Shown here: positions 1 through 64,000 of the stretch, one piece after another
Layout of the letters: each line of letters opens with the position of its first letter
Numbering within the stretch: the first letter of the stretch is position 1
Assembly (NCBI RefSeq): GCF_002892535.1
Contig: NZ_CP024847.1
Coordinates: forward strand, 372,001 to 436,000
Length of the DNA: 64,000 bases
Direction of reading: 5' to 3'
From: Aquella oligotrophica
Lineage (GTDB): Bacteria > Pseudomonadota > Gammaproteobacteria > Burkholderiales > UBA11063
Program-made: the position numbers and the translations under genes
Notes under the pieces: generated by a model
The model's input: only the letters and a program-made list of their open reading frames with translations
What the model was told of the DNA's origin: nothing
The model's database searches: none

Positions 1-413
1 GTAATGGTAGTCCGGATATAAAAGGCAATGCTCCTGGAACATATGCTTTTGTTGCTGATTATAATCGTGCAACCAAAACATTTAGTAATTGGACTTCCTA
101 TACTTATGCTAATCAGCCATCTGCAGTAGCACATTTTGAAGGTATTACTTCTGATGGTAATGGTGGTTACAATCTTGCAGGAAGTGGTTTAGCTAATGGG
201 GCTTTATATGTTTCATTAATTAATGTAAAACGTAATGCAAATGGAACGTTTAATCCAACTTCAACTTGGACTAATGTCTGGTATCCGGGTTCCAGTGTTA
301 CAACGAGTGATACAGTTTATCAGAACTATGTTCTTGGAGTTTATCAAGAGTCTGGTGTGAGTGGGCAGTCGGGTTACGTCGCAGCCATTCCGGGAGCTTA
401 TTACGGTAATTAG
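1..413 (+). CDS. C-terminal part of a secreted or surface protein (partial)
   Basis: An open frame enters from the left edge and ends at TAG 411-413, giving 136 residues with no start in the window. The peptide is rich in Gly, Asn, Ser, Thr and Tyr, with very few charged residues and no Cys. It has alternating hydrophobic/polar stretches such as NGALYVSLINVKRN and QNYVLGVYQESG, and ends in AYYGN. This composition fits a beta-rich exported or cell-surface protein of a Gram-negative bacterium. I do not recognise the family. A hairpin terminator follows directly, so the gene is the last of its transcript. That it is coding is well supported; the function is unknown. Confidence 0.7.
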   Translation, partial: NGSPDIKGNAPGTYAFVADYNRATKTFSNWTSYTYANQPSAVAHFEGITSDGNGGYNLAGSGLANGALYVSLINVKRNANGTFNPTSTWTNVWYPGSSVTTSDTVYQNYVLGVYQESGVSGQSGYVAAIPGAYYGN

Positions 414-439
414 TGATATTTTATTATAGCACGTAAATT

Positions 440-466
440 GGTAGCCTTTTAGGCTGCCTTTTTTGT
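440..466 (+). terminator. Rho-independent terminator of the partial first gene
   Basis: An 8-bp stem (GGTAGCCT 440-447 with AGGCTGCC 451-458, including one G-T pair) is followed by a run of six T. It lies just after the stop at 413. It overlaps the last codons of the convergent transporter gene (stop at 449-451), so the two genes meet tail to tail across this hairpin. Confidence 0.7.
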
Positions 467-1366
467 TTGTACGCTAAAATAAATCTCTCTAATTATTATA
501 TAACAAGTCATTATTGTCGCAACTGCTATGGACAACCATTCACTAATTAGAGCAGATAAACCAAATTTGCTAGTTAACTGTAAATTTGCCATCCCGGAAA
601 CTGCAAAAGGAAAAGTAAATGCTGCTAATCCTACTGAAAACTTACGTCTAAGACATATAACTAAACCAATAACGCTAAATACATTAAATAATAGATTTAG
701 GTAGAATAAACTAGTGATAAGTAATATTTGATAGCTAACTATAGTGTATTTACTCAATGCTAGTAATAATAAGCTCAGTGGTGCAGCATAAATCCCAGTT
801 GAATATAATTCAGCGGGAGATAGTGGAGTTATAACCTGCCGTAAGATAATTGCTAAGCTTATAGGGACGATTAGAATTAGTGCGAAAATATAGATATAAT
901 GGCTAATTATTATTTGTGTATCAGTCCATGCTGAAAGCCCAATTGCAATAAAACCAATTGGTGGAATAAACCAGCTGGGTAAAATTAAGCTTAACTGTTT
1001 GTTTCTAATTTCTTGTGTTGCAAAATACATTAGCAAACTTAGGTGTAGGATAAATGAACTATACCAGAGTATAGAGGAGATGGCGACTTCATAATGGCTA
1101 TGTAGTTTATTCGCCAATATTGCCAGAAACATACTGAATAGTGGTAGATAGCCGCCAGACAGATAATTGTCTAGTTCAGTCTTAAGTAGATCAAAATGGA
1201 TCAAATATTTTGTGGTTTCTATCAAAAATATAACAACTCCGGTGATTAGGAACAAATTACTAAGTCGGTTTAAGTATTGTAGTTGATAAAAACTAGCAAG
1301 TGTAATGCAGCTGATTGCAATGCCATTATAGGCAACTGGGACATTTCTGAGTTTGGAAAGAAGCAT
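449..1366 (-). CDS. TDT family transporter (TehA/SLAC1-like)
   Basis: A very hydrophobic 305-residue protein with about ten membrane segments. The motif SWFIPPIGFIAIG near residue 130 and the later YAAPLSLLLLAL stretch are typical of the tellurite-resistance/dicarboxylate transporter family, whose members include TehA and the yeast malate permease Mae1. It should sit in the inner membrane and carry C4-dicarboxylates or other small anions; the substrate cannot be read from sequence. It lies 37 nt downstream of the GntR regulator on the same strand, so both are probably co-transcribed and the regulator may control it. Length is normal for the family. Confidence 0.75.
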   Translation of the reverse strand: MLLSKLRNVPVAYNGIAISCITLASFYQLQYLNRLSNLFLITGVVIFLIETTKYLIHFDLLKTELDNYLSGGYLPLFSMFLAILANKLHSHYEVAISSILWYSSFILHLSLLMYFATQEIRNKQLSLILPSWFIPPIGFIAIGLSAWTDTQIIISHYIYIFALILIVPISLAIILRQVITPLSPAELYSTGIYAAPLSLLLLALSKYTIVSYQILLITSLFYLNLLFNVFSVIGLVICLRRKFSVGLAAFTFPFAVSGMANLQLTSKFGLSALISEWLSIAVATIMTCYIIIREIYFSVQTKKAA

Positions 1367-1403
1367 TTTATATGCGTTTTATAATCAATAGATAAATCAG
1401 ATT

Positions 1404-2078
1404 CTAACTGATAATCTTGTTATTGGATAGAGTTTTTGTAATCTGTTCAATCCCTTTAGTCAAATGTCGATATAATAATTCAGTTGCCTGATCTATTTTT
1501 CGGTTAATACATAATTTGGCAAGAGCTGCATGTTCGGCATGGCTTGGCTTAATTTGCCGATTTAAATTTCCAATATTAGCTAGGTTAGTTAGCCAGTCTT
1601 TAAATTCCTCACATTCATTTCTTATTTTCCAAAGCGCAGGTGAGTTGGCTGTTGCCAAAAGTTTATTATGAAATTCACTATTTAGTTGTGCCCAGTATTC
1701 ATATTGTACTAGCATATCATTGCTCTCAACCTTAGATAGGCTATATAAGCTAGCCATTATCTGAGCTTCCCATTCGGTAGTACCGAAATTGATAGCATCT
1801 TTTAAGAGTAAACATTCAATTTTGGCATGGGCCATAAGACCGTCTCTAACTTCTTCTATCGATAAGGAACTAACCCTGAATCCTGTTTTATCTTTTAATT
1901 CTACTAAATAGGTATTAGCAAGCCTTGCCAAAGCTTCCCGGATTGGACTCATCCCGACTCCAAGTAATTCCTTTAGATATTCGCCTTTTAGTTTTTCACC
2001 TGGCTTTAATTGTCCACTTATGATCAAATGGCGAATTTGATTAAAACAGTTGCTGGCAAGAGTGATTTGTTTGGTCAT
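1404..2078 (-). CDS. GntR-family transcriptional regulator with FCD domain
   Basis: A 224-residue protein. Residues about 10-62 form a winged helix with the GntR signature (SGQLKPGEKLKGEYLKELL followed by SPIREALARL). Residues about 80-210 are all-helical with spaced His residues (EFHNKLLATA, HAEHAALAKL), as in the FCD ligand-binding domain, which often binds a metal and an organic acid. It is transcribed divergently from the biotin operon and upstream of a TDT transporter, so it could regulate either. The biotin regulator BioR of alphaproteobacteria is also a GntR protein, but I see no clear BioR-type palindrome here. The target is therefore an inference. Confidence 0.85.
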   Translation of the reverse strand: MTKQITLASNCFNQIRHLIISGQLKPGEKLKGEYLKELLGVGMSPIREALARLANTYLVELKDKTGFRVSSLSIEEVRDGLMAHAKIECLLLKDAINFGTTEWEAQIMASLYSLSKVESNDMLVQYEYWAQLNSEFHNKLLATANSPALWKIRNECEEFKDWLTNLANIGNLNRQIKPSHAEHAALAKLCINRKIDQATELLYRHLTKGIEQITKTLSNNKIIS

Positions 2079-2108
2079 TGTTAAATTTTATAAAATTTAT
2101 AGTTTTGT

Positions 2109-2163
2109 CGCTAAAATTATTTATTTTCGTTAATGATTTCGCATTATTGTACTATTTTTAGCG
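2109..2163. promoter_or_regulatory. Inverted repeat in the GntR/bioB divergent region
   Basis: CGCTAAAA at 2109-2116 and TTTTAGCG at 2156-2163 are perfect 8-bp inverted arms separated by 39 bases. They are centred in the 170-bp region between the GntR gene and bioB. The position suits operator half-sites for the adjacent regulator. No BirA-type box was recognised. The symmetry is seen; the function is a guess. Confidence 0.35.
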
Positions 2164-2248
2164 TAATATGGCGAGTTAATAAAAATTATATTGCTAATAT
2201 TTTATAAAAAATAATGAATATTCGAAAATTTATGAGGTTTATTGTTTG

Positions 2249-3190
2249 ATGAAAAAATTAAAAGATGAAATAACTCTAGTCTATACTAAGCCATTACTTG
2301 AACTGGTAGCTACAGCCTATAAAATTCATAGTGAAAATTTTGCTGCTGATATCGAAATGTGTAAATTGATAAGCGTCAAAACTGGTGGTTGTCCGGAAGA
2401 TTGCGGTTATTGTGCGCAAAGCATCAAATATTCAACGGCAGTCGAAAATAACCCACTATTACCATTGGAAATAGTTAGAAGCAAGATTGAAGAGGCAAAA
2501 GCTAATGGTGCTAGCCGGGTTTGCCTTGGGGCGGGTTATCGGAGTCCGAATCAGCGCGTGCTTGATACAGTTATTGAATACGTAAAGCTTATTAAGGAAA
2601 GTGGGCTTGAAGCTTGTGCTACTCTTGGTGGGCTTAGTGAGATTCAGGCGCAAGAACTGAAACAAGCAGGGCTTGACTATTATAATCATAATATCGATAC
2701 TTCACCAGAGTATTATTCTGAAGTGATTACTACCCGAAGCTTTAATGATCGTTTGGCGACCATAGAGAATGTTGCTAAAGCCGGGCTTAAAGTTTGTTGT
2801 GGTGGGATAATCGGCATGGGCGAATCGCGCGCAGATCGAATTAGCTTTATTGCTGCATTATTAAATATGCCTGCGTTACCCGATTCGATTCCGGTAAATT
2901 GTTTGGTCCCAGTTGATGGTACGCCATTAGCTTCCAAAGCAAATCTTGATAAGATTGAGCTAATTCGCCTGATTGCTACGCTTAGAATTTACTTTCCGCT
3001 AACCCGAATCCGTTTATCTGCTGGGCGCAATAAACTTTCTGATGCTGAGCAGGCATTTTGTTTTATGGCTGGTGCTAATTCAATTTTCTGTGGCGAGAAA
3101 TTGTTGACTACCCCAAATATTAGCCAGAGTAAAGACCAGCTGCTTTTTGCCAAACTTGGGTTAAATAATGCTAGCACCAGCGTGGAATAG
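2249..3190 (+). CDS. bioB: Biotin synthase
   Basis: A 313-residue radical-SAM enzyme that inserts sulfur into dethiobiotin to give biotin, the last step of the pathway. The [4Fe-4S] motif GGCPEDCGYCAQS is near residue 47. Further conserved Cys in SRVCLGAG, EACATLGG and KVCCGGIIGMGES, and the Arg in RLSAGRN, match the ligands of the second [2Fe-2S] cluster. YNHNIDTSPEYY is also characteristic. A GAGG at 2234-2237 lies 11 nt before the ATG at 2249; a TTG at 2246 in the same frame would have better spacing, so the start may be one codon earlier. First gene of the bioBFHCDA operon; overlaps bioF by 23 nt. Confidence 0.97.
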   Translation: MKKLKDEITLVYTKPLLELVATAYKIHSENFAADIEMCKLISVKTGGCPEDCGYCAQSIKYSTAVENNPLLPLEIVRSKIEEAKANGASRVCLGAGYRSPNQRVLDTVIEYVKLIKESGLEACATLGGLSEIQAQELKQAGLDYYNHNIDTSPEYYSEVITTRSFNDRLATIENVAKAGLKVCCGGIIGMGESRADRISFIAALLNMPALPDSIPVNCLVPVDGTPLASKANLDKIELIRLIATLRIYFPLTRIRLSAGRNKLSDAEQAFCFMAGANSIFCGEKLLTTPNISQSKDQLLFAKLGLNNASTSVE

Positions 3191-4361
3191 ACAGATAGAC
3201 GAGGCAATCAATAAATTGCCATTGATTCGTAACCGTTATCCACGTAGCGGTTCAAGCTCTAGTAAAGTTATAGTTCGCGAAGGGCAAAGCTATCATAATT
3301 TTATTAGCAATGATTATCTTGGTTTAAGTACGCATCCAGAATTAAAGCAAGCATTCAAAATAGCTTGTGATGATTATGGTATTGGGAGTACTGGTGCCGC
3401 TAGCCTTAGTGGTTATACTGAAGCTCAATATATTCTAGAACAGAATCTCGCGCAATGGCTGCAATTGGAAGATGTTTTAGTTATGAATAGTGGCTTTAGC
3501 CTGAATAGTTCATTATATAAGTCATTGTCTAATGCTAATACGATGATCTGGCTTGATAAAAATTGTCATGCTTCCCATATTGATGGTGTACTTGCTAGTA
3601 AATCACGTTTTGCACGCTTTGATGGCAATAATATTACTGATTTACGGAGTAAAATTTCTAGGTTGCCGGATTTACTTCATTTGGTGATTAGTGAGGGTGT
3701 CTTTAGTATGGATGGTAGCTCAGACTATTTGGCGGGATTGATTCAACTTCGGAAAGACTTTCAAGATCAGCTGCTTTTAGTGGTCGATGATGCACATGGG
3801 GTTGGTGTTATTGGTAAAAATGGTTTTGGGCAGATTGAGAAAATAGGTTTTTTACCAAAAGATATTGATTTATACATTGGGACATTAGGTAAAACTTTTG
3901 CTTCACATGGGGGATTTATTGGTGGAAATAAATGGATTATTGAGTATCTCCGGCAAAGTATTCGTGCCCAGATTTATACTACTTGCTTGCCTCCGGCTAT
4001 TCATGCTGCAAGTAATGCAGCACTTACTATCATAAAGAGTGGAGAAGGGTTTAAATTACGCCAGCAATTATTGGCAAATATTGATTTTTTCAAAGCCCAA
4101 GTAAAAAATCTGAATATCCAATTAATGTATCGTGACATAAATTATTCGCCAATCCAATTGATCGATGGCTATTCACTTGCGCAATTATCTTATCTGGCAA
4201 AGTATTTGCAGGATAAAAAGATTCTTGCTGGATTTATCCGTTATCCGACAGTAGCAAAAAATAGTCCACGTATCCGACTATCTTTACTTGCTACTCATAC
4301 TTACGATGATATATCTAACTTATGTTATGAAATACAGCAAGGCTTGTCATATGTCAGCTAA
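3168..4361 (+). CDS. bioF: 8-amino-7-oxononanoate synthase
   Basis: A 397-residue PLP enzyme of the alpha-oxoamine synthase family. It condenses pimeloyl-ACP (or pimeloyl-CoA) with alanine to 8-amino-7-oxononanoate. The PLP lysine is K242 in GTLGKTFASHGG. The VDDAHGVGVIG motif near residue 206 holds the cofactor-binding Asp and His, and NDYLGLSTHP near residue 48 is the usual entry motif. The start lies inside bioB (23-nt overlap), which points to translational coupling. The length is slightly above the family norm of about 385. It overlaps the following bioH by 11 nt. Confidence 0.96.
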   Translation: MLAPAWNRQIDEAINKLPLIRNRYPRSGSSSSKVIVREGQSYHNFISNDYLGLSTHPELKQAFKIACDDYGIGSTGAASLSGYTEAQYILEQNLAQWLQLEDVLVMNSGFSLNSSLYKSLSNANTMIWLDKNCHASHIDGVLASKSRFARFDGNNITDLRSKISRLPDLLHLVISEGVFSMDGSSDYLAGLIQLRKDFQDQLLLVVDDAHGVGVIGKNGFGQIEKIGFLPKDIDLYIGTLGKTFASHGGFIGGNKWIIEYLRQSIRAQIYTTCLPPAIHAASNAALTIIKSGEGFKLRQQLLANIDFFKAQVKNLNIQLMYRDINYSPIQLIDGYSLAQLSYLAKYLQDKKILAGFIRYPTVAKNSPRIRLSLLATHTYDDISNLCYEIQQGLSYVS

Positions 4362-5055
4362 TAACTTGAAATTACTTTTGATCGGTGGATTTGGCTTTAA
4401 TGAGCTACCATTAAAGGGAATTAGCGGATTATTTGGCGAATATAGGTTTATTGACATTAATCAGTTTGGCGAAGACTATACTCTTGAGATGATGGCGGAT
4501 AAACTAATTCAAATTCAATCACAATATATGGCAAATTATATCGTTGCTTTTTCAATGGGTGGACTGCTAGTATTAAAAGCAATGGAATTATCTGCGATAC
4601 CGTTAGCCGATAAAGTGATTTTGTTTAATAGTACTCCTTGCTTCATGACAAAAGAAAATTGGCAGGGAGTTAGTCACCAAGATTATGAATCGCTACTTAC
4701 TCGTTTATCTAGCTCTTCATTTGATAGTTTTATGACTTATTTATCAAGGTTTTTTGCTTATCCATACCCAATTAGCAAGGAAGTGGATTACAAGAAATGG
4801 TGGGCAAATACCAATCATAAGCGCTTATTGAATCTGCTATCAATATTTCTGGCAACTGATTTACGTGAGGGATGTGCAAAGTTTATTGACCAAATTATTT
4901 GGATAAACTCTAGCGAGGATATTCTGGTAAAAATGAATCAATCACGCCATAATTCATTTACCTTAGCTAACTCAAGTCATTTGCTATTCGATAAGCATCA
5001 ACTTAATCAGCTTTTTAATAATCATATCCTGAGTCTGGAAGGTAGTAATGGCTAA
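4351..5055 (+). CDS. bioH: BioH-like pimeloyl-ACP methyl ester esterase
   Basis: A 234-residue alpha/beta hydrolase. A nucleophile elbow, AFSMGG, places Ser near residue 68; Asp190 (SSEDI) and His210 (SSHLL) complete a plausible triad. An Ala replaces the first Gly of the usual G-x-S-x-G motif. Its place between bioF and bioC indicates the esterase that removes the methyl group BioC adds, releasing pimeloyl-ACP for BioF. The start at 4351 is preferred over upstream in-frame codons because an AAGG lies about 8 nt before it and it overlaps bioF by only 11 nt. Similarity to BioH is moderate; BioG- or BioV-type esterases are alternatives. Confidence 0.8.
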   Translation: MSANNLKLLLIGGFGFNELPLKGISGLFGEYRFIDINQFGEDYTLEMMADKLIQIQSQYMANYIVAFSMGGLLVLKAMELSAIPLADKVILFNSTPCFMTKENWQGVSHQDYESLLTRLSSSSFDSFMTYLSRFFAYPYPISKEVDYKKWWANTNHKRLLNLLSIFLATDLREGCAKFIDQIIWINSSEDILVKMNQSRHNSFTLANSSHLLFDKHQLNQLFNNHILSLEGSNG

Positions 5056-5836
5056 GCAAATTCAGAATCTACAGACTCAGCAACGCTTAAAAGCTAATTT
5101 CAATAAAGCTGCCAGTAGCTACCTTGATCATGCAATCATTCAGCAAAAGCCAGCACTATTACTTATTGATAAATTTAGTAAATATCATACTTCTGGGCGA
5201 GTGCTTGATCTTGGCAGCGGACCGGGGACATTTAGCCATGACAAATGCCAGCTACCAGATAATCTAGTTAATGTTGATCTTAGTCTAAATATGCTAAAAC
5301 AAAGTACGTGTAACCATAACGATCTCGTTTGTGCTGATGTAGCCAACCTGCCTTTTGCCAACTCGGCATATTCAATAGTAATTTCAAGCTTGATGTTGCA
5401 GTGGCTTGATGATAAAAATAAGGCATTTAGCGAATTAAGTCGGATAATTAAATCTGACGGTCATTTATTATTTACAACCTTAATTAATCCCTCCTTATGG
5501 CAGCTTGATCTGGCATACAAACAGATTGATGACTATCAACATATCCGCCATTTTTGCCATGAAGATGACTATTTTGAGTTATGTCGGAGCAATGGTTTTG
5601 AGGTTTTAGAGAGTATTATTTGGTCTGATGATTATGAATTTGCAAGCATGCTGGAATTATTCCGTCATTTTCGATTAACCGGAACAACCTTGCCACAAAA
5701 ATCGCAGCAACGAGGTATTGGCGGTAAAGAGCGTCTGGCAAAGCTTGCCATAAATTATCCAGATATGAGAGATGGCGGGAAATTTCGTTTAAGTTATTAT
5801 TATTTATTAATTGTAGCAAGGAAAACTTATGAATAA
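5048..5836 (+). CDS. bioC: Malonyl-ACP O-methyltransferase
   Basis: A 262-residue class I SAM methyltransferase. Residues 10-30 (RLKANFNKAASSYLDHA) match the typical BioC N-terminus, and the SAM-binding motif I is VLDLGSGPGTFS at about 52-63. A later SSLMLQWLDD matches motif IV of the family. BioC methylates the free carboxylate of malonyl-ACP so that fatty acid synthesis can build the pimeloyl chain; BioH later removes the methyl. It overlaps bioH and bioD by 8 nt each, so the three are likely translated in a coupled way. Confidence 0.93.
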   Translation: MAKQIQNLQTQQRLKANFNKAASSYLDHAIIQQKPALLLIDKFSKYHTSGRVLDLGSGPGTFSHDKCQLPDNLVNVDLSLNMLKQSTCNHNDLVCADVANLPFANSAYSIVISSLMLQWLDDKNKAFSELSRIIKSDGHLLFTTLINPSLWQLDLAYKQIDDYQHIRHFCHEDDYFELCRSNGFEVLESIIWSDDYEFASMLELFRHFRLTGTTLPQKSQQRGIGGKERLAKLAINYPDMRDGGKFRLSYYYLLIVARKTYE

Positions 5837-6509
5837 ACAGGTTTTTGCAGTAATTGGAACTGATACCGAAATTGGTAAAACTTATAGTTGTTGTCGGATA
5901 CTTGAATATCTGGTAACAGTCGAGAAAAAGGTAACTGGACTGAAGCCAATTGCATCAGGTGTTTTAGAAACGCCACTAGGAGTAGTTAATTCCGATAGTT
6001 ATGCTCATTATCAGGCAAGTAATGTTAAATTGACAATTGATAAAATTACTCCATTTTGCTTTAAGGAGGCAATTGCACCACATATTGCGGCAATAAATGA
6101 AGATGTGGATTTAAATTCAGCGATTATTGCGGACAAAATAAATTTTTCAATTGCAGCAAGTGAGGCTGAGATTATTATCGTTGAAGGGGTAGGTGGGCTA
6201 ATGGTTCCATTAAATTATCAGGAAACGTATCTTGATTTATTAAAAAGATTAGGACTACCAATAATTTTGGTAGTTGGAGTAAAGCTTGGTTGTTTAAATC
6301 ATGTATTATTAACTAATCATGTCCTACTTAATCATGGCTTAAAACCCGTAGGATTTATAGCTAATTGTCTTGATGAGGCAATGCCATATCTGGTAGAAAA
6401 TATCGCAACACTCGAAAAAATGCTTAGTTGTGATTTGTTAGCAACAATAAACTATGGTGGGGGTATTGAACCCACTGCAAAATTTAATCAAGTTTTTGGG
6501 CTACAGTAA
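5829..6509 (+). CDS. bioD: Dethiobiotin synthetase
   Basis: A 226-residue ATP-dependent carboxylase that closes the ureido ring of dethiobiotin from 7,8-diaminopelargonate and CO2. The P-loop GTDTEIGKT is at residues 10-18. GLKPIASG near residue 39 and the EGVGGLMVPL motif near residue 121 are typical. Family length is normal. It overlaps bioC by 8 nt, and bioA begins 2 nt after its stop. Confidence 0.96.
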   Translation: MNKQVFAVIGTDTEIGKTYSCCRILEYLVTVEKKVTGLKPIASGVLETPLGVVNSDSYAHYQASNVKLTIDKITPFCFKEAIAPHIAAINEDVDLNSAIIADKINFSIAASEAEIIIVEGVGGLMVPLNYQETYLDLLKRLGLPIILVVGVKLGCLNHVLLTNHVLLNHGLKPVGFIANCLDEAMPYLVENIATLEKMLSCDLLATINYGGGIEPTAKFNQVFGLQ

Positions 6510-6511
6510 TT

Positions 6512-7786
6512 ATGCTAAGTACTTGGTTACCCGCATCTATTCCAGATGAAACAAACTTATTAAATATCACTCGTGCCAAAGGCTCATATTTATATACTGT
6601 AGATGGGAGAGAACTTTATGATGGGGTTTCGAGTTGGTGGTGTAAACCGTTAGGGCATTGCCATCCAATTGTAACTAATGCTTTAGCTCATCAAGCTAGT
6701 TTATTTGAACATCATATTCCGGCAAACGCAACTAATTCAGTAATCGAGGAATTATCCAGTCGTCTTCTAGGTATATTTACACAGATGGATAAGGTAATGT
6801 ATGCCTCGGATGGTAGCTCAGCAATAGAAATTGCCATGAAATTGGCATATGAAGCCCGGTTATTAAATGGTGAACAAGCTAAAAATCATTTTATCGCTTT
6901 ATCCGGTGCCTATCATGGGGAAACAGCGCTAACTCTTTCCGTTTGTGGGATAGATGCTTATAAAAAGAATTATCAGGGTTTACTTACGCAAAATTTCTTT
7001 ATTCCAAATCTCACTTATGTTAGTTCCTGTGATGATGACTTATGGCATGAATCAGATTTTGATGAGGCGTTATATCGCGAGTTTTTTAATTTGCATGCTA
7101 GTAAATGCTGTGCACTAATTATTGAGCCAATTATTCAGGGTGCTAATGGATTAAAAATTATTAGTAAGGATTTTTTATCAAGACTTATTCATTTGGCTCG
7201 CGAGTATGGGCTTTATATTATTGCTGACGAGATCATGGTTGGACTTGGGCGCCTTGCCTGCTACTCAGTTTGTGTTAGCTATCTTGGGTTTGAGCCGGAT
7301 ATAGTTTGTTTTGCCAAGAATCTCACCGCTGGAGTTATTCCAATGAGTGCGGTAGTGATTAATAAAAAAATTACCGATATTTTTAGGTACTATCGTAAGC
7401 TATTCCCACATTCGCATACTCATAGCTGTAATACGCTTGGCGCTAGTGTTGCCAATGCTTATTTAAATCATCTAGCTAATTCGGATATGTTAATAGAGAT
7501 TAAACAGAATGAATTAGGGTTGCTAAAAATGATGCAGGATTTCAGCAATAAATATGATTTTATCATCAATCCGCGGGCAATTGGTGGAGTAGCTGCTTGT
7601 GATTTAAATCTTCCTGCTTCCGCTATTTCACAAATATTTAATCTTGGTATTCAGTGTGGAATATATTTACGCCCAATTAATAATACGCTATATGTGATGC
7701 CTCCCTTACATGATTTAACTAGTGATGTTCCAATAATAAAATCATTACTCACAATGGTTTTGGAGGTTTTGCAAAAATGGGAATAA
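6512..7786 (+). CDS. bioA: Adenosylmethionine-8-amino-7-oxononanoate aminotransferase
   Basis: A 424-residue class III aminotransferase that makes 7,8-diaminopelargonate with SAM as amino donor. Family landmarks are DGVSSWWCKPLGHCHP at residues 37-52, YASDGSSAIEIAMK at 97-110, GAYHGET near 132, the ADEIMVGLGR stretch near 239, and the PLP lysine K269 in AKNLTAG. Last gene of the six-gene biotin operon. No strong terminator follows; an AT-rich stretch leads to the small lipoprotein gene. Confidence 0.95.
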   Translation: MLSTWLPASIPDETNLLNITRAKGSYLYTVDGRELYDGVSSWWCKPLGHCHPIVTNALAHQASLFEHHIPANATNSVIEELSSRLLGIFTQMDKVMYASDGSSAIEIAMKLAYEARLLNGEQAKNHFIALSGAYHGETALTLSVCGIDAYKKNYQGLLTQNFFIPNLTYVSSCDDDLWHESDFDEALYREFFNLHASKCCALIIEPIIQGANGLKIISKDFLSRLIHLAREYGLYIIADEIMVGLGRLACYSVCVSYLGFEPDIVCFAKNLTAGVIPMSAVVINKKITDIFRYYRKLFPHSHTHSCNTLGASVANAYLNHLANSDMLIEIKQNELGLLKMMQDFSNKYDFIINPRAIGGVAACDLNLPASAISQIFNLGIQCGIYLRPINNTLYVMPPLHDLTSDVPIIKSLLTMVLEVLQKWE

Positions 7787-7885
7787 CTTATGCAAATTTG
7801 GAACGATTTCTTGCCTAGCATAATGCTATTATAATGTTTATTAACACAAATAAATATTATAAACAGATTAATAGTGAGAACAGTA

Positions 7886-8062
7886 ATGAAAACATTTGGC
7901 GTAATAATCAGTTTGGTAATTTCAATAACAACTCTTATTGCTTGTACGGATAGTAATGTAAACTCTCTTCAGCAAATAATAAATGCAAGTAATTCTGCAA
8001 AGGCCTCAACTTCTGGTTTAAATAAATCAATTAATATTGATGCCAACAAAGAACGGGTATGA
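7886..8062 (+). CDS. Small predicted lipoprotein
   Basis: A 58-residue protein that starts MKTFGVIISLVISITTLIAC: a basic start, a hydrophobic core and a lipobox ending in Cys20. A Ser/Asn-rich tail of fewer than 40 residues follows. The ATG at 7886 is preferred to the in-frame GTG at 7874 because it gives a proper signal peptide and has GAGA just upstream. The product should be a lipid-anchored envelope peptide of unknown role. It lies 22 nt before the phytase-like gene and is probably co-expressed with it. Confidence 0.6.
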   Translation: MKTFGVIISLVISITTLIACTDSNVNSLQQIINASNSAKASTSGLNKSINIDANKERV

Positions 8063-8084
8063 TAATTTTTAGTGTAAAGTTAAT

Positions 8085-9017
8085 ATGAAAAGCAAATTAG
8101 TTTTTATCTTATTGTCAATAATCTTTAGTTACCCGAGTTTTGCTCGAGAAACTCAGGATTGTAAAGTTCCTCTTCTGGGTGAAAGTTATCTAAATGCTGC
8201 CAATCCAGCATATCTTCAATTAAATAACTATAAATACCTAAATCAGAAATTACCACCAAAGTTACGTTATCTGGATAACTATAAAATTATTGCGAGTGCC
8301 CAGTTTAGCGAATCTCAGTTTATAAATGCGATCCAAAATAAAGGAAAAGTCATTGATGTAGATTTACGGGCTGAATATCATGGCTTTAATGACGGGATTC
8401 CTTTTTCTTACATTGCATTGCCGTATGATAATGTGAATTTTGGTAAATCACAAGATACAATTCTTAAAGATGAGCATCAGATTTTATATAATGACTTAGC
8501 AAATGATAAATATATCAAGTTCTATCGTAATAATCTGAAGCATGTTCCCGATATGAATAGTCCAACTATGTGCCTAACTAGTAATATAAAAAGTGAGTCA
8601 GATCTTGTTGCTAAATATAATCAAGAGTATTATCGGATAACCGCAACAGATCATTTAGCTATGTCTCCTGATAATGTTGATCGCTTACTTGCCTTATACG
8701 ATGAGCGTCTAAAATCAAATCCTTCGCAGTGGGTATATCTGCATTGTCAGGGTGGGGCAGGGCGAACTACTACCGCTACAGCAATCTTGATTATGCTAAA
8801 ACAGAAATCTACCCAATCATTAATGCCATTTGATGAGCTGATTAAATATGTTGAGCAAGTAAGTAATTATAAATTAGTACCAAGTTGTAATGCATCAGAT
8901 AAATCATATCGTTGTCAGGCAAAATGGCAGCGTTACCAGATGCTTCAGCAGGTTTATAATTTTGTCCAGCAACGTAAAGGGCAGGAAAGTTATACTAGCT
9001 CGACATCTAGGAACTAA
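8085..9017 (+). CDS. Secreted PTP-like phytase / inositol polyphosphate phosphatase
   Basis: A 310-residue protein with a signal peptide likely cleaved after SFA (residue 20). The cysteine phosphatase loop HCQGGAGRTTT places the nucleophile at C221 and the phosphate-binding Arg at R227. Upstream, DLRAEYHGFNDGIPFS, NVNFGKSQ and RITATDHLAMSPDNVDR closely match the layout of PTP-like myo-inositol phosphatases such as Selenomonas PhyA, in which the Asp of ATDH is the general acid. It probably acts in the periplasm or outside the cell on inositol phosphates; another phosphorylated substrate is possible. It follows a small lipoprotein gene. Confidence 0.82.
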   Translation: MKSKLVFILLSIIFSYPSFARETQDCKVPLLGESYLNAANPAYLQLNNYKYLNQKLPPKLRYLDNYKIIASAQFSESQFINAIQNKGKVIDVDLRAEYHGFNDGIPFSYIALPYDNVNFGKSQDTILKDEHQILYNDLANDKYIKFYRNNLKHVPDMNSPTMCLTSNIKSESDLVAKYNQEYYRITATDHLAMSPDNVDRLLALYDERLKSNPSQWVYLHCQGGAGRTTTATAILIMLKQKSTQSLMPFDELIKYVEQVSNYKLVPSCNASDKSYRCQAKWQRYQMLQQVYNFVQQRKGQESYTSSTSRN

Positions 9018-9042
9018 TTTCTGGATGTTTATCTCGTAAATA

Positions 9043-9288
9043 TCAGTCAAAGTAATGATTATGTTCATCATTCTGATAGTAATGTTGATGCTGATAGTTA
9101 TGCGCTTGCCAATATTGCCCTTCATTACGTCCTTGATTTTCCCAGTAACGACCTTCAGCACGACCACGTGCCTCATACTGATTAACATAATGATAGTCGT
9201 CTTGCCCACCATCTCTATAATAGTCAGCAGCAAAAGCAGCTGAACTTAGACTGCTAGCAAAAAGGATTCCGATTAGTAATTTTTTCAT
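9043..9288 (-). CDS. Small exported Tyr/His/Asn-rich protein
   Basis: An 81-residue protein. A signal peptide, MKKLLIGILFASSLSSAAFA, is followed by a mature part of about 60 residues rich in Tyr, His, Asn, Gln, Gly and Arg. Within it an 11-residue unit occurs twice in tandem (GRAEGRYWENQ, GRNEGQYWQAH), and the end is His-rich (QHQHYYQNDEHNHYFD). The start at 9288 is chosen because AGGAGAG lies 4-10 nt upstream; an earlier in-frame ATG at 9318 would spoil the signal peptide. The family is not recognised. The His/Tyr tail could bind metal, but that is only a suggestion. Confidence 0.7.
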   Translation of the reverse strand: MKKLLIGILFASSLSSAAFAADYYRDGGQDDYHYVNQYEARGRAEGRYWENQGRNEGQYWQAHNYQHQHYYQNDEHNHYFD

Positions 9289-9381
9289 TTTTCTCTCCTG
9301 AAATTCATTGTATGGCATTATTATTTCAGAAGTTGAAAATTTATAAAATAGCGTTTTTACACTAGTAGCTGTAGTGGCTAT

Positions 9382-10179
9382 TTATTCTGCGTGCATTTCA
9401 CCAAGTACAATTACCCATGGTTTACATAAACTACTCGGGATAAATTTATGTATATTCATTTTACGTGCTTTCTCAATCAGCGTGTTGGTATTGGCATCGT
9501 AGATATCAAATTTTGGGCAGATTGATTCAGTTAGGGTTTTAGCTATTGAACTACGGCTGATATTTAAAATGGCAGCTGCTTCACGTTGTGAGAGTCCAAT
9601 AGTCAATAAAAATAGAATTTCATGCTGACGGCGGCTCAAAGGAATTTTTAATTCATCAGATTTTTTTATTATGGATGGTACATCCAGCGCTTTATCCTGA
9701 TAGCCCGAGAGATAATCATTAACACCAAACATATTAAAGTCGGTAATAGTCATTTGTGCGCCAACGATTTCTCCACTGTAATGAAAAACAGGAGTTTGGT
9801 AGATTATAATTGTGGTACTAAAGACTCGTGTAAACGGGTGAATTATTACAGCACTTACGGGCATTTTTTCTACAAATACTCGTTCGCGCAAGTTGACAAT
9901 TTGCTGAATAATATCTAATGCATATTGGGTATTTTCAATGCTGCTAGAATTTAGAATTGGAAACTCTTGTGCTTGCGGGTTATGAATATTCCGCCCTTTC
10001 ATCTCCTCCCAGTTTTTAAAGCCAAATTTCTCTGCATAGCGATTCGTTGCTACAACCAGCTCTCCGCTAATATCCCAGATCACTGCAACAATAGTTGATT
10101 CTACTAGTGGCAAGAAGCTTGGAATGATAATTTTATTAAAATAATCTTTGATTTCTTTATCTGATATATGTAGAGTCAT
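9382..10179 (-). CDS. LuxR-type regulator with an N-terminal PAS-like sensor
   Basis: A 265-residue protein. The N-terminal half (about 20-150) looks like a PAS domain: IVAVIWDISGELVVATNRYAE, then EEMKGRNIHNP, then beta-rich stretches. The C-terminus (about 195-245) is a GerE/LuxR helix-turn-helix: LSRRQHEILFLLTIGLSQREAAAILNISRSSI. The start at 10179 is chosen because GGGGAT lies about 6 nt before it; a longer frame to 10251 adds residues that do not resemble the domain. It is divergent from the FUSC transporter gene and may regulate it. The signal is unknown. Confidence 0.8.
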   Translation of the reverse strand: MTLHISDKEIKDYFNKIIIPSFLPLVESTIVAVIWDISGELVVATNRYAEKFGFKNWEEMKGRNIHNPQAQEFPILNSSSIENTQYALDIIQQIVNLRERVFVEKMPVSAVIIHPFTRVFSTTIIIYQTPVFHYSGEIVGAQMTITDFNMFGVNDYLSGYQDKALDVPSIIKKSDELKIPLSRRQHEILFLLTIGLSQREAAAILNISRSSIAKTLTESICPKFDIYDANTNTLIEKARKMNIHKFIPSSLCKPWVIVLGEMHAE

Positions 10180-10331
10180 GTTTATCCCCAAAAACATATA
10201 TATTATAATTGATTTTAGTCTAACTTGTAGTAAAGAATAGTACAATCGCATTGGTTTTATTCCGAACTTTAACTTATTAATTGTTTAATTCGGGTAGAAT
10301 ACTGGCTTGAATATCTGAATTGGATTAGATC

Positions 10332-11375
10332 ATGCGAAAAATAATTAATTATCAAAGTAAATTTTTGGCTTGGGACAAAGATGTAATAATTCTAGCAACG
10401 CAAGCTGGTATTCTTGCAGTTGTCTTTAGTCTCATGCAAGTTATATTTAAACCTGAGAATGATGCCGCAATTTTTGCGATGATTGGTGTTTTTATTGCTG
10501 CGTTGGTTCAAACGGTTGGCATTCGGGTAAATATTCTAAACCGGGTAAAGGCTAGTTTGATCTTATCAATTGGTGCTGGTTTTACAACTGCTATTGGTTG
10601 TTATGTTGGGAATTCGTTTATTGCTACTGCAATTGGAATCCTTCTTTTAGTCCCTCTAGTTGGACTTACTAGTTCGGCTGAGCACTTATCTGCTGCAATA
10701 ATCTTATTTACTGTTGATTTATTTATAATTGGTAGCGGAGCACCCAGTAATTCACTGCATCTTGCGGCTTTAAATGGTTGCTCACTAGCGATTGGTAGCC
10801 TATCTCTAGCTATTATTGCTCTTATATATGCCAGACCATTTGGTCAGATTACACCGATAGTGACTAAATATAAATTTAGTTTTAAAGGGGTGTTTATTAA
10901 CTATCAAAGTAATCTTGTTTTTAGCCTGATTTTAACTATAGCGGTATCAATTGCAAATGCCATTTCTTACTTATTTAAAATGCCGCAAGGTTTCTGGATT
11001 CCAATGACGGCATTATTAATCCTGAAAGCGGATCATGATTTTACTAAGTCTAGAATGAGTCATCGTTTGACAGGGACTTTGTTTGGTAGTTTATTGGCAG
11101 TTTTAGTTGCCTTACTTATTAGTGATAAATTGATACTTGCGCTTATGATGTTGCCAATAATGTTTTTTATAGTTATATCTATGGCGCGGCATTATGGTGC
11201 ATATACCGCTATATTAACTGTTATGGTTACGGTTATGATGAATTTGATGATACCTGATGGGTATTTAATCGCTACTCACCGTTTGATTGATACTCTACTT
11301 GGGGTTATTACGGTTGCAATAACTCTTTGGATATTAAACCCGTCAATTCATAAGCTTTTGCATAAAAAACAATAG
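10332..11375 (+). CDS. FUSC-family inner-membrane protein
   Basis: A 347-residue protein with two blocks of membrane segments (about 20-165 and 195-340) separated by a short basic linker, the layout of the fusaric-acid-resistance/aromatic-acid-exporter family. The second block begins FKMPQGFWIPMTALLILK, the hallmark stretch of FUSC proteins. It lacks the large cytoplasmic domain of the AaeB type. It probably exports aromatic or weak organic acids; the substrate is not evident. A bidirectional terminator follows its stop. Confidence 0.8.
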   Translation: MRKIINYQSKFLAWDKDVIILATQAGILAVVFSLMQVIFKPENDAAIFAMIGVFIAALVQTVGIRVNILNRVKASLILSIGAGFTTAIGCYVGNSFIATAIGILLLVPLVGLTSSAEHLSAAIILFTVDLFIIGSGAPSNSLHLAALNGCSLAIGSLSLAIIALIYARPFGQITPIVTKYKFSFKGVFINYQSNLVFSLILTIAVSIANAISYLFKMPQGFWIPMTALLILKADHDFTKSRMSHRLTGTLFGSLLAVLVALLISDKLILALMMLPIMFFIVISMARHYGAYTAILTVMVTVMMNLMIPDGYLIATHRLIDTLLGVITVAITLWILNPSIHKLLHKKQ

Positions 11376-11383
11376 GCAAAAAT

Positions 11384-11410
11384 AAAAAACCCTCAGTTTG
11401 AGGGTTTTTT
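11384..11410. terminator. Bidirectional Rho-independent terminator
   Basis: CCCTCA (11390-11395) and TGAGGG (11399-11404) form a tight stem flanked by A6 and T6. The hairpin lies between the convergent FUSC and fdxA genes and can stop transcription from both sides. Confidence 0.85.
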
Positions 11411-11414
11411 AAAA

Positions 11415-11753
11415 TCATGCACCATTACGATCTAGAAGATGGAATTTTTCTTTTACGTCTTTCCATTCATCAGCATCAGCAGGCGCTGCTTTCTTGGCAG
11501 TGATTGGTTTCCATGCTGGATTTTGAGATAATTCAGCGTTTAGCGCGATAAAATGCTGCTGATCTTCAGGTACTTCATCTTCCGGATAAATCGCATTTAC
11601 CGGACACTCAGCAACACAAAGCGTGCAGTCAATACATTCATCAGGCTCAATTACCAAAAAATTTGGACCTTCACGGAAACAATCAACCGGGCATACATCA
11701 ACGCAATCAGTATATTTGCATTTGATGCATGATTCAGTAATAACATATGCCAT
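11415..11753 (-). CDS. fdxA: 7Fe ferredoxin FdxA
   Basis: A 112-residue ferredoxin with one [3Fe-4S] and one [4Fe-4S] cluster. The Cys pattern at residues 9, 12, 17, 21, 25, 40, 43, 46 and 50 matches Azotobacter ferredoxin I ([17 protein letters not shown] and [12 protein letters not shown]). The C-terminal extension after residue 60 is normal for this class. It is a soluble low-potential electron carrier. It lies 10 nt after phaA on the same strand, so it is probably read through from the PHA genes, although a functional link is not obvious. Confidence 0.93.
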
Positions 11754-11763
11754 TTAAGTGTCC

Positions 11764-12948
11764 TTATTTTCTTTCTACAGCAAGAGCAACACCCATGCCG
11801 CCACCGATACATAATGTTGCTAGGCCTTTTTTAGCATCACTGCGATTCATTTCATGGAGTAAGGTAACTAATACACGTGCACCAGAGGCTCCAACTGGAT
11901 GACCAAGAGCAATTGCACCACCATTAACGTTTACTTTTGCAGGATCAAGACCCAATTCCTGATTAACTGCAGCAGCTTGAGCAGCAAAAGCTTCATTTGC
12001 CTCGATTAAATCAAGATCAGCAACACTCCAGCCTGCTTTAGCAAGAGTTTTTTGTGTCGCGTAGTATGGTCCCATACCCATGATCGCAGGGTCTAAACCA
12101 GCAGAAGCATAAGCTTTAATATATGCTAGTGGTTTTAAGCCTAATTCTTTAGCTTTAGCTTCACTCATCATCATAACTGCAGCAGCACCATCATTAATTC
12201 CTGATGCATTACCTGCCGTTACTGTACCACCTTCTTTTTTAAATGCTGGTTTTAATTTAGCTAGAGCATCAACAGTTACACCAGGTTTGATAAATTCGTC
12301 TTTAGCAAATACAACTGGATCACCTTTACGTTGTGGAATCGTAACTGGTGCGATTTCTGCATCAAATTTACCTGCTTTTTGAGCTGCTTCAGCTTTATTT
12401 TGTGAAGCTGTAGCTAAAGCATCTTGTGCTTCACGGCTGATATTATATTTTTCTGCAATATTTTCAGCAGTAATACCCATGTGGTAATGTTGGTAAGAAT
12501 CAGTTAATGCATCAAAGATCATACTGTCAACTAATTTAGCGTCGCCCATGCGGAAACCATCACGTGAACCAAGTAATAAATGTGGTGATAATGACATATT
12601 TTCTTGACCACCAGCAATAACGATTTCTGCATCACCAGCCATAATTGCTTGAGCTGCCAAATGAGTTGCTTTAAGACCAGAGCCACATACTTTATTAATA
12701 GTCATTGCTGGGACTTCTTTTGGTAGACCAGCTTTGATAACTGCTTGGCGTGCAGGGCATTGACCAGTTCCGGCTGCTAATACTTGACCTAAAATAACTT
12801 CGCTGATTTGCTCAGGTTTTACGCCTGTTTCTTCAAGTAAAGATTTGATTACTGCTGCTCCTAGGTCAGAAGCAGGAACTTTTGCTAATGTGCCATTGAA
12901 ATTGCCAATTGCTGTACGTTTAGCGGCTACGATTACTACATTTGTCAT
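11764..12948 (-). CDS. phaA: Acetyl-CoA acetyltransferase (beta-ketothiolase)
   Basis: A 394-residue thiolase that condenses two acetyl-CoA to acetoacetyl-CoA. The nucleophilic Cys88 lies in [10 protein letters not shown], the catalytic His in [10 protein letters not shown] near residue 350, and the second Cys in CIGGGMG near residue 380. NEAFAAQ is also present. It lies 47 nt downstream of phaC on the same strand, which points to the first step of polyhydroxybutyrate synthesis; an AtoB-like role in acetoacetate metabolism is possible too. fdxA follows after 10 nt. Confidence 0.93.
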
Positions 12949-12995
12949 AAGTAAATTTCCTTTAAAACAATGAATAAAATATTTTTATGCTATTA

Positions 12996-14753
12996 TTAGG
13001 CTGTTTCTGCTTCAATAATGCTTAATGCTTTTGCAGTTACAAATTCGCCAGGCGCATCAGTTACTGCTGGGAATTCTTTACTACCTAAGGTTTTTGATGC
13101 TTTTACCTGTTTGCCAGATAATGCCGCGTACCATTGGTTCATGTCTTTCCACCAGCTACCTGGCATTTCAGAAGCATTATGGAACCATGCTGCCGGATCT
13201 TTGTCTAGATTATCATTTACCCAATAATTACGCTTGTCAGTAGTTACCGGATTTACTACTCCAGCTGTATGACCTGAAGCTCCTAGTACAAAGCGAATTT
13301 TGGCATTTTTCATATACCATACAGTCTTATAAGCCGAAGTCCATGGCACAATATGGTCTTTTTGTGCAGCAAATAGATAGACAGGATAGTCAATTACGTC
13401 AAGATCCATAATCGTACCACCAACCTCAAATTCATCTTTCACAAGTGCATTATCAATATATAGTCTTTCCATTAGGCATGAATGCATTGGTAATGATAAA
13501 TCAACGGTGTCGTTATTCCAGTATAATAAGTCGAATTTTTGCGGCGTTTTACCTAATAAGTAATTATTTACCCAGTAATTCCAGATTAGTTCATTGGCAC
13601 GTAATGCTGAGAAGGTTTGTGAAATAATTCGTCCTGACATTACGCCACCAACTTGTTTCTTGGCTTCACGTAATTTCATCAAATCACGATCCAAGAAGGC
13701 TTTAATATCACCCGGTTCAGTATGATCAAGCATAGTTGTCATATGTCCCATGCTATTAATCCAGTCTAGACCACGATTTTTAAGGACAATTGCTGCAGTT
13801 GTAAGGATAATCCCACCAACACAATAACCTAGGGTGTTTATTTTTTCTTTGCCAGAAATTTTTCTAATCGTATCCAAAGCTGCGATTATACCGTGCTCGA
13901 TGTATTCTTCCCAACGGTAAGTTTTTATTGAGGCATCAGCTGATTTCCATGATACCAAAAATACGGTATAGCCCTGATCAACCATGTATTTAACCATTGA
14001 ATTACTTTCTTGTAAATCAAGGATATAATATTTATTAATACATGGAGGAACAATTAACAATGGTGTTTCATATACTTTTTCAGTTGTCGGGGTATACTGG
14101 ATTAACTCAATTAGGCTATTTCTGAAAATTACTTTACCAGGTGTTGTTGCTAGATTTACTCCAACTTCAAAGTATGACTCATCAGTCATTGAAATATAAC
14201 CATTTTTGATGTCATCCATCATGTTACGCATACCATCAGCTAGTGATTTGCCATGCGTGTCAATCATTGTTTTGATTACTTCAGGATTGGTTAAAGCAAA
14301 GTTAGATGGTGAAATGGCATCGATATATTGACGCATAAAAAATTGCATCCGAAATTTAGTCTCTTCATCCATTTCTGAATTACTGACAAAGTCAAACAAC
14401 TTCTGTGAAATACTTAGGTAGCTTTGTTTTAAATATGAAAAGAAGGGGTTATTTTCCCAGTCTGGGTCTGCAAATCTACGATCTGCTGGTTTCTTATGTT
14501 CTTTTTCTACCGCAGCTTGATTTTGATCACAGAAGTTTCCCCACAAGCATAGTTGTTCTTGATAAAACTTATTCTGAGACTCAAGATATGAGCGCGTATT
14601 GTCAAAAAATTTTTGATACATATCCAAGAATGGATTTGGTGGTGTTTCAGTAGTTTTTTGTGCAGACATATTTAGAAGGTTTTGAAACCAAGTTTGATTG
14701 GCAGTTGCCAGATTGGTGAAAAATTCATCGAAATTTTTACCAGGATTAAACAT
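12996..14753 (-). CDS. phaC: Class I poly-3-hydroxyalkanoate synthase
   Basis: A 585-residue cytoplasmic enzyme that polymerises 3-hydroxyacyl-CoA on PHA granules. The lipase-like box GYCVGG carries the catalytic Cys (residue 311 from the chosen start), with Asp in AAQKDHIVPW and His in GASGHTAGVVNP completing the triad. The length and N-terminal domain are those of class I (Ralstonia-type) enzymes. The start at 14753 is chosen because AGGGG lies about 7 nt upstream; in-frame ATGs at 14777 and 14792 lack such a site. It is followed by phaA. No phaB, phaR or phasin gene is in the window. Confidence 0.93.
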   Translation of the reverse strand: MFNPGKNFDEFFTNLATANQTWFQNLLNMSAQKTTETPPNPFLDMYQKFFDNTRSYLESQNKFYQEQLCLWGNFCDQNQAAVEKEHKKPADRRFADPDWENNPFFSYLKQSYLSISQKLFDFVSNSEMDEETKFRMQFFMRQYIDAISPSNFALTNPEVIKTMIDTHGKSLADGMRNMMDDIKNGYISMTDESYFEVGVNLATTPGKVIFRNSLIELIQYTPTTEKVYETPLLIVPPCINKYYILDLQESNSMVKYMVDQGYTVFLVSWKSADASIKTYRWEEYIEHGIIAALDTIRKISGKEKINTLGYCVGGIILTTAAIVLKNRGLDWINSMGHMTTMLDHTEPGDIKAFLDRDLMKLREAKKQVGGVMSGRIISQTFSALRANELIWNYWVNNYLLGKTPQKFDLLYWNNDTVDLSLPMHSCLMERLYIDNALVKDEFEVGGTIMDLDVIDYPVYLFAAQKDHIVPWTSAYKTVWYMKNAKIRFVLGASGHTAGVVNPVTTDKRNYWVNDNLDKDPAAWFHNASEMPGSWWKDMNQWYAALSGKQVKASKTLGSKEFPAVTDAPGEFVTAKALSIIEAETA

Positions 14754-14977
14754 ATAAAGCCCCTGTTTTTTATTCATTAAAATTGATTCCATTATTCTAG
14801 CACTTATTACTTATTCAAAGATAATATTTTTGTATCATTTAGGCAGTCAATTGATGGGTATGTTTAAATAAATGAAAACTCCATAATTGGCAGTGAATAT
14901 GCCAGAACTATGTGGTATATCAAACGTATTGATGCAGGGCGTTTAGTACCTCAATTTGACGTTATAGAGCTACATTT

Positions 14978-15005
14978 TTGTTTTGTAAGTATGGGGTATT
15001 ATAAT
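14978..15005 (+). promoter_or_regulatory. Candidate sigma-70 promoter of the antiporter-dapF operon
   Basis: TTGTTT (14978-14983), a 16-bp spacer and TATAAT (15000-15005) lie 45 bp before the antiporter start. A second TATAAT at 15013 lacks a good -35. The rest of the 14793-15049 gap holds no recognisable gene. Confidence 0.45.
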
Positions 15006-15049
15006 TATTTAGTATAATAACTCTCTGAAATGGAGAACTTATTATTAAT

Positions 15050-16408
15050 ATGCAAAAATTCAAAATATTACTTTTTTTAATCCTGGCTAGTGTGTGGAGT
15101 GTTTATGCAAATTCGACATCTTCTCCATCCCATGGCAATCAAAGTCAGATGTTGTTAGTCTTGTCCCTGATTATTGGTGGAGCCTCACTTTCGTGGATTG
15201 TGCGCAAAGTTGGTTTGCCAGCAGTTACTGGTGAGCTTGGCTTGGGGATGATATTTGCTATTTTTGCTCATTATGGTTTTGGATTTTGGCCGCAGGTAGT
15301 TAATAGTCAGTTAATTGCTTTTTTTGCTGATATTGGTAGTATTCTGTTGTTGTTTGAAATTGGTTTAGAGTCAAGTGTTTCTGATCTTTTTAAGGTTGGT
15401 AAGCATGGGCTGCTAACTGCTATCATTGGGATTTTACTTCCTTTTGGTTTAGGCTACTGGTTATTAGGGGATTTATTATTGTCTAGCCATGATATAAAGC
15501 TGAATCTTTTTCTTGCTGCAACCTTGGCTGCTACATCTACCGGGATTTCTGTTCGGGTATTCAAAGATTTGGGTATCATCAATAACCCGGCTTGTCAAAT
15601 TGTTCTAGCCGCTTCAATAATTGATGATATTCTTGGCTTGATAATATTAGCCTTTGTTTCAGGTTTGGTTATCGCTGGAGAAGCTAGCTATTCTTCAATT
15701 GGTCTAATCCTTTTAAATGTTACTGCATTTTTCTTCATGACTTTGGTATTGGCACGGAAAATTACGCCCCATATTATTAACCAGATTTTACGGATTAGTA
15801 ATGATGAGCCAATGGTTCTGGCAATTTTATTATCCTTTTGCTTATTCTGGGCGTGGACAGCCTCTCTTATCGGCTTGGCCTCGATTATTGGTGCATTTGT
15901 AGCTGGTTTGATAATAGATGAGATAACCTTTCGCCGCAGCCAGCATCCATACTGGTATAACCGCCTTCTGGAAATGGACGACCACGATGGTAGTTATCGC
16001 GATTTCAAGACTGATATTTTTAGCCATTATCATAAAGAACGCCTAAGTAATCTGGTAAAGCCGCTAAACCATGCGTTTGTGCCAATATTTTTTGTGTATG
16101 CGGGGATGCAAGTTGATATTATTGCTGTAGCAAATCTACAGATTATCCTCTATGGGCTGGCTATCAGTATTGTTGCAATATTTGGCAAAGTTGCAAGTGG
16201 GTTTCTTCTCCCCAAGTCAATTAATCGTCTATTGGTTGGTTTTGGAATGGTTCCACGTGGTGAGATTGGTTTGATTTTTGCCTTGACCGGAAAAGAACTA
16301 GGGGTATTTTCTCCAGAAATATTTGCAGCCATCCTGATCATGGTGATAATTACTTCGCTAGTAACCCCGATTGCGTTACAAAAAATTGTCAGGGGTAGTA
16401 AAATATGA
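15050..16408 (+). CDS. Cation:proton antiporter (CPA2 / Kef type)
   Basis: A 452-residue membrane protein with about twelve or thirteen membrane segments. The stretch VGLPAVTGELGLGMIFA near residue 55, the FEIGLESSVSDLF motif and the paired acids in AASIIDDILGLI near residue 190 mark the Na+(K+)/H+ exchanger fold of the CPA2 family. It lacks a C-terminal RCK/TrkA domain. The first 20 residues look like a signal or extra membrane segment. It begins a three-gene unit: its stop overlaps the dapF start (ATGA). Substrate ion is not evident. Confidence 0.85.
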   Translation: MQKFKILLFLILASVWSVYANSTSSPSHGNQSQMLLVLSLIIGGASLSWIVRKVGLPAVTGELGLGMIFAIFAHYGFGFWPQVVNSQLIAFFADIGSILLLFEIGLESSVSDLFKVGKHGLLTAIIGILLPFGLGYWLLGDLLLSSHDIKLNLFLAATLAATSTGISVRVFKDLGIINNPACQIVLAASIIDDILGLIILAFVSGLVIAGEASYSSIGLILLNVTAFFFMTLVLARKITPHIINQILRISNDEPMVLAILLSFCLFWAWTASLIGLASIIGAFVAGLIIDEITFRRSQHPYWYNRLLEMDDHDGSYRDFKTDIFSHYHKERLSNLVKPLNHAFVPIFFVYAGMQVDIIAVANLQIILYGLAISIVAIFGKVASGFLLPKSINRLLVGFGMVPRGEIGLIFALTGKELGVFSPEIFAAILIMVIITSLVTPIALQKIVRGSKI

Positions 16409-17238
16409 AGATAAAATTTAGCAAAATGCATGGTTTAGGGAATGACTTCATTATTCTTAATAACATTGATTTGAGTTTGGAACTAACAACAGAAATTATT
16501 CAAAAACTTTCAGATCGTAAATTTGGGATTGGTTGCGATCAATTATTAGTTGTTGAGCCTGCAAGCGATGGGCAAAGTGATTTTTTTTATCGAATTTATA
16601 ATAGTGATGGTAGTGAAGCTGGTCAATGTGGAAATGGTGCACGTTGCTTTATTAGTTTTCTTCATTTGCAAGGTTTATCTAATAAAAGTAAGGTGAAATT
16701 ACAAACAAATACACGAGTAATTGATGGGCAGATAATTAATCCGTCGGTAGTAGAAGTTAATATGGGGAATCCAGACTTTAAGCCCGAGAATATACCACTA
16801 AATCTATTCGAAGCCAGTAATTATGAGTTTAAATTTGATAATCAATTAATCCAGTTTACTGCCGCTTCTATGGGTAACCCGCATGCGGTCATTCGTATTG
16901 CTACGCCGGAAATACTTGTAGATAATGAATACTTGACTAAAATTGGTAGCATGCTTCAACAAAGCCCAATTTTCCCGGAAAGTGTTAACGTTAATTTTAT
17001 GTTTGTTGAAAACGAGGGGCAGCTAAGGTTATGTACTTATGAACGCGGTAGTGGACTAACCCTTGCCTGTGGTAGTGGTGCATGCGCCACTGCGGCAGTT
17101 GCGGTTCGCGATGGCTTAGTTCGACAAAAAGTGAAGGTTATTATGCCGGGTGGGGAATTAGAGATTAACTGGACGGATGCTGGTCTATTGATGACAGGAG
17201 AAGCGATTCATGTTTTTGATGGTGAGATTGAAATATGA
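16405..17238 (+). CDS. dapF: Diaminopimelate epimerase
   Basis: A 277-residue enzyme that converts LL- to meso-diaminopimelate for lysine and peptidoglycan. The two catalytic Cys are C75 in GQCGNGARC and C222 in LACGSGACATA. The N-terminal KMHGLGNDFIIL is the usual start of the family. ATGA overlaps join it to the antiporter upstream and the RpfE-like gene downstream, so the three are probably co-translated. Confidence 0.97.
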   Translation: MKIKFSKMHGLGNDFIILNNIDLSLELTTEIIQKLSDRKFGIGCDQLLVVEPASDGQSDFFYRIYNSDGSEAGQCGNGARCFISFLHLQGLSNKSKVKLQTNTRVIDGQIINPSVVEVNMGNPDFKPENIPLNLFEASNYEFKFDNQLIQFTAASMGNPHAVIRIATPEILVDNEYLTKIGSMLQQSPIFPESVNVNFMFVENEGQLRLCTYERGSGLTLACGSGACATAAVAVRDGLVRQKVKVIMPGGELEINWTDAGLLMTGEAIHVFDGEIEI

Positions 17239-18200
17239 GCGAGCTTAATCTAATCATTCCCGGACTGATCTGGGGCGAAGTTGACGACCTTGAATATATA
17301 CTTCATGGGGCAAAATTCGATGCAATCACTAAAATCATTGCTAAATCAAAAAAGACTGATTATGATTTTAGCTATAGTGATTTGATTTATGGGCATGATT
17401 TTTCTGATAACAAACTCTCGCTTGCAGAAAACTATGCTAAAAAGTTAGGTCTGCCGGTTGGGTGCAATTATATCCTCCTTGAGCCAACTAATCTTCGTGC
17501 CGATCGTGACCGCTTATTAATTGCTGAAAGTGATATCCTCCAGCTAAATGAAGTGGAGAGTCTTAATCTGCTTAGTATATTGAACCAACATTTTAATCAG
17601 GATGATGTTTATTTTAGCTATATTAATGAGCATTTATGGTTGGCCCAATTACCATTTTCGGTGAAACATTTTAAAACTTGTCCGATAGTTGATATAATCG
17701 GTTGCAATATTGATGAATATTTGCCTAGTGGTGATAATTATTTGTTATTGCATCGTATTTTAAACGAAGTCCAGATGCTATTTCATAATTTTGAGCTAGA
17801 GGCTAAACGTGAGGAAGAAGGCTTAGTAGCAGTAAATAGTGTTTGGTTCTGGGATAAAAAATATAAGCAGTTACCTTCGGAAATTAATCAAATTATCAAG
17901 CCGGAACGTGGAAGTTTTTTTGTCGAGACTGACTTTATCAATTCTAATGCTGCAATCCTAATTGATAAAGCGTACTTCCCGCTTTGTTATCAGGATAGTT
18001 TTGCGTGGGTTGAGAACCTTAATCTATTAGATAGACATTTAGGTACTGTACTTGGCTTACTGCAAAGTGGTAAAATTCGGTATTTAAAGCTTTGGGTGCC
18101 ACAAAAGGATAAGACTATTGTTTTGCATCTAAATAAATTGAGCTTATATAAATTCTGGAAAAAGGGTAATTATAAACAGTTGGTAACTGATTTCCAGTAA
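17235..18200 (+). CDS. RpfE-type conserved protein (phosphoglycerate-mutase-like)
   Basis: A 321-residue soluble protein. The segments LLEPTNLRADRDRLLIAES (about residue 88), LLHRILNEVQMLFHNFELEAKREEEG (about 172) and VNSVWFW (about 205) match a betaproteobacterial/Xanthomonas family annotated as RpfE-type regulatory protein, which is distantly like cofactor-independent phosphoglycerate mutases. The biochemical role is not established, and there is no sign of DNA binding. The start overlaps dapF by 4 nt. Repeat copy C begins only 8 nt after the stop. Confidence 0.65.
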   Translation: MSELNLIIPGLIWGEVDDLEYILHGAKFDAITKIIAKSKKTDYDFSYSDLIYGHDFSDNKLSLAENYAKKLGLPVGCNYILLEPTNLRADRDRLLIAESDILQLNEVESLNLLSILNQHFNQDDVYFSYINEHLWLAQLPFSVKHFKTCPIVDIIGCNIDEYLPSGDNYLLLHRILNEVQMLFHNFELEAKREEEGLVAVNSVWFWDKKYKQLPSEINQIIKPERGSFFVETDFINSNAAILIDKAYFPLCYQDSFAWVENLNLLDRHLGTVLGLLQSGKIRYLKLWVPQKDKTIVLHLNKLSLYKFWKKGNYKQLVTDFQ

Positions 18201-18207
18201 TATTAAA

Positions 18208-18268
18208 GGTTACTACTCATGCTATGTAAACTCCTGTAACTGAGAGAATATGCAGCAAGAGCAGTTAC
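18208..18268 (-). repeat. Intergenic repeat, copy C (internally deleted, inverted)
   Basis: The reverse complement of this 61-bp stretch matches the right-hand part of copy B (45557-45615) at about 52 of 60 positions, including the shared core TACTCATGCTATGTAA. It then jumps directly to the other outer arm: GTAACTG at 18236-18242 pairs with CAGTTAC at 18262-18268. The inner hairpin of the full copies is therefore missing. It lies in the 100-bp gap between the RpfE-like gene and asmA. Confidence 0.75.
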
Positions 18269-18300
18269 TATTAAAGATTTGAAAGACGAAGCAGATTATT

Positions 18301-20943
18301 ATGAATTATAAAAAAATTATAAGAATTTCCCTAATTAGTGTTGTAAGTATAGTTGGGGTTGGAGTTCTTACGGTTGTAAGTGTTGTTACTCTTGTAAATC
18401 CAAACCGCTTTAAACCACTTATTGAGAAGGCAGCCCATGAAGCAACTGGACGAAAACTGACTTTGGCTGGTGATATTAGCTGGACAGTTTATCCAAATTT
18501 GGGGTTAAAGTTGAATGATGTTAGCCTATCTAATGAAAGTGGTTTTAGTCCGGCAAATATGCTTCAGGTTAAATCAGCCGATGTGGCCGTCGGTTTATTT
18601 CCTTTACTTTATAATCATTTGGTGGTGAAAAATTTAGTGGTTGATGGTCTCACTATGTCATTAGCTCAGCAAAATGGAAAAAATAACTGGACATTTACTC
18701 CTGTTAGCGAACCAAGCACAGCTGGTGGTACTGGTGGCGGCGAGTCGCAAGCAATTCATGTTTCATTGAGTGGCATGAAGCTGTCTAATTTGACAGTTAG
18801 TTATGATGATTATGATGGCAAAATTCACCAAAGTATCAAGCAAGCAAACCTAATGGTTGATAGTGGTTTTGGTGGTGGCATTGAGTATGATTCTAAGGCT
18901 GAATTAATTGATCTATCAAAAGTTAAGTTTAATTATAATGATGATGCTATCGGTGAAATGACATTTACCGCTGCTAACTTTGGTAATCCCAAATTTAGTG
19001 GTGACTTTAAAGTAAGTAAGCTAGCTGCGAATAAATTATTGAATGATTTAAATATAGCAGTTAAAGAGCGTAAAGGTAAAAGCATTCTAAATAATATTAC
19101 CTTTGATGGTAAAGTTTCTGGTACTAAGCAGAATCTGGAACTGGATAATTTTAGTTTTAATCTAAGCGATGCGTTAAAAGGTAAAGTTAGTCTGGTAGCC
19201 AAAGGTTTAGATAAATCACCTAGCTTTAGTGGTGATGTAAATCTTAGTGAAATGGATTTGAAAGCTCTAATGAATCAATCGCCAGTTCAGGTACGTGAGC
19301 TTGAGAATAATAAACTTTTAAAAAACCGTGCTGCGTTTAGTGCCAAATTTAGTGGTGATATGAATAATCTGCGTTTGAATGGTTATCATTTTAAACTTGC
19401 GGATATTATGCAGGCAAGTGGTAATTTACAGGTGAAAAATTTCAAAAATCCAGCGATTGTGGGTGATGTTAGTTTACCTGAATTTAACCTTAATCAAGTA
19501 CTGGATAGCCTGAATGTAGCTACTAAAGAACGTAAAGACAAGCCATTATTGAATAAATTTGCGTTTAGTAGTAAATTTAATGGTGGTTTAAATAGTATGA
19601 CGTTGAGTGGCTATAGTTTCAAGGTTGGTGGCTTAGTTAGTGGTTCTGGTAGTAGCGTGCAAATCCAGAATTTTAGTAATCCGGCAATTACAGGTGATAT
19701 TAATCTGCCAGAATTCAACCTCAATCAGACACTTGATGGTTTAAATATTGCAGCAGCTGATCGTAAGAATAAGCCGCTACTAAATAAATTTGCTTTTCAT
19801 AGCAGATTTAAGGGTGATATGAATAATATGACCTTAAGTGGCTATAATTTCAAAGCAGGTGGAATTTTTGCTGGTTCAGGTAATGGGGTTCAGGTTCAAA
19901 ATTTTGCCAATCCAAAAGTCTCTGGTGATATTAATCTACCTACTTTCTCAGCAAATCAGGTTATGCAGCAAATGGGAATGACACCGCCGGATATTCCAAA
20001 TAAAGCTAGGCTTAATCAGGTGGCTTTACGGACTAATTTTGCTGGTAGCCAAACAGCCATGAATCTTAGTCAGATGTTACTGAAAGTATCTAATACCAAT
20101 ATTAGTGGCAATGTAAATGTTACTTCATTTAAGCCCCTTGCGGTAACTGAAAATATAACTATTGATGCACTCGATGTTTCTGATTTTAGTGATGTAAATG
20201 GGTTTAAGGTACCATTGAAGAATATCCAGATTCAGGGTAATTCAAGCATTGCCGCAAATGGGGAAATGTCGACCTTAAATGGTCGCCAGTCAGTACAGGT
20301 CGGAAATGTTACCTTACTTGGCTTTAGTGTTGATGAACAGGTTCATTATATGGATCGTACCATTAGTGGTAGCAACCCAAATGGTGATGTTTTACGTCAA
20401 CTTGGCAATGCCGTGCAGATTAATCAGGCTATGGATAAGGTTAAGGCTGAAGTAGTTAAGGCAACTTCGCCGGGACCTAAAGATTATAGCAAGAAAACCG
20501 ATCTTGGTAGTTTTGTGACCATTGCTGTAATCAAAAATGGGCTAGTTAATCCTTCAGCATTTAAATTAAGCGGACCAAGTCTAAGCGCCAACGGTGGTGG
20601 TTCAGTGAATTTGGCTACTAAAACGCTTAATTACAATGTAAGCTCGCAGTTGTTAGTATCAGGGATTAACCCTGTATTTAAGAAACTTACCTTCCCGGCA
20701 ACGGTTAAAGGGTCATTTAAAGATCCAAGTCTATCGGTTGACTGGAGTTCAATTACCCAGCAGTTGATAAAATATGCAATTACCAATGGTGGTGACCAGA
20801 TTAAAAATGCGGTTAGTCAAGGAATTAATCAGGCGGTAGGTAATCAAATCCGGCAATCTGTTGGGCAACAGGGTGGTGATCAAGTTATTGATGGTGCCAG
20901 CAAGGCGGTTACCGGAGTTATACAGAATATATTTGGCAAATAG
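18301..20943 (+). CDS. AsmA family protein with five tandem 77-residue repeats
   Basis: An 880-residue envelope protein anchored by one N-terminal membrane segment (about 7-32). The AsmA domain follows (NRFKPLIEKAAHEATGRKLT, then LAGDISWTVYPNLGLKLNDV). From nucleotide 19000 to about 20155 five copies of a 77-residue unit start at 19000, 19231, 19462, 19693 and 19924, always 231 nt apart, each beginning Gly-Asp followed by a beta strand. AsmA relatives form long beta-grooves linked to lipid transport between membranes and outer-membrane assembly. A C-terminal block (about 720-860) is less repetitive. The gene is flanked by inverted repeat copies C and A. Confidence 0.85.
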   Translation: MNYKKIIRISLISVVSIVGVGVLTVVSVVTLVNPNRFKPLIEKAAHEATGRKLTLAGDISWTVYPNLGLKLNDVSLSNESGFSPANMLQVKSADVAVGLFPLLYNHLVVKNLVVDGLTMSLAQQNGKNNWTFTPVSEPSTAGGTGGGESQAIHVSLSGMKLSNLTVSYDDYDGKIHQSIKQANLMVDSGFGGGIEYDSKAELIDLSKVKFNYNDDAIGEMTFTAANFGNPKFSGDFKVSKLAANKLLNDLNIAVKERKGKSILNNITFDGKVSGTKQNLELDNFSFNLSDALKGKVSLVAKGLDKSPSFSGDVNLSEMDLKALMNQSPVQVRELENNKLLKNRAAFSAKFSGDMNNLRLNGYHFKLADIMQASGNLQVKNFKNPAIVGDVSLPEFNLNQVLDSLNVATKERKDKPLLNKFAFSSKFNGGLNSMTLSGYSFKVGGLVSGSGSSVQIQNFSNPAITGDINLPEFNLNQTLDGLNIAAADRKNKPLLNKFAFHSRFKGDMNNMTLSGYNFKAGGIFAGSGNGVQVQNFANPKVSGDINLPTFSANQVMQQMGMTPPDIPNKARLNQVALRTNFAGSQTAMNLSQMLLKVSNTNISGNVNVTSFKPLAVTENITIDALDVSDFSDVNGFKVPLKNIQIQGNSSIAANGEMSTLNGRQSVQVGNVTLLGFSVDEQVHYMDRTISGSNPNGDVLRQLGNAVQINQAMDKVKAEVVKATSPGPKDYSKKTDLGSFVTIAVIKNGLVNPSAFKLSGPSLSANGGGSVNLATKTLNYNVSSQLLVSGINPVFKKLTFPATVKGSFKDPSLSVDWSSITQQLIKYAITNGGDQIKNAVSQGINQAVGNQIRQSVGQQGGDQVIDGASKAVTGVIQNIFGK

Positions 20944-20951
20944 TCAACAAA

Positions 20952-21087
20952 GCAACTGCTCTCACTATAAGGTAATAACTGCGGTACAAAGCTTCTTGTG
21001 TACTTCTTATGTACACGGCGGCGCTTTGTGTCTTGTTCTTCCCTCATATTTTGGCAGTTGCATGGCATTTATGGCTAAGTAGTTACG
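20952..21087 (+). repeat. Intergenic repeat, copy A (nested stem-loop)
   Basis: It aligns along its whole length with copy B at 45481-45615. Three nested stems are visible: outer GCAACTGC (20952-20959) with GCAGTTGC (21054-21061), middle CAAAGC (20987-20992) with GCTTTG (21023-21028), and tip GTGTAC (20998-21003) with GTACAC (21011-21016). Every stem differs from copy B by paired, compensating changes. It fills the gap between asmA and rluB. Confidence 0.8.
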
Positions 21088-21100
21088 AAAAAGGAATCTA

Positions 21101-22171
21101 ATGAAATTAAATCTTAAACAAAGACTTCAGGAAATGATGAAGGAATCTTTTAAACCTAAAGGTGCAAAAGTAAGCCGGGAAAAAACTGAAGTAAAAGATC
21201 TGGCAACTGCTTCGCGAGAAGCAAAAAAAACTCAGGAAAGGCAAGGTAAACGCCGTAAGCCAGTAACTACTGAAAGTAAATCTTTTGATAATGATGCTAA
21301 TCCGCAGCGCAGAAATGCGAAACGGGTGAAACTATATCGTCAGAATCAGCAGGAAAAAATTACTTCACAGCGGATTCGTGATGAGCGGGTTGAATCAAAA
21401 GAGGTGTATAGTGAAAGGCTTGGTAAAGCCCTTGCTATGTCGGGTGTTGCTTCTAGGCGTGATTGTGATGCACTAATTGCATCCGGAAAAGTATTAGTTA
21501 ATGGTAAAACTGCTGAACTTGGGCAGCAAATTACTCAAAAAGACCGGGTGGAAGTACTTGGTAAACCTGTACGCATTAAATGGCAAGATAGGCTTGCGCG
21601 GATAATAATCTATCATAAACCTGAAGGGGAATTAGTTTCTAGAGATGATCCTGAAGGTCGGCAAACTGTTTATGATCGAATCCCACTTTTAAATAATCGT
21701 CGCTTTATGGCAATCGGGCGGTTAGATTATAATACCAGCGGATTGTTGATTTTTACTACTTCTGGTGAATTGGCTAATCATTTTATGCATCCACGCTACG
21801 AAGTTGAGCGTGAGTATGCGGTACGGATTTATGGTGATCCGTTAACTAATGAGCAAATTAGTGAATTAAAGAGTGGGATTGAGCTTGATGATGGAAAGGC
21901 TAAATTCAAGGAAGTTATAAAAATGGAGCGTCAGGATAGTGATGCTAAAAATCACTGGTATAAAGTGGTTTTACTTGAAGGGCGTAATCGTGAAGTTAGA
22001 AGAATGTTCCAGCATTTTGAACTAACTGTTAGCCGTTTGATTCGTACCCGCTTTGGTGTAATTGATTTACCGCCTAGACTAAAGCGTGGTAATTATTATG
22101 AGTTAAATGAAATTGAAGTCGCTAGAGTAATGCAGGCTTTCGAGCTTACTATCGCCGGTACTGAAAAGTAA
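21101..22171 (+). CDS. rluB: 23S rRNA pseudouridine synthase RluB
   Basis: A 356-residue protein. A very basic, low-complexity N-terminus of about 100 residues is followed by an S4 RNA-binding domain ([21 protein letters not shown], about 104-125). The RsuA/RluB catalytic domain carries the Asp in [14 protein letters not shown] (about 205). [11 protein letters not shown] and [10 protein letters not shown] are typical of RluB, which modifies U2605 of 23S rRNA. RluE/RluF-like assignment is less likely because the S4 domain and length fit RluB. The basic tail is usual in RluB proteins. Confidence 0.9.
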
Positions 22172-22304
22172 TCCTTTTATTAATTAGTTATTCTTGATTG
22201 AAGTATAAGTTTATAATTGTAATGAAATTTATGTAATGAAATTTTCTTAGTAGTATAATACTTATGTAAGAAAATAATAATTCCTTTCAAAGTAAAGAAG
22301 TGTC

Positions 22305-23455
22305 ATGAACTATAATCAGCAAAATCATAATAATCGGAAAATTGTCTATGTCTTTCAGGGTGGCGGAGCACTTGGAACTTTTCAGGTTGGGGGAGTAGAA
22401 GCATTATATGAATGCGGTTATCGGGCTGATATGATCGTGGGTATCTCAATTGGGGGATAAATGCGTCAATAATGGCGGGTAACCCACCCGAGAAAAGAAT
22501 TGAACGATTAAAGGAGTTTTGGAATAGAGTAACTAGCAGTGTTCCGGTTCCGAATTTTCCATTTGCTGGAGTTGCTAAAGTTCATAACTTTTGGGGCGCA
22601 ATGGTTTCTTTAATTGGTCGTCCTGGTTTTTATACACCAAGGCTAATTAATCCTTTTTTATTATCTAATCAGACTCCAGATCAGTTGAGTTTTTATGATA
22701 CTACACCTTTAAGAGAGTCATTAAATGAGCTTATTGATTTTGAATATTTAAATCAAGGGCATGTACGCCTCTGCTTGGGTGCAACTGATTTGGCCTCTGG
22801 AGATTTCGTTTTTTTTGATAATGCTAAAGAGAAAATAACGGTTGAACACATTATGGCATCAGGGGCATTACCCCCTGGGTTTCCGGCAGTTGAAATTGAT
22901 GGCCGCTATTATGTTGATGGCGGAGTTTATGCAAATACGCCATTATCTTTGGTACTGGATGAGTTTGCTCATAATGAAGAAAGCATGAAAAATGTGCTTT
23001 GTTTTATGTTTGATTTGTTTTCAGCACATGGACCATTACCACATACGATGGATGGAATGCTTGAAAGAATCAAGGATATCCAATTTTCTTCTCATTCTAA
23101 ACGTACAAGTGCATTACATGCAACAACGCAAAATCTTTCGCATGCAATAAATTTTCTGGGTAAGAAATTACCACCAGAAGTGAAAAAAGAGACAAAAATT
23201 AGAGAAATTTTGAAGCTTGGACTCGCACATAGGCTCGATTTGGTACATGTGATTTATCACTCACCTAAAGGAACCGAGTTAAATAGCAAAGATTATAATT
23301 TTAGTGCGGAGACAGCGCACCTGCATTGGGAGCAGGGTTATGAAAATACAATGAAGCTTATCCAAGAGAAGGCTCATGAATGGGAAAAAACACATCGTGA
23401 GGGAACTACAGTATATACTGTAGATGGTGGTAAGCCATTAGCAATTAACATTTAA
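22305..23455 (+). pseudogene. Patatin-like phospholipase (DUF3734 type), frameshifted at a G-tract
   Basis: The frame from ATG 22305 reads KIVYVFQGGGALGTFQVGGVEALY, the oxyanion-hole glycine motif, and reaches the nucleophile elbow GISIGG. It then stops at 22458 (TAA). One base more in the G5 run at 22452-22456 restores GISIGGINASIMAGN and gives an intact 383-residue patatin protein. It contains the catalytic Ser of G-x-S-x-G and the Asp in VDGGVYANTPL (about residue 205). It lies 12 nt before bdhA; a bdhA-patatin pair is known in Legionella (bdhA-patD). It would be a lipid or polyester hydrolase. I consider a missing G in the assembly more likely than a true pseudogene. Confidence 0.8.
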
Positions 23456-23467
23456 GAAAGGCAAATT

Positions 23468-24256
23468 ATGATTGGAAATGTTAAAGGTAAAGTCGCAATA
23501 GTAACGGGTGCGGCATCTGGTTTAGGCAAGGGTGTAGCAGAAAAATTTGCGGAACATGGCGCTCAGGTTGTCATCGCTGATTTGAATTTGTCTCAAGCGC
23601 AGGCTGTGGCTGACGAAATCAAAGCAAAATATAATACTGAAACTTTGGCTGTGGCAATGGATGTTACCAGTGAAGAACAGGTGAATGCAGGAGTTGACGC
23701 TACAGTTGCTAAATTTGGTAAAGTAGATGTTTTAGTTAGTAATGCTGGTATTCAGACCATTGCTCCAATTGTTGATTTTGATTTTGGCAAATGGAAGAAG
23801 TTATTGGATATTCACTTGAATGGGACTTTTTTGACGTCAAAAGCATGTATGCAAAAGATGATTGAGAAAAAAACTGGTGGTAGAATTATCGTAATGGGTT
23901 CAATTCATTCAATTGAAGCTTCTAAAAATAAATCTGCCTATGTGGCGGCTAAACATGCTTTACTTGGTTTTGTTCGCTCTATTGCTAAAGAAGGTGCAGA
24001 ACATGGAATTAGTTCTAATCTGATAGCTCCTGGGTTTGTATTGACACCACTAGTTCAGAAACAGATTCCAGAGCAAGCTGCTACACTTGGGATTAGTGAG
24101 GATGAGGTAGTCAAAAAAGTAATGCTTGGTGATACCGTTGATGGTGAATTTACTACCGTTGATGATATTGCTAATACAGCATTATTCCTTGCTGGCTTTG
24201 AAACAAATGCACTTACTGGTCAAACACTGCTTGTTAGCCATGGAATTGGAATGTAA
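23468..24256 (+). CDS. bdhA: 3-hydroxybutyrate dehydrogenase
   Basis: A 262-residue short-chain dehydrogenase. The NAD site is TGAASGLGKG near residue 14 and SNAGIQ near residue 93; the catalytic Ser is in MGSIHS, with Tyr and Lys in SAYVAAKHA. The C-terminal region (APGFVLTPLVQKQIPEQAATLGI, then GDTVDGEFTTVDD) is diagnostic of bacterial D-3-hydroxybutyrate dehydrogenase. It oxidises 3-hydroxybutyrate, the monomer released from PHB, to acetoacetate. GAAAGG lies just upstream of the ATG. It is the second gene of a pair with the patatin-like hydrolase and ends in a strong hairpin terminator. Confidence 0.93.
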   Translation: MIGNVKGKVAIVTGAASGLGKGVAEKFAEHGAQVVIADLNLSQAQAVADEIKAKYNTETLAVAMDVTSEEQVNAGVDATVAKFGKVDVLVSNAGIQTIAPIVDFDFGKWKKLLDIHLNGTFLTSKACMQKMIEKKTGGRIIVMGSIHSIEASKNKSAYVAAKHALLGFVRSIAKEGAEHGISSNLIAPGFVLTPLVQKQIPEQAATLGISEDEVVKKVMLGDTVDGEFTTVDDIANTALFLAGFETNALTGQTLLVSHGIGM

Positions 24257-24272
24257 TTTTTTAGATTATTAT

Positions 24273-24310
24273 AATAAAAATAGCTGCATATATATGCAGC
24301 TATTTTTATT
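24273..24310. terminator. Strong hairpin terminator after bdhA
   Basis: AATAAAAATAGCTGCATA (24273-24290) is the exact reverse complement of 24293-24310, separated by 2 bases. The T-rich right arm provides the U-tract, and the A-rich left arm would work for the opposite strand. Confidence 0.85.
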
Positions 24311-24425
24311 GATTCTGCCATTTTGCCATCAGGTTGAACAAATTATTCTCATAGATAATAAGCTTTATTTTTGCCTAATACTATTTTAAAATTTAATGAT
24401 ATAATAATAAATAATAATTATAATT

Positions 24426-24453
24426 TTGATTAATAATTTTACTGTGATATAGA
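24426..24453 (+). promoter_or_regulatory. Candidate extended -10 promoter of the porin gene
   Basis: TTGATT (24426-24431), a 16-bp spacer and TATAGA (24448-24453) are preceded by TGA, an extended -10 element. The ATG of the porin is 37 bp downstream of the -10. Confidence 0.5.
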
Positions 24454-24490
24454 TGACTCTTTATGTTTCACAGTGTTTGAGGGGGAGTCA

Positions 24491-25870
24491 ATGAAGTTAA
24501 GATATTATTTCTTATTGGGGGTTTGCTGCCCTTTTTCGACTTTTGCTGATGTTTCTTTATATGGTAGGGTTGCCGCAGCGTTGGAAAATGATACATTCCC
24601 AAGCAGTAATCAGGTGCAGCCGAGTACTACGTCGGTGCAGGATTATGGCTCATATTTTGGAATCCGTGGAACGGATAATGTATATGGACAAACGGCGGCA
24701 GTATGGCAGGTAGAGCAGTTTTTAAATATAACTACCGGGGAAGCCTATCAAAATACTACTGGTTCGGGGTGGGGTACTAAAAATCCAAACAATCCGAATT
24801 TGGGTTCTGCAACTATTACTAGCGCTAAAAATACACTGGCATCTTCTGACTCATACATTGGGCTACAGGGTGGATGGGGTAGAATCCGTATTGGAAATCT
24901 TTCCAATACTTTCCGTACCAATACTGGTGCCATAGATATCTATAACGGTGCTAATGCCAACGTTATGGGTACTTATGATCGGGTATTAAAGGTATTACCT
25001 GAGACAGTTCGTTATGATTCACCAACATGGGCATCAACCAAGTTTTCAGTATATTATAGTGCCAATCTAGATGGTAATTTTAATACTGGTGGTGCCAATG
25101 CAAATGGAATTTATGCTGGCGATATGAATGGCTTTAATAATTCACCAATTATCGGTGGTGGTATATTTTATACTCCAGGCTATTTTTCTCTTACTTGGAA
25201 TAATCAGCTTTGGACAAATTCGGGGATTTACCAAACAATGGGTGGAAGCCAGGCTGGTTATATTGGTGCAAACCAAGTTTCACAGGGAGTAAATTCCTAT
25301 GTAAGCAGGCTTGAGCTTATGTATAATGATCCGGATAATATGTTTGTCGGTATCGGTGGGCAAATTACCCAAGGTATCGGTTGGTGGTCTATTCCTGGTC
25401 AGGGTAATATGAATAACTTCTGGATTCAGAATCCTTCCGCAAATGGGGTTAATTCTAATTATATCAATCAGGCAAGTTGTGCTAATGGTTATTGTGCTTT
25501 AAACCAAGCAGTTTTATCTACAGCAGAAATGGGTATCAGCTTTGGTTGGCACTTGGATAATTGGACGCCAAAAATAGGTTATGTTATGGGTAATAATATG
25601 ATGGCTGGTGGTTCTGCATGGGATATTATTAGCGGCAATAATCAAATTGGTGGTACTGGTTATCAGCAAGTAATAGCTGAGCTTGACTGGAATATAACCC
25701 CTCGGACGATTGCTTTTGTCAATTATGGTCAATTATGGTATGGTAGTGCTGCTCAGAATACAACTATGTCAAGTTCTGGCACTAATCCCGGACCAAATGC
25801 AATTGCCCAAAATGGCTCTAAATGGATTAATAATGGTACTAGTGCGGTAGGTTTTTCACACACTTTCTAA
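24491..25870 (+). CDS. Outer-membrane general porin
   Basis: A 459-residue protein with a signal peptide cleaved near TFA-DVSLYG. The mature start DVSLYGRVAAALEND is the standard N-terminus of betaproteobacterial trimeric porins. DYGSYFGIRGTDNVYG, then LQGGWGRIRIGNLSNTF, and the C-terminal Phe of VGFSHTF, needed for outer-membrane insertion, support this. It forms a diffusion channel; selectivity is unknown. It is somewhat longer than the usual 350-400 residues, mostly in Asn/Gly-rich loops. GAGGGGGAG just before ATG 24491 is a very strong ribosome site and decides this start over an upstream GTG. Confidence 0.9.
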   Translation: MKLRYYFLLGVCCPFSTFADVSLYGRVAAALENDTFPSSNQVQPSTTSVQDYGSYFGIRGTDNVYGQTAAVWQVEQFLNITTGEAYQNTTGSGWGTKNPNNPNLGSATITSAKNTLASSDSYIGLQGGWGRIRIGNLSNTFRTNTGAIDIYNGANANVMGTYDRVLKVLPETVRYDSPTWASTKFSVYYSANLDGNFNTGGANANGIYAGDMNGFNNSPIIGGGIFYTPGYFSLTWNNQLWTNSGIYQTMGGSQAGYIGANQVSQGVNSYVSRLELMYNDPDNMFVGIGGQITQGIGWWSIPGQGNMNNFWIQNPSANGVNSNYINQASCANGYCALNQAVLSTAEMGISFGWHLDNWTPKIGYVMGNNMMAGGSAWDIISGNNQIGGTGYQQVIAELDWNITPRTIAFVNYGQLWYGSAAQNTTMSSSGTNPGPNAIAQNGSKWINNGTSAVGFSHTF

Positions 25871-25872
25871 GA

Positions 25873-25903
25873 AAAAGAGCCACAGAAAATCTGGGGCTCT
25901 TTT
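25873..25903. terminator. Bidirectional terminator between porin and PglL-like gene
   Basis: AAAAGAGCC (25873-25881) pairs with GGCTCTTTT (25895-25903), with extra CAGA/TCTG pairing inside. It lies 3 bp after the porin stop and 6 bp before the stop of the convergent ligase gene. Confidence 0.8.
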
Positions 25904-25908
25904 GTTCT

Positions 25909-27645
25909 TTATGGCTTAACTAATTCTCTTAGTGGTAAATATTTCTTGGCTTTTAAAGTTTCTTGAAAGCTTTTTTTATAAACAGGAAAGGCTAGTACTG
26001 CTAAATTTACCAGTTGTTTTGCCTTCTCTTTATTTCCAATATTCCATTGTAACATGGCTTCCTTGATGAGTGTATCCGGGTAGGGATGAAACTGATCAAA
26101 CCGGGTGGTGTATTTAAGTTGTATTGATGTTGGAAACAAAGCATTGCTGAATGCTGTATCCACGTTGATGTAGTTATCTAGTGTATAAATTGCAAAATAC
26201 GACCAAAAAATATTGTGATCAACCAGATTTTGCAGATATTCCGCATTACTGATAAAGTCTTTTTGGTTATCAGGGGTATCATAATAATTAACCATTCTAT
26301 CAAAAATAAAGCTACCCTTAATCATGATATAAATTGTAAATAATAATGGGAGTGCGCTTATACCAGCAACTAGATTACTATTAATTGAAAATAATGGTTT
26401 ATCCATTGATAAAAACATGATAAATCCGGCAAGAAAATACATATACCATAGTGGATATTCATTTAAACTATGAATTAGAGTAGTTGATAACATGCACATA
26501 AGGACTATCATAGCAATTGAAGCCTCATTTTTGATACTTCGATAAATGATTATTATAATTCCTAAGATGGTAATTGCCGTTCCTATTATGCCAGTTTCGG
26601 CTAGAAGCTGTAATATTAGATTATGGCAGTTGGTAAATAATCCATCGTTGGGTGGGGCTTTGGGAAATAAATGATGTAATAATACACCTTCTTTGGCATA
26701 TTCATTCCAGCCTATGCCCCAGAAAGGATGGTCGGTAAATACTAGCCATGCTTTAGCCCATTCTACACCCCTTCGTCCTGTTCCGCTGTCCGCACTTATT
26801 CTCTCCAGACCAGAACTTATATTATTTTGACTTGTAAAAACATGGTGTATCAGTGGATATAAGTATTCCATTGCAAATAAGATTATAGTTGTTGCTATAA
26901 TTGTAACTAACAACTTTTTGCTTGGAAGGTCGCGCTTTAGACAAAAGTAAATAAAGCAAATCATTACTGCGGCGGGAAAGTAAATAAGTACACTTCTGGA
27001 TGCTGCTATGGTTATGCTAAAGGTCAACCAAGTGATTAGCGTATAAAATACGTTTGTAGGTAGTTTTTTTTGTATGTATAGGTAAATAATTGCAAAAGTA
27101 CCCCAGGTTAGGTAGTGAGCATAATGATTTCTTTGCCCGAAATGCCCAAAAATATTAGTAGTTGGGTGATCAGAATCATAAAAAATCAAATCACCAAAGT
27201 GTGCAGCACTACCAGTATATTGAATAAATCCTATTAAGGTTTGGAGAATACAGCCGATTAGCATTATATAGCAGAAGATTTGCATTAAATGACTCAGGCT
27301 GTAGCGATTTTTATAACTACTAATGGCAATAGCGAATAAGATGCAGATAAACATCTCTAAGGCAGTTACATAACTAAGACCCGGAAAATCAATTGTTACA
27401 AAGAAAGATTGACTAGCAAGGTAAATTCCAAATAATGCGAGAGGTACTGTTATGGTTGGAATAGAAATTTTTTTGAAGCTGTATAGCATGATAATAAACA
27501 TGCCTAACATTGCCCATGCTGCAGTAATTTCAGCCCAAAATTGAGGTTGTGGATCATAATGAACATTATTTAATTGGGGTAAAATAAATATTCCGGCTAA
27601 CCCTGCAATAATTGCAAATTTATCTAAAGTTTGAATTTTTGACAT
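25909..27645 (-). CDS. PglL-like O-oligosaccharyltransferase / O-antigen ligase family
   Basis: A 578-residue inner-membrane protein with about eleven to thirteen membrane segments and a C-terminal soluble part. The motifs FGHFGQRNHYAHYLTWG (about residue 165), WGIGWNEYA, CHNLILQLLAETGIIG (about 345) and NEYPLWYMYF (about 390) match the Wzy_C/PglL family, including the conserved periplasmic His. In Neisseria, PglL transfers lipid-linked glycans onto periplasmic proteins; an LPS ligase function is the alternative. The gene is monocistronic, convergent with the porin and divergent from the RND cluster. Confidence 0.8.
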   Translation of the reverse strand: MSKIQTLDKFAIIAGLAGIFILPQLNNVHYDPQPQFWAEITAAWAMLGMFIIMLYSFKKISIPTITVPLALFGIYLASQSFFVTIDFPGLSYVTALEMFICILFAIAISSYKNRYSLSHLMQIFCYIMLIGCILQTLIGFIQYTGSAAHFGDLIFYDSDHPTTNIFGHFGQRNHYAHYLTWGTFAIIYLYIQKKLPTNVFYTLITWLTFSITIAASRSVLIYFPAAVMICFIYFCLKRDLPSKKLLVTIIATTIILFAMEYLYPLIHHVFTSQNNISSGLERISADSGTGRRGVEWAKAWLVFTDHPFWGIGWNEYAKEGVLLHHLFPKAPPNDGLFTNCHNLILQLLAETGIIGTAITILGIIIIIYRSIKNEASIAMIVLMCMLSTTLIHSLNEYPLWYMYFLAGFIMFLSMDKPLFSINSNLVAGISALPLLFTIYIMIKGSFIFDRMVNYYDTPDNQKDFISNAEYLQNLVDHNIFWSYFAIYTLDNYINVDTAFSNALFPTSIQLKYTTRFDQFHPYPDTLIKEAMLQWNIGNKEKAKQLVNLAVLAFPVYKKSFQETLKAKKYLPLRELVKP

Positions 27646-27840
27646 TTTTTCCCGTAAATAAAAGAATTTTCTAGTCGATTATTGTAACATAGCGCATAAG
27701 TTATGATAGAATTGTGATTGTTTCTGTCTTGAAAAAGTGTTGCAGACTTATCTTATCTGGTGGTGCCTTGAGTCAAATATTTGATTTACAATAGTTTTAT
27801 TTAGACGTGTCAATTGTCATTTTTGTTGGAATGTAAATAC

Positions 27841-29112
27841 ATGAAGAAAATAGTTATCCCAATGATGTTAGCAGGAGTTGTTTTAGGTGGCTGCTCAAAA
27901 AAAGAAACCGCAAAACCTGAAGTAGCAAAGCATGTTGATGTACAAGTAGTAAAGGCTTATGATGTGCCTTATGTGTACGATTACCCAGCAATGGTGCAAG
28001 GGGTTGTTGATTTTCAGGTTATTCCACGAGTTAGTGGTGCAATTTACAAACAGTACTATACCGAGGGTACTTATGTGAAGAAAGATACGCCTTTGTATCA
28101 AATTGATCCACGTCCATTTGAGCTGGACCTACAAAACTATCAGGGACAGCTTACCAAAGATTATGCAGCGATGGTAAATTACAAATCAATTTATGACCGT
28201 TATGTAAAATTATATGCAATTAATGCTGTGTCTAAGCAGGACTTAGAGACAGCAACAATTAATTGGCAAGGTGCAGTTGGTCTAGTGGATGCAGATAAAG
28301 CAAATATTAATCAGGCAAAATTGAATCTTGAGTATGCAGTAGTACGTTCACCGGCAGATGGTTATATTGCAGAACGCCAAGTTACTGTGGGTGATATGGT
28401 TAATGCTTATCAAACGGTATTAAATCAGATTAATTCGGTAAATGATATGTACATCATGTTTTCAATGCCTGAAAATGACCGCTTGACTATTCAAAATGCA
28501 ATCCAGCAGGGCGCAATGTCGGTGCCTCCTTCATACAAATTCCGCGTTGATCTACAGCTTGCTGATGGCACTACTATGCCAAACTCTGGATATGTACAAT
28601 TTACAGATACCAGAATTAGTTTGCAAAATGGTGTTTGGAATATGCGAGCCTATGTAGATAATAAACAGCTTAAGAGTCAGCTTCTTGCTGGACAGTTTGT
28701 TCATATCTATTTACATGGTGTAGCGTATAAAAATTCATATGCTGTACCACAAGAGTCCGTGTTTAGGGATGATAAGGGTGCTTATGTCTATCTCGTTAAA
28801 AATGGCAAGATTGCTAAACAGTATGTTACACCTGGTTTAATGACGGGCACTTTATGGATTATTCGCTCTGGGCTTGAAGATGGTATGCAAGTTGTGACTG
28901 CAGGTGGAGTTAAGGTGTTAGCTGGCGATGAGGCTAAAATTGATAAAACTATAGATCAGTCTGAGATGATTAAAGATAGTGAATCAGGTTTAGTTAAATC
29001 TGTGCCTGCGCAAGTAACGCCGAATAAGGATAATGCTTCAGCATTTAAGGCTAATAAGCATCAGCCTGTGCAAATATATGAATCTGCAAATATCTACAAA
29101 GATAAATATTGA
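27841..29112 (+). CDS. RND efflux pump periplasmic adaptor (AcrA/MexA-like lipoprotein)
   Basis: A 423-residue membrane fusion protein. A lipobox (GVVLGGC, Cys at about 18) anchors it to the inner membrane. FQVIPRVSGAIYKQYYTEGTYVKKDTPLYQIDP is the N-terminal half of the lipoyl domain; a helical hairpin follows, then LEYAVVRSPADGYI closes the lipoyl domain. Beta-barrel and membrane-proximal domains come after. The start at 27841 gives a proper lipoprotein signal; upstream in-frame codons do not. It is the only adaptor in the block and precedes the first RND permease by 174 nt. No outer-membrane channel gene is present. Confidence 0.92.
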   Translation: MKKIVIPMMLAGVVLGGCSKKETAKPEVAKHVDVQVVKAYDVPYVYDYPAMVQGVVDFQVIPRVSGAIYKQYYTEGTYVKKDTPLYQIDPRPFELDLQNYQGQLTKDYAAMVNYKSIYDRYVKLYAINAVSKQDLETATINWQGAVGLVDADKANINQAKLNLEYAVVRSPADGYIAERQVTVGDMVNAYQTVLNQINSVNDMYIMFSMPENDRLTIQNAIQQGAMSVPPSYKFRVDLQLADGTTMPNSGYVQFTDTRISLQNGVWNMRAYVDNKQLKSQLLAGQFVHIYLHGVAYKNSYAVPQESVFRDDKGAYVYLVKNGKIAKQYVTPGLMTGTLWIIRSGLEDGMQVVTAGGVKVLAGDEAKIDKTIDQSEMIKDSESGLVKSVPAQVTPNKDNASAFKANKHQPVQIYESANIYKDKY

Positions 29113-29286
29113 TATTAGTCATACTAGAATCTTTAAGCTTTGGGTATCAAGTTTTAGTAATTGGACTTGAAATCCTTGCTTAAGTGTTGTAGGTATAATA
29201 AACCATATAAACATATTAATCATTGGGCGTATGGTTTAAGTTAACAGTGTTGAATAAGTTGTGCATTAGCGGTTAGGGTATGAATA

Positions 29287-32200
29287 ATGTTTTGTAGATT
29301 TTTTATCTTGCGTCCAGTTCTTTCGATGGTTATTTCCATCATTATTGTTCTTGCTGGACTGGTTTCCATGATGGTATCGCCAATTGAGCAGTACCCAAAT
29401 ATTGTTCCTCCGGTTTTGAATATTACTGCCAACTTTCCGGGCGCTAATTCCGAAACTATCGCTAATGCTGTTGCTGCACCGATTGAAGATCAGATGTCAG
29501 GTGTCCCTGGCATGATTTACATGCAGTCTTCTAGTGCTAATGGTAGTAGCCAGATGGCACTAAATGTCTATTTCCAAACAGGAACTAATCTTGAAGCAGT
29601 TGAAGCGGATGCCTTAAATCGGATTAATACTGCACTACCTCAGCTGCCATCGCAAGTTCAGGCGCAAGGTATTGTGATGCGCATGAAGAATCCAGATCTA
29701 TTTATGGTTATTCCATTTTATTCAGACGATGGTAATCCAAGCAAGCTCTATATCAGTAACTATGTACAACGCTATATTTATCCAGTACTAGAACAGATTC
29801 CCGGTGTTGGAGTGGTTGGTATTATTGGGCAACGTCAGTATGCAATGAGAGCATTGCTAGATCCTAATAAGTTGCAATATTATAAAATCTCAATAAAAGA
29901 CATTGCAAACGCAGTCAATGATCAAAACTGGCCATATGCAATTGGTATGAATGCCATGGCACCGATGAGTGGTAATGAAAAGTATAATTTCATGATTAAC
30001 TCTCCTGGGTATTTTACCGATGAGTCGCAATTCCAGAATATAGTGTTACGAACAAATGAAAGTAACGCTCAAGTCGTTAAACTTAAAGATGTAGCACAAG
30101 TTAAGCTTGATGCAGAACAGTATTATACGTATTTTTATACTTATATTAAAGATCCAGCAACAGGCAAGGTAAAACGCCTTGAAGCAACTGCTATATCCAT
30201 TTATCTGGTACCGGGTGCAAATCAGATTCAGGTGAAAAAAGCTATTAATCAGGTGTTGACTGATATAAGTAAACACATGCCTGCTGGGATGAAATATTAC
30301 TATCATTATGATTCGTCTGAATTTGTAATTTTGTCGGTTGAGGCAGTAATTTCTACCTTGATTACTGCATTTATCCTAGTGTTTTTTGTTGTAATGTTAT
30401 TTATTCAGAACATTAAGGGTACGATTATCCCGGTGATTGCGATTCCCGTGTCAATCATAGGAACATTTGCAGGAACATTTGCGCTTGGATTTTCGATTAA
30501 TACGCTAACCCTCTTTGGGATGGTACTTGCGATTGGTATTGTAGTTGATGATGCAATTGTCGTTTTGGAAAATGTTGAGCGTCTGATGACCGAAGAGAAG
30601 CTTGGTTCGGTCGAGGCATCAATTAAGGCAATGGAAGAGGTTGCTGCGCCAGTAATTGCTATTGTTTTAGTGTTAAATGCTGTATTTGTTCCTGTAGCCT
30701 TTCTCGGTGGGTTTAGCGGGGTATTAATGCAACAGTTTGCAGTGACTATTGCCATATCCGTATTATTATCTGGGACTGTTGCCTTGACGTTAACACCTAC
30801 GTTGTGTGCTATTTTCCTGCGTGGTGTAAGTCATGGACATAAAAAAGAACCAACCTTTATACTTGCTAAATGGCTGGAGCAGTTTTTTGACTGGTTCAAT
30901 CGGGCTTTTGACAAGTTGCGTGATGGCTATATGCATATAGTTACCAAGATTATGGACAATGCTAAGATTGCAATGGCTATTTGGGGTGTTGTTTTGGCTT
31001 TGGTAATTGGTTTATTTATGCATATTCCTACAGGGTTAGTTCCGCTGGAAGATATGGGCTATTTTTATAATACCACCCATGTTGCGCCAGCTGGTTCAAT
31101 GAATTACAATCTTGAGCAAACCGAAAGAATAGCAAGTGCAGCGATGAAAATTCCCGGAATTAACAAAGTTGCCATTCTTGGTGGAAATGACGTGGTTGAT
31201 AATAGTTCAACTAAAACAAATACTTCAACGTTGAGTATTATTACTGACCCCTATGAAGATCGAACTACACCAGAAACACAGATTAATCCATTAATTGCAA
31301 AAGTTAATGCGATTGATAAGAGTATCAAAGATGTCACTGGATTTGCCTTTAACCAACCGCCAATCCGGGGAATGAGTCCTACGGGTGGTGTAACTTTTTA
31401 TCTTCAAGCTACTCAGCCAGTGTCTGTACAGCAGATTCATGATGATTCAGTGAAGTTAGTGCAATATTTGCAGAATAATTATCCTGCGGTGTCAAGTGCA
31501 GCACAGTTTTATAATGTAGATACACCAGAAATGTATATTGATATTGACCCGCAGAAAGCATATCTATATGGCGTTAAATATGCGGATATATTTAATTCAA
31601 TGCAGGCTGTTTTTGGTAATTACTATATTAATTACTTTACTAAGTGGGAAGATTTATGGTGGGTTATTTTGCAGGCTGATTATCAGTATCGGAATAAACC
31701 GGATCTGCTAAACGTAATTTATGTGAAATCACAAAATACCAATCAACTGGTTCCACTTGGTAGTTTGGTTAACTACCATTATGGTAATGGTGCTGAGGTT
31801 GTAACTCGATTGAATGACTTCTTGGCTAGTCAAATTGTAGCTAATCCAAACGAAAAAGCAGGTTATACGTCTGGAGCTGTAATGGATGCGATTGTCGATG
31901 CAGTACCAAAACTACTGGGTAAAACCTATGCGGTTAAATGGTTTGGACCTTCATATCAACAGGCATTAGCTGGGGCTCAGTCAGAAATTGCATTTGGGTT
32001 AGGCTTGATTATGGTATTCCTGATTCTTGCGGCATTATTTGAACTGTGGTCTTTGCCTTTATCTATTCTAATGGCGCTTCCATTTGCCTTATTTGGTGCT
32101 GCTATTACGTTAATAATTTTTGGCAAACCGAATGATATTTACTTTCAGGTGAGTTTATTGACCTTGATTGGACTCTCGGCAAAAAATGCAATTTTGATTG

Positions 32201-32481
32201 TTGAGTTTGCGATTGAAGGTGTGCGTAAGGAAGCTATGAGCTATAGAGATGCAGCATTACATTCAGCAAGATTACGTTTTAGACCAATTATTATGACATC
32301 AATTGCCTTTATTTTGGGTGCTGTACCGCTGGTTACCGCTTCAGGTGCCGGAGCGAACTCTCAGCATTCAGTTGGTTTAGGGATTATTGGCGGAATGCTG
32401 GGTTCGACATGTATTGCAACTTTATTTGTACCATTATTCTTTGTTTTGGTAATGAATCTATCGAAAAAAGAAGAAAGTTGA
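29287..32481 (+). CDS. RND efflux permease 1 (HAE1/AcrB family)
   Basis: A 1064-residue inner-membrane pump subunit, a drug/proton antiporter. It starts RFFILRPVLSMVISIIIVLAG. The proton-relay Asp pair lies in LAIGIVVDDAIVVLENVERL (TM4), and the relay Lys in LIGLSAKNAILIVEFA (TM10). Two large periplasmic loops carry the usual GANSETIANAVAAPIEDQM and FNQPPIRGMSPTGG features. AGGG 8 nt upstream supports the start. It follows the adaptor gene after 174 nt, in which a lone TATAAT (29194) may allow extra transcription, and it is 1 nt before the TatT-like gene. Confidence 0.94.
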   Translation: MFCRFFILRPVLSMVISIIIVLAGLVSMMVSPIEQYPNIVPPVLNITANFPGANSETIANAVAAPIEDQMSGVPGMIYMQSSSANGSSQMALNVYFQTGTNLEAVEADALNRINTALPQLPSQVQAQGIVMRMKNPDLFMVIPFYSDDGNPSKLYISNYVQRYIYPVLEQIPGVGVVGIIGQRQYAMRALLDPNKLQYYKISIKDIANAVNDQNWPYAIGMNAMAPMSGNEKYNFMINSPGYFTDESQFQNIVLRTNESNAQVVKLKDVAQVKLDAEQYYTYFYTYIKDPATGKVKRLEATAISIYLVPGANQIQVKKAINQVLTDISKHMPAGMKYYYHYDSSEFVILSVEAVISTLITAFILVFFVVMLFIQNIKGTIIPVIAIPVSIIGTFAGTFALGFSINTLTLFGMVLAIGIVVDDAIVVLENVERLMTEEKLGSVEASIKAMEEVAAPVIAIVLVLNAVFVPVAFLGGFSGVLMQQFAVTIAISVLLSGTVALTLTPTLCAIFLRGVSHGHKKEPTFILAKWLEQFFDWFNRAFDKLRDGYMHIVTKIMDNAKIAMAIWGVVLALVIGLFMHIPTGLVPLEDMGYFYNTTHVAPAGSMNYNLEQTERIASAAMKIPGINKVAILGGNDVVDNSSTKTNTSTLSIITDPYEDRTTPETQINPLIAKVNAIDKSIKDVTGFAFNQPPIRGMSPTGGVTFYLQATQPVSVQQIHDDSVKLVQYLQNNYPAVSSAAQFYNVDTPEMYIDIDPQKAYLYGVKYADIFNSMQAVFGNYYINYFTKWEDLWWVILQADYQYRNKPDLLNVIYVKSQNTNQLVPLGSLVNYHYGNGAEVVTRLNDFLASQIVANPNEKAGYTSGAVMDAIVDAVPKLLGKTYAVKWFGPSYQQALAGAQSEIAFGLGLIMVFLILAALFELWSLPLSILMALPFALFGAAITLIIFGKPNDIYFQVSLLTLIGLSAKNAILIVEFAIEGVRKEAMSYRDAALHSARLRFRPIIMTSIAFILGAVPLVTASGAGANSQHSVGLGIIGGMLGSTCIATLFVPLFFVLVMNLSKKEES

Positions 32482-32482
32482 T

Positions 32483-33343
32483 ATGCGAAATTTGAATGTT
32501 TTTATTATTGCTGCCGGAATAACTTCAATGGCAGCTTATGCGGCAACTAACTTTGAGTCTGCCCTAATTAAGAAAAATTTATTTGAGTCTGGAGTAGAAA
32601 GCTCTGAAGCTAGCTACAAAAAATTTTCTCTGGATTTAAAGGCTCCTTTGTCAAATAAATTACTGGATTATATCTGGCAGAACCGAGAGGATATTGATAA
32701 CCAGAAAATAATTGCAGCATATTTAGTGAATAAGCCAGTGGTTCCTAAAAATTATGAAAGTTCATGGAAAACAGCTCGTCTTGTTTATTTTATTGGTAAC
32801 TTTGGCTACGGTGAAAAAGAATTTCTTGATACAGAGTCGGGGGCGCAGTTATTTAATTATGGTGTTGCTGCAGCCAAGCAGGCTATGGAGTTAAATGCTA
32901 AAGAAGTCGAAGGGTTCTATTGGTACGCTTACTGTCAGAGTGCTTATGGTCGTGCAAAAAGTGTTCTTGCTATGGCTGCAAATGCGAATGACACAATGCC
33001 AGCGCTTCGTAAGGCGATTGAATTGAATCCCGGTTATGGAAACTACGGTGCAGAGAGAATGCTCGGAGTTTATTATGAAGAGCTACCTATCATTTTTGGT
33101 GGTAGTGAAGAGAAGGCACTTGAATTAATAAAATCAACTACAGTCAAGGCGCCACAAGATCGAAATAATTGGGTAGCGTTAGGACAATTTTATAATCATT
33201 TTGGTTATTATGAAAGTGCTAATCAATCTTGTCAAAAAGCTTTATCATTGCCAGATTTGGGTGGCAAGTTTGAAGAGTTGCGATATATGCGAGAAGCCAA
33301 GGAGTGTGTTGATAAAGCTAAATCAAGACAGATGAGTAATTAA
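32483..33343 (+). CDS. Periplasmic TatT-like (TRAP-associated TPR) protein
   Basis: A 286-residue protein with a signal peptide cleaved near AYA-ATNF (residue 21). Helical repeats follow. EGFYWYAYCQSAYGRAKSVL (about 145), ALRKAIELNPGYGNYGAERMLGVYYEELP (about 172) and FGGSEEKALELI (about 205) match the TatT/T-component family of TRAP-type systems. These are TPR-like proteins that help move substrates in the periplasm. It starts 1 nt after the RND1 stop, so it is surely co-translated with the pump. An RND partner is unusual for this family. Confidence 0.65.
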   Translation: MRNLNVFIIAAGITSMAAYAATNFESALIKKNLFESGVESSEASYKKFSLDLKAPLSNKLLDYIWQNREDIDNQKIIAAYLVNKPVVPKNYESSWKTARLVYFIGNFGYGEKEFLDTESGAQLFNYGVAAAKQAMELNAKEVEGFYWYAYCQSAYGRAKSVLAMAANANDTMPALRKAIELNPGYGNYGAERMLGVYYEELPIIFGGSEEKALELIKSTTVKAPQDRNNWVALGQFYNHFGYYESANQSCQKALSLPDLGGKFEELRYMREAKECVDKAKSRQMSN

Positions 33344-33751
33344 TTGGTGGATTTTTTATTATGTGTTATGTTATTTTGTAGTTTATAATTATTCATGGTA
33401 TTGTTCTTAATTTAACTTGTCATTTTGACCGTTCAATACTTGCTTGAATTTATCTGGAGTTATCTCCAATAAAATTATACTTAAAGTACCTCAAATTTGA
33501 TTCTTTTACTTCCTATGGTAGTAAATCATTTTTTTCTTGTTTTATATCCCATTTACCGAAACTTTGTGAAATGTAAAAAGAATTGATAATGACTTTTCAA
33601 TATCTAAAACTTTTGGTTCATGTGTCAATTTTGTTAGGGTGTGGTGCTAATTATGTGTATAATATTTGGTTGTCGCTATTTGACTTATGGTAAAAATTAA
33701 AGATAATAAACAGCAAGGGCAATCAGATATAGTTTTTTTGTAGGGCTTGCG
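33344..33751. other. AT-rich gap between the two halves of the RND block
   Basis: This stretch after the TatT-like gene is AT-rich, lacks a long open frame on either strand and shows no clear hairpin terminator. An adaptor gene would be expected before the second permease pair, but no remnant of one is recognisable. A weak 34-codon frame at 33589 is not convincing. Confidence 0.5.
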
Positions 33752-33814
33752 ATGAAGGTTTTGCCTGATAATTGGGATTTTGATAAGGTTAAAATGTTGT
33801 TAGTATGCGTTTAA
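33752..33814 (+). CDS. Candidate 20-residue leader peptide coupled to RND permease 2
   Basis: ATG 33752 opens a 20-codon frame (MKVLPDNWDFDKVKMLLVCV) with AGGG 6 nt upstream. It ends at 33812-33814, 10 nt inside the RND2 start. RND2 itself has no good ribosome site close to its ATG (AAGG is 16 nt away), so translation of the short frame may be what loads ribosomes onto RND2. It is too short to judge coding statistics. It could be a leader peptide or a chance frame. Confidence 0.4.
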   Translation: MKVLPDNWDFDKVKMLLVCV

Positions 33815-36800
33815 ATATTTTCATTCGTCGCCCGATCTTAGCTACCGTGATTTCACTTATCATCATGTTGTGTGGTGCTGTTGCTATGATGAATCTTCCG
33901 GTTAGCCAATTCCCTAGTATTTCTCCACCTACTATTTCTATTAGTGCTTCATATCCTGGTGCCAATGCTGAAACTGGTGCCAAAGTTGTTGCTGCCCAGA
34001 TTGAAAACCAGCTTAATGGTGTTGCAAATCTGATGTATATGATGACATCAACCACTTCAACAGGAACAATTTCGATCACTCTTTACTATAATGTTGGTAC
34101 GGATACCAACTATGCTATTAATGAGGTTTTAAATCGTTTGCAGGCAGCAATGCCATTATTACCTATGACCGTACAGCAGCAAGGGGTAACCGCGCGTAAA
34201 AGCTCTCCAGATATGTTGATGATGGTCTCGTATTATTCTGATCCATATATAGATCCTAAGTGGGTGAGTGAATATTTACAGCGTACGGTAGAGAATGATT
34301 TATTGTTATTGCCTACGATTGGTACGGTAAGTGTTTTTGGGTCTGGTTCATATGCGATAAATGTTTGGTTTGATCCAAATAAAATGCAGCGTTATAGCGT
34401 TACTGTAAATGATCTTCAGAGTGCAATTGAAGACCAAAATGAGGAATATATTGTTGGGCGAAGCAACGCTGTACCAAATGAGGCAGAAAGCCGACTGACA
34501 ATTAATATGACTGGTCAGCCAATGTACTCTACTCCAGAACAGTTTGGCAATATCATACTTAAAAATAATAATAACCAGACGGTAAGAATAAAAGATGTGG
34601 CAAGGGTCGAGCTTGGATCAAATAATTATAATACAATAGCCCAAGTTAATTATCGTGATGAAAATGGTAAATTTAAAAATTATCCATGTACGCTGATGTT
34701 TATTTACACTGTGCCAAATGCCAATCAACTTGAAGCTAGGCAGCAAGTTTTAGATAAAATAGCTGAAGATGCCAAACGCTTTCCATTTGGATTGAAGTAT
34801 CGAGTTACTCTTGATAATTCAAAATTTGTTGCAGCTTCAGTCAAGAATGTTAATGAAACATTACGTATAGCATTTTTACTAGTTGCAGTCATTATTTATC
34901 TATTCTTACAAAATTGGCGTGCTAGTGTTATTGCAATATGTACCATCCCAGTTTCAGTAATAGGAACTATGGCGTGTCTTTATATGGTCGGCTTTTCGCT
35001 AAATACACTTAGTCTATTTGCCCTGATTTTGGCAATCGGGATTGTTGTTGATGATGCCATAGTTATTGTTGAGAATATTGAACGGCTTCGTGAAGAACAT
35101 CCGGAGTGGTCATTGCGCAAAGTAATTGAAGAGACTATGCAGGAGGTTTTTGGGGCAATTGTTGCAATTGTTCTGGTTTTAAGTGTCGTATTTGTTCCGG
35201 TGATGGCTTTGGGTGGGTTAAGTGGTATAATGTATCGCCAGTTTGCTGTAACGATAGCCTGTGCGGTTGTTTTATCCGGTATTTGTGCCCTTACTTTTAC
35301 CCCAGCAATTAGTCATCTTATTTTGAAGTCGGGCATGGAAAAGCCAAAATTTCTTGCTTGGTTTGATGTATGGTTTGCTAAACTTACTAAGTTTTATGTT
35401 AACCTAGCCACTTATTTAGTTCATCATAAAAAAACCGCTATAATGGTTTGGCTTGCGGTTGTAATCGGTATGGGAGCCATGTTTAAGGCCGTTTCTCTTG
35501 GGTTTGTACCTAGTGAAGACCAAGGGCTTATTTTTTCGACGATTAATTTGCCTTCCTCAAGTAGTCTTGAAGCAACTAAAGCTAAAGTAAATCAGATGGT
35601 AGAAAAACTTACTAAAAATCATAGTATTGATACGATAACGAGTGTGACAGGACTTGATTTTCTTGATTTTAGTAGCCAAAAAACCTACTCTGCTTCAATC
35701 TTTATTGTTTTGAAGGATTGGGATTTACGTAAAACTAAGGACAGTAGTGCTGATTATATTATTGATCAGGTAAATGAGTTTGGTAAACATGAGCCGGGTA
35801 TGGTGATCCGAGCTTTTAACCAGCCAGCAATTCGTGGTTTAAGTACTACTGGTGGTTTAGAGTTTTTTATTGAAGATCGGGTGATTGGTGATCCAAAAAA
35901 ACTCCAGAAAGTCGTTGCACAATTCATTGAACGAATGAAAAAACATAAGGAAGTTGCAACTGGGTTTCAGACTCTTGATACCAATGTACTTAGTATGTCG
36001 ATCTTACCTGATGTTGATCGTGCTAAATTTTATGGCGTAAATCTGAATACACTGTATGATTCAGTTCAGGCTATGTATAGTAGCTATTATGTAAACTACG
36101 CTTATATTATGCAGGATTTGGTATGGGTGATTCTTGAGGCAGATTATCGCTTCCGGGCAACTTTACAGAACCTTGATAATGTATTTGTTCACTCAACTAC
36201 AACAGATAAGATGATTCCAATTAATAGTGTAGTTAAAATCAGTACCTCAACAGATGCTCAGGTAATTCAGCGCTTTCAGGATTATTTTGCTTCTAAGGTA
36301 ACATTAATTCCTGCACCTGGTTATTCAATGGCTGATGTTATGAAAGTTGTAGTTAATGAAGTTCAGAATATTCCTAAAGGGTATAATTATGACTGGTTTG
36401 GTACCAGCTTTCAGCAACAACAATCAAAATCTACTTCAGGAATAGCTTTTTTATTTTCGTTGATAATGATTTATCTGGTGCTGGCAGCGTTGTATGAGAT
36501 GTGGCGCTTACCTTGGGTGGTTATGCTTGGAATTCCATGTGCACTATTTGGTTCAGCTGCCATATTACTTATTAGTGGTCGAACCAACGATCTATATTTT
36601 CAGATTAGCTTACTTGCACTACTTGGTTTATCAGCAAAGAATATAATTCTATTAACTGAGTTTGCCCTACAGATTATGAAAACTGGGGTAAGTTCTGAAG
36701 AAAGTGCGATTCACTCTTTGGAGTTACGATTTAGACCAATTGTAATGACCTCAGTTACATTTATATTTGGTACGTTACCTTTGGTTTTTGCTGATGGCGC

Positions 36801-36930
36801 AGGTGCCAATGCGCAACACTCAGTTGGTTTGGGCATTATTGGTGGGATACTTGGTTCAGTTTTAATAGGAACTTTATTAACTCCAGCCTTTTTTGCCATG
36901 ATTATGAAGAATAAAGAAGTTAAAAAATAA
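33805..36930 (+). CDS. RND efflux permease 2 (HAE1/AcrB family)
   Basis: A 1041-residue permease starting LNIFIRRPILATVISLIIML. The relay Asp pair is in LAIGIVVDDAIVIVENIERL and the relay Lys in LLGLSAKNIILLTEFAL. Loop motifs (GANAETGAKVVAAQIENQLNG, FNQPAIRGLSTTGG) are those of AcrB-type pumps. It is followed after 24 nt by a third permease with no adaptor of its own. Two permeases in tandem resemble MdtBC/MuxBC, whose subunits form a mixed trimer, although those belong to a different branch. Its ribosome site seems supplied by the overlapping short frame at 33752. Confidence 0.93.
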   Translation: MRLNIFIRRPILATVISLIIMLCGAVAMMNLPVSQFPSISPPTISISASYPGANAETGAKVVAAQIENQLNGVANLMYMMTSTTSTGTISITLYYNVGTDTNYAINEVLNRLQAAMPLLPMTVQQQGVTARKSSPDMLMMVSYYSDPYIDPKWVSEYLQRTVENDLLLLPTIGTVSVFGSGSYAINVWFDPNKMQRYSVTVNDLQSAIEDQNEEYIVGRSNAVPNEAESRLTINMTGQPMYSTPEQFGNIILKNNNNQTVRIKDVARVELGSNNYNTIAQVNYRDENGKFKNYPCTLMFIYTVPNANQLEARQQVLDKIAEDAKRFPFGLKYRVTLDNSKFVAASVKNVNETLRIAFLLVAVIIYLFLQNWRASVIAICTIPVSVIGTMACLYMVGFSLNTLSLFALILAIGIVVDDAIVIVENIERLREEHPEWSLRKVIEETMQEVFGAIVAIVLVLSVVFVPVMALGGLSGIMYRQFAVTIACAVVLSGICALTFTPAISHLILKSGMEKPKFLAWFDVWFAKLTKFYVNLATYLVHHKKTAIMVWLAVVIGMGAMFKAVSLGFVPSEDQGLIFSTINLPSSSSLEATKAKVNQMVEKLTKNHSIDTITSVTGLDFLDFSSQKTYSASIFIVLKDWDLRKTKDSSADYIIDQVNEFGKHEPGMVIRAFNQPAIRGLSTTGGLEFFIEDRVIGDPKKLQKVVAQFIERMKKHKEVATGFQTLDTNVLSMSILPDVDRAKFYGVNLNTLYDSVQAMYSSYYVNYAYIMQDLVWVILEADYRFRATLQNLDNVFVHSTTTDKMIPINSVVKISTSTDAQVIQRFQDYFASKVTLIPAPGYSMADVMKVVVNEVQNIPKGYNYDWFGTSFQQQQSKSTSGIAFLFSLIMIYLVLAALYEMWRLPWVVMLGIPCALFGSAAILLISGRTNDLYFQISLLALLGLSAKNIILLTEFALQIMKTGVSSEESAIHSLELRFRPIVMTSVTFIFGTLPLVFADGAGANAQHSVGLGIIGGILGSVLIGTLLTPAFFAMIMKNKEVKK

Positions 36931-36954
36931 TAATTTTTATAAATTAGGTATTCT

Positions 36955-39900
36955 ATGCTACGGTTTTTTATTAATAATCCTGTATTTTCATCGGTAGTTT
37001 CAATTATTATCGTGATTTGTGGTTTGGTGGCTATTTTTAATTTGCCGCTAGCAGAATATCCAAATATTGCTCCGCCAACGATTACAATTACCGCTCACTA
37101 TCCTGGTGCCAATGCCGAGACTATCCAGAAAACCGTAGCGTCTCCAATTGAAGATCAGGTAAATGGTGCCAACCAGATGATTTATATGAATTCTGTGATG
37201 TCTAGTAATGGCGATTACAATCTGGTAGTTACTTTTGCGGTAGGTACCAATCTGAATGCCGTTATTGGTGATGTTTTGAATCGTCTGAATACTGCATTAC
37301 CAATGCTTCCCCAGATGGTTCAAAATCTTGGTGTGACCATGCGTAAGAGTTCACAAAATGTCTTGATGTCTATTTCAATGCAGACGGATGGGCGTCAGGA
37401 TCAGGTATATTTAAGTAATTATACTTATCGGGCTATTTATACTGAGCTAGTAAGGGTTAAAGGTGTTGGTGATGTCCAAATGGCTGGTGCACGTACTTAT
37501 TCTATGCGAATTTGGTTACAGCCAGATAAAATGCAAAAGCTTGGTGTAACACTTACCGACGTCCAAAATGCAATTAATGAACAAAACGTTCAGGTTGCAG
37601 TGGGGCAAGTCGCAGCGCCGCCAGCAACTGGACCAAGCCTCATGACAATTAATTTAGTTGGTCAGAGTTATTATAGCGATCCGAAACAATTTGAACAAAT
37701 TGTCGTACGGAATAGCGGAGTTCAGTATATCCGGATTAAAGATATTGCCAGAGTTGAGCTTGGGGCATTTAGTTATGATACTATCAATAAGCTTGATCAT
37801 GATTCTACTATTGGATTACAGATTTATCTTGATCCAAGTGCGAATCAGTTGGCAACACATGCTGCAATTATGGAAACGATGGAGCGGTTGGGTAAACAGT
37901 TCCCAGATGGTATAACTTATAAAATATCCTTTGATAATACAAAATTTATTAAAAAAGCCTTGACCAACGTTGCTGAAACGCTACGTGATGCATGTATTCT
38001 AGTTGTATTAGTCGTATTCTTATTCTTACAAAAAGGTCGGGCAACACTTATTCCGATTCTAACCATTCCGGTTGCAGTTGTTGGTACTTTCGCAGGGATG
38101 TATGCTACTGGTTTCAGTATCAATAACCTGACCCTTTTTGGCTTGATTCTATCGATTGGTATCGTGGTTGATGATTCAATCGTGGTTATCGAAAACGTTG
38201 AGCGGATCATGGAACAACAGAAGTGTAGTGCCAAAGAAGCTAGTATTAAGTCGATGGAAGAGGTTGCGAGCGCGCTAATTGCTATTGTCTTGGTACTATG
38301 TTGTGCATTTATTCCTTCAGCATTTCTGGGTGGCTTAACCGGGATACTTTATCAGCAATTTGCAGTAACTATTGCAATTTCTGTAGTTTTATCTGGGATT
38401 GTCGCATTGACTTTGACACCTGCTTTGTGTGCCATAATGCTTAAAGATGGTCATCAGGTAGAAGTTAAAAACAGATTTTTTGTCGCATTTAATAAAGGTT
38501 TTGAGAAGTTTACCGATGCTTATATTTTTGCGGTAAAGCTTTTACTTGAAAAACGTAAACTATTTATGGGCGTCTTTGGTGGCGTGTTATTACTTACTGC
38601 ATTTATTTATCATATCATGCCAGTAGGGTTCATTCCAAATGAAGATAAAGGGTTCTTTATGACCCAAATTACGTTGCCAAATAATGCCTCGTTACAAAGA
38701 ACTGAAAAAGTAACGGATGATTTTGTTACTTATCTCCTAAAAGATAAGAAGAATATTGAAAACAGTATTAGCCTTATTGGGATTGATCAATTGCATGCGG
38801 GGTCAGTAAAAACCAATGTAGCTACAATAACTGCGGACTTGGTGGATTGGGATGAGCGAAAAGATGATGTTAATGTCTTAATTAGTAGAGCTAATCAATT
38901 TGGCAAAACTTATAAAGATGCGAATTTTCTCTCATACAATCAGCCTGCTATTGATGGTATCAGTAATACTAACGGTATAGAAATGTATATTCAGGATAAA
39001 GTAACCGGTAGTTATGTTGACCTAGATAATTATGCCAAGAAAATGACGGCTGAATTAAATAAAAGCCCACTAGTTGAAAGAAGTTATTATACATTTAATC
39101 CTTATAATCAGGCTTATAATGTTTTGGTAGATATAGATCGAGCTAAATTTTATGGTTTGCAGGTTTCTGATATTTATAATCTGCTTGAAGCTAATTATGG
39201 ACCAGATCTAGTGAATTATTTCTACCGGATGGGTGATTTATTCTGGGTAACTGTTCAAAGTGATTTTGAATACCGTAAGAGCCCTGAGCAGTTAGATAAT
39301 TTATATGTCAGAAATTCAAATGAGTCAATGGTACCAGTTAACTCGGTGGTTAAAACTAGTATGTCAACTTCACCTGACGTGATTGAACGAGTTAATGATT
39401 ATCTAGCAACGAAAATTGTTGTAGAACCTAAAGATGGTATCACCATTTCTCAGGTTATACAGTTAATGAATGATGTCGCTACTAAAGTCTTGCCTAAAGA
39501 ATATAGCTATACTTGGTATGGTGTCGCATACCAGCAGGCAAATACTGGAACAACGTCAACCTTTGCCTTTGCTTTTGGTATGATTATGATCTTCCTAGTG
39601 TTGGCTGGTCAATATGAAATGTGGCGTTTACCATTTGTGGTAATAATGGGGATTCCATTTGCGTTATTTGGTGCTGGAGCTATTTTATTGATGCGTGGCT
39701 TAGACAATGATCTCTATTTCCAGATTAGTCTGATTACCTTACTAGGCTTATCCGCTAAGAATGCGATTCTGATTGTTGAATTTGCGGTAGAACACTGGCG
39801 CGAAGGTGCAAGTACAGTTGATTCAGTGTTAATCGCAGCTAGACAACGGTTTAGACCAATTATCATGACGTCGCTTGCCTTTATTTTGGGTGCTTTGCCG

Positions 39901-40062
39901 TTGGCAATTGCGCATGGTGCCAATTCGAATGCTGAACACTCAGTTGGGACTGGTATTATTGGTGGGATGCTTGGTTCAACTTTGATTGCAATTATCTTTG
40001 TCCCACTATTCTTTGTGGTAGTTATGGGTAAAAAAACTTATACTAAGCCGGAAGATGAATAA
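36955..40062 (+). CDS. RND efflux permease 3 (HAE1/AcrB family)
   Basis: A 1035-residue permease starting LRFFINNPVFSSVVSIIIVI. The relay Asp pair is in LSIGIVVDDSIVVIENVERI and the Lys in LLGLSAKNAILIVEFAVEH, so it should be active in proton coupling. It differs enough from permease 2 over both periplasmic loops that it is not a recent duplicate. It follows permease 2 by 24 nt and precedes corA by 19 nt. It may share the lipoprotein adaptor at 27841 or one encoded elsewhere. Confidence 0.93.
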   Translation: MLRFFINNPVFSSVVSIIIVICGLVAIFNLPLAEYPNIAPPTITITAHYPGANAETIQKTVASPIEDQVNGANQMIYMNSVMSSNGDYNLVVTFAVGTNLNAVIGDVLNRLNTALPMLPQMVQNLGVTMRKSSQNVLMSISMQTDGRQDQVYLSNYTYRAIYTELVRVKGVGDVQMAGARTYSMRIWLQPDKMQKLGVTLTDVQNAINEQNVQVAVGQVAAPPATGPSLMTINLVGQSYYSDPKQFEQIVVRNSGVQYIRIKDIARVELGAFSYDTINKLDHDSTIGLQIYLDPSANQLATHAAIMETMERLGKQFPDGITYKISFDNTKFIKKALTNVAETLRDACILVVLVVFLFLQKGRATLIPILTIPVAVVGTFAGMYATGFSINNLTLFGLILSIGIVVDDSIVVIENVERIMEQQKCSAKEASIKSMEEVASALIAIVLVLCCAFIPSAFLGGLTGILYQQFAVTIAISVVLSGIVALTLTPALCAIMLKDGHQVEVKNRFFVAFNKGFEKFTDAYIFAVKLLLEKRKLFMGVFGGVLLLTAFIYHIMPVGFIPNEDKGFFMTQITLPNNASLQRTEKVTDDFVTYLLKDKKNIENSISLIGIDQLHAGSVKTNVATITADLVDWDERKDDVNVLISRANQFGKTYKDANFLSYNQPAIDGISNTNGIEMYIQDKVTGSYVDLDNYAKKMTAELNKSPLVERSYYTFNPYNQAYNVLVDIDRAKFYGLQVSDIYNLLEANYGPDLVNYFYRMGDLFWVTVQSDFEYRKSPEQLDNLYVRNSNESMVPVNSVVKTSMSTSPDVIERVNDYLATKIVVEPKDGITISQVIQLMNDVATKVLPKEYSYTWYGVAYQQANTGTTSTFAFAFGMIMIFLVLAGQYEMWRLPFVVIMGIPFALFGAGAILLMRGLDNDLYFQISLITLLGLSAKNAILIVEFAVEHWREGASTVDSVLIAARQRFRPIIMTSLAFILGALPLAIAHGANSNAEHSVGTGIIGGMLGSTLIAIIFVPLFFVVVMGKKTYTKPEDE

Positions 40063-40081
40063 TTAGATGAGGTAATTTCAG

Positions 40082-41176
40082 ATGGCTAATAGATTATTAA
40101 AACATTTTCTGCCTACCGCAAAGATTTCTGCGGAACGTAGCAAAGATATTCTATTAGTTAATCCAACTGTTTCTGGTGAGAGAGAGTATGCAGAAAGGAG
40201 TAGCCTTTCTGCATTTTCTTATTCAGGAACCTATGTTTTTTCACAAAGCGCATTAACTATCTCTGAAGTCGACAGATTCCGTGACAATGATCTGATTAAT
40301 TGGATCAACCTTGGTGGAATTAATAAGAAAGATGTTGAACACATTTGTGAACTTTTTAATGTGCACAGCTTACTAGTTGAAGATATATTTAGTGTTGGAC
40401 AACGACCAAAAGTTGACGAAGTCGACGGGGTTTTATTTTGTCAGCTAAATATGCTTTATTATAACGAAGATGAGTGCAGGGTCGAAAGTGAGCAGATAAG
40501 TCTTGCTCTTGGCAAAGATTACCTTCTTTCGATACAGGAAGATGATACTCGTGATGTATTCGATCCATTAAGACTAAGACTAAATATTGCGACTACTAAA
40601 TTGCGCCAGCGCCAAGCAGATTATTTATTGTATAGTATGTTGGATTTGATAGTTGATAATTATTTTTTGGTAATGGAAAAACTGGCAAACCGGATTGAAG
40701 CAATGGAAGATGAGGTTATTCATAATAGCTATAATCAAAGTTTGCTTCAAATTAATCTTCTTCGAAAGGAATTAATCATCCTTCGTCGGAATATTATTCC
40801 GGTACGTGATTTAATCGGCGGGATTATCCGAAGTGAATCAAGTCTTATTGAAGAACGTAACTTAAAATACTTTAAAGATATTAATGACCATATTATACAG
40901 GCGTATGAGCTGAGTGAAAACTATCGGGACATGGTGACTAATATTCAAGATTTATACATTAATAATGTGAATCTGAAACTAAATGAGATTATGAAGTTTA
41001 TTGCCGTACTTACCTGTCTCATGGCTCCAGCCACCATCATTGGCGGAATTTTTGGTATGAATTTTGATATCATTCCTTATGCACATAAACATTATGGCTT
41101 TTATCTGGCGATTGCATTAATGATTGCTATTCCTTGGGGTATGCTAGTAATGTTTAAGCGGCGTAATTGGTTTTAG
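40082..41176 (+). CDS. corA: Magnesium/cobalt transporter CorA
   Basis: A 364-residue protein. A large cytoplasmic N-terminal domain with long helices (about 190-300) leads to two C-terminal membrane segments. The signature GMNFDIIPYAHKHYG follows TM1, and the protein ends FKRRNWF with the basic residues usual after TM2. It forms a pentameric Mg2+ channel in the inner membrane. Its start is 19 nt after RND permease 3; this is probably just packing rather than a functional link. Confidence 0.92.
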   Translation: MANRLLKHFLPTAKISAERSKDILLVNPTVSGEREYAERSSLSAFSYSGTYVFSQSALTISEVDRFRDNDLINWINLGGINKKDVEHICELFNVHSLLVEDIFSVGQRPKVDEVDGVLFCQLNMLYYNEDECRVESEQISLALGKDYLLSIQEDDTRDVFDPLRLRLNIATTKLRQRQADYLLYSMLDLIVDNYFLVMEKLANRIEAMEDEVIHNSYNQSLLQINLLRKELIILRRNIIPVRDLIGGIIRSESSLIEERNLKYFKDINDHIIQAYELSENYRDMVTNIQDLYINNVNLKLNEIMKFIAVLTCLMAPATIIGGIFGMNFDIIPYAHKHYGFYLAIALMIAIPWGMLVMFKRRNWF

Positions 41177-41184
41177 TGTGTAGT

Positions 41185-41754
41185 ATGGATAATATCATTC
41201 CTTTCTCTAAAGAATCTTTACGTCGTGAAATGCGTCAGCTACGCAAATTGCTTCATGCCTCAATATCCATTTCAGCAAGCCAAAATGTACTTAAAAATCT
41301 TTTACCACTTTTGACTAATGTTAAAAAAATTGGCGTTTATCATGCCGTTGGTAGTGAATTAAATCTTTCTCCTGTCATTGAGTATGCTTTGAAGTCTGAA
41401 ATTGAAGTTTTTTTGCCAGTTGCGTATAAAGAGAATAGATTAATGCGGTTTGAGAAAATTATTCAGCAAACAGAGTCATGCCCTGTGTTCTATCCCGAGG
41501 ATTATCAGTTAGCAAGTGAAACAAAATGTTATAATCTTGACTTGGTGTTATTACCCCTAGTTGCTGTAGACGTAAAGGGCTATCGACTTGGGCAGGGTGG
41601 CGGATATTACGATACAACTTTTACTAGCTTGGCAGAAAGACCGCTTCTTTGTGGGGTTGGCTATGCCGATCAATTGATTGACTTAGTACCGCATGATGAT
41701 TGGGATTTGCAGCTTGATTATTTTTTATCCGAACAAAGACTAATAAAATTTTAG
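41185..41754 (+). CDS. 5-formyltetrahydrofolate cyclo-ligase
   Basis: A 189-residue enzyme that converts 5-formyl-THF to 5,10-methenyl-THF with ATP. LRREMRQLRKLLHA at the start and LLPLVAVDVKGYRLGQGGGYYDTTF (about 125-150) are the family hallmarks. The Met at 41185 is preferred to an earlier in-frame TTG at 41167, which overlaps corA, because it starts with the usual FSKESLRREMR region. It lies 8 nt after the corA stop. Confidence 0.92.
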   Translation: MDNIIPFSKESLRREMRQLRKLLHASISISASQNVLKNLLPLLTNVKKIGVYHAVGSELNLSPVIEYALKSEIEVFLPVAYKENRLMRFEKIIQQTESCPVFYPEDYQLASETKCYNLDLVLLPLVAVDVKGYRLGQGGGYYDTTFTSLAERPLLCGVGYADQLIDLVPHDDWDLQLDYFLSEQRLIKF

Positions 41755-41794
41755 AACAAATTACAGTTAATTATCTATAACTAATGGACTTAAA

Positions 41795-42886
41795 ATGCAG
41801 TTTATTGATTTAAAAAAACAATATCAGTTAATCAAAGATGATGTACTAAACGAAATTAATCAGGTGCTTGATTCTGGTCAATATATCCTTGGTGATAAAG
41901 TACCAGAGCTTGAAAAGCAACTTGCTAGCTATACAGGTGCGAAACATTGTATAGGTGTGTGCGATGGTACAAAAGCACTTTTAATGGCATTAATGGCGCT
42001 TGATATCAAAGCTGGTGATGAAGTGATTGTCCCTGCTTTTACTTTTATTGCGACTGCATCGATGGCAGCTCTTCTTGGGATTACTCCGGTTTTTGTTGAT
42101 GTTGATGAAAAAACTTATAATCTTGATCCGGCGAAACTTGAAGCAGCCATTACTTCTAAGACTAAAGCAATTATACCAGTTAGCTTATATGGACAATGTG
42201 CAGATTTTGACGCAATTAATGCGATTGCGGCTAAGCATAATCTGGCGGTTATTGAAGATGGTGCACAAAGTTTTGGCGCGACATATAAAGGGCGTCAATC
42301 ATGTAGTCTTACTACAATTGCAACGACTAGTTTTTTCCCCTCTAAGCCATTGGGTTGTTACGGCGATGGTGGTGCGATTTTTACCAATAATGATGAAATT
42401 GCCACTAGATTAAAATGGATTCGGATTCATGGGCAGGATAAACGCTATCATCATGCAACTCTTGGTATAAACGGGCGCTTAGATACCTTGCAAGCTGGGG
42501 TGCTACTAGCAAAAATGCGGATATTTCCAGAAGAGGTGAAATTACGCGAAAAAGTTGCTGTACGTTACAATCAGCTTTTATCTGATGCAAATTGTGTAAC
42601 TCCGTATCTGGCAGCTGGAAATACTTCGGTTTATGCCCAGTATACGCTTCTAGTAAATGATCGGGATGGCTTGATCAAGTTTCTTAATGAGAATGGGATT
42701 CCAACCGCAGTACATTATCCAATTCCATTACATAAGCAACCAATATTTACACATAACTATCATGGACAGGATTTATCTGTATCCGAAAAAGTTGCTGCTA
42801 AAGTTGTAAGCTTGCCAATGCATCCATATCTTGATGAAGAAACTCAGGATAAGATTGTTGCTACAGTTAAACAGTTTATTGGTTAA
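41795..42886 (+). CDS. DegT/DnrJ/EryC1/StrS sugar aminotransferase
   Basis: A 363-residue PLP enzyme. MQFIDLKKQYQLIKDDVL at the start, GDEVIVPAFTFIATA near residue 72, EDGAQSFGATYKG near 152 and the PLP lysine in FFPSKPLGCYGDGG near 184 identify the family. The closest type is WbpE/WlbC, which aminates a UDP-3-keto-sugar during O-antigen or glycan synthesis. It stands alone, without other sugar genes. The next gene starts directly at its stop codon. Confidence 0.88.
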   Translation: MQFIDLKKQYQLIKDDVLNEINQVLDSGQYILGDKVPELEKQLASYTGAKHCIGVCDGTKALLMALMALDIKAGDEVIVPAFTFIATASMAALLGITPVFVDVDEKTYNLDPAKLEAAITSKTKAIIPVSLYGQCADFDAINAIAAKHNLAVIEDGAQSFGATYKGRQSCSLTTIATTSFFPSKPLGCYGDGGAIFTNNDEIATRLKWIRIHGQDKRYHHATLGINGRLDTLQAGVLLAKMRIFPEEVKLREKVAVRYNQLLSDANCVTPYLAAGNTSVYAQYTLLVNDRDGLIKFLNENGIPTAVHYPIPLHKQPIFTHNYHGQDLSVSEKVAAKVVSLPMHPYLDEETQDKIVATVKQFIG

Positions 42887-43654
42887 ATGATGAGTTTCTT
42901 TAATTATCATATGCCTCCATTTTTAAATGTAATGGGGGCTTTTTATGTCTTGGTCGCAGCACCGTTTTTAATTAGTTTCCTACGCCAAGGCTACTGGAGG
43001 GGGGTATTTAGCCAGCTAAGCCGCGAATTATACCACTACCGTTTATGGGTAATTCCTGTACTTGCTCTTGAATTATTATTAATAAAATTTGCTGATTTAC
43101 CAGTAACTTTATGGGTGAAAGCTCTTGATGATAATATCCATGCTTATACATTCTGGGATTTTATTTGCTCCTGTGCTGAAGGCGGCTTTGTTGCTGGATT
43201 TTTGTTTACTATTTTTATGCTTGCAAATTATTTCAATAAATATAAGTTATCGCAAGTAGCTAGAATCAGTCTGATGAGTTCCATTTATGGTGGCTTGGCA
43301 AACGGAGTGCTTAAATTTATTTTTAATCGGCAGCGACCATCAATTGGTCTTGATCAATGGCATTTCTTTGCTTTTTTTGAAAGTGGTGCCAAGCATTTTG
43401 GTGATTTGATGTATGCTTATAATAGTATGCCATCCGGACATACTATATCAACCCTTGCGGCGATAATGCCATTTTTTCTTGCCTACCAATCAAAAAAAAT
43501 TCGTATTGGCTTAGTTATCTGGGCATTGATGGTTAATTTTTCCCGAGTCTATACTATAAATCACTGGCTAAGTGATGTTGTAATGGCAAGTATTCTTGGT
43601 ATTATAATTGGCGTTGCTGTATTTAAGGTAAATGAGTTTAGGTTTAAAAAATAA
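42887..43654 (+). CDS. PAP2-family membrane phosphatase
   Basis: A 255-residue protein with about six membrane segments and the three-part PAP2 signature: KFIFNRQRP (about 144), MPSGHT (about 182) and SRVYTINHWLSD (about 218). Such enzymes remove phosphate from lipid pyrophosphates, for example undecaprenyl pyrophosphate or lipid A. It starts immediately after the aminotransferase stop (TAAATG); an ATG one codon later is equally possible. A G6 run at 42999-43004 is in frame. Confidence 0.85.
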   Translation: MMSFFNYHMPPFLNVMGAFYVLVAAPFLISFLRQGYWRGVFSQLSRELYHYRLWVIPVLALELLLIKFADLPVTLWVKALDDNIHAYTFWDFICSCAEGGFVAGFLFTIFMLANYFNKYKLSQVARISLMSSIYGGLANGVLKFIFNRQRPSIGLDQWHFFAFFESGAKHFGDLMYAYNSMPSGHTISTLAAIMPFFLAYQSKKIRIGLVIWALMVNFSRVYTINHWLSDVVMASILGIIIGVAVFKVNEFRFKK

Positions 43655-43694
43655 CCTTTTGTTACCATATCAATAATCTTCTCTTTTTAAAATT

Positions 43695-44333
43695 ATGCGC
43701 AATAAAAAATATTGGTTAATTATTCTAATCTCGGCTATCATTGGTCTGGTATTTGCCCGCGATGATATTCTTAATCAGTTTGAACAGTTATTTGGGCATA
43801 GTGGTTCACCACATCCAACGGTAGTTAATGCAACGGGAACTATTGAAGTTGCTTTTAGTCCGAATAATGGTGGAACGGCTACTATAGTCAAGGCAGTCAA
43901 TGAGGCAAAGCAGACTATTCTGGTATCAGCGTATAGTTTTACCTCCAAAGATATTGCTAATAGTCTTCTGGATGCCAAGAAACGTGGAGTAACTGTAAAG
44001 TTAATTTTGGATAAATCACAAGTAAGTCAGAAATATTCTTCGAGTACTTTTTTCGCTAATCAAGGCTTTGATATGCGGATTGATGTCAAGCATGCTATTT
44101 ATCACGATAAGGTAATGATTATTGATGATAAAACTGTAATAACAGGATCTTTTAATTTTACCAAAGCTGCTGAAACGAAAAATGCCGAAAATCTCCTTGT
44201 GATAAGAGATAATCCTGAACTTGCTAAATTATATACCCAAGATTGGTGGTTTAACTGGCAGCAGGCGGTCTCACGCGATGAATTCTTTGCCAACTATAAG
44301 ACAAAATCGAAACGAAATAATGATGATGAATAA
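43695..44333 (+). CDS. Phospholipase D-like nuclease, membrane anchored or exported
   Basis: A 212-residue protein. An N-terminal hydrophobic segment (YWLIILISAIIGLVFA) is a signal or anchor. A single PLD motif, HAIYHDKVMIIDD (H-x-K-x4-D, about residue 137), is followed by GSFNFTKAAE, as in the Nuc/endonuclease subfamily that works as a dimer. Likely a periplasmic nuclease, possibly for DNA salvage. The end overlaps the start of the next gene by about 14 nt. Confidence 0.82.
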   Translation: MRNKKYWLIILISAIIGLVFARDDILNQFEQLFGHSGSPHPTVVNATGTIEVAFSPNNGGTATIVKAVNEAKQTILVSAYSFTSKDIANSLLDAKKRGVTVKLILDKSQVSQKYSSSTFFANQGFDMRIDVKHAIYHDKVMIIDDKTVITGSFNFTKAAETKNAENLLVIRDNPELAKLYTQDWWFNWQQAVSRDEFFANYKTKSKRNNDDE

Positions 44334-45480
44334 GCAAATATTTAACCTTACGCATGAAGAGCAGTTACTTACGGATAAGCTTTCTTCAGTTATCAAAGAA
44401 GAAATTAGTAAAAGTGGTGGTTTGATTCCATTTAAGCGTTATATGGAATTGGCATTATATTATCCCGGACTTGGTTATTATAGCAATCCCCGCCAAAAAT
44501 TTGGTAAGGAAGGTGACTTTATTACTTCCCCGATGGTCTCTTCGTTATTTGGCAATACTCTTGCCCGCCAGATTCTGGAAGTGATAAATTTTGGTGTATT
44601 CCCTCAAGTGCTTGAGTTTGGTGCTGGAAATGGTAAGCTAGCGGCAGATATATTAAATTCAATCGGTAGCGAAATTACCTCCTATTGTATACTGGAGCTA
44701 AGTGCCGATCTAATTGCGTTACAGAAAGAAACTATCCAGAAAATAGCTGGGGATTATTTTGATAAGGTAGTCTGGCTTAATGAGTTGCCAGAGAAATTTG
44801 ATGGGGTTATCATTGCCAACGAAGTTCTTGATGCTCAACCCTGTGAATTACTTTATCGTAAGGGGGATAGCATTCACGAAATCGGGGTTAGCTATACTGC
44901 CGAAGGTAAATTTATCTATAAAGACTATGATTCGAGCTGGCAAGCTGATAACGATGATATAACTAATCATTGGACTAATGGTTATCAAAGCGAGTGGCAT
45001 GGTGCCAATTCTGCTTTTATTAAAACCCTTGCTACTAAGCTTAATCATGGTGTGATCTTACTGATTGACTATGGCTATGGACAAACAGAATACTACCATC
45101 AAGAGTTTTATAAGGGGCGATTAAGAGGATTCTTCCGCCACCACCTCCTTGATGATGTTCTTATTTATCCCGGGTTAATTGATATTACTACCAGTGTTAA
45201 TTGGACAAAAATAGCTACCACTGCAATTGATGCTGGTTTGGATTTGATTGGCTATGTTAATCAAGCCGCATTCTTGATTAATGCGGGGATTGCTGAAACA
45301 ATGGGTGAATTAAGAAAGAACTTGTCTAATGATGAATATATCAAGCTGTCAAATCAAGTAAATCAGCTAGTCTCGGCAAATCAGATGGGCGAATTATTTA
45401 AGGTAATGGCATTAAGTCGTGGAATTGATGAAGCCGATTGGTGTGGCTTTAGATCTGGAGATTTAAGCTATACACTGTAA
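44320..45480 (+). CDS. SAM-dependent methyltransferase, MidA/NDUFAF7 family
   Basis: A 386-residue protein. GGLIPFKRYMELALYYPGLGYYSNP (about 25-50), GKEGDFITSPMVS and the SAM site VLEFGAGNGKLAADIL (about 98) are characteristic of the PF02636 (DUF185) family. The mitochondrial member NDUFAF7 methylates an Arg of complex I; the bacterial role is unclear. Three consecutive ATG codons at 44320, 44323 and 44326 are all possible starts; all overlap the nuclease gene slightly. The frame open further upstream is not used. Repeat copy B begins at the base after its stop. Confidence 0.85.
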   Translation: MMMNKQIFNLTHEEQLLTDKLSSVIKEEISKSGGLIPFKRYMELALYYPGLGYYSNPRQKFGKEGDFITSPMVSSLFGNTLARQILEVINFGVFPQVLEFGAGNGKLAADILNSIGSEITSYCILELSADLIALQKETIQKIAGDYFDKVVWLNELPEKFDGVIIANEVLDAQPCELLYRKGDSIHEIGVSYTAEGKFIYKDYDSSWQADNDDITNHWTNGYQSEWHGANSAFIKTLATKLNHGVILLIDYGYGQTEYYHQEFYKGRLRGFFRHHLLDDVLIYPGLIDITTSVNWTKIATTAIDAGLDLIGYVNQAAFLINAGIAETMGELRKNLSNDEYIKLSNQVNQLVSANQMGELFKVMALSRGIDEADWCGFRSGDLSYTL

Positions 45481-45615
45481 GTAACTGCCGTACTATCTCG
45501 CAATAGCTGCGTTGCAAGGCTCCTTATTTACTTCTCATGTAAACCGCGTCGCCTTGCTTCTTGCTCTTGCTACATATTCTGGCAGTTACAGAGCTTACAT
45601 AGCATGAGTAATTAC
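45481..45615 (+). repeat. Intergenic repeat, copy B (nested stem-loop)
   Basis: A 135-bp element. The outer stem is GTAACTGCC (45481-45489) with GGCAGTTAC (45581-45589), the middle stem GCAAGGC (45514-45520) with GCCTTGC (45551-45557), and the tip TTTAC (45527-45531) with GTAAA (45539-45543). Paired differences from copy A keep every stem intact. It starts right at the stop codon of the methyltransferase gene and may double as its transcript end. Confidence 0.8.
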
Positions 45616-45680
45616 CATTGTAAGTAACTACATATATACAAAAAAATTTATGGTTATTTGGAATTGATTGGAAATAAAAG

Positions 45681-47030
45681 ATGATTAAAAAACCTGAATT
45701 ATTATTACCCGCTGGGACATTCAGGCATTTGGAATATGCCTATGATTTTGGTGCCGATGCAGTATATGCTGGCCAACCAAGATATAGTTTACGTGCTCGG
45801 AATAACGAATTTAAGCTAGAACAGTTACAAAAAGGAATTGAAGAAGCTAGAGTTCGAGGTAAAAAACTATATATCGCGAGTAATATTCTACCACATAATG
45901 CCAAGATAAAAACCTACCTGAAGGATATGGAGCCATTAATGGCAATGAAACCAGATGCTTTGATTATGGCAGATCCTGGGTTAATCATGATGGTAAAAGA
46001 CCGTTGGCCTGAAGCTGAAATTCATTTGTCGGTACAGGCTAATACGGTTAATTATGCTGGAGTAAAATTTTGGCAAAGACAAGGAATTTCGCGGGTAATT
46101 TTATCGCGTGAGTTGTCGCTTGATGAAATAGAAGAAATCAAACAGCAATGCCCAGATATGGAAATAGAAGTTTTTGTCCATGGGGCATTATGCATTGCTT
46201 ATTCTGGACGTTGTTTATTATCTGGATATTTTAATCGCCGCGATCCAAATCAAGGGACTTGTACCAATGCCTGTCGTTGGCAATATAAAGTCCATGAGAC
46301 AGATAGCAATGATGCAGGAGATGTTACGCTAACTACAAATAATTCATCAGAGGCAGATGAATGTCATTCATTAACCTCGGCTGCGGGTGGTGTTGTCCGT
46401 AATAATTGTGCTAATGATTCATACTTATTGGAAGATGTTACCCGTCCGGGTGAGTATATGGAAATTAATGAAGATGAGCATGGTACATATATCATGAACT
46501 CAAAAGATCTGCGTGCGATTGAACATGTTGAACGACTAGTTAAGATCGGTGTTGATTCGCTTAAGATTGAAGGGCGTACCAAGTCAATCTATTATGTTGC
46601 GCGAGTTGCTGCTGCTTACCGGCGTGCAATTGATGCTGCCGTCTCTGGGGAAGCGTTTAATCCAGACCTTTTAGCTGATCTTGAGGGCTTGGCAAATCGT
46701 GGTTATACCGATGGCTTTTTGCAACGCCATCATGCCGAAGATTACCAGAATTATCTGGATAATCATTCCAAATCAAGGCAAAGCCAGTTTGTTGGGGAAG
46801 TGCTTGAAATCGATGCCAATGGTTATGCATTGGTGGAAGTAAAAAATAAATTTAGCATTGGGGATAAATTGGAGATTCTTCACCCATCAGGAACGCGAGT
46901 AATTGAGCTTCAGGAAATGCAGGATAAAGTTGGAGCACAAGTTTCTGTTGCCGCTGGTAGTGGTATTTATGTAAGGCTTCCGGGAATGGCTGGGATGGAA
47001 AAAGCTCTGATTGCCAGAGTCATTAATTGA
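45681..47030 (+). CDS. trhP: U32 family peptidase, TrhP (YegQ)-like
   Basis: A 449-residue protein. It starts PELLLPAGTFRHLEYAYDFGADAVYAG. The U32 signature EVFVHGALCIAYSGRCLLSGY (about 166-187) holds conserved Cys, followed by GTCTNACRW; further Cys fit an Fe-S site. The length and C-terminal beta-barrel match E. coli YegQ/TrhP, which acts in 5-hydroxyuridine formation on tRNA. RlhA is a longer relative. Residues about 215-255 form an acidic, Ser/Asn-rich insertion. It is preceded by repeat copy B. Confidence 0.85.
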   Translation: MIKKPELLLPAGTFRHLEYAYDFGADAVYAGQPRYSLRARNNEFKLEQLQKGIEEARVRGKKLYIASNILPHNAKIKTYLKDMEPLMAMKPDALIMADPGLIMMVKDRWPEAEIHLSVQANTVNYAGVKFWQRQGISRVILSRELSLDEIEEIKQQCPDMEIEVFVHGALCIAYSGRCLLSGYFNRRDPNQGTCTNACRWQYKVHETDSNDAGDVTLTTNNSSEADECHSLTSAAGGVVRNNCANDSYLLEDVTRPGEYMEINEDEHGTYIMNSKDLRAIEHVERLVKIGVDSLKIEGRTKSIYYVARVAAAYRRAIDAAVSGEAFNPDLLADLEGLANRGYTDGFLQRHHAEDYQNYLDNHSKSRQSQFVGEVLEIDANGYALVEVKNKFSIGDKLEILHPSGTRVIELQEMQDKVGAQVSVAAGSGIYVRLPGMAGMEKALIARVIN

Positions 47031-47209
47031 TAATCAGCATAAGATTATTCATTTATAAATAGTCTGGTTTAAATTATGGACTATTTAATGCATTGATGAA
47101 TTTTCAGGGTTAATTCTGTGGGAGAGTTTTACGAATACGTTCATATACTGCATTGCAAAATTCTTGTTGTAAAAATTAATATATAATACAGTAATAATAA
47201 TTAAGTTGT

Positions 47210-47241
47210 AGCCAATTAGTGGATAAACTGTTGGCTTTTTT
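47210..47241 (+). terminator. Candidate Rho-independent terminator
   Basis: AGCCAA (47210-47215) pairs with TTGGCT (47231-47236), with inner AGT/ACT pairing and a T run after it. It lies 180 nt after the U32 gene and about 85 nt before the POT transporter start, so it could end the former or attenuate the latter. Confidence 0.55.
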
Positions 47242-47328
47242 ATATTAATAAGCTTGTCTAAATTCGTAGAGGTGAATTATGAGTTATGTTTATAATAAAC
47301 TTTTCGAGTTTAATAGAAGGATTTTGTG

Positions 47329-48828
47329 ATGTCAAATGTAGCAGCTCATGATACTGGTAAACATGGTTTCTGGCATATGCCAAAAACTTTTTATGCAGTT
47401 TTATTTATTGAATTTTGGGAACGCTTTGCTTTTTACGGCTTGCAAGCGGTAGCAGTGTTGTTTTTTATTCAAAAGTTTGGGCTGAAAGAAAAGGAAGCAA
47501 CTGATTTATTTAGTTCATTTTCTGCATTACTGTATGCCTTACTAGTAATCGGTGGTTACCTAGGCGATAAGGTTTTGGGTTTACGTAGAACTTATTTATT
47601 GGGGATTATTTTCCTGATGATAGGTTATGGAAGCTTTGGTATTGTTTCTAGCGTCCATCTTCTATACTGGGGGATGGGAATGGTTCTGGTTGGAAATATC
47701 TTCTTTAAAACTAATGCTGGGAATTATGTAAATCGTTGCTTCAAACCAACTGATCCGCGCTTTGATTCTGCTTTTACCTATTTCTATATGTCAATTAATC
47801 TCGGTAGCTTTTTTAGTATGATTATCATTCCATTTGTTGCCCAGAAAACCTCTTATGGATTTGGGATTGGACTATGTGGTGCTGGAATGTTTATTGCGTT
47901 ATTGTCTTATTTTGCATTACGCAAGAATTTTGTTAGTGCTGATAATGAAGTCGGGCAGAATGGTGGTAATAAATTCTTTGTTATGCTTGGAATTTCACTA
48001 GTTGGTGTAGTCGTATCTTATGGTTTAGGACTACTTTTACGTAATCCGGCAATGAGTAAAGTCTTACTATTTTCTGTAGCTGCAATAGTTGCGGTAATAT
48101 TTTTTATTGTTCGTTCAAAATTACGTGATTTTGAAAAACGTGGGATGGTAATTGCATTCATCCTTTTAATCCAGTCAATCTTCTTCTGGGTAATGTATAT
48201 GCAAATGTCGACTTCATTGACACTTTTTGCCGTACATAATGTTAGAAATGATATATTGGGTATTACTATTCCACCAGAAGTAACGCAAAGTTTTAATCCA
48301 TTTTATATTTTTCTGTTATCGCCAATATTGGCTACGATTTATGTGCGATCGGAGCATCGTGGTGCACCAATTTCAATTCCAGCAAAATTTGCCTATGGAA
48401 TGTTGGTGTGTGGGTTAGCTTATTTATTACTTGCGGTTAGCTGTTTTCTTCATGATGCAAATGGACAGATTTCAATGTTCTGGTTATTTCTTGCTTATGG
48501 TTTGTATTCACTGGGTGAATTATTGATTTCTGCAATTGGACTATCGATGGTATCTAAATTAATGCCATTGCAGCTTGGTGGTTTTGCTCAGGCAGTATGG
48601 TTTGTAACGACAGCCGTAGGGCAGAAATTTGGCGGTATGCTAGCAGGATTTGGTAGTGTTGATGAGTCAGCAACTACTTCAAATTTTGATATTCTACATG
48701 GCTATCAACTATTATTTGTAGCTATTGGAGTTGCCGCAACTGTTATTGCGCTACTTATCTTTATCTTTGTTAAAAAGCTTGCTAGTAGCATGCGTGAGGT
48801 AATGGAAACCAAGGCTGCTGATCATTAA
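47329..48828 (+). CDS. POT-family proton-coupled peptide transporter
   Basis: A 499-residue MFS protein with about fourteen membrane segments. The ExxER proton-coupling motif is present in FIEFWERFAFYGLQ in TM1 (about residue 24). GGYLGDKVLGLRRTYLLG is the loop 2-3 MFS motif. The protein resembles Dtp-type di/tripeptide permeases. AGAAGG 9 nt upstream supports ATG 47329. It ends in a strong bidirectional terminator shared with manA. Confidence 0.88.
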   Translation: MSNVAAHDTGKHGFWHMPKTFYAVLFIEFWERFAFYGLQAVAVLFFIQKFGLKEKEATDLFSSFSALLYALLVIGGYLGDKVLGLRRTYLLGIIFLMIGYGSFGIVSSVHLLYWGMGMVLVGNIFFKTNAGNYVNRCFKPTDPRFDSAFTYFYMSINLGSFFSMIIIPFVAQKTSYGFGIGLCGAGMFIALLSYFALRKNFVSADNEVGQNGGNKFFVMLGISLVGVVVSYGLGLLLRNPAMSKVLLFSVAAIVAVIFFIVRSKLRDFEKRGMVIAFILLIQSIFFWVMYMQMSTSLTLFAVHNVRNDILGITIPPEVTQSFNPFYIFLLSPILATIYVRSEHRGAPISIPAKFAYGMLVCGLAYLLLAVSCFLHDANGQISMFWLFLAYGLYSLGELLISAIGLSMVSKLMPLQLGGFAQAVWFVTTAVGQKFGGMLAGFGSVDESATTSNFDILHGYQLLFVAIGVAATVIALLIFIFVKKLASSMREVMETKAADH

Positions 48829-48839
48829 GATCATCAAAA

Positions 48840-48878
48840 CATAAAAAAAGAGAACCATCAAGGTTCTCTTTTTTTATG
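48840..48878. terminator. Bidirectional terminator between POT transporter and manA
   Basis: A perfect 17-bp stem, left arm 48840-48856 and right arm 48862-48878, with loop ATCAA and built-in A7/T7 tracts. The manA stop (48874-48876) lies inside the stem. Confidence 0.9.
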
Positions 48879-49808
48879 TCTCATTGGCAATTATAAGTGT
48901 GGCAAAACCCTCAAACTCGAGTTTGCGAATTTGATTTGGGATAATAAAATGGTCGCCTTTGGTTATTGTTATTCCATTTAAAGTTGCAGAGCCGCTACAA
49001 ACACTTACCAGAAAATAAGGTGCACTAGCTGTCAAATCTGCACTACCATTTAATTCCAATTTGGCAACTTGAAAATGATTATTACTGGTTAGTGCACTAA
49101 GAAATGATTTCTCGCCGAGCTGCTTCGTATTATAGTTTGCATTTTGTCCTTCATGAGGTGCGGTAATTACACTAAAAGCCTTATCTAGATGAAGTTCACG
49201 TAGATTGCCCTTGTCATCACGGCGGTCATAATCATAGAGCCGGTAAGTTGTATCTGATGATTGTTGTACTTCAAGAATAAGCGTTCCCTTACCTAAAGCA
49301 TGGACTGTGCCTGTTGGGACATCAAAGAAATCTCCACTTTTGACTGCTACTTTAGTTAATAACTCTTGCCATTTAACAGCTTTGGCTTTTTCCTTAAATT
49401 CTTCCTTAGATTTTGCATTATGGCCGTAAATGATTTGTGCATTAGGCGTAGCATCCAGAACATACCAGCATTCAGCTTTACCAAGATCATTTTCAATTAG
49501 TTGGGCAAATTTATCATCTGGATGTACCTGCACGCTTAAATCATCTTTTGCATCAAGAATTTTTACCATTAGTGGAAATGAGCGCTTAGTATCAGTTGCA
49601 AATAATTCAGGGTTGTTATTCCATAATTCAGAAAGGGTTTTTCCGGCGTGTTGTCCGTTACGGATTGTAGTTTCACCATTGCTGTGCGCACTAATTGCCC
49701 AGCATTCGCCAGTTTTATCTGAAGGTATCTGATAACCAAAGTCTGATTTTAGCTTATAGCCCCCCAAATGCGTTCTTTAAAAATTGGTTGTAAAAATAGT
49801 AATTCCAT
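48874..49808 (-). pseudogene. manA: Mannose-6-phosphate isomerase, frameshifted at a G-tract
   Basis: From ATG 49808 (AAAGG upstream) the frame reads MELLFLQPIFKERIWG, the standard ManA start, then breaks. The coding strand has G6 at 49765-49760 where seven are needed for W-G-G-Y-K-L. One added G gives an intact 311-residue Bacillus-type ManA. Zn-site residues lie in VQVHPDDKFAQ, then KAECWYVLDA, and in TGTVHALGKGTLILEVQQSSDTTYRLYD. It interconverts mannose-6-P and fructose-6-P. It lies 8 nt after the MHS transporter on the same strand. An intact start and an otherwise undamaged frame favour a sequence error over decay. Confidence 0.85.
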
Positions 49809-49816
49809 AGTTACCT

Positions 49817-51097
49817 TTAGTTATAATTGGTTAATTTTTTAATATTAATGGTATTTAATAGTGAAATGACAGCAATTATCAGGCAAATAAGCAGAATATT
49901 TTGATATTGCCCGGTCAATTGCAAAATGGAGCTGGTCCAAAGTGGCGTTATTCCAGCGCCAAAGATATAGGCGATATTATAGCAAAATCCAATGCCCGAA
50001 TAACGGATTCTGGTTGGGAATAAATCGGCAAGGACTGCAAAAAATAAACCGTTTATCATTGCGAGGAAGATTGAAATCAGAATTACCCATAGATAAAGAT
50101 TAGCTACCGTCGTGAGATTAACGATATTTGTATATATTCCAGCAAATATTGTAATTAATGCAATTAGTCCGAGACGGATTAATAAAACTGGGTTTAACCA
50201 TTTTACGAGGAAGGCAAAAATAAGTGAGAAAATAGCCATACTAAGCGCACCAATTGAGCTGATACCTGCTGTTACTCCTAAGTTAAATTTGAAATAAGTT
50301 ACAAATAGATTTGGCAAAAACACATGGAAGATCGAGGTTGTTAAAGAAACGATTATTGCCATCAAAATACCAGTAATCAGTGGATATTTATAATTAGTTA
50401 TTAGATCATGTAAGGGTAATTTATCAATCTGTTTTAACTGTCTAATTTCTTGATACTCTTCGCTTTCAGTGATACTTTTTCTAATATAAAAGCCTATGAT
50501 GGTAAGTAGGCTACCAAATATAAAAGGTATTCGCCAGCCAATACTATGCATAAATTCAGGACTGGTATTTTCTGTGAGTAATTTGATTGCCTGTGAGCCA
50601 ACCGAAACTGCAAAATTAGCACCAAAGGTTAGCCAAGCACAGGCAAAAAAATAGTTTACTGATTTGAATTTCTCTGCAATATAGGTAATTGACCCCGGGA
50701 CTTCACCACCAACTGAGAAGCCTTGTAAAATGCGCATTATGACTAATAATAGAGTTGCCAGATAACCAATCTGTTGATAGGTTGGCAAAATTCCGATAAT
50801 CAGCGATGGAACAGACATTAGGAGAATCGATAGGCTAAAGACTGATTTTCGTCCATATTTGTCACCCAGATGTCCAAGGATTATTCCGCCAATTGGGCGC
50901 AATAAATAGCTTATTGCAATCGTCAAATAAGTAAACCAGACTGCTTTACTTGCCATCTCTTTAGGGAAGAATATTTCCGCCAAAATCGGAGTTAAAAAAA
51001 CGAAGGCAATGAAGTCAAATATTTCAAAAATACTGCCAATTGTTGTAGCTACGATTAATTTGAGGTTGGCTGAATTATTTTGATCGGCTTTTGGCAT
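49817..51097 (-). CDS. MFS transporter, metabolite:proton symporter (MHS) family
   Basis: A 426-residue protein with twelve membrane segments. GSIFEIFDFIAFVF in TM1, RPIGGIILGHLGDKYGRKSVFSLSI between TM2 and TM3, and MRILQGFSVGGEVPGSITYIAE in TM4 match the ProP/ShiA/KgtP branch. It imports a small metabolite with protons; the substrate is unknown. It lies 9 nt after the DJ-1 gene and 8 nt before manA, so the three form an operon on the minus strand. Confidence 0.86.
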   Translation of the reverse strand: MPKADQNNSANLKLIVATTIGSIFEIFDFIAFVFLTPILAEIFFPKEMASKAVWFTYLTIAISYLLRPIGGIILGHLGDKYGRKSVFSLSILLMSVPSLIIGILPTYQQIGYLATLLLVIMRILQGFSVGGEVPGSITYIAEKFKSVNYFFACAWLTFGANFAVSVGSQAIKLLTENTSPEFMHSIGWRIPFIFGSLLTIIGFYIRKSITESEEYQEIRQLKQIDKLPLHDLITNYKYPLITGILMAIIVSLTTSIFHVFLPNLFVTYFKFNLGVTAGISSIGALSMAIFSLIFAFLVKWLNPVLLIRLGLIALITIFAGIYTNIVNLTTVANLYLWVILISIFLAMINGLFFAVLADLFPTRIRYSGIGFCYNIAYIFGAGITPLWTSSILQLTGQYQNILLICLIIAVISLLNTINIKKLTNYN

Positions 51098-51106
51098 AAG
51101 ACTCTT

Positions 51107-51787
51107 TTAGGATAAATTATTTTTTACTATATATTTGGCAATGTCTGATAATTTACTGATTTTCCCCAGATAGGGTTTTAATTGATCAAGATTGTAACTT
51201 TTATTCGAGCTAAATGGCAGTGGAAAATATTCAAAACATAGTCGGGCAAGCTCTGCATGTTCCGCTCCGGCAATTTCATTTACTAATTCCAGAGCCAGAT
51301 CAATCCCACTTGAGACTCCACCAGCAGTCCAAACTTTATTTCCTTTAACAATTCGCTCTTCTTTGATTTTTTGCTGTTTTTGGATAAATTCTGGTAATGC
51401 TCGCCAATAAGTGGTTGCATATTCATTTTCAAGGATTCCGGCAGCTTGTAGGATAAAACTACCTGTACAAACAGACAGAAATTTCTTGATTCCGCCTCGC
51501 TGTTTTTGAATGAATGAAATAAGTTCATTGTCATTTACCGCTTGACATCTGCCCATGCCACCGGGAATAATCAAATAATCAAACTGTGGAGCATTATGAA
51601 TAGTGAAATCTGGGGTTAGCAAAAAGCGGGAATTACTACATTCTATTGCTGATTGCTCTTTAGCAATTATAAATAGTTTAATATAAGATTCATTGATTGA
51701 ATTTTGCCATACCTCAAGCAATTCATAGGGTGCAATCAAATCCATTGCCTGCACCCCGGGAAACGCTAAAAAACCAATTTTTAGCAT
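51107..51787 (-). CDS. DJ-1/PfpI family protein (glutamine amidotransferase-like)
   Basis: A 226-residue protein. KIGFLAFPGVQAMDLIAPYELLEVW at the start, DYLIIPGGMGRCQAV near residue 70 and the nucleophile elbow FLSVCTGSFILQAAGIL (about 104) define the family. WTAGGVSSGIDLALELV near 152 is typical of the isonitrile-hydratase/ThiJ-like branch. No C-terminal AraC domain is present. It is first of the set with the MHS transporter and manA and may process the imported compound. Confidence 0.82.
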   Translation of the reverse strand: MLKIGFLAFPGVQAMDLIAPYELLEVWQNSINESYIKLFIIAKEQSAIECSNSRFLLTPDFTIHNAPQFDYLIIPGGMGRCQAVNDNELISFIQKQRGGIKKFLSVCTGSFILQAAGILENEYATTYWRALPEFIQKQQKIKEERIVKGNKVWTAGGVSSGIDLALELVNEIAGAEHAELARLCFEYFPLPFSSNKSYNLDQLKPYLGKISKLSDIAKYIVKNNLS

Positions 51788-51800
51788 TATGTTTCAAGAA

Positions 51801-52073
51801 TTACTTAGAAAAATTAGTAAATTCACATTTTCCTGTACCGCTAACCTGAGCCATTGTTACATTAACACCTTGTTTTTGTAATGCAGACTGGAATGCAGTA
51901 GCTTGAGTTGCGAAGTCAGAAGAATAATTAATAGTCAATCCTTTAACGCCTTTACCCTGAACTTTTTGTGCGATTTTTGGAGCTTCATCAGCAGTCCATT
52001 TTGAACAGTCTTTTTCAGCAGCAAAAGAAGCAGTAGCAAGCGTAGCTAATAACACACATAAGATTTTTTTCAT
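51801..52073 (-). CDS. Small periplasmic protein of unknown function
   Basis: A 90-residue protein: signal peptide MKKILCVLLATLATASFAA, then a mature part of about 70 residues with two Cys (KDCSKW near residue 23 and GKCEFTNF near 84) that could form a disulfide. The sequence alternates helix and strand (APKIAQKVQGKGVKGLTINY). I do not recognise a family. It is 13 nt upstream of the DJ-1 gene on the same strand but has its own leader with two palindromes. Confidence 0.7.
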   Translation of the reverse strand: MKKILCVLLATLATASFAAEKDCSKWTADEAPKIAQKVQGKGVKGLTINYSSDFATQATAFQSALQKQGVNVTMAQVSGTGKCEFTNFSK

Positions 52074-52102
52074 TGTTTGTTTCCTAAAAATTTAATATAA
52101 TT

Positions 52103-52157
52103 GTTCATCTATCTGAACAGTAATTATTATAACTTATCTCATCAAGGTTTTAAACCT
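52103..52157 (-). promoter_or_regulatory. Putative promoter and two palindromes upstream of the small periplasmic gene
   Basis: On the minus strand a TATAAT lies at 52131-52126. AGGTTTTAAACCT (52145-52157), a perfect palindrome, overlaps the -35 position, and GTTCA/TGAAC (52103-52118) spans the likely start of transcription. The -35 itself is weak, which would suit an activator or repressor site. This is inference from symmetry and position. Confidence 0.35.
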
Positions 52158-52260
52158 ATGCTCAACACACTATACTAATTTCTAAGTGTAAGCTTCTGAG
52201 ATTCATTCTATAAATCTAATTATCCATTTTGGCTAATTATCAAATAACTGGTTTTTAGAG

Positions 52261-52842
52261 TTATTTTTTCTTATTATCCGCAAGTTGAGCCTCAATCTCG
52301 ATATCTAATTTAATCAGATCACTAACTGCTGGAACATATAGGTCTATTCCATAATCAGAGCGTTTAATTTCAGCAGTAGCGCTAAAGCCAGCAGTCTGTT
52401 TGTCATAAACTTTATTTAGGCCAATCATATTTTCAGTAACGTGTAGCGTAACAGGTTTAGTCACTCCATGCAAAGTTAATAAACCATTTAGATCAAACTT
52501 CTTACCTTTGATATTGCTGACTTTTTGGCTAACAAAAGTTGCTGTTGGATATTTAGTAGCATCAAAGAAATCTGCACTTTTTAGGTGCTCATCAAGTTTA
52601 GGTACACCGGTAACTATATCACCAATATTGATGGTAATATTGGTCTTACTTTTAGCTAGGTTTTTTTGATCAAGATCAAGAGTTCCATTTACCATCCATT
52701 TGCCTGATGGATTAGAAAACCCCATATGGTTATAATGAAATTCAACAAAGCTATGTGTTGATTCAATATTGTATAAATCTGCGGCATTTGCTGCTGTAAC
52801 TATGCCAGTTGTTGCGCTTAGTATCAGTAATAGTTTTTTCAT
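52261..52842 (-). CDS. YceI-like periplasmic protein
   Basis: A 193-residue protein. The signal peptide is cleaved near ANA-ADLY. The lipocalin-like YceI fold is shown by YNIESTHSFVEFHYNHMGFSNPSGK at the mature start, HLKSADFFDATKYPTATF (about 95) and FSATAEIKRSDYGID (about 155). The family binds polyisoprenoids or similar lipids and is often induced by stress. Start 52842 has AGGA 6 nt upstream; a longer in-frame version is less likely. It is 96 nt downstream of priA. Confidence 0.88.
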   Translation of the reverse strand: MKKLLLILSATTGIVTAANAADLYNIESTHSFVEFHYNHMGFSNPSGKWMVNGTLDLDQKNLAKSKTNITINIGDIVTGVPKLDEHLKSADFFDATKYPTATFVSQKVSNIKGKKFDLNGLLTLHGVTKPVTLHVTENMIGLNKVYDKQTAGFSATAEIKRSDYGIDLYVPAVSDLIKLDIEIEAQLADNKKK

Positions 52843-52938
52843 TTGTTGTCCTGTATGATTGTAATTCAATTAACCAGAATGATTATATATCAAGTAGTAT
52901 TTAATATTGCGGGTTTTTATCAGTTCTATCTAGGTATT

Positions 52939-55104
52939 TTAAACTTCTAGCGGGTCAACGTCGATTGCGACCGTCAAGTAGTTAATTTCTGCTAAAAATG
53001 GTTCTAGCTGATTCAAGTAACTATGTAGATATTCTCTAGATTTACTTGAAATAAGCATTTGTCCTCGATAACGGTTATGTAATTTATACATGACAGCGGG
53101 GACTGGCGGGAATACAGTGATGTTTTTACTATTTAATTTTTTCTGAATAAGGGATAGCTCATGCATTCCCCTGATTAGTTGTTTTTCACTAGTACTACTT
53201 AGCTTGATTAATGCTTGATAGGTAAATGGTGGCAGCTGATTTTGCTTACGTTCTTTTAGCGTATAGTTTATAAAACCTTCAAAATCATGCTTTTGCAAAA
53301 ATTGATAAACTGGATGATCCGAGTAATTAGTTTGTAAAATAACTTGCCCCGGCTTTGCTGCGCGCCCAGCCCTACCAGTTACCTGAGTAAGAATGTTAAA
53401 CATATCTTCACTGGCACGAAAATCATAACTAAAAAGTGCATTATCAATATTTATTCCGACAACCAAAGTAAGGTTAGGGAAATCATGTCCTTTAGCCAGC
53501 ATCTGCGTCCCAACTAGAATATCAATCTCATGTTGGTTAATTTCCTGATGGAGCTCTTGCCAGTCATTCTTGCGATTAGTTGTGTCACGATCAATTCTGC
53601 GTATTTTTGCATTTGGAAATTGATGTGCAAGAAACTCTTCTAGTTTTTGAGTACCATGTCCAATTGTATGTAAGTATTGATTGTGACATTTCGGGCAGGC
53701 GCTTGGTACTCGAGTTTGATAACCACAATGATGGCATTTCAGATTGTTGCTATTATTATGATATACCATCCGTGATGAGCAGTTCTTACATTGACTTATC
53801 CAGCCACAATCATAACAGCTAAGAATCGGTGCATATCCGCGTCGATTTATAAATACTAACGCCAATTCTTTACGGGCTAGACATTTTGCTAGTGCATCAA
53901 GCGCAGGGTCACTAATTCCTGCCTGATTAACCGGATAATGTGCCAGATTAACAATATTGATTTCTGGTAAGATGGCATTACTAACCGCACGTTTAGTTAG
54001 TTTATATAAATGAAATTTACCCAGCTTATAATTATAAAGTGATTCAAGGCTTGGGGTTGCTGATGCCATGATTATTGGGATATTTAGTGTTTTTGCCCGA
54101 TAAATTGCTAAATCTCTGGCGTGATAACGAAGACTATCATTTTGCTTAAATGAGGCATCATGCTCTTCATCGACAATAATTAACCCCAATCTGGCAAATG
54201 GTGTAAATATACTCAGTCGTGTCCCAAGAATAATATCAGTCTCACCATTTTTAGCTTGTAGCCAATTAATATAACGTTCCTTCTCACTTACTTCACTATT
54301 CAGGACACTAATTTTTGCTAAAGGAAATCTTGCTTGAAACCTTGCTGCTAATTGAGGTGTGAGATTAATCTCAGGTATTAAGACCAGAGCCTGTTTTTGC
54401 TTAATTAGTACCTTATGTATTAGCTGTAAAAATACCTCGGTTTTGCCACTTCCGGTAATACCATAGAGTAGGGCGGGATGAAATTCATCGAGATGATTGC
54501 TAATGGTATTAATGATTTTTAATTGTTCTTCATTGGCGGTAATAGTTGTAGTTATAGTTGCTGCTAATGGTTTGCTACTTTCACAGATAACTCCAATGCT
54601 AAGCCAGTCATTAATTAATTTGTCTGGTTTGACGCCTAGCATTTCTTTTATCTGCTGCCAGCTTAAACTAGATAAACTCAGCTGGTGCCATAAATTAATC
54701 TGTTTTTTCCCCCTTGGTGTATATGTTTTGCCAGTCTCAGTTAATTGATAATGTTTATTTTGCGGTAATGTTATATCAGTTCGCGAGTTAATTTTGCGCA
54801 GTAGTGCCGGGATTGCACAAAAAAGCGTGCTACCAAATGAATGATGATAGTAGGTTGCAGCGAAATTACATAGACTGATAATATCTTTTGGGATTATGTC
54901 TAAATATATTTGTGAAAGATGTTGTAGTTTATCAACCGGGTAATCGCGAAACTGACTAGCTTCGACTATTGCATTTACAAAAGCAATTTGTTCTTTATTC
55001 CTTAATTTTGCACTTACTCGTTGACCTATTTCAAGGTATTCATCGCTAAGGTAGCTATAATGATGGCGTAATGGTATATCAAAAACTAGATTAACAACAT
55101 ACAT
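52939..55104 (-). CDS. priA: Primosomal protein N' (replication restart helicase PriA)
   Basis: A 721-residue helicase that reloads the replisome at stalled forks. Walker A is GITGSGKTEVF (about 215) and Walker B DEEHDASFKQND (about 310). Eight Cys in CYDCGWISQCKNCSSRM and CHHCGYQTRVPSACPKCHN (about 430-475) bind two zinc ions. QMLAKGHDFPNLTLV and VTGRAGRAAKPG are helicase motifs V and VI. The N-terminal DNA-binding domain is present. It is the last gene of the def-led minus-strand set, 2 nt after the phosphoesterase gene. Confidence 0.95.
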   Translation of the reverse strand: MYVVNLVFDIPLRHHYSYLSDEYLEIGQRVSAKLRNKEQIAFVNAIVEASQFRDYPVDKLQHLSQIYLDIIPKDIISLCNFAATYYHHSFGSTLFCAIPALLRKINSRTDITLPQNKHYQLTETGKTYTPRGKKQINLWHQLSLSSLSWQQIKEMLGVKPDKLINDWLSIGVICESSKPLAATITTTITANEEQLKIINTISNHLDEFHPALLYGITGSGKTEVFLQLIHKVLIKQKQALVLIPEINLTPQLAARFQARFPLAKISVLNSEVSEKERYINWLQAKNGETDIILGTRLSIFTPFARLGLIIVDEEHDASFKQNDSLRYHARDLAIYRAKTLNIPIIMASATPSLESLYNYKLGKFHLYKLTKRAVSNAILPEINIVNLAHYPVNQAGISDPALDALAKCLARKELALVFINRRGYAPILSCYDCGWISQCKNCSSRMVYHNNSNNLKCHHCGYQTRVPSACPKCHNQYLHTIGHGTQKLEEFLAHQFPNAKIRRIDRDTTNRKNDWQELHQEINQHEIDILVGTQMLAKGHDFPNLTLVVGINIDNALFSYDFRASEDMFNILTQVTGRAGRAAKPGQVILQTNYSDHPVYQFLQKHDFEGFINYTLKERKQNQLPPFTYQALIKLSSTSEKQLIRGMHELSLIQKKLNSKNITVFPPVPAVMYKLHNRYRGQMLISSKSREYLHSYLNQLEPFLAEINYLTVAIDVDPLEV

Positions 55105-55106
55105 GG

Positions 55107-55724
55107 CTATAAATCAACACTTATTGGCTGGTTTAGTGGCTTATAATAGCGCGTCATAATTGAAGCGTTGACATAGATAATACCATTTTGTTCAATTTTT
55201 CCATAGCCTTCATGGATATGTCCAGAGATAACTAGCCTTGGTTTTATTCTTTCGATAGCTTTTTTCAAAAATTCACAGCCAACATGCCGTTCTTCAATGA
55301 TTTTATCCAGACTACCAAGGGCAGGACTATGATTAATCAAAATATCACATTTAGGTGTATTTGCATATAAAGCTTGGCGCTTTAAATCATCCCACATGAA
55401 GCCAAAACTACGAAATGGCGGGCTGACAGGTGAACCCCAGATTTTAAGATCTTCGATTTCGATTAACTCATTTTCAAGATAAATGACATTTGTCGGAATA
55501 TTAATAAGGTGCTTTGAGTGTTCCAAAGCACCATCATGATTACCACCAACAAATATTTTATACTTATGTGGCAGCTGGCTAAACCAGTCAATAAATTGCT
55601 GGATCTCAAGAATGCTACCATGAATGGCAATATCACCACCATGGATTAAAATATCTCCAGTGGGAATAATGCCATCAAGAACTTGATGATGGTTATGAGT
55701 ATCTGAAATGCAGACTATCTTCAT
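55107..55724 (-). CDS. Calcineurin-like metallophosphoesterase
   Basis: A 205-residue protein with the full metal-site set: ISDTHNHH (residue 6), GDILIHGGDIA (about 24), VGGNHDGA (about 59), INHSPALG (about 127) and SGHIHEGYG (about 165). It resembles small MPPED-type phosphodiesterases of the cytoplasm. The substrate is unknown. It overlaps the SDR gene by 4 nt and ends 2 nt before priA, so all are one transcript. Confidence 0.85.
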   Translation of the reverse strand: MKIVCISDTHNHHQVLDGIIPTGDILIHGGDIAIHGSILEIQQFIDWFSQLPHKYKIFVGGNHDGALEHSKHLINIPTNVIYLENELIEIEDLKIWGSPVSPPFRSFGFMWDDLKRQALYANTPKCDILINHSPALGSLDKIIEERHVGCEFLKKAIERIKPRLVISGHIHEGYGKIEQNGIIYVNASIMTRYYKPLNQPISVDL

Positions 55725-56461
55725 TTTTGTCTTAGTGGGCGAATCCGGATATTATCGACATGGATATTAGCAGGTTGATTTACCATAAACGCAATAGTGT
55801 TGGCAATATCTTCGGGCTGTAACATCTCGCCTAATTCATTTTGCAGTTTGTCTAAGGTTGCTTGGCTATAGCTTGCTGCCTTTTGAAAGCCACTAGCCGT
55901 AAAGCCTGGCTCTATTAGACTTACCCTAATATTATGTTGACATAATTCCTGACGTAAAGAGTCTACTAAGCCAATTAATGCAGTTTTTGTCGATGCATAA
56001 ACACTATTTAAGGCGGATGGATTACGTCCAGCAGTAGAACCAATTACGATAATATCATGTATTTCATGAGTAGGATTTTTAATAAACCGCTCGGCACACT
56101 GACGCAGCTGGTGTAATACCGAAATATAATTTAATTCAATCATTTCTCGCCATTTGTCAGGGTCAGAGCTAAGAATACTTCCGGGAAGCCCCATTCCCGC
56201 ACTAAGAATATAAATACTTGGTTGTGGATTTATGCTAGTATAGCTAAATTCGAGTAGCTCATTGATAAAATTAGGGTTACTGATGTCGCCACTTTTAGAT
56301 ACTACTTTTATATTATTGTTCAGTTCACTGGCAAGGGTGGTAAGCTTGCTTTCATTTCTTCCGGTGATGATTAAGTTCATTCCAAGTGCTGCTAGTTTTC
56401 GGGCAGTTGCTTCGCCCATCCCCGAAGTCGCTCCGGTAATGATCGCGGTTCTGTTTGTCAT
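55721..56461 (-). CDS. Short-chain dehydrogenase/reductase
   Basis: A 246-residue classical SDR. The NADP site is ITGATSGMGEATARKLA with LIITGRNE. The catalytic Ser is in VIGSTAGRNPS, and Tyr-Lys in SVYASTKTALIG. The sequence resembles YdfG-like oxidoreductases (serine/3-hydroxy acid dehydrogenase type). The substrate is not evident. It lies 12 nt downstream of the GT22 gene and overlaps the phosphoesterase gene by 4 nt. Confidence 0.85.
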   Translation of the reverse strand: MTNRTAIITGATSGMGEATARKLAALGMNLIITGRNESKLTTLASELNNNIKVVSKSGDISNPNFINELLEFSYTSINPQPSIYILSAGMGLPGSILSSDPDKWREMIELNYISVLHQLRQCAERFIKNPTHEIHDIIVIGSTAGRNPSALNSVYASTKTALIGLVDSLRQELCQHNIRVSLIEPGFTASGFQKAASYSQATLDKLQNELGEMLQPEDIANTIAFMVNQPANIHVDNIRIRPLRQK

Positions 56462-56473
56462 AGACTTTACTTC

Positions 56474-57910
56474 CTAATGTGATTCGATTGTCCGTAGTTC
56501 ATAAATATTATATAAGGCGGTACGCTCTAGCCAACCATTAAAATCTAGTTTAAAAATCCAGCTTGGGCAGTCAGAGAAAATAAGCTTACCCTGTGGTGCG
56601 CCATATTTTACCGTTTCCTGACAGGTGAGCGCAATCAAGCAGTTTTCATTATCCTTACAATCAACTTTGGCTGGGTTATTAATTGGTACCGGGCGTAAAT
56701 TTAGATGTTTATAAAAATCCAGTATATTCCCACCTTCAGTAAGATAGTTAAAGGCTGTTGGTTGCTGGTAGTGTTTATACATCAGTTCATTAATCCTAAT
56801 TTGCATCGCAGATGGGAAGAACATCACCACCAGCACACCAAATAGATTGAATCGCCAAGCAAAGGTATTCAATTTGCGCAATTTACTCCCAAGTTGCCAG
56901 TTATATTTTTCTTGAAGTATTTGTAGGCTATCAAGGATTACAAAGGGCATGAAGCTCAGTAGCGGGGTTAGAAAACGTAACTCTTTATGTCCAACTAGCA
57001 AATGTCCGATAATAAATGGTGCCATCACCCAGCTAATCGCATGTTTCGGACGCATGATAATAAAATATAGAGCCGCCAAAATATATAATGGCCCATATGG
57101 AACTAAGCCTGCGATTGAGAGATACATATACCATGGGTCAACGCTAAAGGATGCGGCTTTACCTTGTAGGATATTGGCTGCAAAATAGCGCCACGGTGTG
57201 AATACCCAATCACCATAAAACCAGTGATCGACTACTACACCAGCACCGATTGCTAAAAATATTCCAATTAAGATTGATAACCAATAAATAGGACACATTC
57301 TTTTAATGAAAATTAGCCAAGCCATTAGCCCAACTATCATAAAACCGGTCTGGAATCTGGCAACGAAAGACATTCCAATCAAAAAACCAATAGCAATCAG
57401 AGTAAGTAGATTCTTGCGTGATTCCGTCTGGAATAGCAGACAGAACCCAATTAAAAATAGTTTGGCGGAAATGTTTTCTGATGAATAGCGAATACCATTA
57501 AATACTGCAAGCCAGCTAAAAATACTTAGCAACATAAACCATTGCTGTTTGCTTGGACTTTTTAATTCTACCTTGAAAGTATTGATAAATAAAATAATTG
57601 CGATTAGTGATAATGCTCCAGAAAAAGCTCTGGTTAGAAAGGTTACAAAAAATGGGTTTGGTTCACTAATTAGTGCAATTAATTTATATAAATAAACAAC
57701 TATCCATGCCTGAAACGCCGGACGGATTTGATCGTAAAATTCCCAAGTTAGTCCGTGTGGAGAATTTAGATTAAGCTTATATGCAGCAAACTCAAGGATC
57801 TGATAATACTCATCTGGATGAAGATGTCCGAGAGAAAAAAAAGCTGTGATCAAATAAACAACCACAGCGATGTAAATGTATTTTGGTTTGATTGGCATAT
57901 TATTTTTCAT
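56474..57910 (-). CDS. GT22-family mannosyltransferase-like membrane protein
   Basis: A 478-residue protein with about ten membrane segments. The motif HPDEYYQ in the first periplasmic loop (about residue 31) and HKELRFLTPLLSF near residue 308 are the two hallmarks of GT22 enzymes (ALG9/PIG-B type), which use polyprenyl-phosphate sugars. FSVDPWYMYLS also fits. Likely a glycosyltransferase of envelope glycans. The start overlaps def by 11 nt; an ATG at 57898 is the alternative. Placement between def and an SDR is unusual. Confidence 0.72.
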   Translation of the reverse strand: MKNNMPIKPKYIYIAVVVYLITAFFSLGHLHPDEYYQILEFAAYKLNLNSPHGLTWEFYDQIRPAFQAWIVVYLYKLIALISEPNPFFVTFLTRAFSGALSLIAIILFINTFKVELKSPSKQQWFMLLSIFSWLAVFNGIRYSSENISAKLFLIGFCLLFQTESRKNLLTLIAIGFLIGMSFVARFQTGFMIVGLMAWLIFIKRMCPIYWLSILIGIFLAIGAGVVVDHWFYGDWVFTPWRYFAANILQGKAASFSVDPWYMYLSIAGLVPYGPLYILAALYFIIMRPKHAISWVMAPFIIGHLLVGHKELRFLTPLLSFMPFVILDSLQILQEKYNWQLGSKLRKLNTFAWRFNLFGVLVVMFFPSAMQIRINELMYKHYQQPTAFNYLTEGGNILDFYKHLNLRPVPINNPAKVDCKDNENCLIALTCQETVKYGAPQGKLIFSDCPSWIFKLDFNGWLERTALYNIYELRTIESH

Positions 57911-58409
57911 CTTTAAATAGTTTTTTCATTTTTTTCTTAATGAAATTTTGTTTTAATGAAGAGAGGTATTCAACAAAAACCTTTCCATCCAGGTGGTCTA
58001 GCTCATGCTGAATGCAAATTGCTTTTAAGCCATCACATTCAATTTTGTGCTCTACGCCATTGGCATCCTGATAGGTTGCGACTATTTTTTCTGCACGCTT
58101 AACCGTCTCAAAAACTCCCGGCACTGATAAGCAACCTTCTTCACAACTTGTTTCGCCTAACTTTTCTATAATTACTGGGTTTATTAAAGCTTCCAGCTGG
58201 CTAGGCTCACCTTCTTTGGCTAAATCAATAACAAATAATCGTTTCTGTACATTTACTTGAGTTGCTGCCAAACCAATTCCATTATTCGCATACATTGTTT
58301 CAGCCATATCCTGAATTAGCTTTTTTAGTTCATCATCAAAATTTGTAACTGGTTTTGCCTTTAGATGTAAACGTTGGTCAGGGTAATGTAATATTTCTAG
58401 TAAAGCCAT
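57900..58409 (-). CDS. def: Peptide deformylase
   Basis: A 169-residue metalloenzyme that removes the formyl group from new proteins. All three motifs are present: GIGLAATQV (about 43), EEGCLSVPG (about 90, metal Cys) and HELDHLDG (about 135, metal His pair and catalytic Glu). The length is normal. It leads the minus-strand set that ends with priA. The usual partner fmt does not follow. Confidence 0.97.
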   Translation of the reverse strand: MALLEILHYPDQRLHLKAKPVTNFDDELKKLIQDMAETMYANNGIGLAATQVNVQKRLFVIDLAKEGEPSQLEALINPVIIEKLGETSCEEGCLSVPGVFETVKRAEKIVATYQDANGVEHKIECDGLKAICIQHELDHLDGKVFVEYLSSLKQNFIKKKMKKLFKDEK

Positions 58410-58469
58410 TATTTAATAAATCCATTATTTAATGATAGTCTCTATATTTTAAGAGCCCTTATAGTTGGT

Positions 58470-58497
58470 TTGGCAAATTGTTTTTGTTCGATATAAT
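58470..58497 (+). promoter_or_regulatory. Candidate promoter of the LysM-dprA-smg-topA unit
   Basis: TTGGCA (58470-58475), a 16-bp spacer and TATAAT (58492-58497) lie 106 bp before the LysM gene. The remaining leader is AT-rich with no clear structure. Confidence 0.5.
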
Positions 58498-58603
58498 GAA
58501 AGATTAATACCGGAATAAAGAATATTCTGCTAAAATATAAAAATACAAAATTGCGTGAACCATTAATTATTTAATACATTATTCTAACAAGAAAGCATTA
58601 CTT

Positions 58604-59719
58604 ATGCCAGGAAAATTAGGTTTGCTTTGTGGGGTTTTTGCTTGTTTGCCAATAACATATGCCGCCACCTCCAGTCAGGGAGACGTAATTCAGGTTGTGG
58701 ATAACAGTTTGAAAAAGTCTTCGACATTTAGTGGTAGTGGTGTTCCTGCTAATATGCTCAAGACTACTGCGCCAAAAAATTATGTTGTAAAAAAAACAGA
58801 TACAGTCATGAAGCTTGCGCATATGTATCTGAAAAAAATAGGATACTGGCCGCAGTTTCTGGGGATTAGTAGTATTAATAAAACAAGAATCTATCCCGGG
58901 GATAGCTTGCAAATATTAACTATTGATGGTGTAAAGTTACTTACAGTTAGCCATGCTCAGGGAGTTACGGTAGAGAAACTTGAGCCTGAAGTTCATGATT
59001 TACCAAACGATGAATTACCGACAATTTCTATCAAAAAGCTGAAGAATTTGATTTTACGTCCAACTCTTATCCCGGAAGGGGAGTTTGAAGCATTGCCTAT
59101 GGTGGTTTCAGGTGGAGCGCCAGGGGATTTTACCTATACCGCAGGCGATAATATTTACGTAAAAGGTCTCAAAGAACAACAAGTTGGCGATCAGGTTTCA
59201 GTTTTTAGTAAGTTTAGAAAAGTCAGTGACCCGGATACCAAAGAAAGTCTTGGCTTTGAGGTTCGCTATAATGGTGATGCAACCATTACTCAAATTGGAC
59301 CTATTAGTAGTCTAGAATTAACCAATACTGTTAATTATGTTAGTCCGCTTGATCGGGTTGTGAGTATGCCAGTACAACAGATTCCTGATTTAACGCCACA
59401 CCGTTCGGAAAGTATGATTATTACCGGGAAAATTGTTGCACTTTATGACGCAATCACTTCTACTGCGGAGGATAATACGGTAATTATCAATCGAGGTAGT
59501 CGAGACGGTGTAGATACGGGGATGATTTTTGATATAACTGATACTCGCAAGGTGATTGATCCAACTTCGAATATGGATCATCCTAAATACTTAGTTATGC
59601 CGCCGACAGTTATTGGGGAGTTATTGATTTATAAAGTTTATGATAAAATGTCTTTCGGTCTAATAACAGATTCGGCACGACCAATTTTAATTAACTCAAT
59701 TATTCAGAGCCAACAGTAA
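58604..59719 (+). CDS. LysM-domain exported protein
   Basis: A 371-residue protein with a signal peptide cleaved near TYA-ATSS (residue 20). A LysM domain (NYVVKKTDTVMKLAHMYLKKIGYWPQFLGI, about 58-88; then IYPGDSL) binds peptidoglycan. The C-terminal part is beta-rich and unassigned. A LysM protein directly upstream of dprA is a standard betaproteobacterial arrangement. Its TAA overlaps the dprA ATG by 1 nt, so the two are coupled. Confidence 0.88.
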   Translation: MPGKLGLLCGVFACLPITYAATSSQGDVIQVVDNSLKKSSTFSGSGVPANMLKTTAPKNYVVKKTDTVMKLAHMYLKKIGYWPQFLGISSINKTRIYPGDSLQILTIDGVKLLTVSHAQGVTVEKLEPEVHDLPNDELPTISIKKLKNLILRPTLIPEGEFEALPMVVSGGAPGDFTYTAGDNIYVKGLKEQQVGDQVSVFSKFRKVSDPDTKESLGFEVRYNGDATITQIGPISSLELTNTVNYVSPLDRVVSMPVQQIPDLTPHRSESMIITGKIVALYDAITSTAEDNTVIINRGSRDGVDTGMIFDITDTRKVIDPTSNMDHPKYLVMPPTVIGELLIYKVYDKMSFGLITDSARPILINSIIQSQQ

Positions 59720-60810
59720 TGGCTGAAAAAGAGATTAAATTGATAAACTGGCTCAGGTTGGCTTTTACGCCGGGGGTTGGTTCTATTACCATGCTAAAGC
59801 TGATACAGAGCTTTGGCTCAGTGGAAAATGTTTATCAGCAACCGATGACTATTTTGAATAATGTTGTAAGTAAGGGTGTTGCTCAGAGCATTTTGTCGGA
59901 TGCTTCTCTTACTGCAGTTGAAACAGCTTTAAACTGGCAAACACAAAGTGATAAACGTAAGCTTCTTACTCTTGAAAGCCCAGAATACCCTACTGAATTG
60001 GCTCAAATTGCGGCTCCACCTATGGTTTTGTTTGCTGAAGGAGATATTGCTCTTTTAGCAAGGAAAGACAAAGTAGCTATGGTTGGGACTAGACATCCAA
60101 CTGTTCAGGGCGTGGAAAATGCAAAGATGTTTGCAAGAGAATTGTCTGAAAATAATGTTTGCATTGTTAGCGGGCTTGCTGCTGGTATTGATCGTTATTC
60201 GCATGAGGGAGCACTTATGGCAGAAGGCTCAACGATTGCCGTGATTGGTACTGGAGTTGATGTTCAATATCCGGCAGGGAATAAAGGGCTATATCGGGAA
60301 ATTTCAGAAAAGGGATTAATTTTAACCGAATTTCCATTGGGAACAAGACCGCTTAGTCAAAATTTTCCGCAAAGAAACCGGATTATTGTTGGTTTAAGTC
60401 GTGCTTGTTTGGTAGTTGAGTCGGCAATTGATGGTGGCTCAATGATTAGTGCTGGCTATGCGTTGGAAATGGGGCGAGATGTGATGGCAATACCTGGCTC
60501 AATTCATAATCAGATGGCACGTGGTTGCCATAAGCTAATAAAGCAGGGGGCTAAACTGATAGAAACGGCTCAGGATATTTTTGAAGAGTTGCATTTTGTC
60601 TCTTCAGGGAAAAAGGAAGAAAAGCAATCTGCCTCAGATACTAATGATCCCGTTCTACTTGCTATGGGCTTTGACCCGATAAGCCTTGATAGTCTTGGGA
60701 ATAAATTAAACTATGATTTTGGTGAATTATGTGGCAAACTACTGGAATTAGAGCTCTCTGGTCAGATAGCTAATTGCGGTGGTGGTAAATATCAGCGTGT
60801 TTTTAAGTAG
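59719..60810 (+). CDS. dprA: DNA processing protein DprA (Smf)
   Basis: A 363-residue protein that binds incoming single-stranded DNA during transformation and loads RecA. The Rossmann-like core contains VAMVGTRHPTVQG (about 113), IVSGLAAGIDRYSHEGAL (about 150), EFPLGTRPLSQNFPQRNRII (about 205) and a C-terminal winged helix-like domain (about 305-363). The start overlaps the LysM gene (TAATG). smg follows after 6 nt. Confidence 0.94.
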   Translation: MAEKEIKLINWLRLAFTPGVGSITMLKLIQSFGSVENVYQQPMTILNNVVSKGVAQSILSDASLTAVETALNWQTQSDKRKLLTLESPEYPTELAQIAAPPMVLFAEGDIALLARKDKVAMVGTRHPTVQGVENAKMFARELSENNVCIVSGLAAGIDRYSHEGALMAEGSTIAVIGTGVDVQYPAGNKGLYREISEKGLILTEFPLGTRPLSQNFPQRNRIIVGLSRACLVVESAIDGGSMISAGYALEMGRDVMAIPGSIHNQMARGCHKLIKQGAKLIETAQDIFEELHFVSSGKKEEKQSASDTNDPVLLAMGFDPISLDSLGNKLNYDFGELCGKLLELELSGQIANCGGGKYQRVFK

Positions 60811-60816
60811 GTATAA

Positions 60817-61281
60817 ATGATAGAGTTATTGCAATTTTTATTTATGACGGAAAAAGATGAACATCTTTATCTGAATAAGGATGGCTTGGTTAATGAATTA
60901 TTGACTGAGCACAGCTTTTCTCATAAAGAGGTACACGAAATGCTAGAGTGGTTTGCGCCAATACTTGATGGAAATTCCTTTATGGAGGTTAACCCTGAAA
61001 CTGTGCGAGAAATTAGCTCTTGGGAAAAGCAACGTCTCCCTTTGACTGTAATTCAGCAGATTTTGCAAAGGGAAAGTAAGAAGTTAATTAGTAGTGGTGA
61101 GAGAGAAGTGCTTTTTGATCGTTTGGCAACACTTGGGTTAAATTCAAGCATAGCTGATGAAGAGGTTCAAACTATAATTGATGGACTAATTTTTCATTTG
61201 CAACATTATAAGTATCAAATTTTGCCGCATGGGGATTCCAAAATTCCATTTGGTTTTTTAAATAATTTCACTATCCACTAA
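60817..61281 (+). CDS. smg: Smg family protein (DUF494)
   Basis: A 154-residue, mostly helical cytoplasmic protein. MIELLQFLFMTEKD at the start, then the EMLEWFAPI stretch and the central LISSGEREVLFDRLATLG match the DUF494/Smg family found between dprA and topA in many proteobacteria. The function is unknown. It is 6 nt after dprA and 10 nt before topA. Confidence 0.88.
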   Translation: MIELLQFLFMTEKDEHLYLNKDGLVNELLTEHSFSHKEVHEMLEWFAPILDGNSFMEVNPETVREISSWEKQRLPLTVIQQILQRESKKLISSGEREVLFDRLATLGLNSSIADEEVQTIIDGLIFHLQHYKYQILPHGDSKIPFGFLNNFTIH

Positions 61282-61291
61282 CAGGTAAAAT

Positions 61292-63573
61292 ATGGCAAAA
61301 AAATTATTGATCGTAGAGTCGTTGGCAAAAATTAAGCCAATTAGCAAATATTTGGGGGGGATTTTAAGGTTCTTGGTTCTGCGGGGCATGTGCGTGATTT
61401 ACCCAAAAAAAATGGTTCAATTGATATTGCAAACGGATTTACTCCCAAGTATAAGTTTATTGATGATAAAAAGAAATATGTTGATGACATTCTTGCTGCA
61501 GCAGACAAATCTAGCGATATTTATCTGGCAACCGATCCTGATCGTGAAGGAGAGGCTATCGCTTGGCACATAAATGAGATCTTACGTGAGAATAATCTTG
61601 CTCAGGGTAAAAATATTCGGCGGGTTACTTTTAATGAGATTACTGAAACTGCGGTAAAAAATGCGGTTGCTCATCCTCGACAAATTGATAATAATCTTGT
61701 CGATGCTCAACAGGCGCGTGTCGCTCTTGACTATTTGATCGGTTTTAATGTTTCTCCATTGCTATGGCGAAAAATAAAACCTGGGTTATCAGCAGGAAGA
61801 GTACAATCTCCTGCACTAAGACTAATCTGCGAACGTGAAGATGAGATTCGCAAATTTGTTCCAGAAGACTATTTCGGTATCCATTTATTAAGCCATAAAG
61901 GGCGAATTAAGTTTAGATCGCGTTTAGTTGATGATAATGGGCGTAAGATTGAGACACGTACTATTTCAACCGAAGTGGAAGCAAAATCAATTGTTGAGCG
62001 AATTAGTGGTGAATCTTTAGCAGTAGTTAAAAAGATTACCAAGAAACAGAAAAAGAAAAATCCAACGGCGCCCTTTATTACATCTAGTTTACAGATAGAG
62101 GCTTCACGGCAGCTAGGCTTTGCAACTGATCGAACCATGAAAATAGCGCAAGGACTTTATGAGGGAATCCAGTTAGGGAGTGAGACGGTTGGGCTTATCA
62201 CCTATATGCGTACTGACTCAATTCAGTTGTCGGAAACGGCGATTGCTGAAATTCGCGAATACATCGGTGCTAATTTTGAAGGTGAATATTTACCTGCCAA
62301 ACCAAATGTTTTTACTCGTAAATCTAAAAATGCTCAGGAAGCCCATGAGGCAATCAGACCAACTTCAATTTATCGCACTCCTGAATCGGTAAAAGCATTC
62401 CTCAATGCTGATCAGTATAAGCTGTATGAATTAATCTGGCGAAGAACCTTAGCTAGCCAAGTAACTGCGGCAGTACTTGATACTACTGCGATTGATTTAG
62501 TTGTTCGGGATACTACATTTCGAGCAAATGGAGTCATGGTTAATTTTGATGGTTTCATGAAGGTTTATCAAGAAATCATTGAAGACGAAGTAAACGAAGA
62601 TCAGGAAGCTAGGTTGCCAGAGTTAAGCGAAGGCGAGGAAGTTCCTATTGATAGTCTTGAGATTAGTGCTCATCAGACTGAACCTAAACCACGTTATACA
62701 GAAGCTTCATTGATTAAAGCTCTGGAAGAGTTAGGTATCGGGCGGCCCTCAACCTATGTACCAATCATTGCTACTTTGAAAAAGCGTGAGTATGTGGTAA
62801 TGGATAAAAAGAGATTTGTGCCTACCGATATTGGTATGGTAGTAAGCCAGTTTCTTACCAATCATTTGCCAAAATATGTTGATTTGCAATTCACTGCTAA
62901 TCTGGAAGACACCCTTGATGATATCGCGTTGGGTACTAAAAATCGCTTGCCAGTTCTGGATGTATTCTGGGAAGAGTTAAGCACATTAGTTAAAGAAAAG
63001 CAAAATATTTCCAAGCAAGAGCTTACCAGTGAGGTGTTGGAGGAGGATTGTCCGCAGTGTGGTAAAAAACTGATGAGTAAGATTGGGCGCTATGGTCGTT
63101 TTATCGGCTGTTCTGGTTATCCTGAATGTAATTATATGCGTAAGATTGATAAAGACGGACAAACTGAAGAGATTGTTGCGCCAGAAGAAGTACCAGATCG
63201 CGTATGTCCAAAAGATGGTGGGAAATTGCTAATCAGGAGTGGTAAATTTGGGAAATTTATCTCTTGTGCCAATTATCCAAAGTGCAAGCATATCGAAAAT
63301 ATTAATCAACCAGAGATGGAAAATGCAATTACATGTCCTGAATGTAACACGGGCAAGGTTGTTGCTAAAAAAGGGCGGTTTGGAATATTTTACTCTTGTA
63401 ATAACTATCCAACGTGTAAAACAATATTCAAGTATGAGCCAGTTAAAGAAGTTTGCCCGTCATGTTCCTATCCGGTAATGATGACGCATACAACTAAAAC
63501 TAAGGGTACACAGCATATTTGCCCTAAATGCAAGCATTCAGTAAAAGTTGCAGGTGACAGCGTTGCTAGTTAA
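61292..63573 (+). pseudogene. topA: DNA topoisomerase I, frameshifted at a G-tract near the N-terminus
   Basis: ATG 61292 opens MAKKLLIVESLAKIKPISKYLGG, then the frame is lost. The G7 run at 61354-61360 needs an eighth G to continue as G-G-D-F-K-V-L-G-S-A-G-H-V-R-D. With it the protein has 760 residues, the usual size. Toprim acids are E9 and ATDPDREGEAIAWH; the active Tyr is in GLITYMRTDS; four Cys4-type zinc ribbons form the C-terminus (CPQCGKKL, CPKDGGKL, CPECNTGK, CPSCSYPV). topA is normally essential, so a sequence error is the simplest reading. The VESLAKIKPI stretch differs from the near-universal VESPAKAKTI. Confidence 0.88.
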
Positions 63574-63639
63574 TTTACTGATTTGTAATGTAATTGAATG
63601 GTGGGTGTAAAAAACTCTGAAAATAAAGTAAATAATAAC

Positions 63640-63668
63640 TTGACGTTGTAGTTGCTTTCAGTTAAAAT
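63640..63668 (+). promoter_or_regulatory. Sigma-70 promoter of the tRNA cluster
   Basis: TTGACG (63640-63645), a 17-bp spacer and TAAAAT (63663-63668), 15 bp before the tRNA-Tyr. Near-consensus elements and spacing suit a strong stable-RNA promoter. Confidence 0.75.
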
Positions 63669-63683
63669 AACCACCTCGTCAAT

Positions 63684-63769
63684 GGAGAGGTTACCCAAGC
63701 GGTCAACGGGTCCGGACTGTAAATCCGGCGGCAATGCCTTCGCAGGTTCGAATCCTGCCCCCTCCACCA
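63684..63769 (+). tRNA. tRNA-Tyr (GTA)
   Basis: An 86-nt class II tRNA with a long variable arm. The anticodon GTA lies in the loop CTGTAAA, the T-arm is GCAGG-TTCGAAT-CCTGC, and CCA is encoded (63767-63769). The acceptor stem GGAGAGG/CCCCTCC has one A-C mismatch at pair 5-68, where G-C is usual. First of Tyr-Gly-Thr. Confidence 0.95.
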
Positions 63770-63803
63770 CCGACAACTAAGTGCGAAAAATATCAAAAAA
63801 TTC

Positions 63804-63832
63804 TTGCAAAAAAATAAACTATATATTAGAAT
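63804..63832 (+). promoter_or_regulatory. Candidate internal promoter before tRNA-Gly
   Basis: TTGCAA (63804-63809), a 17-bp spacer and TAGAAT (63827-63832) lie in the 90-bp spacer between tRNA-Tyr and tRNA-Gly, 27 bp before the latter. Confidence 0.45.
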
Positions 63833-63859
63833 CATGCCAGAATAAAATTTGAGGTTCGT

Positions 63860-63933
63860 GCGGGAGTAGCATAGTGGTAATGCAGAAGCCTTCCAAGCTT
63901 ATGATGAGGGTTCGATTCCCTTCTCCCGCTCCA
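63860..63933 (+). tRNA. tRNA-Gly (TCC)
   Basis: A 74-nt tRNA with acceptor GCGGGAG/CTCCCGC fully paired, anticodon TCC in the loop CTTCCAA, T-loop TTCGATT and encoded CCA (63931-63933). Confidence 0.95.
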
Positions 63934-63960
63934 GTTTCCCAATTAAGTAAAAAATATAAA

Positions 63961-64000
63961 GCCCAGGTGGCTCAGGGGTAGAGCACTCCCTTGGTAAGGG
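63961..64000 (+). tRNA. tRNA-Thr (GGT), cut by the window edge
   Basis: GCCCAGGTGGCTCAGGGGTA opens a standard tRNA-Thr; the anticodon loop TTGGTAA carries GGT. Only the 5' 40 nt are in the window. The next gene is expected to be tuf. Confidence 0.88.

Follow-up and report, generated by a model that had tools for sequence, protein, structure and literature searches.

The repeat at 45481..45615 (+) of the window, the 64,000-nucleotide stretch of Aquella oligotrophica DNA analyzed here, is a full-length copy of a MITE. The element is about 135 bp long, which is too short for a transposase, has terminal inverted repeats, and is present in many copies. It is flanked by 8-bp target duplications and tends to lie at the stop codons of genes, and its older copies mostly run in the same direction as the preceding gene. 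It is a new family of a known kind, with an unusual placement and orientation pattern; no description of this hairpin family was found in the literature searched, mostly without subscription papers. The reading we prefer, with a probability of about 0.68, is that an IS66-type DDE transposase acting in trans inserts the MITE at stop codons, that sense copies are then retained, and that their hairpin is tolerated or used as RNA. The insertions of the family form a natural series: recent ones have an intact duplication and occur in both orientations, and ancient ones are common to several species and mostly sense. With this series, how junk mini-transposons turn into gene-end signals becomes testable.

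A. oligotrophica P08, of the Neisseriaceae, was isolated from tap water (PMC6612550). The accessible text of that paper does not mention repeats, insertion sequences, transposition, palindromes, mobile elements, or MITEs. The genome forms a single contig of 2,820,660 bp. The repeat at 45481..45615 (copy B, 135 bp) was delimited by comparing the ends and lengths of 24 copies and by alignment. Its hairpin core of nested stems (45481..45589, +) was defined by paired changes and folding, and the tail with the 3′ terminal inverted repeat (45590..45615, +) by copy comparison. The left target duplication, CACTGTAA (45473..45480, +), holds the stop codon of the preceding gene and is matched at 7 of 8 positions by the right one, CATTGTAA (45616..45623, +). 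The preceding gene encodes a putative SAM-dependent methyltransferase (Methyltransf_28; 44221..45480, +), and the following gene encodes a TrhP-type tRNA hydroxylase of the peptidase U32 family (45681..47030, +).

Copy A (20952..21086, +) is also a full-length element of 135 bp, with no recognizable duplication (3/8). It lies between a gene of the AsmA family (18301..20943, +) and a pseudouridine synthase gene whose nearest model is RluB, below that model's cut-off (21101..22171, +). The first-pass annotation had described copies A and B as aligning end to end. Both are in place and align over their full length; the end of copy A is 21086, not 21087. A third copy in the window, copy C (18209..18268, −), was absent from that annotation. 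It is an internally deleted element of 60 bp with both ends kept, and its target duplication (CTTTAATA on the minus strand; 18201..18208 and 18269..18276, both −) matches at 8 of 8 positions. The gene with its stop codon facing copy C (17235..18200, +) has a sub-threshold DUF3491 match only.

The ends of the element are GTAACTGCTC and AGTARTTAC. Its terminal inverted repeats read GTAACTGCTCGGACTAT at the 5′ end and GTAATTACTCATACTAT as the reverse complement of the 3′ end. A hairpin of about 110 bp closing at GGCAGTTAC is followed by a tail of about 25 bp. Target-site duplications were found, and their length is 8 bp. In 24 copies, 119 of 192 flank positions matched, a count that includes five copies with misplaced 3′ ends, whereas shuffled flanks matched at 69.6 positions on average and at no more than 97 in any of 20,000 shuffles. 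The mean flank identity was 0.62 at a duplication length of 8, compared with 0.28–0.41 at lengths of 4–7 and 9–12. A duplication matching at 7/8 or more positions was present in 26 independent copies. One copy (L015, G000:C1 2520006-2520152; G000 is the A. oligotrophica genome) has a 12-bp hairpin insertion, giving a perfect palindrome, GGGACACACGTGTCC, nearby, and its 8-bp duplication is perfect.

BLAST with the core of copy B as the query gave 24 places in the own genome at E ≤ 1e-4, including copy B itself; copy A was absent from this list. A covariance model (R2) was trained on 43 cores, of which 19, copy A among them, came from the own genome. It gave 38 own-genome matches at E ≤ 1e-3. 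Three of these duplicate a listed copy on its other strand. The remaining 35 places include 28 at E ≤ 1e-11 and one that adjoins another. Copy A was found at E 8.5e-25, being itself in the training set. The repeat is dispersed, as the first-pass annotation had proposed from two copies. In the window, Rfam matched two tRNAs only at the gathering threshold and did not match the element. Three of the 28 strong own copies occupy 23S–5S spacers, each in a different rRNA operon, and run antisense to the rRNA. These copies (L171, L173, and L174, at G000:C1 ~1684034, 575415, and 807458, respectively) lie about 23 bp past the 23S end.

Placement was described from 129 copies, drawn from eight genomes in the genus. 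They represented 114 independent insertions after orthologues were joined, and 111 without the rRNA copies. Gene context was taken from a crude ORF caller. The 129 did not include three own copies (L016, L018, and L023), three fragments (L031, L036, and L040), and weaker model matches. Among the three own copies, L023 is sense and has a stop at −3, the partial L016 faces a stop at 8, and the partial L018 is antisense and away from a stop. A stop codon was located at −28..+12 nt of the facing end in 78 of the 111 independent copies. The fraction was 57/67 for copies that have a duplication or score 60 bits or more and 54/62 with the bit filter alone. In the window with elements removed, 36% of intergenic-plus-last-28-nt positions were that close to a stop, as were 33% of AT-rich positions and 12% of purely intergenic ones. 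Because the end of the element can itself create a stop, empty sites were rebuilt. Of the 26 independent copies with a duplication, 21 have a native stop at −32..+10 nt from the insertion point, and the other five lack one; the offset of one copy in this count (L068) is ambiguous, with two differing ORFs.

Orientation was analyzed in same-direction gene pairs. In the set of 67 copies, those with a duplication were 10 sense and 10 antisense, whereas high-confidence copies without one were 32 sense and 2 antisense (Fisher 3.2e-4). When all 111 copies were used, the ratio without a duplication was 55:10 (Fisher 0.0048). With the bit filter alone, it was 10:6 with and 32:2 without a duplication (Fisher 0.0091). 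Sense copies seem to be kept over time. That older copies mostly run in the direction of the gene hints that some may serve the host.

Insertions shared between genomes were compared. Seventeen cross-genome locus pairs were orthologous; one insertion was common to G000, G014, and G022, and another to G000, G019, and G003. For four G014–G022 pairs, the divergence was 0.096 in the hairpin (1.3% gaps), 0.158 in the tail plus flank (20% gaps), and 0.10 in the upstream 300 nt. The oldest insertion compared, a single one between G000 and both G014 and G022, gave 0.305 for the hairpin and 0.479 for the tail plus flank; this hairpin diverges more than the nearby upstream coding DNA (0.153). For eight G000–G019 pairs, the values were 0.037 and 0.042, respectively, with no difference between hairpin and tail. 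These data lend modest support to the idea that the hairpin is constrained but do not prove it.

The family with its ends, duplication, placement, orientation pattern, and paired changes is observed directly; mobilization of the IS66 type, selective retention of sense copies, and a role as RNA are inferred. In the mechanism that we propose, a DDE transposase supplied in trans, most likely of the IS66 type, would recognize GTAAYTRCTC-type ends. Insertion of the hairpin element of about 135 bp would take place in either orientation at AT-rich sites around gene stops and would generate the 8-bp duplication. Copies sense to the preceding gene would be kept far longer than antisense copies. The duplication and the tail would decay, and the hairpin core would change less. 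The most plausible cause of this retention is that a sense hairpin enters the transcript directly behind the stop codon, where the cell would tolerate it or use it as an RNA structure at the gene end. It could then act as an RNase substrate or a barrier to decay, functions known from Correia and ERIC elements.

The paired changes were examined in the added copies. Those quoted in the first-pass annotation for the outer, middle, and tip stems are all present in the sequence. For 18 own copies, double changes were observed in 12 of 29 pairs, against a shuffled mean of 4.5. For 43 copies from four genomes, they were observed in 18 of 33 pairs and 64 cells, against 9.0 and 21.8 in shuffles. In both cases, 0 of 500 shuffles scored as high. 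As the copies are related and some are orthologues, the double changes are not independent events. The 33-pair structure was drawn by hand from the arms, and slid structures scored far worse on the 43 cores; RNAalifold alone on these cores keeps 10 inner pairs only. When folded as single-stranded DNA, copy B was 4.0 sd better than shuffles on the plus strand and 6.0 sd on the minus strand. The value was 3.0 sd for copy A and only 0.7 sd for copy C.

The annotation had concluded that the structure itself seems to be kept. The stems are indeed backed by paired changes in the added copies, but pairing may also stem from palindrome correction during replication. By themselves, paired changes do not prove that a palindromic DNA repeat yields a functional RNA. 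This bears on the strongest alternative, a selfish MITE with no function, which we regard as a serious possibility though the less probable one. Gene-end sites would then be the least harmful ones, paired changes would reflect template-switch correction of palindromes, and antisense copies would be mildly harmful and lost. Template switching is reported to yield compensatory changes and to make and repair stems (PMC8794818). In the 43 cores, G-U cells (44) and A-C cells (52) were about equal, which means that RNA selection is not required; palindrome correction, like selection, may have preserved the pairing. The same count was made for 80 copies after alignment to the model. Among the 55 of them that are sense and lack a duplication, A-C cells outnumbered G-U cells (67 and 43), again as a selfish element would predict, and four other copies had 5 G-U and 7 A-C. 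In the 21 copies with a duplication, the relation was reversed, with 37 G-U and 16 A-C, which speaks against that alternative. Overall, the counts do not favor selection on one RNA strand; the subset with a duplication leans to G-U.

Other observations divide between the two readings. A selfish element is consistent with the G000–G019 pairs, where no hairpin constraint is visible, and with the lack of a promoter or a good terminator. Neither an intrinsic terminator nor a promoter was found in copy B, and copy A has one weak terminator-like match. Retention of sense copies accounts better for an orientation pattern that shifts with age, for hairpins better kept than tails between G014 and G022, and for insertions common to three species.

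A doubtful alternative is that orientation is set by the direction of replication and not by transcription, hairpins on one replication strand being lost more. In the own genome, 23 of 31 non-rRNA copies are in the leading-strand orientation, judged from a flip of GC skew near 1.4 Mb at sampled loci. Gene direction and replication direction are confounded in this count, because genes themselves favor the leading strand. Some sense copies at stops (L003, L004, and L175) oppose the leading strand, which speaks against this alternative.

The end sequence and the duplication suggest that the element is mobilized by an IS66-type transposase acting in trans, which is likely, not proven. IS66 elements are reported to have 8-bp repeats and ends starting with GTAAGCG (PMC11946415). 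The same repeat length is also reported for ISPve1 (PMC3281130), so it is not unique to IS66. The MITE ends begin with GTAA but continue as GTAACTG, diverging from the canonical GTAAGCG. The element carries no transposase, and a search of the own genome for the IS66 transposase family gave 0 matches; congeners do carry IS66 elements, with the transposase present in 6 of 23 genomes of the genus. In one of them (L092, in G014), 9 of the 13 right-end positions that follow GTAA agree with each MITE end; of the 792 GTAA sites in the window, one does as well. The left end of L092 matches at 8/13, and this element has no target duplication (2/8). Another IS66 element (L093, in G003) has a perfect 8-bp duplication, and its end shares 6/13 only. 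The end of a third (L091, in G001) shares 3–4/13. At a further locus (L098), an IS66-type end lies next to a transposase fragment; this locus does not enter the comparison.

A sister MITE was found in a congener (G009). It is 144–145 bp long, has the same anatomy, and has 24 end matches in the genome. Its end shares 12 of 13 positions with the L092 element, though it starts with GTTA. Six distinct two-ended copies were examined, of which four have perfect 8-bp duplications and one is a 72-bp deletion form. The six copies that could be placed in gene context show no tight placement at stop codons. Its loci in G009 are L119, L124, L128, L133, L135, and L157.

The element was compared with known repeats. 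The annotation had likened it in style to the Correia elements (CREE, nemis) of Neisseria. The likeness in style holds: both are short MITEs in many copies, with hairpin-forming inverted repeats, from the same broad bacterial group. The target duplication and position differ by description, and the two are not the same family. CREE are reported to insert at TA, with some at CA, and 76 of 123 in one strain are 5′ of a gene (PMC2649163), whereas our element makes an 8-bp duplication at gene 3′ ends. Transcripts of CREE are reported to be RNase III substrates (PMC2649163). ERIC, likened by description, is also a MITE, and a copy at a gene 3′ end can alter mRNA decay in Yersinia according to a review (PMC10969869).

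REPs of the GTAG and CGTC families are palindromes near ORF 3′ ends, and their termini, notably GTAG ends, often supply the stop codon, as described in PMC3733652. This resemblance raises the alternative of a REP-like element mobilized by a RAYT tyrosine transposase, which is very improbable. REPs are 20–40 bp long with tag motifs, RAYT mobilization is hypothesized for them, and the accessible text of that paper describes no 8-bp duplication; our element has such duplications, carries inverted terminal repeats, and measures 135 bp. Both REPs and Correia elements are analogues of the element and belong to other families. A non-mobile family of structured RNA genes would explain nested stems with covariation but is scarcely credible, given target duplications, sites that differ between genomes, no Rfam match, and no overall G-U excess.

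The distribution of the family was analyzed with several searches. BLAST with the consensus matched 5 of 61 genomes, all within this genus. Among the matches listed, R2 hits were present in 9 of 13 chosen genus genomes, and none was among those listed for the other four (G002, G004, G007, and G012). A 20-base pattern in genome contigs found 12 stretches, of which 10 contained the element, in three MAGs, and 2 were due to chance. A strict end-to-end pattern, which misses congeners known to carry the element, was applied to 399 genomes of the order and matched 3, each belonging to this genus. No match to the element was found in plasmid and phage collections, nor in viral contigs with one strict pattern.

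Outside the genus, R2 matched hairpins in 4 of 58 genomes of an order sample at E ≤ 1e-3 and in 3 of 113 genomes of a class sample at E ≤ 1e-5. These hairpins have similar tips and different ends. Since the model rewards any palindrome and the E-values are rough, they are a lead only. The loci are L241–L248 (G066, G060, G058, and G026) and L249–L252 (G878, G803, and G799). G066 has five near-identical copies of such a hairpin repeat with a similar directional tip. An exact pattern for the tip motif matched 0 of 398 genomes and no viral contig; it also misses the own genome, so this result is uninformative. A bolder and rather unlikely extension of our reading is that the transposable element aims at stop codons and gives genes a ready 3′-end hairpin, which the host keeps in sense only. 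The directional tip (roughly CTCCTY-RTKTAC ... GTAMAC-NGCGTCG) might then be a module common to hairpin repeats that have other ends and occur in different families across the order and class, kept as DNA and not as RNA.

An apparently older subfamily was also observed, in which GTCACAA replaces GTTGCAA in the hairpin and the 3′ arm is changed. It includes L019, L021, and L024 in the own genome and L114 and L130 in G022. Apart from the element, the window has two tRNA genes at its right end (63685-63765 and 63860-63930) and three direct repeats of 207 nt with 66–73% identity (32248-32454, 36700-36906, and 39820-40026). The latter sit near the ends of three ORFs of 1035–1064 aa, which may encode related transporters.
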